From: Bacteroidota bacterium
GTDB taxonomy: Bacteria > Bacteroidota > Bacteroidia > Bacteroidales > JAAUTT01
Assembly: GCA_021779665.1 (NCBI GenBank)
Contig: JAJYAG010000067.1
Span: 1-32,311, forward strand
Length of the DNA stretch: 32,311 nucleotides
Reading direction: 5' to 3'
Shown: piece after piece, positions 1-32,311 of the stretch
How positions within the stretch are numbered: position 1 is the stretch's first letter
How the letters are laid out: each line of letters begins with the position of its first letter
Made by a program: the position numbers and the translations under genes
The notes under the pieces: model-generated
The model's input: only the letters and a program-made list of their open reading frames with translations
Databases searched by the model: none
What the model was told of the DNA's origin: nothing

Positions 1-1
1 T

Positions 2-442
2 CCGGATGCTGCTGTTATTGCAGGGGTTGCTACCGGAGCGATTGCGCAGGGTGCACTTGTGGCGCAGGAACTGAATCTTCCATTCGCTTATGTTCGTTCA
101 GCTCCTAAGAAACATGGTATGGAGAATCTGATTGAAGGTGAGGTCCGGCCGAATCAGAAGGTAGTTGTTGTTGAAGATCTTATTTCGACCGGAAACAGCA
201 GCCTTATAGCTGTTGAAGCTTTAAGGAATGCCGGAGCCGAAGTGTTAGGCATGGTAGCCATTTTTACATATGGATTCAGTACTGCTGAAGAAAACTTTCA
301 GAAGGCAGGATGTAAATTGCTTACAATAACAAATTACGAACAATTATTAGAGATAGCTGTTCCTGAGGGATATATAACATCGTCGCAATTGGGCCTTTTG
401 AAGGAATGGCGTATGAATCCTTCGGGCTGGATGCAGGAGTAA
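2..442 (+). CDS. pyrE: Orotate phosphoribosyltransferase, 3' part (5' end outside window)
   Basis: Orotate phosphoribosyltransferase joins orotate to PRPP to give orotidine monophosphate in de novo pyrimidine synthesis (cytosol). The frame is already open at base 2, so the gene is cut by the window edge; the GTG at 59 is an internal Val codon, because the residues before it (VATGAIAQGALVAQEL) continue the family sequence. Visible family features are the AYVRSAPKKHGMEN stretch, with the basic residues that contact PRPP, and the PRPP-binding loop VVVVEDLISTGNSSL, where the acidic pair ED binds the ribose. The C-terminus looks complete. The next gene starts 11 bases downstream on the same strand, so the two are probably co-transcribed. 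Identity is firm; only the first third is missing. Confidence 0.95.
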   Translation, partial: PDAAVIAGVATGAIAQGALVAQELNLPFAYVRSAPKKHGMENLIEGEVRPNQKVVVVEDLISTGNSSLIAVEALRNAGAEVLGMVAIFTYGFSTAEENFQKAGCKLLTITNYEQLLEIAVPEGYITSSQLGLLKEWRMNPSGWMQE

Positions 443-453
443 AAACAAATTTT

Positions 454-864
454 ATGGAATCGACATTTGAAAGTAAGATTGGTAAGGTAGCACTGCCTTC
501 CGAGAGGATTTATAATTTTATATCCGACTTTAATAACCTAAAAAATTATATACCTGCTGATAAGATAAGTAATTGGCAGTCAACTGAGGACTCGTGCCAT
601 TTTACCGTTACAGGAATGGGTGATGTCGGGTTGAAGATTATAGAAAAAACACCTTTTAGTCTGGTGAAAGTCGCAGGTGATGGTATGGCGAATCATCATT
701 TTAATCTGTGGATACAATTGAAGGAAGTCGCCGATAGCGATTCGCGCGTGAAAGTCACCTTAAAGACTGAACTCAATCCTATGATGAAACTGATGGTTGC
801 CAAGCCCATCCAGAAATTCCTCGATATGCTGGTTGATTCATTCGAAAAGATGGCATTTAGCTGA
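454..864 (+). CDS. SRPBCC/START-like domain protein
   Basis: Small soluble protein of 136 residues, starting MESTFESKIGKV. The pattern fits the SRPBCC (polyketide cyclase/START-like) fold: an N-terminal strand, a helix with the sequence IYNFISDFNNLKNYIP, a run of beta strands (CHFTVTGMGDVGLKI, then VKVTLKTELNP), and a long C-terminal helix LMVAKPIQKFLDMLVDSFEKM that would close a hydrophobic pocket. Such proteins bind lipids or other hydrophobic ligands; the ligand here is unknown. An upstream in-frame ATG at 406 would overlap the end of pyrE by 37 bases and add 16 residues unlike the family, so I prefer 454. It is probably co-transcribed with pyrE, and a hairpin terminator follows the stop codon. 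Confidence 0.8.
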   Translation: MESTFESKIGKVALPSERIYNFISDFNNLKNYIPADKISNWQSTEDSCHFTVTGMGDVGLKIIEKTPFSLVKVAGDGMANHHFNLWIQLKEVADSDSRVKVTLKTELNPMMKLMVAKPIQKFLDMLVDSFEKMAFS

Positions 865-877
865 TAAATGGTTTAAT

Positions 878-904
878 AGTCGACAGACATCAGTCGGCTT
901 TTTT
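878..904 (+). terminator. Intrinsic terminator of the pyrE-SRPBCC unit
   Basis: A 7-bp stem, AGTCGAC (878-884) with GTCGGCT (893-899, one G-T pair), closes an 8-base loop and runs directly into a T tract (899-904). It lies 13 bases after the stop codon of the START-like gene. Confidence 0.65.
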
Positions 905-958
905 CATTGATTTGGCTGTTAGCTGTCGTCTGCAGTCTGTGGACTAATTGGCATTCAT

Positions 959-986
959 CTTACGACTTACGACTAGATACTTACGA
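959..986. repeat. Heptanucleotide tandem repeat, four units
   Basis: Four head-to-tail 7-bp units in the spacer between two convergent genes: CTTACGA, CTTACGA, CTAGATA (degenerate) and CTTACGA. Just upstream (929-942) are two looser heptads, TCTGCAG and TCTGTGG. Only 5 bases separate the array from the stop codon of the biotin ligase gene. The unit is not in a coding region and forms no hairpin. Confidence 0.6.
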
Positions 987-991
987 CTGCT

Positions 992-1741
992 TTATAAAAC
1001 GTACTCGATCTCCTTATAGCCGAATCGCAATATTTCGCTTTTATCGTTTTTAAAGATAAGTTCTCCTGTAGGTTCTACCCCTTCGATGGAGCCTGCGACC
1101 CTTTTCCCGTTAACCTCGAAGAGTGAAAATTTCTTGTATCTGTAAAGTAAATTCAGATAATTCTCGTCAATTACATCGAAGTCCTTATTTTTCAATAATC
1201 CATAGCGGTATTCCAGAATATTGGTAAGGGTTTCAAGAATTTCGTCCAGATCTTGTTTTGATTTGGTAATCTTTAGCAACGAAACCGGATTTGGCAGGTT
1301 CGAAGGAAAGTCTTTTTGATTGACATTCAGTCCCACACCAATTATTGATGCTTTTATGTTATTTCTTTCAATTGTATGCTCTATGAGAAGGCCTGCAATT
1401 TTTTTGTCATCAACATATATATCGTTTGGCCATTTTATTGACACATTGTCAGTATATAGTCCAACCAAATCAGCCACCGCAAGCGAAATTACTTTTGAAA
1501 TGTAGAATTGATCGGAGGCTGCAAGGAATTCGGGATATAAAACAAAAGAGCAGGTTAAGTTTTTACCGGCTTCGCTTTGCCACTTATTCTGTCCCTGGCC
1601 ACGTCCTTTGGATTGAGATTTGGCAATAATTACCGAGCCTTCAGGGAAACCACGGTTAATATATTTGGCAGCCAGAATACTGTTGGTGGAGTCAACTTCG
1701 TCGAGCCGCACAATTTGCTTATTCTTAAATAAATTTCCCAT
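992..1741 (-). CDS. birA: Biotin--[acetyl-CoA-carboxylase] ligase (no DNA-binding domain)
   Basis: Activates biotin with ATP to biotinyl-5'-AMP and transfers it to the lysine of biotin carboxyl carrier protein domains (cytosol). Over 249 residues it shows the ligase core: EVDSTN (15-20), the biotin/adenylate loop GRGQGQNKW (46-54), and KWPNDIYVDDKKIAG (103-117), in which K114 corresponds to the catalytic lysine of the family. The small C-terminal SH3-like domain follows (about 200-249). There is no N-terminal winged helix, so unlike Escherichia coli BirA it should not act as a repressor. It stands alone, divergent from rsfS across a 240-bp spacer and convergent with the START-like gene. Confidence 0.93.
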   Translation of the reverse strand: MGNLFKNKQIVRLDEVDSTNSILAAKYINRGFPEGSVIIAKSQSKGRGQGQNKWQSEAGKNLTCSFVLYPEFLAASDQFYISKVISLAVADLVGLYTDNVSIKWPNDIYVDDKKIAGLLIEHTIERNNIKASIIGVGLNVNQKDFPSNLPNPVSLLKITKSKQDLDEILETLTNILEYRYGLLKNKDFDVIDENYLNLLYRYKKFSLFEVNGKRVAGSIEGVEPTGELIFKNDKSEILRFGYKEIEYVL

Positions 1742-1823
1742 AGGTGTATTGTTAATATTTTAATAAACTTTCAGCCAGTTTGTCGTGTTTATATCGTTGC
1801 ACGGTTTTTGACCTTGAAGCCTG

Positions 1824-1850
1824 CAAATTTACTGATTTATCGCGGACAAA
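1824..1850 (-). promoter_or_regulatory. Candidate promoter for birA
   Basis: On the minus strand a TAAATTTG box (1831-1824) matches the Bacteroidota -7 consensus TAnnTTTG. A TTTG (1850-1847) lies 15 bases upstream; this is shorter than the usual spacing of roughly 19, so the -33 part is doubtful. The leader would be about 75 nt. Confidence 0.35.
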
Positions 1851-1904
1851 ATGATATTGTAAAATTCATTACATTTGCGAAAAGTTGATATTTCAAGGTT
1901 TCTT

Positions 1905-1937
1905 TTTGAAATTGAGATAAATAAAAAAGTAATTTAG
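1905..1937 (+). promoter_or_regulatory. Candidate promoter for the rsfS-ftsH-cdsA-psd operon
   Basis: TTTG (1905-1908), 21 bases, then TAATTTAG (1930-1937), one mismatch from TAnnTTTG; transcription would begin about 38 nt before the GTG start of rsfS. A perfect TACATTTG lies further upstream (1870-1877) but has no TTTG at the usual distance. Either could serve. Confidence 0.3.
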
Positions 1938-1981
1938 CTATTTTAATTGTTGTAGTAAAAATTTAAAAACAAAAATATAGA

Positions 1982-2362
1982 GTGAAGCAAAAGAAAAAAG
2001 CTGTCTCGGATAAAGTGATAGAGTGTATTGTGAAGGGGATACAGGAGAAAAAGGGTAAAGAAATTCTGAGTATAGATCTTTCAAAATTAGACAATGCCGT
2101 TTGCAGGTATTTTATAATTTGTCATGGGGATTCGAACACACAGGTGAATGCAATAGCACAATCCATAGAAAAAAGGATGCAGGAAAACCTGCACGAAAAA
2201 GTATGGCATAGCCAGGGCTATGAAAATGCACAATGGATTCTACTTGATTATTTTGATTATATGGTTCATATTTTCCAAAAAGATACAAGAGAATTTTATA
2301 ATTTGGAAAGCTTATGGGCCGATGGCCAAATTGAGCATTTTAATGAGATTTCTGTTAATTAG
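1982..2362 (+). CDS. rsfS: Ribosome silencing factor RsfS
   Basis: RsfS binds ribosomal protein L14 on the large subunit and blocks subunit joining when nutrients are short. The 126-residue protein has the compact family fold and its diagnostic C-terminal stretch: DYFDYMVHIFQ (89-99), REFYNLESLWADG (103-115). An N-terminal region with EKKGKEILSIDLSKL and CRYFIICHGDSNTQVNAIA also matches. The start is GTG; I see no in-frame ATG near it, and the length from GTG agrees with the family. It is the first gene of a plus-strand group and ftsH follows after 17 bases, an order common in Bacteroidota. Confidence 0.92.
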   Translation: MKQKKKAVSDKVIECIVKGIQEKKGKEILSIDLSKLDNAVCRYFIICHGDSNTQVNAIAQSIEKRMQENLHEKVWHSQGYENAQWILLDYFDYMVHIFQKDTREFYNLESLWADGQIEHFNEISVN

Positions 2363-2379
2363 ATATTATAGTTTAAACG

Positions 2380-4440
2380 ATGGCGAATAAAAATTCAAAT
2401 AACAATAGTACCAATAAAGATAAGGGCAATTCCTCACAACCACAGAACGGCGGAGGTTTGAATTCGGGTAATAAGCCTAAATTCAATATTTACTGGATTT
2501 ACATTCTTATTGGGTTATCATTTTTTGCTATTCAGTACTTAAGTATGAGCAACAAGCCACTTAAGACAACTTTTACTGCTTTCGAAAAAATGATGCTCGA
2601 TACCGATGTTAAAAGGGTGGTATTGATCAATAATCAGCAAAAGGTTGAAGTTTATATTAAGGATGAAAAGCTCAAAGATCCGAAGTATAAGGCTCTCAAT
2701 GATAACAGCTTTATGAATTCCGTTTCTAAATCGGGGCCTCATTATGTTTTCACCATTGGAACCACCGATGGTTTCGAAAAACAGATGAAAGAAATTAATG
2801 ACAAACTTGGTCCTAATAAAGTAGAATTAGAATACGATTTCAGAAAGGATATATTCGGAGATCTTTTGGCGTGGGTACTGCCTATTGTGATAATTGTCGC
2901 TTTCTGGCTCTTCATTTTCCGACGAATGAGCGGAGGGGCAGGCGGAGGAGCCGGCAATATTTTCAATGTTGGAAAATCGAGAGCCCAGATTTTCGATAAG
3001 GAAACCACCGCTAAAATAGATTTTAAGGATGTTGCAGGTTTGGAAGAAGCAAAACTCGAAATTAAAGAAATTGTCGACTTCCTCAAGAAGCCTAAAAAAT
3101 ATACCGAGTTGGGAGGTAAAATTCCAAAGGGAGCCTTGCTTGTAGGTCCTCCGGGTACTGGTAAAACCTTGCTTGCAAAAGCTGTTGCTGGCGAAGCCAA
3201 TGTTCCGTTCTTCTCCATTTCGGGTTCCGACTTTGTTGAAATGTTTGTGGGTGTGGGAGCATCGCGTGTTCGCGACTTATTTAAACAAGCCAAAGAAAAA
3301 GCCCCATGTATCATTTTCATCGACGAAATTGATGCTATTGGTCGTGCTCGTGGCCGTAACCCGAACTTTGGCGCAAACGATGAGCGTGAAAATACGCTTA
3401 ATCAGCTCTTAACCGAGATGGATGGTTTTGCTACAAACACAGGTGTTATCATTTTGGCAGCTACCAACCGTGCCGATATTCTCGACCGCGCTCTTTTACG
3501 TGCCGGCCGTTTCGACCGCCAGATACATGTGGAATTACCCGATGTGAATGAACGAAAGGAAATCTTCCGCGTTCACCTGCGTCCTATCAAATTTGAGAAA
3601 GACCTGGATATTGACTTCCTGTCGCGTCAGACTCCTGGTTTTTCGGGAGCCGACATAGCCAATGTTTGTAATGAGGCCGCTCTTATTGCTGCCCGTAAAG
3701 ATAAGAAGCAGGTTGAAAAACAAGATTTTCTCGATGCTATTGACCGCATAGTTGGCGGTTTGGAAAAGAAAAACAAAATAATTTCTCTGGCTGAAAAGAA
3801 AACCATTGCCTATCACGAAGCCGGCCATGCGACTATTAGCTGGATGCTCGAACATGCCAGTCCGCTGGTTAAGGTAACCATTATTCCCCGTGGTAAGTCT
3901 CTTGGAGCTGCCTGGTATTTGCCAGAGGAAAGACAGATTACCACTACCGAGCAAATGATGGACGAGATGGTAGCTACTTTAGGTGGCCGTGCCGCTGAAG
4001 ATATTGTATTTGGTAAAATATCCACCGGAGCTTTAAACGATCTGGAACGTGTTACTAAGCAGGCTTATGCTATGGTTGCCTATTTCGGTATGAGCGAGAA
4101 AATTGGAAACATCAGTTATTACGATTCCACCGGTCAGTCGGAATATGCATTTACAAAGCCTTACAGTGATAAAACCTCTGAGACAATTGACAAGGAAGTA
4201 AACGAACTTATTGACAGGGCTTACAACAAAGCTAAGGAAGTGCTTCAGGACTATCGTGATGGTTTGGAACGACTTGCCAAACAGCTCCTCGAAAAAGAAG
4301 TTATTTTTAGCGAAGACCTTGAAATTATCTTCGGAAAAAGAAAATTTGCTATTCCTTCGCACGAGGACATTTCAAAAGTTCCTACAGCAGATGATGCCCC
4401 CGTTGAAACAAAAGTCGGGAAGGATGAAGAAGCTGCGTAA
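2380..4440 (+). CDS. ftsH: ATP-dependent zinc metalloprotease FtsH
   Basis: Membrane-anchored AAA+ protease that forms hexamers and extracts and degrades damaged membrane proteins and some soluble regulators. The 686 residues show an Asn/Ser/Gly-rich cytoplasmic N-terminus (1-32), TM1 (about 35-55), a periplasmic domain (about 56-160), TM2 (about 162-182), then the AAA module: Walker A GPPGTGKT (256-263) and Walker B IIFIDEID with D315 and E316. The protease domain has the zinc motif HEAGH (479-483), with D554 as the expected third ligand. The C-terminal tail is acidic. All catalytic residues are present and the length is normal for the phylum. It lies between rsfS and cdsA on one strand. Confidence 0.97.
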
Positions 4441-4478
4441 GCTTCATTAAAGGAAGTATTATCTTAAAAATATTAATT

Positions 4479-5300
4479 TTGAATAATTTCTTTAAGCGCA
4501 CCATCACAGGAGCATTATTTGTGGTGGTGCTTATTGGTTCTATACTCTGGCATCCTGTTTCTTATGCGGTCTTATTTTCTGTAGTGGTTGTTCTGGGCCT
4601 TTGGGAGTTTTACAGTCTGATTAAAATTAAGGATATCCATCCTCAGAAATATATTGGAGTTATTGCGGGGTTATTATTGTTTCTGGCAACTTTCATAAGT
4701 GCACAAAATTACCTTCACTCGGGTTTGTTCATTTTATTGATTCCTGCTGCTGCGGGAGTTTTTCTTTTGGAGCTTTTCCGGAATAAACCAAATCCATTTC
4801 ACAACATTGCCTTTACCATACTTGGTGTATTATACATTGCTGTTCCGTTTTCGCTTTTAAATTCCCTGGTATATCCCGATTATATTACATTAAAATACAA
4901 TCCCGAGATTCTTATCGGTTACTTTGTACTTATCTGGACGAGCGACACAGGTGCTTATCTTACAGGAATAACCATTGGGAAACATCCCTTATTTAAGCGC
5001 ATTTCTCCTAAAAAGTCGTGGGAGGGTTTTATTGGCGGAACGTTGCTGACCATTGCCATGTCGGTTCTGGTATCTCGTTTTTCGCACGAAATAAATGTTT
5101 ATCATTGGGTAATTGTTGCTGTTATAATTGCTATTTTTGGCGTCCTGGGCGATTTGGTCGAATCGATGCTTAAAAGAAGCCTGGATGTGAAGGACAGTGG
5201 TAATTTCCTGCCCGGTCACGGAGGGATTCTCGATCGTTTTGATTCGCTTATCATTTCATCTCCCTTTGTTTTTACTTTTATTCAATTATTCACAAATTAA
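4479..5300 (+). CDS. cdsA: Phosphatidate cytidylyltransferase
   Basis: Makes CDP-diacylglycerol from phosphatidic acid and CTP in the inner membrane, the branch point of phospholipid synthesis. The 273-residue protein is polytopic (about eight hydrophobic segments). The family signature lies at 229-255: SMLKRSLDVKDSGNFLPGHG and then GILDRFD, with the conserved K-D and D-R-x-D residues; WTSDTGAYLTG (153-163) is also typical. The start is TTG at 4479, giving LNNFFKRTITGALF, which is the usual N-terminus in relatives; no better ATG exists. Psd begins 3 bases after its stop, so the two phospholipid enzymes are tightly linked. The phosphatidylserine synthase that links their reactions is encoded separately at 25593-26342. 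Confidence 0.95.
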   Translation: MNNFFKRTITGALFVVVLIGSILWHPVSYAVLFSVVVVLGLWEFYSLIKIKDIHPQKYIGVIAGLLLFLATFISAQNYLHSGLFILLIPAAAGVFLLELFRNKPNPFHNIAFTILGVLYIAVPFSLLNSLVYPDYITLKYNPEILIGYFVLIWTSDTGAYLTGITIGKHPLFKRISPKKSWEGFIGGTLLTIAMSVLVSRFSHEINVYHWVIVAVIIAIFGVLGDLVESMLKRSLDVKDSGNFLPGHGGILDRFDSLIISSPFVFTFIQLFTN

Positions 5301-5303
5301 ACT

Positions 5304-5960
5304 ATGCGAATACACAAGGAAGGTCACCGGTTTATCATTGCAGTTTTGCTGATACTGGTAGTTTTTAACTCACTTATCTTCTTCTTTACCGGAATTATAT
5401 GGCTGGTTTATGCGTGTAGCATCATATCTCTGGTAGTATTTTCATTAATTCTTTATTTCTTTCGCAATCCCTCCCGTGAGGTTGAGGAAGAACATAACAC
5501 TGTTTTTGCACCGGCAGATGGTAAAGTTGTTGTAATTGAGGAAGTTCTTGAAGAAGAATACTTTAAGGATAAACGTATTCAGATTTCAATTTTTATGTCG
5601 CCGTTAAATGTGCATGTTAACCGGTATCCTGTAAGTGGTACGGTTAAATATTTCAAATATCACGAAGGAGATTACCTTGTTGCCTGGCATCCAAAATCGT
5701 CGTCGCATAACGAGCGCACAACAGTTGTACTCGAAGCTAAAAGGGGAATTGAACTTCTGGTTCGGCAGATTGCCGGGGCTATGGCACGTCGTATAGTTTG
5801 CTATGCTGTTGAGGGTGAGGAAGTAGTGCAAGGTGAACAGATGGGATTTATTAAATTTGGATCCAGGGTTGATATTTTTCTTCCGTTAAATGCCAAAATT
5901 AAGGTTAAACTTAACGAAAACGTACAGGGAAACCGCTCTGTTATTGCATTGTTGGATTAA
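5304..5960 (+). CDS. psd: Phosphatidylserine decarboxylase proenzyme
   Basis: Decarboxylates phosphatidylserine to phosphatidylethanolamine at the membrane. The 218-residue protein is the short form of the family, with two hydrophobic segments near the N-terminus (about 9-27 and 29-53). The body carries FFRNPSREV, FAPADGKVVVIEE and QISIFMSPLNVHVNRYPVSG. The self-cleavage site is G186-S187 in IKFGSRVD: cleavage makes a small alpha chain whose Ser becomes the pyruvoyl cofactor. It is the last gene of the rsfS-ftsH-cdsA-psd group; an AT-rich hairpin overlapping its stop codon probably ends the transcript. Substrate comes from CdsA and PssA, both encoded in this window. Confidence 0.95.
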   Translation: MRIHKEGHRFIIAVLLILVVFNSLIFFFTGIIWLVYACSIISLVVFSLILYFFRNPSREVEEEHNTVFAPADGKVVVIEEVLEEEYFKDKRIQISIFMSPLNVHVNRYPVSGTVKYFKYHEGDYLVAWHPKSSSHNERTTVVLEAKRGIELLVRQIAGAMARRIVCYAVEGEEVVQGEQMGFIKFGSRVDIFLPLNAKIKVKLNENVQGNRSVIALLD

Positions 5961-6000
5961 TAAAAGATTTACGAGTCTTTTATTATTGTTTTTATGATTT
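5958..6000 (+). terminator. AT-rich terminator after psd
   Basis: TAATAAAAGA (5958-5967) pairs with TCTTTTATTA (5976-5985) around an 8-base loop, and a T-rich tract follows (to about 6000). The stem includes the last bases of the psd stop codon. Its high A+T content makes it weak, but its position fits the end of the operon. Confidence 0.45.
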
Positions 6001-6014
6001 TTTTCTTAAATTTG
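5986..6014 (+). promoter_or_regulatory. Promoter of the small Cys-rich protein gene
   Basis: TTG (5986-5988), 18 bases, then a perfect TAAATTTG (6007-6014), matching the Bacteroidota -33/-7 pattern. Transcription would start near 6021, about 17 nt before the ATG. It begins right after the psd terminator, so the small gene appears independently expressed. Confidence 0.5.
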
Positions 6015-6037
6015 GGCAAACATTAAAACATGCGAAT

Positions 6038-6292
6038 ATGAAGAAATTGATTTTAGGATTTGCGTTAACACTCTTCTTGGGAACAATGACTGTGTCGGCA
6101 AATTTCGATAATCCCCCAAAGGATAAAGAAGTTAAAAAGACCGAAACCACTAAAACAACAGCTACAGCTGATAAAAAGACCTGCACTCAGGCAACAGCTG
6201 ATAAAAAGTCGTGTTGCTCTGATAAAGCAACAGCCAGCGCAGAAAAAGGTTGTTGTAAAGGAAAAGCAGCTGAAACAGCAAGTACAAAATAA
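6038..6292 (+). CDS. Small exported Lys/Thr/Ala-rich protein with cysteine pairs
   Basis: I do not recognise a family. The 84-residue protein begins with a clear Sec signal peptide ([21 protein letters not shown], cleavage after about residue 21). The mature part has low complexity, is rich in Lys, Thr and Ala, and contains two near-identical segments, ATADKKTC and ATADKKSCC, followed by EKGCCKG. It therefore has five cysteines, four of them as adjacent pairs. The first two segments come from a 15-bp direct repeat (ACAGCTGATAAAAAG at 6164 and again at 6194, 30 bp apart). Adjacent cysteines in a small exported basic protein suggest metal binding or a redox role, but this is inference. Its own promoter and strong terminator support a real, well-expressed gene. 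Confidence 0.75.
6164..6208 (+). repeat. 15-bp direct repeat inside the Cys-rich gene
   Basis: ACAGCTGATAAAAAG occurs at 6164-6178 and 6194-6208, a period of 30 bp (10 codons), producing the doubled TADKK(T/S)C segment. It suggests growth of the gene by internal duplication. Confidence 0.7.
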
Positions 6293-6297
6293 AATTA

Positions 6298-6322
6298 AGC
6301 CTCAGGAAACTGGGGCTTTTTT
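6298..6322 (+). terminator. Strong intrinsic terminator after the Cys-rich gene
   Basis: An 8-bp stem, AGCCTCAG (6298-6305) with CTGGGGCT (6310-6317, one G-T pair), is closed by a GAAA tetraloop and followed by six T residues (6317-6322). It begins 5 bases after the stop codon. Confidence 0.85.
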
Positions 6323-6324
6323 AT

Positions 6325-6332
6325 TAAATTTG
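6325..6332 (+). promoter_or_regulatory. -7 box for the flavodiiron gene
   Basis: A perfect TAAATTTG sits directly behind the preceding terminator and 18 bases before the ATG at 6351. No TTTG or TTG stands at the normal -33 distance, where the terminator hairpin lies, so only the -7 element is supported. Confidence 0.35.
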
Positions 6333-6350
6333 CCTTTATTTTTTTGGATT

Positions 6351-7577
6351 ATGGAAGAGAACAGAATTTTGGAGGTAAAGAAAGATATTAATTGGATTGG
6401 AGTTTTGGATCCCGATTTGGTTACATTCGATATTGTAATGGAAACTAAATATGGAACTACATATAATTCCTATTTTATCAATGCTGAGAAAAAAGCAATT
6501 GTTGAAACGGTGAAAAGGCCGTTCTGGAATACTTATCGCCAGAAAATTGAAAAGCTTACAAATCCTTCCGAAATCGAATATATTATTCTCAATCATACCG
6601 AGCCTGACCATTCCGGTTCGTTGATTTATATGCTCGACTTTGCACCCAATGCAACTGTTGTAGGTAGCGGACAAGCCTTAAATTACCTGCAGGATATTAC
6701 CGGACGTCCTTTTAGATCCCTCAAAGTAAAGGATGGCGATACCTTAAGTCTGGGTAACAAAACACTAAAATTTATTGGTGCACCCAACCTTCACTGGCCC
6801 GATACAATCTATACCTACGTTGAAGAAGACAAGGTGCTGTTTACCTGCGATTCATTCGGAGCTCATTATTGTCATGGCGAAATGTTCGACGATAAAGTTG
6901 GAAATTACGACGAAGCTTTTAAGTATTATTTCGATGTAATACTAAAGCCTTTCAGCAAATTCATGATCAAAGCAATAGAGAAGATTCGTCCTCTTGCTAT
7001 TGATACAATCTGCACAGGTCATGGCCCTATTTTAAGGTCGAACTGGAAACATTTTGTTGATTACAGTGAGGAACTGGCTAACGAATATCTCTGTACTACA
7101 AATCTGAAGGAAAAGAAAGTGCTGGTCACCTATGTTTCTGCTTATGGTTTTACCAAAGAAATGGCCGAAAAAATAGGAGAGGGGATCTCTTCAGTGGATG
7201 GCATGGTTGCCGAACTGGCGGATATTGAAAATATGCTTCTTGGCGACCTGGAAGAGAAACTTGTTGCCACAAATGCTGTAATTGTTGGCTCACCAACTAT
7301 CAATCAGAATACGTTGCTTCCCATCTATAAATTATTTTCTGTTGTAAATCCTATCCGCGACCGGGGTAAACTTGCGGCAGCTTTCGGATCCTATGGATGG
7401 AGCGGCGAAGCAGTTGGAATTATCGAATCCAACCTGCGCGGCTTAAAGTTCAAAGTCATACAGGAAGCCATTTCTTCCAAATTTTTCCCGCACGAGCAAA
7501 AGGCCCAGGATTTCATAAACTTTGGAAAATGTTTCGCAGAGCAAATGATGCTGGCCAAAGTTGACGAAAAGGAATAG
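6351..7577 (+). CDS. A-type flavoprotein (flavodiiron protein, FprA-like)
   Basis: Flavodiiron proteins reduce O2 to water and/or NO to N2O in the cytosol, protecting anaerobic and microaerophilic cells. The 408-residue protein has an N-terminal metallo-beta-lactamase-like domain with all six expected iron ligands: H82, E84, D86 (HTEPDH), H148, D167 and H224. A C-terminal flavodoxin domain begins near residue 258, with the FMN phosphate loop [17 protein letters not shown]. There is no C-terminal rubredoxin or reductase domain, so electrons must come from a separate donor. The ATG at 6351 is preferred over a GTG/TTG-type start near 6330, which would overlap the -7 box. It ends 5 bases from the convergent cutC stop. 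Confidence 0.92.
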
Positions 7578-7582
7578 AAATT

Positions 7583-8200
7583 CTAATAAATTTTTACAAT
7601 TCTGCGCCCGTGAAATTCATGGGCGGGAATTACTGTCTGAAGAGCAGAGATGTTCTCGTAAGTAACTTTCCCCGCTACCAGAATCGAAATTCTGCCCATA
7701 GATCTGTTAATCAACTCTTTTAAAATATCCTGACCTTCCAGGGCGGTATCCTTAGTTCCCGAAGTAAGAATCCGGGTAATTCCCAATTCAATAAGTTGCT
7801 CTAAACCCTCAAAAGGATCGGCAAGCTCATCGAAGGCTTTGTGGAAAACCGTTTGCATGGGCTGGGCTAATATTACAAGTTCCCCTGTTTTTTCAATATC
7901 AATTTTCTTTTCTTTTGTAAGCAGGCCAAAAACAACCCCTTGGGTACCTAATTTTTTGCATATTTCAATATCCGATTTCATAATTTCAAATTCCTGATCG
8001 GAGTAAACGAAATCACCTCCACGAGGGCGAATCATAGCCGCTATAGGAATATTTAAGTCTGCAAGGCACATCTTAATTGTACCATATGAGGGAGTAGTGC
8101 CTCCAACTGCTAAGTTTTCGCACAATTCAATCCGGTTTGCTCCGGCAGTTTCAGCTTTTCTGGCTTCGGAGTAATTTTCGACACAAGCTTCTAAAATCAT
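7583..8200 (-). CDS. cutC: CutC family protein
   Basis: CutC proteins are TIM-barrel proteins historically tied to copper homeostasis; the direct role is disputed. The 205-residue protein shows the family N-terminus LEACVENYSEARKAETAGAN, then RIELCENLAVGGTTPSYG, MIRPRGGDFVYSDQEFEIM, FHKAFDELADP and ILTSGTKDTALEG, and ends EFHGRRIVKIY. It is shorter than the roughly 240-250 residues usual in the family; the C-terminal extension is missing although the barrel core seems complete. It is convergent with the flavodiiron gene (5-bp gap) and divergent from a lipoprotein gene (64-bp spacer). Confidence 0.9.
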   Translation of the reverse strand: MILEACVENYSEARKAETAGANRIELCENLAVGGTTPSYGTIKMCLADLNIPIAAMIRPRGGDFVYSDQEFEIMKSDIEICKKLGTQGVVFGLLTKEKKIDIEKTGELVILAQPMQTVFHKAFDELADPFEGLEQLIELGITRILTSGTKDTALEGQDILKELINRSMGRISILVAGKVTYENISALQTVIPAHEFHGRRIVKIY

Positions 8201-8264
8201 GTATTGTATTTTGATTCTTCAAAAATCGGTATAATTTTATAAATAAATCGGACAAATTAAAAGA

Positions 8265-9215
8265 ATGATGATGAAGTGTTGTGTTAAGTTTTTGGTGGGT
8301 TTTGTCCTGATATTTCCGATTGTATTTTCTTGCAGCGAGGAACAGCCTCCTTCCCGAAAAAGAATAACCGAAAATATAATTGTCGTGATAATTGATGGCG
8401 CCCGATATTCCGAAACCTGGGGCGATACAACGAAGTTGATCATGCCATATCTTCACGATTTGTCCAAATTTGGAATCATTAATACAAAATTTTATAACAA
8501 AGGTCCTACTTATACACTTGCAGGGCATGTAGGCGTTACAACAGGAAATTACCAGGAAATTGATAATTCCGGTAAAGAATTACCCAAGAAACCATCATAC
8601 ATTCAAAAATATAACCTCACCACTCAAAGCGAGAAGGAGCGTTCGTGGATAATTGCAAGCAAAGACAAGCTTGAGGTTTTAAGCAATACTCTTGATACCA
8701 GCTTTTTCAATAAAAACATGCCTTCCGTAAATTGTGGCATAAATGGGTTAGGTACTGGAAACCGGGCTGATAGTGTGACATTTAAAGTACTTCTTGAGAC
8801 ACTCTCTGCCAAATATCCCAAACTTGTTCTGGTTAATTTTAGTGAACCTGATTATTCGGGTCATAACAACAACTGGGGGAAATATATTGAGTCAATTAGA
8901 AGAGCAGATCTATATGTATATCGCATTTGGGAATTTATTCAGTCCGATCCGTTTTATAAAGATAAAACTGCGCTGTTTGTTACCAATGATCATGGCCGTC
9001 ATTTGGATGGAGTAGCCGACGGCTTTGTTTCGCATGGCGATGGATGCGATGGTTGCCGGCATCTGATGTTTTATGCATATGGTCCCGACTTTAAAGAAGG
9101 CCGGATTCTTGACAATGAAAGAGAATTGATAGACATACCTGCCACGATTTACAATCTCCTCAGGCTCGAGAGCATTGATGGACAGGGAAAGGTGATGGAA
9201 GAGTTATTTAAGTAG
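8265..9215 (+). CDS. Lipoprotein of the alkaline phosphatase/phosphodiesterase superfamily
   Basis: Predicted secreted hydrolase of 316 residues. A hydrophobic leader ends in the lipobox IVFSC (C23), so it should be a lipoprotein. The superfamily metal sites are visible: D44 in VVIIDGAR, the probable nucleophile T84 in the PTYTLAGHVGVTTGNY segment, D196 and H200 in EPDYSGH, D242-H243 in TNDHGRH, and a later His (H257 or H266). The arrangement is closer to nucleotide pyrophosphatase/phosphodiesterase enzymes than to sulfatases, since there is no C/S-x-P-x-R motif. Substrate is unknown. Three ATG codons in a row (8265, 8268, 8271) leave the exact start open. The next gene on the same strand, 41 bases on, is a GT-C-like membrane protein, which suggests a surface glycan or a phospho-substituent as the substrate context. 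Confidence 0.8.
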   Translation: MMMKCCVKFLVGFVLIFPIVFSCSEEQPPSRKRITENIIVVIIDGARYSETWGDTTKLIMPYLHDLSKFGIINTKFYNKGPTYTLAGHVGVTTGNYQEIDNSGKELPKKPSYIQKYNLTTQSEKERSWIIASKDKLEVLSNTLDTSFFNKNMPSVNCGINGLGTGNRADSVTFKVLLETLSAKYPKLVLVNFSEPDYSGHNNNWGKYIESIRRADLYVYRIWEFIQSDPFYKDKTALFVTNDHGRHLDGVADGFVSHGDGCDGCRHLMFYAYGPDFKEGRILDNERELIDIPATIYNLLRLESIDGQGKVMEELFK

Positions 9216-9256
9216 TTTTATTCTGAAATATTCATAGAAGCTGGTATAACTTTAAA

Positions 9257-10624
9257 ATGAAGACGCGATCTTATTTTTCTTTAATCATCATTTTTCTGCT
9301 GATTGGCTCTCTGCTGGTTTCAATGTTCAATGTAAAATTCTGGAAACAGGAAGGGCAGGTTATCAAATGGGATGTGCTTGAATATTATGGGTACCTGCCG
9401 TCTTTTTTTATTCATAACGATCTCTCTCTAAAGTTTACAGATGAACCCGGTGAGGATTGGGGCAAAAAGTTCTGGACTTTGGCAGCACCAAATGGCAACA
9501 AGGTTTTTAAAATGAGCATGGGAATGTCCATGATGTATGCTCCATTTTTTGGGTTGGCTCACCTTTATGCAAAACTAACCGGTGAAGTTGCTGATGGCTT
9601 CACCCCTCCCTACAAGTTTGCACTGCTGATGAGTTGCTTGTTTTACCTGTTTTTTGGACTTCTCTTTTTAAGAAAAGTATTATTGATCTTTTTCAACGAT
9701 ATAAATACTGCGATAACATTAATTGCTATTGTTGCAGGGACAAATCTTTGGTATTATGCAAGCTTTGAGGCTCCAATGTCGCATGCTTATAGTTTTTCGT
9801 TAATTTCTGCTTTTATTTGGGTGGTTATTCAGTTTTACAGAAAACCAACTTTTTTTATAAGCATTATTCTGGGATTGATATATGGATTGGTTTGCCTAAT
9901 CCGGCCTTCCAATGCAATCATTGGCGTTGTTTTTATTTTGTATAATGTTACAAACTTTCAACAGCTGAAAGGAAGATTTGGATTTTTAGTTACCCGCTAC
10001 AAGGAACTGTTAGTTATCGCCTTTATGTCCTTTCTTGTTTGGGTGCCCCAATTGTTATACTGGCACATGCAAACGGGGAACTGGCTATACTATTCATATC
10101 CGGAGAATGAATGTTTCTATTTTCTGAGCCCGCACATTGCCGATGGACTTTTCAGTTATAGAAAAGGGTTGTTTTTGTATACTCCGCTGATGCTTATTGC
10201 TGTTATAACTATTCCCCTTACCTGGAAATATGCACGATCCTTCTCATTGTCCTTGCTGGTGTTTGTGCCCTTGAATGTATGGATTATCTTTTCGTGGTGG
10301 TGCTGGTGGTACGGAGGGTGTTTTGGTCAGCGGGCTTTTATTGATTCTTTCGCCCTAATGGCGTTTCCTTTTGCATCCTTAATAAAATGGCTTACCAACG
10401 TGCAACCTGTAAAAAAATACCTGGGCTATACAGTCATTTTCCTATGCACTATTTTAAGTGTTTTCCATACAGCCAAATATTATTATGGTTCTATTCACTG
10501 GGATAGCATGACACGCGATGCTTACTGGGGATCTTTTACCCGTTTAAGGCCCGGACCGGAATTTCAAAAACTACTGAAAGAACCTGATTACGACAAAGCA
10601 AATAAGGGTGAGGATGAATATTAG
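9257..10624 (+). CDS. Polytopic membrane protein, GT-C glycosyltransferase-like
   Basis: 455 residues with about ten hydrophobic segments. After the first TM (about 7-27) comes a periplasm-facing loop with WDVLEYYGYLP (38-48); an acidic residue in this first loop is the usual catalytic mark of GT-C transferases that use polyprenyl-phosphate sugars. Another feature is a Trp/Tyr-rich loop near the middle (FSWWCWWYGGCFGQRAF). I cannot name the sugar or acceptor. It follows the phosphodiesterase-like lipoprotein by 41 bases and converges with the next gene so closely that the two stop codons overlap (TTAG at 10621-10624). It could instead be an uncharacterised membrane protein without transferase activity. 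Confidence 0.6.
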   Translation: MKTRSYFSLIIIFLLIGSLLVSMFNVKFWKQEGQVIKWDVLEYYGYLPSFFIHNDLSLKFTDEPGEDWGKKFWTLAAPNGNKVFKMSMGMSMMYAPFFGLAHLYAKLTGEVADGFTPPYKFALLMSCLFYLFFGLLFLRKVLLIFFNDINTAITLIAIVAGTNLWYYASFEAPMSHAYSFSLISAFIWVVIQFYRKPTFFISIILGLIYGLVCLIRPSNAIIGVVFILYNVTNFQQLKGRFGFLVTRYKELLVIAFMSFLVWVPQLLYWHMQTGNWLYYSYPENECFYFLSPHIADGLFSYRKGLFLYTPLMLIAVITIPLTWKYARSFSLSLLVFVPLNVWIIFSWWCWWYGGCFGQRAFIDSFALMAFPFASLIKWLTNVQPVKKYLGYTVIFLCTILSVFHTAKYYYGSIHWDSMTRDAYWGSFTRLRPGPEFQKLLKEPDYDKANKGEDEY

Positions 10625-12015
10625 ACTTCTCTGATTTTTGACTGGAAATGGATGATTACCAAGATGGTCAAAAGAAAAGGGATTAGCCAGATTACCCTCG
10701 ACTGATAGCGATCCACCACAGTTGACAAACTACTGCAAACAGCCGCATTTAAAATTATTGCCAGGCAAATTATCGTTGTAAAATGCAATATATTTCTGCT
10801 CTGTATTTTTTGCCGGTGAAGTGAAATCAGAATTAACGGAATGAGCAGTAGGCTCAGAATTACTAAAACAATCTGAATTTTGCTTGTTGTGTTATAATAA
10901 AGGATCTGCCTGAATTGGGAAGCGTTTGTATATCCTTTCAACTGATGTGGGTAAAAACTCTTTATGGTTTCATAGGGAGCTGAATTTTCAGCCATTGGCA
11001 CCAAAACCCCGATTTTGAAGTCTTTAAGTTGCAGGTAAGTATCCTTCAGACTTATTCTGATTAACTTTTTCAGGTATTTTGGAGATGTTATAATATCGTG
11101 GATCAATAATCCATATCCGGCATCTTTTTCAATCCAGCAATTGTCCCATCCGGATTTCAAACATTCCCCCCTGTAAAGAGGACTGGTTGGCTCCCAGGCA
11201 AACATGTAACCATAAGCTGGAAGACTGTCCTTATAATTACAAAGCGAATAGCTTTTTTCCGCACAGTGCTCGTTTAGATACTCAGTTACAACTCCGGTTT
11301 CAACAAGACGCGCCATTAAAGTAACGTTTTTGCATCGGGAAACCGAAAATTTTTCTCCATAGGCCGCATTAATAATGGGAATCGTAATCCAGCCGGCAAA
11401 AACCATTGTTATTAAAAGGTAATTCTTATGTAGGGGGAGGATCTTTTTAAAAATATTGAAAACCAGGATGAAAATAATAAGCAGGGTTGCAGTTACCAGG
11501 ATTGAGAAATGACTGGTAACTGAGAAAATGAATACAATCCAAAGGAATATTTTTACTGCTGTTTTAAGTTTTTTCCCAAAGAGCAGGATGAAGACAACTA
11601 AGGGCATCCATGCAGCAAATATATCGGGCATTAACTGACTGGAATAATTGGCAACACTTGTAGTAAGACTTAGAAGAATAGACAAACCGCAAATCCATGC
11701 ATATTTGTGTTTAACTTCAAAAATATTCGTTAACAGAAGGGAAAAGAGATAAACAAGAATTAAACATTGAACGAAAATTGTAATCCAAAGTGATACGTTC
11801 AGGCTTGTTATGTTCAGGAATAAACTATAAATAATAGGTCGGTCAACAGGTATTGAGTTTGTTTGGGCAGCAGCAATGTAGGTGCCCGAATCAGAATAAA
11901 CCAATGGAAATCCGTTGATAATTGCCGGACTCATAAGTGCAAGAACTGCCATTAAGGTCAGGCTGACATTTGCAACCCATGAGTTTTTAGAAGATTTCTT
12001 TAAAAAGGTTTTCAT
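10621..12015 (-). CDS. Polytopic membrane protein, possible GT-C glycosyltransferase
   Basis: 464 residues, with a TM near 16-34, about nine more hydrophobic segments, and a soluble loop rich in Cys and aromatic residues (around 230-330). The first loop holds GFPLVYSDSGTYIAAA (35-50), where D42 is placed like the catalytic acid of GT-C enzymes. It is not close to any family I can name. Its ATG overlaps the stop of the upstream gene by 4 bases (ATGA at 12012-12015), so it is translationally coupled to a second GT-C-like protein and, through that, to a DPM1-like GT2. A shared glycan pathway is the simplest reading. Confidence 0.55.
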   Translation of the reverse strand: MKTFLKKSSKNSWVANVSLTLMAVLALMSPAIINGFPLVYSDSGTYIAAAQTNSIPVDRPIIYSLFLNITSLNVSLWITIFVQCLILVYLFSLLLTNIFEVKHKYAWICGLSILLSLTTSVANYSSQLMPDIFAAWMPLVVFILLFGKKLKTAVKIFLWIVFIFSVTSHFSILVTATLLIIFILVFNIFKKILPLHKNYLLITMVFAGWITIPIINAAYGEKFSVSRCKNVTLMARLVETGVVTEYLNEHCAEKSYSLCNYKDSLPAYGYMFAWEPTSPLYRGECLKSGWDNCWIEKDAGYGLLIHDIITSPKYLKKLIRISLKDTYLQLKDFKIGVLVPMAENSAPYETIKSFYPHQLKGYTNASQFRQILYYNTTSKIQIVLVILSLLLIPLILISLHRQKIQSRNILHFTTIICLAIILNAAVCSSLSTVVDRYQSRVIWLIPFLLTILVIIHFQSKIREV

Positions 12016-13880
12016 AATTTTAATAGCTTAACTTCAAACTGCCTGATGTAAGCTTCATTTTTATCTTTGTTCCACAAGTAGACTTTTAGCTTCTCTCTTT
12101 TACCTGTAATTTCAGGTAAAAGAACCGTGAATTCAGCCTTGACTACGGAATCAGTTTTATGAATACTGAACGATTGGTAAAATCTGGCTTTCCTGGCATT
12201 GCCCACTGAAACCGCAAGAATCATGGGTTTCCCACTGCTCATTAAACTTATATTAAGTTCATCACCATCACTCCAGATTTGTTTATCAAGAGCCAATTCC
12301 AAAAGTTTATAATATTCCTGATTACCGTTGATCCGAAAGCCTTTTTGACCCTCGAAATTCTGATGATTGAGGGTTATTTCTTTGAAATTCCTACTTACGT
12401 TCAGCAAGCTGTCGAGGATGTTCCGGTTATTGTATTTTGAGGCCGTATCCAACCGTTCGAAAAAGCAGAGCTGATATTGTCCTCCACCTGCAACAAAAGG
12501 TTTATATGGTCTTATTACATGTATGAGCTTGTAGAAAGGATTGTCAATAATTGAAGACAAAGGGAAACGCCCGTCGACAGCACTGAAGTGTGCGTCCCAG
12601 ACCACTATCTCACCAGGCTTAACGAGGTTTTCAGGCTGATTCCGGTCAGGTATTCCTTCGGCCATTTTCGATGTATCGTAGGGATTTGCATTCTGGACAA
12701 AATAGAAATAGTTATCCCACATATAATATTTACGATTCCTGTAATGCGAGGATTGAAACCATTCAGCTGCCCTTTTTACTGTTTTATCCTTCTCCGTTAA
12801 TCCAAGAGGGATTTCGTAAACTTTAAAAGGCGTTATAATTACAAAAACCGTAAATCCTGCAATAATCAGTTGTCTCAATATCCTCAGGGAAATGCCATCC
12901 ACCAGATAGTTCAGTCCTATGAGTGCAATAATTGCGAAAAGAGGAGCTACACCGGCCATAACCCTTAAAAGACCATATGAGCTTATTCCTTTCCACCAGA
13001 CATAGGAATGGGAAGCATAATATACCAGTATTGGAGCAAGTATTACAAGAATTGCATCAGTAAGAGATATACTTATATGGGAATTCAGGCTTCGCTTTTG
13101 TGGAATAAAAAAAATAATTCCTGCAATAAAAAGAAGTGTTACCGGAATACCAAAAACAGCCTTATTGGATCGCACAAAGTGAAGGAGCTCCCCATGGCCA
13201 TAGATATCAAGAGTTCCTGTGTAAGGAATATGGGTATAAAGCCAAAAGAAATCGTTAAAGTAGAAACCTCCAACAATGCTGTAAATAATGGTGGCAGTCA
13301 GCATAAAAGGCAGAGCTTTCCAATTTTTATGATAGAGGAATGCAAAAGCAAAAAAAGGCCAAATCACAATACCTTCGGTCCGGACAAGCGGAAGAAACGA
13401 GATAGCTACTGCCGCCCAGATGTAATTCTTCCGCAGGAACAGGTAGGCCGCAAAGGTTAGCATGGCAGCAAAAAGTATCTCGGTCATGCCACTCATGAGC
13501 ATAGTTGTATAAACCGGAGTAAAAAACAGAATAACTATGATGAGAATATTTCGCCGGAGTTGCATGAGTTGAGTCATCCGGTATAAAATTATTGCGGTAA
13601 ATGCTCCAACAAGTATATTGAAAAGCTTTACCCCGGGATATCCAAGTTGGGCAAAGGGGGATGCAAGCAATGTAAAAAAAGGTTTAGCCCAATGATCCAG
13701 CAGAAGTTCGGGATGCTGAAAGGAATATCGTGCGAACCGGTAATGGACAATATCATCGGCACCACCATAAGAAAGAGGCATTAAAAGAGCAAGAGCAAAG
13801 AAAATTGCAGATAGAATGAATAAGAGTATATAAACTCCGTATTTTTTCAGAAAAGAAGGAGTTTCCGGATGCGTTTTCAT
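12012..13880 (-). CDS. GT-C-like membrane glycosyltransferase with a C-terminal soluble domain
   Basis: 622 residues from the ATG at 13880 ([15 protein letters not shown]). TM1 is about 16-36; the following loop has [15 protein letters not shown] with the adjacent acids D42-D43 expected in GT-C transferases. About ten further hydrophobic segments are followed from roughly residue 350 by a long soluble, probably periplasmic, part with beta-rich sequence to the end. An ATG 33 bases earlier (13913) is also possible, but the start at 13880 makes an exact ATGA overlap with the stop of the upstream GT2, the same coupling used for the downstream gene. The donor is presumably a polyprenyl-phosphate sugar made by that GT2; the acceptor is unknown. 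Confidence 0.6.
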
Positions 13881-14587
13881 TTTCTGCAAATCAAATTGTA
13901 CTTCAAAATGCAAAATATTGCCTTCAGTCCATCCCTCCAGTTTATTTTCTTCCCTTCAGAAAATGTCCGGCCATAATACGATATTCCAACTTCGTAAATT
14001 CTGATACCCGGTACACGTGCAATTTTGGCAGTCACTTCGGGTTCAAAGCCAAAGCGGTTTTCACGAAGCCGGATCTTTTTAATGATCTCTGTGCGGAAGA
14101 GCTTGTAACAAGTTTCCATATCGGTAAGATTGAGATCGGTAAGCATGTTGGAGAGAAATGTCAGAAACTTATTGCCTATACTGTGCCAGAAAAACAAAAT
14201 ACGATGGGGGTTTCCTCCGGCGAATCGTGATCCGTAAACTACATCGGCAAAGCCATCTAAAACGGGTTGTAGCAGGAGGTTATATTCTGCGGGATTGTAT
14301 TCCGTATCAGCATCCTGTATAACAACAAAATCTCCTGTGGCACTCTCAATACCAGTGCGTATGGAAGCTCCTTTTCCTTTATTTTGACTGTGACTTATAA
14401 TTAGCAAATCATTAAATTGCTGCTGAAATTCAAGTGCTTCATTCAGCGTGCTGTCAGTTGACGCGTCGTTCACCAAAATTATTTCTTTACTGATATTCTG
14501 AACCAGCTTTGTATTGTATACATTGGAAAGGATCTGCTTAATAGTAGCCGATTCGTTGTATGCCGGGATAATAACCGATAGTTTCAT
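13877..14587 (-). CDS. GT2 glycosyltransferase, dolichyl/polyprenyl-phosphate sugar synthase-like
   Basis: Cytosolic family 2 transferase of 236 residues, like DPM1-type enzymes that load a sugar from a nucleotide donor onto polyprenyl phosphate. Motifs: [12 protein letters not shown] (5-16), VNDASTDST (39-47) with D41, [11 protein letters not shown] (70-80), the metal-binding QDADTEYNP (91-99), VVYGSRF (116-122) and [11 protein letters not shown]. No C-terminal TM helices are present, unlike the longer DPM/GtrB type. The stop overlaps the start of a GT-C-like gene by 4 bases, and another GT-C-like gene follows; this fits a donor-making enzyme feeding membrane transferases that act on the periplasmic side. 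I cannot tell which sugar is used. Confidence 0.85.
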
Positions 14588-14696
14588 GCTTACATAATTA
14601 TTTAAAGGCCTTATGAACCCCGAAGAGCTCAGCGAAGCTAAATATCCATGATGAATCGCTCAACCTGGTGGGTGATCACTCCGGCTCATAGACATT

Positions 14697-15084
14697 TTAT
14701 GCCACAGGTTTTGAAGCTACAATAATAAGCGAAAGTCCTATCTTTTGGAAACTTATCCTGGCAAAGAATTTAAAGAAGATACCAGGTCGTTTGAAAAATT
14801 CAACTTTACCTTCTACAAGGCTGGTCAAAATTGATGTGAATAAGGTTGAACCGACAAACACCTCTGGATTTTGGGCCTAATTGCTGGTAAAAGAAATCGG
14901 ATAAATGGATTGTTGAACCATTTTGAATGACATTACAGAAAGGTTTCATTGTTGGAAGCATTCGACAGGCGAACTTATTGGCTGTACCAATATTATTCAA
15001 TGTATTAAAATCTGTGGGATTGAAATCTTCGTTACCTGTGTACAGAAAACCAGGAATTACAAGCAGTAATTCTTTACAAAGCAA
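14697..15084 (-). pseudogene. Possible decayed, frameshifted gene upstream of the GT2 set
   Basis: Bases 14588-15168 contain no intact gene I can defend. On the minus strand a frame starting at ATG 15084 reads protein-like (LVIPGFLYTGNEDFNPTDFN, later TIHLSDFFYQQLGPKSRG) but stops at 14806 in unconvincing sequence. A different minus frame stays open from 14876 to a TAA at 14697 and reads VEFFKRPGIFFKFFARIS and ends LIIVASKPVA. Joining the two with one frameshift near 14850-14876 gives about 129 codons. The ending is loosely reminiscent of class I SAM methyltransferases, but this is only an impression. The complementary plus-strand frame (14617-14880) has one internal TAG and cannot be excluded. 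It may also be non-coding. Confidence 0.25.
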
Positions 15085-15168
15085 CGAATATAGAAAATAT
15101 AGCTGAAGTTGGGTTATATTTCGCGATTAGTTAGAAAAGCCAAAGTTGTAATGTCCTATTCAGAAAAA

Positions 15169-15303
15169 CTATTCTTTGCGAATCATAGTTCCATCTTCCA
15201 GTTCTTCATACTCGGGGCAGGTAAATACCATGTAACTTATAATTCCAAATGAAATTAACGATATTGCTACCCAAAATAGCACTTGCATCATCATCGAGCC
15301 CAT
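15169..15303 (-). CDS. Small single-TM protein, 44 aa
   Basis: An unannotated-length ORF: MGSMMMQVLFWVAISLISFG followed by IISYMVFTCPEYEELEDGTM and IRKE. It has one hydrophobic segment (about 7-28) and then a short hydrophilic, acidic tail, an arrangement typical of bacterial small membrane proteins. A perfect -7 box (TATATTTG) lies about 26 bases before the first ATG, giving a leader of roughly 19 nt. The start could also be one of three later ATG codons (15294, 15291, 15288). It stands alone between the MBOAT gene and the possible pseudogene, on the same strand. I know of no family; the function is unknown. Confidence 0.5.
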   Translation of the reverse strand: MGSMMMQVLFWVAISLISFGIISYMVFTCPEYEELEDGTMIRKE

Positions 15304-15328
15304 TCGTCAATAATTTTTAATCGTTTGT

Positions 15329-15336
15329 CAAATATA
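15329..15336 (-). promoter_or_regulatory. -7 box for the 44-aa membrane protein
   Basis: TATATTTG on the minus strand is an exact TAnnTTTG match. A TTG lies about 15 bases upstream, short of the usual distance. Position relative to the ATG at 15303 is normal. Confidence 0.4.
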
Positions 15337-15358
15337 AAAATTATTTATCAACAATTAT

Positions 15359-15386
15359 AATGCATTCGCATTTTTTTTCATGCATT
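15359..15386. repeat. 7-bp inverted repeat downstream of the MBOAT gene
   Basis: AATGCAT (15359-15365) and ATGCATT (15380-15386) flank a 14-base spacer containing a run of eight T. It lies in the 165-bp spacer after the end of the par-to-MBOAT unit. It has no T tract after the stem on the minus strand, so it is not a clear terminator. Confidence 0.35.
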
Positions 15387-15468
15387 TCGTGTAATTGTAA
15401 ATAGCATTTAGTCAAGGCGATAAATTAAACTTGAAATAATTTTTGACGAACGGAATAAAAAAACAGAA

Positions 15469-16983
15469 TCAGAATTGGAAATAAATGAAAGGCTGCAGTT
15501 CGGATGTTTTGAACTGATAAATTATAAGACAACTTACCAGTACAATTACAACTTTAGCATAAACAGGAGTTTTTATAAAGGTTCCGCGGTAAGCTTCTTT
15601 CCATCGTGTTGGCAACCAATGGATACCAAAGCCAAAAGCTAGTATAATGAAAGGGGTGGCATACTGGTAAAGAACCTGCATTGCCAGGGAAAGATCCAGC
15701 CGGGTTGCAATGTTACTTATTATCGAAAACGCTGTTTCCATGCTGTCGGCTCTGAAGAAGATCCAGGCAAAACAAACAAAGTGAAACGTGATTATCCATC
15801 CTGCGATTTTTTGCCACTTGGGTAAATATGTTTTATTGGGCAAAATTTTCAGAATTAATTTATTGATAACTAATCCAAATCCGTGCAATGCGCCCCAGAT
15901 TACAAACTTTATATTTGCACCATGCCAAAGTCCGCCTAAAAGCATCGTAATTATCAAGTTTATGTAAGTTCTGAAGGTCCCTTTTCTGTTACCGCCCAGC
16001 GAAATGTATAGATAATCGCGTAGCCAGGAGGACAGGGAGATGTGCCACCTTCGCCAGAAATCGGTGAGACTGTAAGCCTTGTATGGTGAATTGAAATTTA
16101 TCGGAATTCTGAATCCCAGCAGTAAAGCAAGTCCAATGGCAATATCGGTATAACCTGAAAAATCGCAATAAATCTGGATAGCATACCCGTAAACTGCCAG
16201 CAGGTTTTCAATTCCGCTGAACATGTGAGGGTTTTCAAATACCCTGTCGACAAAATTGAGTGAGATAAAGTCAGAAATAACCATCTTCTTAATCAAACCA
16301 TTCAGTATCAGGAAAACAGCATGTCCAAACTCATTGGAAGAAAGGGTAAACTTTCGGCTGATCTGTGGAATAAACTCGGTTGCCCGCATGATGGGACCCG
16401 CAACCAATTGCGGGAAAAACGATTTGTAAAAGCCAAACTCCGCGATATTCTTTAGCGGGGGAATATAGTTCTTATAAACATCAATAATATAGCTGAGCGC
16501 CTGAAATGTAAAGAATGATATTCCTATCGGAAGTATAATACTTGCCACATCAAAATGGGCATGGAAAAGGTTGTTCCCTGCTGCAGCAAGATAATCCTGT
16601 ACCTCGATGCGAAGACCAAATATTTTATTTACCCATTCAACAAGAAAGTAGGTGTATTTGTAATAAAACAGAATCAATAAATTCAGGGTAACTCCAAATA
16701 TAAGCCAAAGTTTTCGTATGCCTTGCCGCGTAGCTTTTGACATTAACAGAGCAAGAAGGAAATTAAAAACAATAGAAAATATCAGCAGCAATACTAAAAT
16801 TCCTCCGGTTTTATAATAGAAGAACAGACTTACCAGAAACAGGTACGCGTTTCGTATTGTAAGATTCCGGTAGCATAGCGAATAGATAAGATAAACCACA
16901 ACAAAGTAGATCCAGAAGGCCATGTTTGTGAATAAAAATGGCTCATTAGGATTGTAAATGAATATGTCGCGGATTAAACTCAT
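15469..16983 (-). CDS. MBOAT family O-acyltransferase (AlgI/PatA-like)
   Basis: Polytopic inner-membrane acyltransferase of 504 residues with about eleven hydrophobic segments. MBOAT proteins of this branch pass acetyl groups across the membrane for O-acetylation of alginate, peptidoglycan or other glycans. Family marks: FTFQALSYIIDVY (158-170), FFPQLVAGPIMR (189-200), QIYCDFSGYTDIAIGLALLLG (270-290), DFWRRWHISLSSWLRDYLYI (308-327), and the conserved His H354 in LLGGLWHGAN, with H367 in WGALHG. It is the last gene of a minus-strand run and overlaps the SGNH hydrolase gene by 4 bases (ATGA). The pairing with two periplasmic SGNH proteins matches known acetylation modules; the acceptor polymer is not shown by the sequence. 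Confidence 0.92.
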   Translation of the reverse strand: MSLIRDIFIYNPNEPFLFTNMAFWIYFVVVYLIYSLCYRNLTIRNAYLFLVSLFFYYKTGGILVLLLIFSIVFNFLLALLMSKATRQGIRKLWLIFGVTLNLLILFYYKYTYFLVEWVNKIFGLRIEVQDYLAAAGNNLFHAHFDVASIILPIGISFFTFQALSYIIDVYKNYIPPLKNIAEFGFYKSFFPQLVAGPIMRATEFIPQISRKFTLSSNEFGHAVFLILNGLIKKMVISDFISLNFVDRVFENPHMFSGIENLLAVYGYAIQIYCDFSGYTDIAIGLALLLGFRIPINFNSPYKAYSLTDFWRRWHISLSSWLRDYLYISLGGNRKGTFRTYINLIITMLLGGLWHGANIKFVIWGALHGFGLVINKLILKILPNKTYLPKWQKIAGWIITFHFVCFAWIFFRADSMETAFSIISNIATRLDLSLAMQVLYQYATPFIILAFGFGIHWLPTRWKEAYRGTFIKTPVYAKVVIVLVSCLIIYQFKTSELQPFIYFQF

Positions 16984-18167
16984 TTATTTTCTAGATCTTT
17001 AAGTTTAACAAATGCCTCAAAAAACAAAATGCCCTGATATTTATAGCCTTTTTTACTCAAATGTATTCCATCCTTAAACACGAGTTGGTTCCGGTACCAG
17101 TCGCGCACTGATCCCTGTCCTCCCATAACATTGTAGAAGTCCCAGGCACCACAATTATTAGCCAGTGCTGTTTCCTTAATCAACCGGGATGCATAGGGCA
17201 ACCGGGGATTAGGAGCTTTTTTATTGTTAACCAGATGATCGCCGGGAGTTGTAAATATGACTGGGGTATTGGGAACTGCGCTTTTTACCTGCTTTACACA
17301 TGAGCCCATCTGAACTTTGATTAGTGTAGAGTCAAGCCTGTAAAGGGCATCATTGGTTCCATAAGAGAATATAACGCAGTCGGGATTAAGAAACTTCAGA
17401 ATTTCCTCAGTTCCATACATATTGAGAAAGGTGCCGAAAGTAGCTCCATTCAATCCAATGCTGGAGTATTCAATATCACATTTATCGTTTTCGAGCGAAA
17501 AGGCATAAACCCTTATTTTATTAAGTACGGAGGCATTACCAAATTCAAGTCTGAAGTCACTTTGCAGCGTGGGCAGCAAAAACGTTGAAACATACAGAGA
17601 GTCAGTTAAAGCGGAGCTTGATGAAGCATTTATTCCATTAACTGATAAATTTTGCAAAACAAGCGGACTATGAAAAATTAATATCTTATTAAACCGGTAT
17701 CCTGCGGTGTCATTCAGGCTAATGGAAGAGTTAACCCCGTTAGCTGAAATGCAATATCCGGAAAGTGCAAAAATATCGGGCATATTTTTTCTTACTGATG
17801 TAATCTCAAAGTTGCCTTCTTTTTTAGCAAAAAGTTCATCAGGACCATTTGTACCCATAGCCCGGTATGGCATTGTTATTCCACGTGAGCAATTTTCCGC
17901 ATTGAAGTAACTTAGTAAACGTTTTCTGACTTCTCCGGTAAAATAATCGGCCTGAATGTGTGAATCGCCAAAATGCAAAATTCTAAGCCGGCCGCCGTTT
18001 TTTGCCAGTTCCATTTTCTTTGCAAGTTCAAACCATGCCGAGCTGTCCGACGGCAGAATAATTTTATTAAGGTCATGCCTTATGAACGGGTATTGGGCCT
18101 TTATTCCGTGAACAAACAAGGAACTAACAAATACAATAATAAAGGTTATGGAAGGCTTATTCATCAT
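16980..18167 (-). CDS. Exported SGNH/GDSL hydrolase-type protein, first of a pair
   Basis: 395 residues with an N-terminal signal peptide (hydrophobic 6-20, likely cleavage after GIKA). The SGNH catalytic set is complete: the nucleophile S69 in RILHFGDSHIQADYF (block I), GTND in IFSYGTNDALYR (block III), and D366/H369 in KDGIHLSKKGY (block V). Between blocks I and III is an inserted beta-rich region of about 170 residues, as in PatB/AlgX-type acetyl transfer proteins. Coupled to the downstream MBOAT gene (4-bp overlap) and to the upstream SGNH gene (11-bp overlap). Probably an O-acetyltransferase or acetylesterase acting in the periplasm on the same polymer as the MBOAT protein. MM at the start leaves the exact first codon open by one residue. 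Confidence 0.85.
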   Translation of the reverse strand: MMNKPSITFIIVFVSSLFVHGIKAQYPFIRHDLNKIILPSDSSAWFELAKKMELAKNGGRLRILHFGDSHIQADYFTGEVRKRLLSYFNAENCSRGITMPYRAMGTNGPDELFAKKEGNFEITSVRKNMPDIFALSGYCISANGVNSSISLNDTAGYRFNKILIFHSPLVLQNLSVNGINASSSSALTDSLYVSTFLLPTLQSDFRLEFGNASVLNKIRVYAFSLENDKCDIEYSSIGLNGATFGTFLNMYGTEEILKFLNPDCVIFSYGTNDALYRLDSTLIKVQMGSCVKQVKSAVPNTPVIFTTPGDHLVNNKKAPNPRLPYASRLIKETALANNCGAWDFYNVMGGQGSVRDWYRNQLVFKDGIHLSKKGYKYQGILFFEAFVKLKDLENK

Positions 18168-19638
18168 CGCCGTTTTTCTGGAGGTACTTATTGTATTCGT
18201 TCATCAGCGATCTGTAAAACATCTCACCAATGATGCGTGCTCCCAATGCATTTAAATGCAGAAAATCTTTCTGGGCGAGTGCAGGTTTTGCAAAGACCCA
18301 GCTTGGCATGGAGTTTTCTCCACCCATTCCCTGGTATAAGTCCCAAAACACGCATCCCGAAGTAAATGCAGCACGTTTTTGTGCATCTCTTATTTTTACA
18401 ACAGCCTCGTTGGTAATATATCCGTCGGGAGTATTTTGCGATATATCATTGACTCCAATCACAATGATGGGGATATTGGGTTGTGCTTTTCGAAGAAGGT
18501 TGAGTTGTCGCAGAAACGATCGTTCGTAATAATCAATATTTTTCGACATATTGATTACAGCATTTACGCCAAACTGAAGAATTATAAGTTTGACGTTAAG
18601 CTTATTCAGTACCTTGTGGAATGGCGACCGGTATATTCTTGTGAACTCCAGTCCCGAACTTCCTCTCAATGGTATATTATCCACAACAACACCCTCCCTG
18701 CTGTCAAGCGAGACCCCGTACAAGTCAGGCGAATCCTTACCTTTAAAAGTGATCTGCAGGTTTCGTGCTCCGGTCTCCACATTCCAGTCAATCATCCTGA
18801 AACCATTTTCCGAAGGCAAAATATCAGCATCGATTACCGTATCATTCTTTTTCAACTCGACAAAAAGCGGGGCGCGGTTTCCTCCAAACAACAGCCTGCA
18901 TTTATTAAATTTCCAAGCTTTGGAATAAGTAATGTTTGGATTTTTAAGATAAATCCAGGCTTCAGATTCTTTTTCATTCATTACTTCTCTGCTGCTGAAT
19001 CTGGAGAAACATCCCAAAATACCATATTCGGGCTCTTCATCCTTTTTCTTTGTATTTAAAATAGAGTAACGCGACCAGTTTGGCGATACATCGAAAACAT
19101 AGGATATGGATGCGGGATTTACCGGTGTAACCGGGATTAAACCAACTCCACCGCCTCCGAATTGTTTTTGCATCTGATTCCGGAAGTAGGAAGTGATCCT
19201 GTCAGCTTCTATCTGAGAATCGCCATAGTGAAGTATCCGGATAAGTTCCGGATTTTGATCGAGGGTTTCCAATGTTGAAAAGAAAGGATTCAGCAAACTA
19301 TCGCCATTCTCCGGATATTCCAGAGGCTGGATAATATTTCTGAGGGAATCATTTTTAACTGGTACTGGTATTTGCTTTATATGGGCAACAGTATCTTTTT
19401 TTTGCTGAATGTTTTTGGGTTCGGCCTTATCAGGCGTTTCGGCGGTATCTGCCAGCAGAATTTTCAGTTCGGAGATATCTTTGTATTGAGCCTGAGAATT
19501 CTGATTTTGAATTGATTTACGGGGAAGACGGATGGTATAGCCTAAAACAGAAACTTTAGGTTGCGGGAATAAAAAAGGTATCAATAAAATTACCGTCAGA
19601 ATTACTACAAGGAAACCTGATATTTTGATTGGTTTCAT
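18157..19638 (-). CDS. Membrane-anchored SGNH/GDSL hydrolase-type protein, second of a pair
   Basis: 493 residues. An uncleaved-looking N-terminal TM (about 8-25) is followed by a hydrophilic linker (about 40-115) and an SGNH domain. Block I is RILHYGDSQIEADRITSYF with S141, and the C-terminal dyad is D458/H461 in KDFLHLNALGARI. The block III region reads LQFGVNAVIN, with N in place of the usual GxND pattern. The inserted domain between the blocks is larger than in its downstream partner. Both proteins share the GDS(H/Q)IxAD start and look like an ancient duplication. It follows the LysM transglycosylase gene by 41 bases and overlaps the next SGNH gene by 11, placing envelope acetylation in the same transcript as a peptidoglycan-cleaving enzyme. 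Confidence 0.83.
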   Translation of the reverse strand: MKPIKISGFLVVILTVILLIPFLFPQPKVSVLGYTIRLPRKSIQNQNSQAQYKDISELKILLADTAETPDKAEPKNIQQKKDTVAHIKQIPVPVKNDSLRNIIQPLEYPENGDSLLNPFFSTLETLDQNPELIRILHYGDSQIEADRITSYFRNQMQKQFGGGGVGLIPVTPVNPASISYVFDVSPNWSRYSILNTKKKDEEPEYGILGCFSRFSSREVMNEKESEAWIYLKNPNITYSKAWKFNKCRLLFGGNRAPLFVELKKNDTVIDADILPSENGFRMIDWNVETGARNLQITFKGKDSPDLYGVSLDSREGVVVDNIPLRGSSGLEFTRIYRSPFHKVLNKLNVKLIILQFGVNAVINMSKNIDYYERSFLRQLNLLRKAQPNIPIIVIGVNDISQNTPDGYITNEAVVKIRDAQKRAAFTSGCVFWDLYQGMGGENSMPSWVFAKPALAQKDFLHLNALGARIIGEMFYRSLMNEYNKYLQKNGDDE

Positions 19639-19679
19639 GCAGGCAGCAGTAATTTTATTGATACCCAGTATATATTCAA

Positions 19680-21230
19680 TTAATTTGACTTCTTAATTTT
19701 AATCTTCTGCCCGGGAACTACTTTACCATTACTTGATAAGTTATTCCATTTAATTAAGTCTTTGTCTGATACACCGGGATACTGATTAGCAATTTCCCAA
19801 AGTGTATCGCCCGATTTTACCTTGTAATAAATAAATTCTTCCTGTTCAAGTTCAGCCGATGCAGTCGTTTTGGGACTTTCGGGAGAGCTGCTTTTACTTA
19901 TATTAGCAGCAAGTGCAGGCTGTTCACTATTACCCGAATGATTTCCGCCGGTACGGGGTACATAAACAACCAGGCGTTGTCCTGCCCTGATCATATTTTT
20001 ATGGATGTTATTCCATTCTCTCAGACTATTGATGCTGACATTATACTTCAAAGCAATTGCTCCTAAGTTATCGCCTGAACGAACAACATAGTTAATTCTC
20101 TGACGGTTTCCAGGTACAGGTACTGATGAATAAGAACCTTTGCTGGCCGGATTGCCAAGGCGTAATTGTGCTATATTGAATGACTCATCTTTGTAAGCAT
20201 AAATGGAATCTTCGTATTCAATAAAGCGTGTAGTATAATTGGCGGGTAAGCGCAATGGATATGTGCCCCACTGACCAGGAATGATGTCGAGTTTATATTG
20301 AGGATTGTAATCCCTGATTTGCTGTATGGGCATATTCAGTACACTTGCTATCTGCTGAAAATGTACAGTCTGATTGATCATTATAGTATCTGAAACCTGT
20401 GGAACGTCGATAAATTTAGGACTCAGGTTATGATCTTTATAAAAGTTAATTGCATAGGTTGCAGCAATAAAGGCCGGAACGTATCCTCTTGTTTCTCTGG
20501 GCAGGTAGTAATAAATATCCCAATAATTTTTCTTTCCTCCTGAGCGGCGAATAGCTTTATTTACGTTTCCAGGACCGCAGTTATAGGCGGCAATTACAAG
20601 AATCCAGTCGTCGTAAATGCGGTAAAGGTCTTTGAGGCAACGTGCTGCAGCATGTGTAGCAGCAATAGGGTCGCGGCGTTCGTCAATGTAGGTATTGACA
20701 TTGAGATTATAGAGTTTGCCGGTTCCGTACATAAACTGCCACATTCCGGTAGCTCCTACTCTCGATTGAGCTCTTGGGTTTAAAGCCGATTCAATAACTG
20801 CCAGATATTTGAGTTCCTCTGGTAACTGGTATGAATCGAGAATCTGTTCAAAAATAGGGAAATAATATTCTTTCAGTCCAAGCATTACTTCCAGTTTATC
20901 ACGCTTTTTAACGGTATAAACCTGTATGTAGCTTTTTACAATATCATTATAAGTTAATTCAATAAACGAAGGTATTTTCCTTAAACGATTGATGTAGAAT
21001 GAATCGGGAATTTGCGGGAATAATATGGTGGTATCTGCATCCACCATCTGTAAGGTGTCGTCGCCAACAGATTCCTGAACATACCAGATGTTCATAAGGC
21101 TGTCGAGGTTTCTTTCAAAATTCGAAAATTTCAATTCAGCCGGAATGGTATCCTTGCCAATAGGGCTACCAACTGCCAGAGCTGCGTTAAAAAGAAATAT
21201 TCCTACAATCAGTTGCTTCACTCTAATCAT
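19680..21230 (-). CDS. MltD-like membrane-associated lytic transglycosylase with two LysM domains
   Basis: Cleaves the glycan strands of peptidoglycan between MurNAc and GlcNAc with formation of 1,6-anhydro-MurNAc. The 516 residues show a signal peptide (about 1-22), an N-terminal helical region, a family 1 SLT domain with the catalytic E147 in YLAVIESALNPRAQSRVGAT and then GMWQFM, AAYNCGPGNV (214-223) and the RGYVPAFIAATYAI segment. Two LysM peptidoglycan-binding domains lie at about 382-427 (YVVRSGDNLGAIALKYNVS) and 467-514 (YYKVKSGDTLWEIANQYPG). No lipobox is seen. Gene order parA-parB-DUF5683-mltD is typical of Bacteroidota. The downstream MBOAT/SGNH genes are of interest because 6-O-acetylated MurNAc resists this class of enzyme. 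Confidence 0.93.
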   Translation of the reverse strand: MIRVKQLIVGIFLFNAALAVGSPIGKDTIPAELKFSNFERNLDSLMNIWYVQESVGDDTLQMVDADTTILFPQIPDSFYINRLRKIPSFIELTYNDIVKSYIQVYTVKKRDKLEVMLGLKEYYFPIFEQILDSYQLPEELKYLAVIESALNPRAQSRVGATGMWQFMYGTGKLYNLNVNTYIDERRDPIAATHAAARCLKDLYRIYDDWILVIAAYNCGPGNVNKAIRRSGGKKNYWDIYYYLPRETRGYVPAFIAATYAINFYKDHNLSPKFIDVPQVSDTIMINQTVHFQQIASVLNMPIQQIRDYNPQYKLDIIPGQWGTYPLRLPANYTTRFIEYEDSIYAYKDESFNIAQLRLGNPASKGSYSSVPVPGNRQRINYVVRSGDNLGAIALKYNVSINSLREWNNIHKNMIRAGQRLVVYVPRTGGNHSGNSEQPALAANISKSSSPESPKTTASAELEQEEFIYYKVKSGDTLWEIANQYPGVSDKDLIKWNNLSSNGKVVPGQKIKIKKSN

Positions 21231-21254
21231 TCGTTTTAACGTTTAGGGGTTATT

Positions 21255-21845
21255 TTAAAATTTTAAACTAAGGCTAAGGCCAATATTACTTGTATTGCGA
21301 AAAGGCTGAATGTACGGATTAACATTTAGTGAAATATCTTCGCCCATATCAAAATAGAAGAAATGGGCATCAATATTTGCGTCGATAATATTAAGAACAT
21401 AAACACCAGTTAAAATTAAAACATCCAAATCTCTCCATCGACGATAGAAGTCCTTGTAACTTTTCAGAAAATACGTTTTATCGTCAAAATTTTCAAGTCT
21501 GCGGATATTCTGAAAAGAATTCGTGTTTGGGTCTTTATCCGTATAATCGTTGTAGGCGTTTACGTACGTATTATACTTTTTGTTATAGTCAATTATAAAA
21601 TAAGTTAAAGTTCCTAACGCTGCATAAATAATTGGCACTTTCCAGTATTTTTGGTTATAAACCTGTCCCATACCGGGAAGTATTGCTGACATAATAACAG
21701 CTTTTCTCGGGGAATGTTTTAAAACACTGGTGTCGGCAACAGCAATAGTATCCGTTTTAAGCTCCTGCGCGTTTAAGAACGGATAAAATATGAGAACTGA
21801 TATGGTAAAAACAAGAAATCTTTTCAAATTAATTGGCGTTATCAA
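21255..21845 (-). CDS. DUF5683 domain protein
   Basis: 196-residue envelope protein of unknown function found next to parB in many Bacteroidota. It has an N-terminal signal or anchor segment (about 9-26), then the family stretch SPRKAVIMSAILPGMGQVYN followed by QKYWKVPIIYAALGTLTYFI, which forms a hydrophobic hairpin, and ends with beta-strand-like sequence IGLSLSLKF with a terminal Phe, a feature often seen at the end of outer-membrane proteins. Its start overlaps the end of parB by 17 bases and the transglycosylase follows after 24, so it is embedded in the par operon. The identification rests on the conserved segment and on gene order. Confidence 0.8.
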   Translation of the reverse strand: MITPINLKRFLVFTISVLIFYPFLNAQELKTDTIAVADTSVLKHSPRKAVIMSAILPGMGQVYNQKYWKVPIIYAALGTLTYFIIDYNKKYNTYVNAYNDYTDKDPNTNSFQNIRRLENFDDKTYFLKSYKDFYRRWRDLDVLILTGVYVLNIIDANIDAHFFYFDMGEDISLNVNPYIQPFRNTSNIGLSLSLKF

Positions 21846-22719
21846 TCTTTTGCAACATTTCTACAATCTTCTTCAGTTCATCGTCCGAATTGAAGGGTAT
21901 CACAATTTTACCTGAACCTTTGTCAGTGCGAGATAACTGCACTCTGGTTTTGAAATAGGAGCGGAGATTATCGCGGTAATTCACATATTCAAAAGGTAAA
22001 TCGCGTGCCGAACGCTTGTCAGGATTCTCAACCTCTTTGGGTTGGGTTAAATTCCTTACAAGGTCTTCGATATTGCGAACTGAAAGTTCTTCTTCAATAA
22101 CGTGATGGTAAATACTTAATTGTTTCTCTACATCATCAATATTAATGAGTGCCCGGGCATGCCCCATGGTTATTTTCTTCTGACGGATGCCTGCCTGTAT
22201 TTCGGCCGGGAGTTTTAGCAGCCTTAAGTAATTGGTAACAGTGGAGCGTTTTTTACCAACGCGGTCCGACATATTCTCCTGGGTAAGGTTACACTCGTCG
22301 ATTAAGCGCTGGTAGCTGATGGCAACTTCGATGGCATCGAGATCTTCGCGCTGAATATTTTCTACGAGAGCCAGTTCCAGCATGGCCTGGTCATCGGCAA
22401 CGCGAACATATGCAGGTATGGTATCGAGCCCTGCAAGTTTTGATGCCCTGAATCTTCTTTCGCCGGTAATCAGCTGAAACTTTTCACCATCGATTTTACG
22501 AACGGTAATGGGTTGAATAATCCCCAGCTGTCTGATAGAAGCAGCAAGTTCCTGCAAAGCTTCTTCATCAAAGTTTTTACGCGGCTGAAAAGGATTTATT
22601 TCAATTGCATGTATGTCTATTTCGTTGATGGAAGCTACACTCTCTGCCGGTTTGTTACTCTCAACATCTTCAATTAACGCACCTAAACCTCTGCCTAATG
22701 AGCTCTTTTTTGCAATCAT
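21829..22719 (-). CDS. parB: Chromosome partitioning protein ParB
   Basis: CTP-dependent DNA clamp that loads at parS sites near the origin and recruits ParA and SMC. The 296-residue protein begins with the usual KSSLGRGLGALIEDV, followed by INPFQPRKNFDEEALQELAASI (about 41-62) and the CTP-binding box GERRFRASKLAG (86-97). The helix-turn-helix domain is in the middle (LTQENMSDRVGKKRSTVTNY and KITMGHARALINI), and a C-terminal dimerisation segment ends the protein. It follows parA by 22 bases. I found no convincing parS palindrome in the window. Confidence 0.96.
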   Translation of the reverse strand: MIAKKSSLGRGLGALIEDVESNKPAESVASINEIDIHAIEINPFQPRKNFDEEALQELAASIRQLGIIQPITVRKIDGEKFQLITGERRFRASKLAGLDTIPAYVRVADDQAMLELALVENIQREDLDAIEVAISYQRLIDECNLTQENMSDRVGKKRSTVTNYLRLLKLPAEIQAGIRQKKITMGHARALINIDDVEKQLSIYHHVIEEELSVRNIEDLVRNLTQPKEVENPDKRSARDLPFEYVNYRDNLRSYFKTRVQLSRTDKGSGKIVIPFNSDDELKKIVEMLQKIDNAN

Positions 22720-22741
22720 GGATCTTTTGTCTGTATTATTT

Positions 22742-23542
22742 TTAGTTAATTACTTTTTCGCTGCTTTTCATTTTGGTCATTTCGTTCTTCTGGAGCATTT
22801 CCTTGGCAAGGTTGAGGTAGTTAACCGAACCTGTGGAAGCAGCATCGTAAAGTACAACTGGTTTTCCAAAACTTGGCGATTCACTTAATTTAATATTTCT
22901 CTGAATGATGGTTTTAAATACCATTTGCTGGAAGTGCTTTGTTACCTCGTCGACAACCTGGTTGCTCAGACGCAAGCGGGCGTCGTACATGGTAAGAAGA
23001 AAACCTTCAATTTCCAGTGCCGGATTTAAACGATTCTGAATGAATTTAATTGTATTGAGCAGTTTGCCTAATCCTTCGAGTGCGAAATATTCGCATTGTA
23101 CGGGAATAATTACCGAGTCGGCAGCCGATAAGGCATTAACGGTTATAAGACCTAAAGAAGGAGAGCAGTCGATGAAAATAAAATCATAATCGTCTTTTAC
23201 TTTCTCAACAACATGCTTCATTATTTTTTCCCTGTTAGGGATGTTTACCATTTCAATTTCAGCACCTACCAAATCAATATGCGAAGGAATAATTTCCAAA
23301 CCTGGCACTTCCGATTTCAACGCTATATCCTTCGGATTTACATCATCAATTAAACATTCGTAAATACTGGTTTTAATTGTGCGAATGTCAAAACCTAATC
23401 CCGAAGTCGCATTTGCCTGAGGGTCGGCATCGATGAGCAATACTTTCTTTTCGAGAACTGCAAGACTTGCCGAAAGATTGATTGCTGTAGTAGTCTTTCC
23501 AACTCCTCCTTTTTGATTGGCCAATGCTATTACTTTTCCCAT
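22742..23542 (-). CDS. parA: Chromosome partitioning ATPase ParA (Soj)
   Basis: Deviant Walker-type ATPase that forms ATP-bound dimers on the nucleoid and moves ParB-parS complexes. The 266 residues carry ANQKGGVGKTTTAINLSASL with the deviant Walker A (signature lysine K11, P-loop K16), LLIDADPQANATSG (Walker A'), and FIDCSPSLGLITVNAL (Walker B). There is no N-terminal DNA-binding extension, as expected for chromosomal Soj. First gene of the long minus-strand unit ending at the MBOAT gene. A 180-bp spacer, which holds a -7 box, precedes it. Confidence 0.96.
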   Translation of the reverse strand: MGKVIALANQKGGVGKTTTAINLSASLAVLEKKVLLIDADPQANATSGLGFDIRTIKTSIYECLIDDVNPKDIALKSEVPGLEIIPSHIDLVGAEIEMVNIPNREKIMKHVVEKVKDDYDFIFIDCSPSLGLITVNALSAADSVIIPVQCEYFALEGLGKLLNTIKFIQNRLNPALEIEGFLLTMYDARLRLSNQVVDEVTKHFQQMVFKTIIQRNIKLSESPSFGKPVVLYDAASTGSVNYLNLAKEMLQKNEMTKMKSSEKVIN

Positions 23543-23586
23543 TTCGTTTGAATTTTTGTTTAATTATTAAATTACAAAAAACGGCT

Positions 23587-23594
23587 CAAAAATA
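23587..23594 (-). promoter_or_regulatory. -7 box for the par operon
   Basis: TATTTTTG on the minus strand matches TAnnTTTG, about 45 bases before the parA ATG. A TTG stands 23 bases upstream, slightly far. An alternative TAATTTTA has that TTG at 17 bases. Only one AT-rich region, so false matches are likely. Confidence 0.3.
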
Positions 23595-23721
23595 AAATTA
23601 TCTTACCACTTCCCTGGCAATATGGTTTTGCAATTGTAAACAACAAAAAACCATTTACCAACATTTTATTAACATTTTTTGAACACGTTTTCAGGTGACT
23701 ATTGTTTATTAAAGGCTTGGT

Positions 23722-24822
23722 TTATTTTTTTACGATTTTGATTTCGAAAAGCTTGGGCCAGTTTTTTCCGGTGATAAATATGCGGTCTTTTTCCTTATCG
23801 TAAGCAATTCCGTTTAGATAATCGAGGTTGTTATGGTAATCCTCCGGCTTTAATACATCTTTCACAATAATTTTTCCGGTTACCTTGCCTGTAGAAGGCT
23901 CAATCTTAACAATGGTGTCCGTTGTAAAAACATTAGCCCAGATTTCATTATTAATAATTTCAAGTTCGTTCAGATTCAGTACCGGACCTTTATCGTCGTA
24001 AACTGCCATTTGCTTCACTTCGGTAAAATACTCCGGATCCAGATAATAGATTACTTCAGTGCCGTCGGTCATCAAAAGATATTTGCCATCGTATGTCAGG
24101 CCCCATCCTTCCTTCATGGGAAAATTAAACTTATTTACAAGTTCAAAGGTGTTTTTATCGTACTGAAAAGCTATGTTACTTTTATAAGTTAGCTGATACA
24201 GGTAGTTTCCAACACTTGCCAGACCTTCACCAAAAATATCCGGAGGAAGATTAAGCACCTTGATTCTTTCACCGGTTTCGAGCTTTACCTTCCGGAGAGT
24301 AGATTGGCCATTTTGTCCCGTACCTTCGTACATAACTCCGTCTTCGTACAATAATCCCTGCGTATAGGCGGTTTTATCGTGCGGATACGTTTTAACTACC
24401 TGTACATTATAATATTGAGGCTTGATATCCGATAAAAGGGATATTTTTACCTGGCGGCTCTCAATAGCGCTATCGGGGTAGTACGCTGTTAAAGTAATAT
24501 TTTTGACTCCGGGAAGTTCGTTTTTGGTATTCCATACGAAAGGATTTTGATTCCGGGCCGCTGCAGGTAATTTCTTACCGTTGATTCTATAAACAACTGA
24601 ATCTGCAGTTCGGGAAGAGTCCTGAAAACTATAGTTTATGGCAACATCCTGCCCGATGGTATAATTAGAATTATTCCCGGGACTGGTTAATACCAGACTT
24701 TGTTTTTCGGGCGCTGAATTGTCAGGTGCTACTACAGTTCTCTTTCCGGATTCCTGTTTGCACGAAAATGTAAGCAATAAAGAAATCAAAGAACCGGCAA
24801 ATACTTTATTCAGAAGACTCAT
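23722..24822 (-). CDS. Glutaminyl-peptide cyclotransferase (plant-type beta-propeller), lipoprotein
   Basis: Converts N-terminal glutamine of exported proteins to pyroglutamate. The 366 residues begin with a lipoprotein signal (lipobox LTFSC, C21). Residues about 40-130 form an Ig-like domain (LVLTSPGNNSNYTIGQDVAI onwards), and the rest is a five-bladed propeller with family marks: YTQGLLYEDGVMYEGTGQNG, FGEGLASVGNYLYQL, GWGLTYDGKYLLMTDG, LNELEIINNEIWANV and LNGIAYDKEKDRIFITGKNW. The added N-terminal domain is longer than in plant or simple bacterial enzymes. Its ATG overlaps the stop of the HAD phosphatase gene by 4 bases (24819-24822). Signal peptidase II in this phylum would leave the protein lipid-anchored in the periplasm or at the surface. 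Confidence 0.9.
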   Translation of the reverse strand: MSLLNKVFAGSLISLLLTFSCKQESGKRTVVAPDNSAPEKQSLVLTSPGNNSNYTIGQDVAINYSFQDSSRTADSVVYRINGKKLPAAARNQNPFVWNTKNELPGVKNITLTAYYPDSAIESRQVKISLLSDIKPQYYNVQVVKTYPHDKTAYTQGLLYEDGVMYEGTGQNGQSTLRKVKLETGERIKVLNLPPDIFGEGLASVGNYLYQLTYKSNIAFQYDKNTFELVNKFNFPMKEGWGLTYDGKYLLMTDGTEVIYYLDPEYFTEVKQMAVYDDKGPVLNLNELEIINNEIWANVFTTDTIVKIEPSTGKVTGKIIVKDVLKPEDYHNNLDYLNGIAYDKEKDRIFITGKNWPKLFEIKIVKK

Positions 24823-25244
24823 TTAAAAAGATTTTTTAATTTTTCGCCAAAAGACTGATTGTTCTTAGAGGTATCGAAACCATTGTAAGGACCCGGACTT
24901 TCAGGATTGTTCCGGTTCAGCAGATTCCAGATTGCCTGCCATCCCGGGAAACCACCTATATTGCGGTCGTCTATGTATATATCCGCATTTATTTTACGAC
25001 TGATGGAATCGTCATAGACTTCTTCCGGATAGTTTTTATTCACTGCATAAAATTCCAATCCACGCTTTCTGCAGAATTCCACAGCCTCGTCGAGTTCCTT
25101 TCCGGCACGGAAAGTCCATAAAACAAGCTGGTATTGCTGGCGTTGTAGCTCTTTCAATGTTTCGATGGCGAAAAGTAATTCTTCACCAATCGCAGGATAC
25201 TTGTGTTCCACAATGGTACCATCAAAATCAACAGCAATTTTCAT
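24819..25244 (-). CDS. HAD-superfamily phosphatase, BT0820-like
   Basis: Small cytosolic HAD-type hydrolase of 141 residues from the ATG at 25244. Motif I is MKIAVDFDGTIVEHKYPAIG with D7 and D9 as the nucleophile and acid; motif II is VLWTFRAGKELDEAV, with T in the expected place; motif III/IV is the YIDDRNIGG stretch with paired acids. There is no large cap domain. An upstream in-frame ATG at 25277 would add MNLSKIRKRNI, which the family lacks, so I prefer 25244. The stop overlaps the start of the glutaminyl cyclase gene. Substrate unknown. Confidence 0.85.
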   Translation of the reverse strand: MKIAVDFDGTIVEHKYPAIGEELLFAIETLKELQRQQYQLVLWTFRAGKELDEAVEFCRKRGLEFYAVNKNYPEEVYDDSISRKINADIYIDDRNIGGFPGWQAIWNLLNRNNPESPGPYNGFDTSKNNQSFGEKLKNLFK

Positions 25245-25282
25245 AATGTTTCTTTTTCTGATTTTAGAAAGGTTCAACTTAG

Positions 25283-25387
25283 CTATAAACTTACCTTTAA
25301 CTTAAGTAATGCATACTCTGCTTTACTCTTACGACCAGAAATATGCGGGGTTTCAAAAGATATGAACACCAAATGTTTCTTTGTCAT
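25283..25387 (-). CDS. Possible small protein, 34 aa, leading the HAD-cyclase operon
   Basis: A short ORF upstream of the HAD gene reads MTKKHLVFISFETPHISGRK and then SKAEYALLKLKVSL. It begins 18 nt downstream of the predicted start of a well-spaced promoter and ends 38 bases before the HAD start, so it would be the first gene of that transcript. It has basic composition and no TM segment. I know no homologue; it could equally be an untranslated leader. Confidence 0.3.
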   Translation of the reverse strand: MTKKHLVFISFETPHISGRKSKAEYALLKLKVSL

Positions 25388-25411
25388 TTAAAGGTTAATA
25401 AAAAAGGCCAA

Positions 25412-25442
25412 TAAAGATACGGATTATATTAAAATTGGCAAA
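25412..25442 (-). promoter_or_regulatory. Promoter for the HAD phosphatase-glutaminyl cyclase unit
   Basis: On the minus strand TTTG (25442-25439), 19 bases, then TATCTTTA (25419-25412), one mismatch from TAnnTTTG: the standard Bacteroidota spacing. Predicted start near 25405. Confidence 0.45.
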
Positions 25443-25566
25443 AGGTTGTTTTTTGTTGATGAAAGGTTTAGGAATTATTAACAAAAGCTATAGAAATTTG
25501 ATGTACTCTTTTTAGAATTATTCTATCATATGTACACTTATCAATTCCCATTCTTTAATTAATTTT

Positions 25567-25574
25567 TACATTTG
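25567..25574 (+). promoter_or_regulatory. -7 box for pssA
   Basis: A perfect TACATTTG lies 18 bases before the ATG at 25593, giving a leader of about 12 nt. No clear TTTG at -33. Its presence also argues against the upstream TTG (25572) as the translation start, since that codon lies within the box. Confidence 0.4.
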
Positions 25575-25592
25575 CAGCTCAAATTCGAAGTT

Positions 25593-26342
25593 ATGTTTTT
25601 CAGGTCGAAAGTTTTGGTACATGTTCCTAATTTTATTACAATATTAAACCTTATTTCAGGTGCAATCGGGATTTTCTTTGTTTTTCAGGATAAAGTCATA
25701 TGGGCTTGTATAATGATATACATAGCCGGGCTCTTCGATTTCCTTGATGGTTTTGCAGCCCGCCTCTTAAAGGCAACCTCTGAAATTGGTAAGTCACTCG
25801 ACAGTCTTGCCGATGTGATAAGCTTTGGGCTACTACCTTCCGCTATTTTATATTACATCATTAAACTTATAATTTACCAGATAAATCCTGCATTCTCTCT
25901 TACAGGTGCATCAGTTGCCGAAATTCTTTTATTATCATCTTCGCTTCTGATAGTTGCTTTTTCGGCATTAAGACTCGCAAACTTCAATGTCGACACGCGG
26001 CAAAGTCATGGTTTTATAGGTGTTCCCACTCCTGCCACCGCAATGCTGATCTCATCATTTCCTTTTATTATTAATCAGGGAACTTTTGGTGCAGTATTAT
26101 TAATGAAGCTATACATTATTATACCGCTTATTCTGGTACTTTCGTTACTGATGGTGTCTGATATTCCAATGATTGCCCTTAAGTTTAAAAGCTTCAGTTT
26201 TGCAAAAAACATTTATGTTTATCTGCTGATAATTATATCCGTCATCAGCATTTTACTTTGGGGAGTAACTTCAATTCCGCTGATATTTCTGGTTTATATA
26301 CTGTTCTCGGTGCTGCAGGCAAAGAAAGAGAAAGTTTTATAA
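25593..26342 (+). CDS. pssA: CDP-diacylglycerol--serine O-phosphatidyltransferase
   Basis: Inner-membrane enzyme that joins serine to the phosphatidyl group of CDP-diacylglycerol, giving phosphatidylserine. The 249-residue protein has about eight hydrophobic segments. The CDP-alcohol phosphotransferase signature is complete: D49, D52-G53, A56-R57, G66, D70 and D74 in the DFLDGFAARLLKATSEIG-KSLDSLAD region. I chose ATG 25593 (MFFRSKVLVHVPNFITILNL); a TTG at 25572 would add seven residues but falls in the -7 box. It supplies Psd (5304-5960). It stands alone and converges with the cytochrome bd operon across a bidirectional terminator. Confidence 0.93.
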   Translation: MFFRSKVLVHVPNFITILNLISGAIGIFFVFQDKVIWACIMIYIAGLFDFLDGFAARLLKATSEIGKSLDSLADVISFGLLPSAILYYIIKLIIYQINPAFSLTGASVAEILLLSSSLLIVAFSALRLANFNVDTRQSHGFIGVPTPATAMLISSFPFIINQGTFGAVLLMKLYIIIPLILVLSLLMVSDIPMIALKFKSFSFAKNIYVYLLIIISVISILLWGVTSIPLIFLVYILFSVLQAKKEKVL

Positions 26343-26409
26343 AATAAATCCTGCCGGAATTTCAGGTCAGTTATCATCCTTGTTTCCAATCATTTCAGGA
26401 ATTCGTAAA

Positions 26410-26444
26410 AAAGTCGGTTGCCATTAATATTGACAACCGACTTT
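26410..26444. terminator. Bidirectional terminator between pssA and the cyd operon
   Basis: A perfect 11-bp stem, AAAGTCGGTTG (26410-26420) with CAACCGACTTT (26434-26444), 13-base loop. On the minus strand the stem leads into six T residues, a strong terminator for the cyd transcript; on the plus strand the T tract is weaker (TTTAATATTTTT), still usable for pssA. Confidence 0.85.
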
Positions 26445-26464
26445 AATATTTTTCCTGTAAAGGT

Positions 26465-26578
26465 TTATTCAGGATTACTTTGAGTTTTTTCGAACCGTTT
26501 GATAAAAAACTGAACCGCGTAGGAACTTCCAAATATGAAAACCGGCCAGAAAAGCAGCCATAATATTTCTGATAGCAT
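26465..26578 (-). CDS. Single-TM 37-aa protein, candidate CydX-like subunit of cytochrome bd
   Basis: Begins 3 bases after the cydB stop codon and reads MLSEILWLLFWPVFIFGSSY then AVQFFIKRFEKTQSNPE. One hydrophobic helix rich in Trp and Phe (about 5-26) is followed by a short charged tail. CydX of Escherichia coli is also 37 residues, has one TM near the N-terminus and a charged tail, and is encoded right after cydB; sequence similarity beyond this architecture is not evident to me. It is the last ORF before the bidirectional terminator. Either a lineage-specific CydX analogue, or an unrelated small membrane protein that shares the operon. I leave the gene symbol blank. Confidence 0.6.
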   Translation of the reverse strand: MLSEILWLLFWPVFIFGSSYAVQFFIKRFEKTQSNPE

Positions 26579-26581
26579 ATC

Positions 26582-27709
26582 TTAATATTTATGATGTTCG
26601 TTATTTAATTCTTCTTCAGTAATTTTCGTTTTGTCAATTGCTTTCCATGCATAATAGATGTATGCAAAAACAAAAGGCACAAACAGAGAAACATAACTCA
26701 TTGCAATAAGCGTGTACTTGCTCGACGAACTGTTTTCGATGGTTAAAGAACTTTGCAGATCGAAAGTTGAAGGATAAAAGGCTGTATTGTTAAAGCCTGC
26801 AATTAAAAAGAGCGAGAATACGGCAAGCACAGTTCCAATCCCTGTAAACCAGATTCCTTTGGTAGCAGCCTTAAACATGGCCATAAAAAGACCATAAAGC
26901 ACAAGTACCACACCCAAAAGGAGAATTACCGTTACCACCGGCATGGCAAGCAGGTTGTGAAGGTATTTGAAAGGTTCCATGGAAACAACTTTCGTAACAG
27001 GATCGTAGGCAAAACCGTCGCGAACCAAAAGCCAGATAAGAAATGTAAGAAAAAAGAATAGGAAAGGAATTGCATTCAGCCAGAGTTGTTTGTAAGCTCT
27101 GTCAAGAATTGGCCTGTTGTTGATATTATTGATGAAGTAGAGTAACCCCAGGGTGCGTGCCAGAAAAAATACTGCAAGACCGAGCGAAAGATTATGAAGA
27201 TTCAGAGCTGCTTCCAATCCGTGCGAAGCTACTTCCCAGCGTGAAGAATTTAAATCGCTCACTGAAAATAGAGATCCGGTAAAGAAAGTGGCCACTGCTG
27301 TTCCAATTAATATTGTACCCAGAGCTCCATTGATAAGCAGAAACGTTTCGTAAACCTTCTTACCCAGGAAATTCTGTGGTTTTGACCGGAATTCGTACGA
27401 AACCGCCTGGATAATAAAGCAGAAGAGTATCGCCATCCATACCCAGTAAGCGCCACCGAAACTTGTAGAATAAAACAGAGGGAACGATGCAAAAAAGGCC
27501 CCTCCAAAGGTTACAAGAGTTGTGAATGTAAATTCCCACTTGCGTCCCAGGGAATTAACCAAAATTGTACGTTCCATTTCGGTTTTCCCGATGTGTAGCA
27601 GAGTTTGGCCACCTTGTACAAACATTAGAAAAACCAATAAGCTTCCCAGCAGAGAAATAATAATCCACCAGTATTGCTGTAATGCTAAAAGTGATAACGA
27701 TTCGAACAT
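26582..27709 (-). CDS. cydB: Cytochrome bd oxidase subunit II
   Basis: Subunit II of the high-affinity quinol oxidase of the inner membrane. The 375 residues have about nine hydrophobic segments; the N-terminal block reads QQYWWIIISLLGSLLVFLMF and then VQGGQTLLHIGKTEMER, where enterobacterial CydB has a TDGFD-type motif, so its acidic residues are replaced by Gln here. GRKWEFTFTTLVTFGGAFFA and SFGGAYWVWMAILFCF follow, and FNNTAFYPSTFDLQSSLTI is near the C-terminus; all are typical for Bacteroidota CydB. cydA ends one base upstream and the 37-aa ORF begins 3 bases after it. This completes a compact oxidase operon. Confidence 0.95.
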   Translation of the reverse strand: MFESLSLLALQQYWWIIISLLGSLLVFLMFVQGGQTLLHIGKTEMERTILVNSLGRKWEFTFTTLVTFGGAFFASFPLFYSTSFGGAYWVWMAILFCFIIQAVSYEFRSKPQNFLGKKVYETFLLINGALGTILIGTAVATFFTGSLFSVSDLNSSRWEVASHGLEAALNLHNLSLGLAVFFLARTLGLLYFINNINNRPILDRAYKQLWLNAIPFLFFFLTFLIWLLVRDGFAYDPVTKVVSMEPFKYLHNLLAMPVVTVILLLGVVLVLYGLFMAMFKAATKGIWFTGIGTVLAVFSLFLIAGFNNTAFYPSTFDLQSSLTIENSSSSKYTLIAMSYVSLFVPFVFAYIYYAWKAIDKTKITEEELNNEHHKY

Positions 27710-27710
27710 A

Positions 27711-29276
27711 TTAATTTCCTCCTTCGGTTGGTCCTATTTTTATCTGTTTGGTCATAATCTTAATCTCGGCAATAAGCAGAGCGGTAAACACTGCAAAGAA
27801 CAGCCAGAATGTAATCTGGACAGCACTTGCATCAATCTGCGAAACCGCTGCCACCGTAGGCAGATAATCCTGAATTACCCAGGGCTGCCTTCCCACTTCG
27901 GCCACAACCCATCCACTCTGGCTCGCTATATAGGCCAATGGAATTGAGAATAGCAGCAGGTACAGGAATTTCCGTTTCCTAAATAATGATCCTTTATAGA
28001 TAAACCTTAGCACCAAAGCAAACATGATGATAAAATAGAATCCGAAGAGCACCATTATGTGGAAGCTGTAAAACGAAATTGGAACGTTGGGAATCAGATC
28101 CTTGGGATCATTTAAAAATCCATAGCCAAAATATTTAAAATAGTTTTCCTGGAAAGCAGGTTCGGCAAACTTGGCTTTTAATTGATTATACAATATAGTA
28201 TCGCCGTTTTTCTTGGCGTCTTTAAACTCCCGTAATGCTTTTCGAGCAAGTTTGCCTCTGTCCATTTTTTCGGTAGCCGACATGATGCCCTGCTCTTTAT
28301 TACCATCAACCAGATCGTTAATGCCCGGTACAAAGGCGTTTGGATCGAGGTAGGCCATGTAGGAGAGTACGTTGGGAATCTCAATTTTGATTTTGATATC
28401 CGACAAATAGTTTTGCGAAGTGCTGTCCTTTTCGCCGGGTATAACTCCAAAGGCCATAAGAGGAGCACCGTGGCTGCCATTGTAAAGCCCTTCAAAAGCT
28501 GCAAACTTCATAGGTTGTTTCTGTGCAACCAAACGGGCAGAAGTATCGCCCGAGAATGCCAGGAAAAGTGATGAAAGTAAACCAAAGACTCCTGCTACAA
28601 TCATGCTTTTGACAGCAAATTGTTCGTTTCTTTTTTTGATCAAAAACCATGCGCTCACACCTACTACAAATACCGAAGCCAAAACATAGCCTGAAGTAAT
28701 GGTATGTAAGAATTTGTTAATGGCAACCGGAGAAAACAAAACCTCCCAGAAGTTTAGCATTTCGTTACGTGCTGTTTCGGGGTTAAAATGCATCCCGGCA
28801 GGAAACTGCATCCAGCCATTTGCTACTAGAATCCATAAGGCTGAAAGATTTGCACCGAAAGCGACCAGCCATGTAGAAACCAGGTGAAACTTTGGACTCA
28901 CTTTATTCCAACCGAAGAACATAACTGCGATAAAGGTGGATTCGAGAAAGAAAGCCATGATACCTTCAATGGCCAGCGGTGCTCCGAAAATATCGCCTAC
29001 AAACCAGGAATAATTGGACCAGTTGGTACCAAATTCAAACTCGAGAATAATTCCTGTGGCAACACCAATTGCAAAATTAATCCCGAAAAGAGTCATCCAG
29101 AATTTAGTAATGCGTTTCCATTCAGGGTTTTTGGTTTTCAGATAGATAGTTTCCATAAAGGCAACTATAAATCCCAGTCCAAGCGTTAACGGTACAAATA
29201 GCCAGTGATACATTGCGGTTAATGCAAATTGGGCCCTGGACCAGTCTACCAGTGAGTAATCGAATTGCTCTGTCAT
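27711..29276 (-). CDS. cydA: Cytochrome bd oxidase subunit I
   Basis: Heme-bearing subunit I: oxidises quinol and reduces O2 to water at high affinity. The 521 residues include the heme ligands expected for the family: H24 (b595, in TAMYHWLFVPL), H191 (FLHTITSGYV, b558), and M408 (SFHIMVL, b558). E104 and E112 lie in AIEGIMAFFLEST. The quinol-binding loop begins at KQPMKFAAFEG (253-263), and GWVVAEVGRQPW (455-466) is the standard C-terminal signature. The Q loop is of the short type, without the enterobacterial insertion. A DUF4492 gene lies 12 bases upstream. The operon diverges from the heme-copper oxidase operon. Confidence 0.97.
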   Translation of the reverse strand: MTEQFDYSLVDWSRAQFALTAMYHWLFVPLTLGLGFIVAFMETIYLKTKNPEWKRITKFWMTLFGINFAIGVATGIILEFEFGTNWSNYSWFVGDIFGAPLAIEGIMAFFLESTFIAVMFFGWNKVSPKFHLVSTWLVAFGANLSALWILVANGWMQFPAGMHFNPETARNEMLNFWEVLFSPVAINKFLHTITSGYVLASVFVVGVSAWFLIKKRNEQFAVKSMIVAGVFGLLSSLFLAFSGDTSARLVAQKQPMKFAAFEGLYNGSHGAPLMAFGVIPGEKDSTSQNYLSDIKIKIEIPNVLSYMAYLDPNAFVPGINDLVDGNKEQGIMSATEKMDRGKLARKALREFKDAKKNGDTILYNQLKAKFAEPAFQENYFKYFGYGFLNDPKDLIPNVPISFYSFHIMVLFGFYFIIMFALVLRFIYKGSLFRKRKFLYLLLFSIPLAYIASQSGWVVAEVGRQPWVIQDYLPTVAAVSQIDASAVQITFWLFFAVFTALLIAEIKIMTKQIKIGPTEGGN

Positions 29277-29288
29277 TAATATAGGTTT

Positions 29289-29498
29289 TTATCTGGTTAA
29301 TTGTTCAATAACATAGTTGCTTCTGTCCTTGTCGTTATTAAATTTTGTCTTCAGGAAATTTGGGAAGAAGAAGATCTTTAAAATAACAAACATTATAAAG
29401 AGTTTTATAAGAATAATCAACCACAGTTTTTTCCCAACTGTCATTCCTTTAAAACCTTCATAATAAAAATAGAATATTTTCTTAATGAATAAAAACAT
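29289..29498 (-). CDS. DUF4492 protein upstream of cydA
   Basis: 69-residue protein with one strong TM segment (about 24-46) and basic ends: MFLFIKKIFYFYYEGFKGMT, then VGKKLWLIILIKLFIMFVIL, and a hydrophilic tail ending RSNYVIEQLTR. It matches the DUF4492 family, which in Bacteroidota is encoded just before cydA; a role in assembly or stability of cytochrome bd is likely but not shown. It is the first gene of the operon (12 bases before cydA). Confidence 0.8.
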   Translation of the reverse strand: MFLFIKKIFYFYYEGFKGMTVGKKLWLIILIKLFIMFVILKIFFFPNFLKTKFNNDKDRSNYVIEQLTR

Positions 29499-29618
29499 TT
29501 AAGTCAGGTTTTTTATTTATATTTAAGAGGTTACAACATGTTTCTGTTTTTCGGAATGATATTGCATTTTAATTTTCATATAAAGTTTTAAAATTTAGTG
29601 AGGTTTTCTGTTAAAAAT

Positions 29619-29652
29619 AATGCTTTTAATTTTTCTTCTAAACAAAAGCATT
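29619..29652. promoter_or_regulatory. 9-bp inverted repeat between the two terminal-oxidase operons
   Basis: The 299-bp divergent spacer 29499-29797 is very AT-rich and holds no gene I can see. In its middle AATGCTTTT (29619-29627) and AAAAGCATT (29644-29652) form a perfect inverted repeat with a 16-base spacer. No T tract follows, so it is not a terminator. It could be an operator shared by the cyd and cox operons. I see no FNR-like TTGAT-N4-ATCAA site. For the plus strand, TTG-N16-TAAGTTTA (TAAGTTTA at 29773-29780) just before the SCO1 gene is the best promoter candidate. Confidence 0.4.
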
Positions 29653-29797
29653 TTGAAATTGTTAAGGTATGTCAGCAAAAAGATTCCTCCGTGAAAACTG
29701 CTATTAATTCATTATGAATAAGTTTTAAATAAAGCAAGTATGCTAATTCAGAATTGTTTTAAATAAAAGTGCTAAGTTTATAAAACATATACCGCTT

Positions 29798-30577
29798 ATG
29801 AAAAAAATATTCATTCTTTTACTGGCCGCTGCTTTGTTTTTACCGGCATGGTCACAGGATCTGGTTCAGGAAACCGAAATTGGCATTGACGAAAACCTTG
29901 ACAGCATCATGCCTCCTGACATCTATGTTACCAATGAAGCGGGAGAAAAGGTTTTGTTAAACAAACTGATAGACAAGCCTACAATCTTAAATCTGGTTTA
30001 TTACCGTTGTCCCGGAATTTGTTCACCGCTCATGGAAGGTGTGGCTGATCTTATTTCGAAAACCGATATGGAAATCGGGAAAGACTACCAGGTTGTTACA
30101 ATCAGTTTTGATCCCAGGGAAGATATAGAACTGGCAAAATCGAAAAAGAAAAATTATCTGAAGCTTGTAAAAAAAGGTGATGCCGTAAATGGCTGGAAAT
30201 TTTTTGTGGCCGATAGCGCAAATGTTGCAAACATTACCCGCTTTTTTGGGTTTAAATACAAAAGGACAGGGAATGATTTCCTGCATGCCGCTGCAATTGC
30301 GGTCTTGAGTCCTAAAGGCAAAATAACCAGATATCATTATGGAACTGAGTTTCAACCATTCGAATTTCGCATGTCGGTTATTGAGGCTAATAAAGGACAA
30401 TCGCAACCTACTATTAACCGGTTACTAAAATATTGTTTTAAATATGATGCAGAAGGTAAGAAGTATGTGTTAAATGTAACAAGAGTTTCAGCGACCTTTA
30501 TTTTTGGCCTGGCTTTATCAATTTTTCTATATCTGGTTTTAAAACCTATCTTTTCAAAACAAAAAGCAAAAAAGTAA
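29798..30577 (+). CDS. SCO1/SenC family copper chaperone for cytochrome oxidase
   Basis: Delivers copper to the CuA site of subunit II or acts as a thiol reductase in oxidase assembly (periplasmic face). The 259 residues begin with a signal peptide (about 1-19, cleavage near AWSQ). A thioredoxin-like domain has the copper ligands C71 and C75 in YYRCPGICSPLM and H163 in NDFLHAAAIAVLSP; VVTISFDPRED is typical. Unlike many SCO proteins it carries a C-terminal TM (about 227-247), so it is anchored at its C-terminus. Subunit I begins 4 bases after the stop. The expected CuA-bearing subunit II gene is not next to it. Confidence 0.9.
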   Translation: MKKIFILLLAAALFLPAWSQDLVQETEIGIDENLDSIMPPDIYVTNEAGEKVLLNKLIDKPTILNLVYYRCPGICSPLMEGVADLISKTDMEIGKDYQVVTISFDPREDIELAKSKKKNYLKLVKKGDAVNGWKFFVADSANVANITRFFGFKYKRTGNDFLHAAAIAVLSPKGKITRYHYGTEFQPFEFRMSVIEANKGQSQPTINRLLKYCFKYDAEGKKYVLNVTRVSATFIFGLALSIFLYLVLKPIFSKQKAKK

Positions 30578-30581
30578 TTTT

Positions 30582-32186
30582 ATGTCAGAATTCTCATCAT
30601 CACCGCATCAAAGTTATTTAGAGGTTAGAACTCGCAAAGGAATCTGGAACTGGCTATTAACTACTGATCACAAACGAATAGGATTAATGTATCTCTGGGC
30701 AATGGGAACCTTTTTTGCCGTAGGGGTAATTCTGGGTCTTGCCATTAAACTAGAGCTGATAGCACCGGGTAAAACAATCATGGGTGCTCAGACTTATAAT
30801 AGTTTCTTTACACTGCATGGCATTATCATGATATTCCTTATTGTTGTGCCAGGGTTGCCTGCTGTTTTTGGAAACTTCTTTTTACCTCTCATGATCGGAG
30901 CCAAAGACGTGGCTTTCCCCAAATTGAACCTTCTTTCGTGGTATTGTTATATGGCTGGTGCAGTCGTTGCAATTTCTTCGCAGTTTATGAGCGGCCACTC
31001 ACCCGATACAGGCTGGACATTCTATGCTCCTTATAGTTTTAAAGTTGCTTCCAATGTGCTTCCGGCTGTGCTGGGTGCTTTTATACTTGGTTTTTCGTCC
31101 ATTCTTACGGGTTTGAATTTTATTGTTACCATGCATAGAATGCGGGCTCCGGGAATGAACTGGTTTAAAATGCCTCTTTTCCCCTGGTCGCTTTACGGAA
31201 CCGCCTGGATTCAGCTCCTGGCCACACCCATAGTTGGTATTACCCTGTTAATGATTGTTGCCGAACGCGTCCTTAAAATTGGCTTTTTCGATCCCGCACT
31301 GGGCGGCGATCCCATCTTGTATCAGCATTTATTCTGGATTTATTCACATCCGGCCGTTTATATTATGATACTTCCTGCAATGGGGGCCATCTCTGAAATA
31401 TTGCCCACATTTGCACAAAAATCTATTTTCGGGTATAAGGCCATTGTGGTTTCTACCATGGCTATTGCGTTTGTGGGTTATTTTGTATGGGGGCACCATA
31501 TGTTCGTGGCAGGTATGAGCGGACTTTCCTTATGGCTTTTCTCGCTGATGACATTCCTGGTAGCTATACCGAGTGCTATAAAAGTCTTTAACTGGGTAGC
31601 AACCATGTATAAAGGTTCCCTTAATTTGGAGACTCCGTTTTTTTGGGCAGCCTCATTCATTTTTGTATTTATGATCGGCGGGCTTAGTGGATTGGTTGTC
31701 GGCTCACTTGCAACCGATGTCCATGTTCACGACACTCACTTTGTTCTGGCACATTTTCACTATATTGTATTCGGAGGAGTTGGTTTTGCTTTTATAGGCG
31801 CAATGCATTACTGGTTTCCAAAAATCTATGGCCGTATGTACGACCGTTTCTGGGCTAATGTTGGATGGGTATTCTTTTTTGTCGGGTTTAACTTTTTATA
31901 TGGCACCATGTTTTATCTCGGAATTATGGGTATGCCACGCAGGTACTTCGATTACGTGGAAAAATTTCATAGCGGGAATATTGTATCCACTATTGGTTCA
32001 TGGGTAATGGCCTTTGGTTTGGTGATCATTGTTACAAATCTTATAATATCGCGCAGAAGAGGAGCTCTGGCCCCTGCTAATCCGTGGAATGGCCGGACTC
32101 TCGAATGGCAAACATCGAGCCCTCCGCCACTGGAAAATTTTGAAGTTGAACCTGTTGTTACCAAAGGACCCTACGACTATAACTAA
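30582..32186 (+). CDS. ctaD: Heme-copper oxidase subunit I (A2-type cytochrome c oxidase)
   Basis: Catalytic subunit of an aa3/caa3-type oxidase: reduces O2 and pumps protons. 534 residues with twelve expected TM helices. Ligands: H79 and H393 for the low-spin heme, H391 for heme a3, H256, H305 and H306 for CuB, and Y260 as the crosslinked tyrosine. The motif is YSHPAVY (254-260): the Glu of A1-type enzymes (HPEVY) is replaced by Ala and the YS pair is present, which marks the A2 family known from Rhodothermus marinus and others. D109 (GAKDVAFPKLN) and K334 (SAIKVFNW) fit the D and K channels. Subunit III starts 14 bases downstream. Confidence 0.96.
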   Translation: MSEFSSSPHQSYLEVRTRKGIWNWLLTTDHKRIGLMYLWAMGTFFAVGVILGLAIKLELIAPGKTIMGAQTYNSFFTLHGIIMIFLIVVPGLPAVFGNFFLPLMIGAKDVAFPKLNLLSWYCYMAGAVVAISSQFMSGHSPDTGWTFYAPYSFKVASNVLPAVLGAFILGFSSILTGLNFIVTMHRMRAPGMNWFKMPLFPWSLYGTAWIQLLATPIVGITLLMIVAERVLKIGFFDPALGGDPILYQHLFWIYSHPAVYIMILPAMGAISEILPTFAQKSIFGYKAIVVSTMAIAFVGYFVWGHHMFVAGMSGLSLWLFSLMTFLVAIPSAIKVFNWVATMYKGSLNLETPFFWAASFIFVFMIGGLSGLVVGSLATDVHVHDTHFVLAHFHYIVFGGVGFAFIGAMHYWFPKIYGRMYDRFWANVGWVFFFVGFNFLYGTMFYLGIMGMPRRYFDYVEKFHSGNIVSTIGSWVMAFGLVIIVTNLIISRRRGALAPANPWNGRTLEWQTSSPPPLENFEVEPVVTKGPYDYN

Positions 32187-32200
32187 ACAAACTGTTTTAT

Positions 32201-32311
32201 ATGAGCAATATTTCGGCCCATGCGGAGCATTACGATCCCCAGGCATCCAAGTTCGGGATGTGGTTATTCCTGTTCACTGAAATTCTCTTATTCGGAGGTT
32301 TATTCATCGTA
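32201..32311 (+). CDS. ctaE: Cytochrome c oxidase subunit III, 5' part (3' end outside window)
   Basis: Only the first 37 codons lie in the window, cut at the edge. The translation begins MSNISAHAEHYDPQASKFGM and continues WLFLFTEILLFGGLFIV; the ASKFGMWLFLFTE motif is typical of the first helix of heme-copper oxidase subunit III in Bacteroidota. It follows subunit I by 14 bases in the same operon. Confidence 0.88.
   Translation, partial: MSNISAHAEHYDPQASKFGMWLFLFTEILLFGGLFIV

Follow-up and report, generated by a model that had tools for sequence, protein, structure and literature searches.

The cyd operon in the window (the whole 32,311-nucleotide stretch of DNA that was analyzed) closes with a 37-aa open reading frame, here called X (MLSEILWLLFWPVFIFGSSYAVQFFIKRFEKTQSNPE, from ATG to TAA), whose product we consider, with a probability of roughly 80%, to be a small subunit of the long-Q-loop cytochrome bd oxidase, with a single helix that would pack in the CydA groove used by CydX. 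Judged from its substitutions and its neighborhood, X is a conserved protein-coding gene tied to cydB; it is represented by no family model, and it is a probable small-subunit gene in many Bacteroidales.

Organization of the cyd operon

The genes run on the minus strand in the order DUF4492, cydA, cydB, X (Table 1), and the cydB reading frame ends at 26582, 3 bases from X, so that the position, length, and spacing that an earlier note had given for the small frame are exact. That note was right to end the operon with a small frame after cydB, but left unmentioned the DUF4492 gene upstream of cydA; the gene in this position is named cydW in P. gingivalis. The DUF4492 model scores above its cut-off in 35 of 60 relatives, and the gene also precedes cydA in Parabacteroides distasonis and in Bacteroides ovatus, both of which are without X. 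The window CydA aligns over positions 8-517 with E. coli bd-II CydA, and over nearly the same span with that of bd-I, and is thus of the long-Q-loop type.

A hairpin ~20 nt past the X stop bears out the terminator that had been placed after the frame, with a folding energy of -21.4 kcal/mol for the folded stretch and a z score of -6.2 (0 of 200 shuffles are as good), and is likely the intrinsic terminator of the cyd operon. It was not among the sites returned by a simple terminator scan, presumably because its stem takes up part of the T run; a weak site that the same scan places inside X is at chance level (5 found vs 4.4 expected). An Rfam search of 26300-29800 gave no RNA family at the gathering threshold.

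Table 1. Features of the cyd operon and model helices of its CydA
Feature	Position	Strand	Remarks
X, 37-aa single-TM ORF	26465-26578	-	Terminal gene of the cyd operon; candidate CydX-site small subunit
cydB, cytochrome bd subunit II	26582-27709	-	PF02322, E 3.6e-66
cydA, cytochrome bd subunit I	27711-29276	-	PF01654, E 5.7e-166
DUF4492 membrane protein, 69 aa	29289-29498	-	PF14899, E 1.3e-29; first gene of the operon
Hairpin, T-rich 3' end	26410-26444	-	14 pairs, 7-base loop
CydA TM1	CydA residues 7-48		Model helix
CydA TM4	CydA residues 128-157		Model helix
CydA TM5	CydA residues 183-213		Model helix
CydA TM6	CydA residues 218-253		Model helix

Coding pattern and predicted topology of X

By codon comparison, purifying selection on X is strong. 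Among 38 disjoint pairs, a pS of 0.56 compares with a pN of 0.16, and there are 292, 192, and 593 differences at codon positions 1, 2, and 3, respectively. Of the 45 closest pairs listed, 40 have a dN/dS between 0.03 and 0.26, four are saturated, and one is at 0.47. The excess of synonymous over nonsynonymous change in relatives, which had been proposed as a check on the gene, is therefore present. All 98 detected reading frames begin with ATG, some of them being the same place fetched twice, and the family has the core motif I-x-W-xxx-WP-xx-I-xx-SY. Among 91 different peptides, the most conserved positions (window numbering) are P12 (88), I15 (86), I5 (85), W11 (78), Y19 (76), W7 (75), and K27 (72); the window peptide itself departs from the family consensus at some positions, with S at 19 and Y at 20. 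The short length of the frame is what could suggest a chance ORF or noncoding conservation, but the dN/dS values, the third-position excess, and the common ATG and motif rule this out, leaving it a negligible probability.

AlphaFold2, run with a 51-sequence alignment, predicts a single helix over residues 2-33 (mean pLDDT 85.5), and the content of Lys plus Arg is higher in the C-terminal than in the N-terminal flank in 91 of 91 peptides. Both agree with the single transmembrane helix and charged tail described in the earlier note. The basic flank of a transmembrane helix lies on the cytoplasmic side (the positive-inside rule), and X would accordingly be oriented with its N terminus out and its C terminus in.

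Distribution of X

X belongs to part of one order and not to the whole phylum. Matching frames were found at once in 22 of the first 30 cydB loci of relatives, and one further locus (L006) has X 396 nt downstream of cydB. Searching 60 relatives with a 57-member X profile gave 27 matches with E <1e-6, in 25 of the 60 and under 22 family codes, and all 27 follow a cydB (coordinates compared by eye), the farthest by ~421 nt. Across 295 genomes of the order, with at most 25 candidates scored per genome, the profile matched 118 places in 114 genomes (E up to 0.001); at least 107 of the 118 lie on the same strand as, and no more than 630 nt past, a cydB among the 150 cydB places listed, with a median gap of 26 nt between match ends, and six of the other 11 are near a cydB outside that list (G056, L225 to L228, and L231). 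In a collection of named Bacteroidales, the best 80 of 318 relatives (the loci most like that of the window) include 70 with X among 78 that can be evaluated, two others (L097 and L150) ending too early to judge; a frame downstream of cydB, the other check proposed earlier, is thus kept in relatives, although the peptides at L138 and L144 are divergent and have no WP. Carriers include Marinifilum, Labilibaculum, Carboxylicivirga, Marinilabilia, Mangrovibacterium, Ancylomarina, and Lentimicrobium.

Beyond the order, a search of 395 phylum genomes, with no more than 19 candidates scored in each and just six listed genomes of the same order, gave matches with E <0.006 only in the genome of the window itself, so that a subunit proposed for the Bacteroidota at large stands for part of one order and not phylum-wide. 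Matches with E of 0.006-0.1, among both the 60 relatives and the 395 phylum genomes, are not near cydB, and many contain stops or are part of a longer frame; we took them to be noise. No X-like frame was found by profile in the 24 short-type cydB loci of the phylum sample (L055-L078); the sequence of one of them, L058, stops 12 nt past cydB, and the nearest X-like match is at L049, another short-type locus, with 14 bits. A plasmid search with the X family found none. X is also absent after cydB in Parabacteroides distasonis, Bacteroides ovatus, and one Prevotella, which is in line with the available portion of a report on P. gingivalis, where cydX is not encoded and neither cydY nor cydZ follows cydAB (PMC4668044).

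Two other operons were noted in the course of these searches. The window genome has a second cydAB copy (L031, G000:C2:35000-43500; 65% CydB identity), with a divergent 34-aa small frame at 4629-4733 (+), 18 nt after cydB. A scan of viral contigs with CydA recovered one operon, DUF4492-cydA-cydB without X, on a contig listed as viral (L195, IMGVR_UViG_3300022753_003446); its CydA, CydB, and DUF4492 identities are 52%, 55%, and 44%, respectively.

Gain and loss

Among 174 different cydB loci of the window type (at least 45% identity), 114 have X (X+; at least 15 bits), 56 do not (X-; best score 8.4 bits), and four cannot be judged, a ratio that is not a frequency because some loci were fetched for being X-. 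The 56 loci indicate that X is not indispensable. On a CydB tree (FastTree, with many weak branches), carriers are spread over several deep branches, and the trait requires at least 19 changes, nine if only starred branches are counted, compared with 47 in shuffles. This fits an old gene that was lost many times, although the tree cannot tell gain from loss.

CydA residues and the presence of X

Residues of the CydA groove go with the presence or absence of X. In a comparison of 71 X+ and 46 X- CydAs, 12 of the 25 columns that best separate the two are in TM6 (219, 223, 226, 230, 234, and 238), TM5 (190, 194, and 197), TM4 (139 and 143), and TM1 (36), and the spacing of the TM6 columns (4, 3, 4, 4, 4) places them on one face of the helix. 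The Q-loop, other loops, and termini account for the remaining 13, with none within the limits set for TM2, TM3, TM7, TM8, or TM9. TM6 is the only CydA helix raised on both measures of divergence (uncorrected p 0.002 and 0.004), and the Q-loop as a whole differs between X+ and X- (p 2e-8). CydX is described as binding CydA TM1, 4, 5, 6, and 7 in the available part of PMC8951039, and as lying on helices 1, 5, and 6 in the accessible text of a 2026 cryo-EM study (PMC13189123), which also gives E. coli CydA Ser233 as a residue of the CydA-CydX interface. Position 238 of the window CydA aligns to E. coli Ser233.

Seven states accompany the absence of X, namely K/R at 226 (27 of the 46 X- CydAs), L at 238 (29), F at 190 (23), W at 197 (25), W at 230 (8), a residue other than A at 139 (24), and a nonaromatic residue at 36 (24). 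They occur in none of the 71 X+ CydAs, and 39 of the 46 X- CydAs have at least one, counts to be read with the facts that the states were chosen after the data were seen and that the X- loci belong in part to a single clade. Five proteobacterial CydAs accompanied by CydX, one from E. coli and four from plasmid records, have none or one of the seven, and the one is always at position 36, which is thus not diagnostic. A CydZ-associated CydA has two, and the X-less viral-contig CydA, which was left out of the column analysis, has five. None of the seven is present in the X- CydAs of L121, L148, L156, L160, L167, L238, and L239; L121, L148, and L160 have an X+ relative at 91-94% CydB identity, and at these loci X may either have been lost recently or be encoded elsewhere. 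At window CydA position 427 (codon near 27998), at the end of the TM7 helix, K/R is found in 35% of X- and 0% of X+ sequences.

Phylogenetic controls back this contrast in part. Residues private to X- sequences are found in eight CydA transmembrane columns, six of them in TM1/5/6, whereas 300 unions of randomly chosen clades, similar in size and excluding those much like the real labels, give a mean of 0.62 private transmembrane columns (maximum, 4) and of 0.17 in TM1/5/6 (maximum, 2). When the largest X- clade (16 rows) is removed, 10 of the top 12 transmembrane columns are still in TM1/5/6, eight of them in TM6, and among identity-matched X+/X+ pairs, 0 of 400 draws are as high in TM6 share as the mixed pairs. 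The 35 nearest X+/X+ pairs, which are more closely related, have a TM6 share of 0.323, compared with 0.327 for the 44 mixed X+/X- pairs, which are not independent. An unweighted ranking likewise puts 10 of the top 12 transmembrane columns in TM1/5/6; clade splits reach up to 8, and 200 random labelings give a mean of 4.7 and up to 9. Among plain clade splits, the one closest in size (45 rows, 76% X-) has eight private transmembrane columns, four of them in TM1/5/6, and lopsided clade splits have up to 24. A test on independent pairs was set aside, having too few pairs on starred branches (n = 7): columns 226, 238, 234, 219, and 223 fit the direction, none significantly, and the medians among the summaries listed are p 0.125-1.

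For X against CydA/CydB, covariation measured as mutual information (MI-APC) in 71 loci shows no enrichment in TM1/5/6 and scattered peaks, and at an Neff of 53 is uninformative. These peaks fall over CydB, TM8, TM9, and the Q-loop, and together with the position of the gene next to cydB and the slightly higher variability of CydB TM5 in X- loci (uncorrected p 0.02), they are what could be cited for binding of X elsewhere, for example on CydB or at the site of CydH. CydH (E. coli YnhF, also called CydY) is, like X, a single-helix bd subunit, but sits between TM1 and TM9 and is encoded outside the operon, according to the available portion of PMC8951039. Such a location is improbable given that seven of the eight transmembrane columns with X- private states are in TM1/4/5/6, with one in TM9, and that residue composition is not significantly different between X+ and X- loci in any CydB helix.

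Relationship to known small subunits

The window peptide alone has no match in Pfam, NCBIfam, or PDB (E up to 10), and a 26-member X family gives only weak, unrelated matches, the best with E of 0.0095 in Pfam, 0.074 in NCBIfam, and 2.8 in PDB; neither PF08173 (CydX) nor PF10617 (CydZ) is among the matches of the family with E up to 10. The CydX model is above its cut-off in none of the 60 relatives and below it in 26 (E up to 1). Of 14 named genomes used as controls, the same model matches 7, E. coli being one of these, and is above cut-off in two. A profile-profile comparison of X with five CydX sequences gives 24% probability over nine columns, with WLLSW over WYFAW, and the best of 16 control helices reaches 13.7%; kinship with CydX by this route is suggestive, yet within reach of control helices.

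CydX/AppX (PF08173) nevertheless resembles X in its 37 aa, its place after cydB, a WxxxW near the start of the helix, and a long-Q-loop CydA, and the groove proposed for X, on CydA TM1/5/6, is the one that CydX uses. X differs in having no PF08173 match and in its WP motif and basic C-terminal tail, and the five CydX sequences begin MWYFAW or MWYFSW. CydZ (DUF2474, PF10617) is also a small helix with Trp encoded after cydB, but its partner is a short-Q-loop CydA (as given in the accessible part of PMC4325964), whereas the CydA of X is of the long type; X has no Pfam match to CydZ, and the profile probability against one CydZ is 0.4%. CydS of Geobacillus takes the place of CydX on CydA with a single helix (PMC8951039, available portion), in a short-Q-loop enzyme (PMC13189123, accessible text), and searching PDB sequences with X gave no match to it.

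In print, the description closest to X is that of CydY/CioY, a short helix with a conserved Trp at its start, encoded, like X, after the cydB of a long-Q-loop operon lacking cydX, although in another phylum; CydY is given for 15 species of the Epsilon- and Deltaproteobacteria in the portion of PMC4325964 available. X is probably a CydX-site subunit of the CydY/CioY kind, a likeness drawn from printed descriptions. The CydX-like label of the earlier note is supported as to a candidate small subunit after cydB, but CydY/CioY is nearer by description, the Trp, Pro, and Tyr reported for these matching X. X may well be an orthologue of CydY/CioY, and so the small subunit of the Campylobacterota, by descent or by operon transfer, and we lean slightly toward this; it is a reading of ancestry and compatible with the groove mechanism. 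Campylobacter jejuni CioY has 34 aa, is encoded after cioAB, and binds CioA by coimmunoprecipitation, and is reported to conserve Trp, Pro, and Tyr (PMC11955535, in its available part), as X does at P12, W11, Y19, and W7. Allen et al. (PMC4325964, same portion) describe a small hydrophobic protein, left without a name, upstream of cydA in every such operon, a place taken here by DUF4492. Independent origin of X in the Bacteroidales, with convergence on the same groove, is rather unlikely: the weak and unrelated Pfam and NCBIfam matches and a CydX profile match near control level would be expected of it, but hints of a shared origin come from the Trp/Pro/Tyr pattern and from the register of WxxxW where the helix begins.

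Among the leading matches in open-licence literature, we recognized no report of such a small subunit in Bacteroidota, and the available text of PMC4668044, on P. gingivalis, holds the one explicit statement found on the absence of cydX, cydY, and cydZ in this phylum.

Proposed role of X

X would be a third component of the long-Q-loop cytochrome bd oxidase, or a fourth with DUF4492. Its helix, N-out and C-in, is proposed to pack on the CydA groove formed by TM1, TM4, TM5, and TM6, the CydX site in E. coli, where it would support the heme b558 side of CydA and its stability next to the Q-loop and perhaps, as with CydX, contribute to a dimer interface. Translation of X, its binding, stabilization of the enzyme, and a need for it in activity are what we infer from sequence comparison. 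In CydAs without X, bulky residues and snorkeling Lys or Arg may seal the exposed face. The Bacteroidales may thus have two bd architectures, a proposal to which we give even odds: one with the groove filled by X, and one without X in which the groove is re-engineered, with the TM6 residue equivalent to E. coli Ala221 being Lys, Arg, or polar, together with Phe 190, Trp 197, and Leu 238. Loss and repair would have been repeated, and the enzymes of Bacteroides, Parabacteroides, and Prevotella would be of the repaired kind. As CydX in E. coli makes up the dimer interface and also, at Ser233, a second quinone site (PMC13189123, in the text accessible), the two kinds may also differ in dimerization and quinone binding.

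The X+/X- series within one order allows a test of the role of a single-helix bd subunit, with a named face of CydA. X-bearing Bacteroidales contrast with the host-associated species looked at by name, which are without X, and a Bacteroides bd structure may not represent these relatives.

X away from cydB

A few matches to the X profile in the order are without a cydB beside them. One is at a contig end (G456), and one (G564:C109, E 7.8e-4) is probably false and was treated as noise. At L224 (G667:C78, reverse strand 346-471), X has no neighboring cydB, and the gene that follows it presumably encodes an FprA-like flavodiiron protein; a relocated gene was considered here, but both this X and the cydB of the same genome (L221) are near contig ends, and an assembly break explains the arrangement equally. 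At L229 (G467:C112, reverse strand 1527-1664), there is no cydB in the 1.5 kb upstream of X. A peptide acting in assembly or regulation of the oxidase, and not as a lasting subunit, could account for such a gene, but X presence goes with residues on the CydA surface, as would be expected of a lasting contact, and we regard an assembly factor or regulator as quite unlikely. Finally, at L232 (G526:C212, 1530-1733, +), in a genome without a cydB match, there is a degraded-looking remnant of X with no cydAB, between what we take to be SCO1-like and PssA-like genes (also by their resemblance to the window), an arrangement suggestive of deletion of the oxidase genes.
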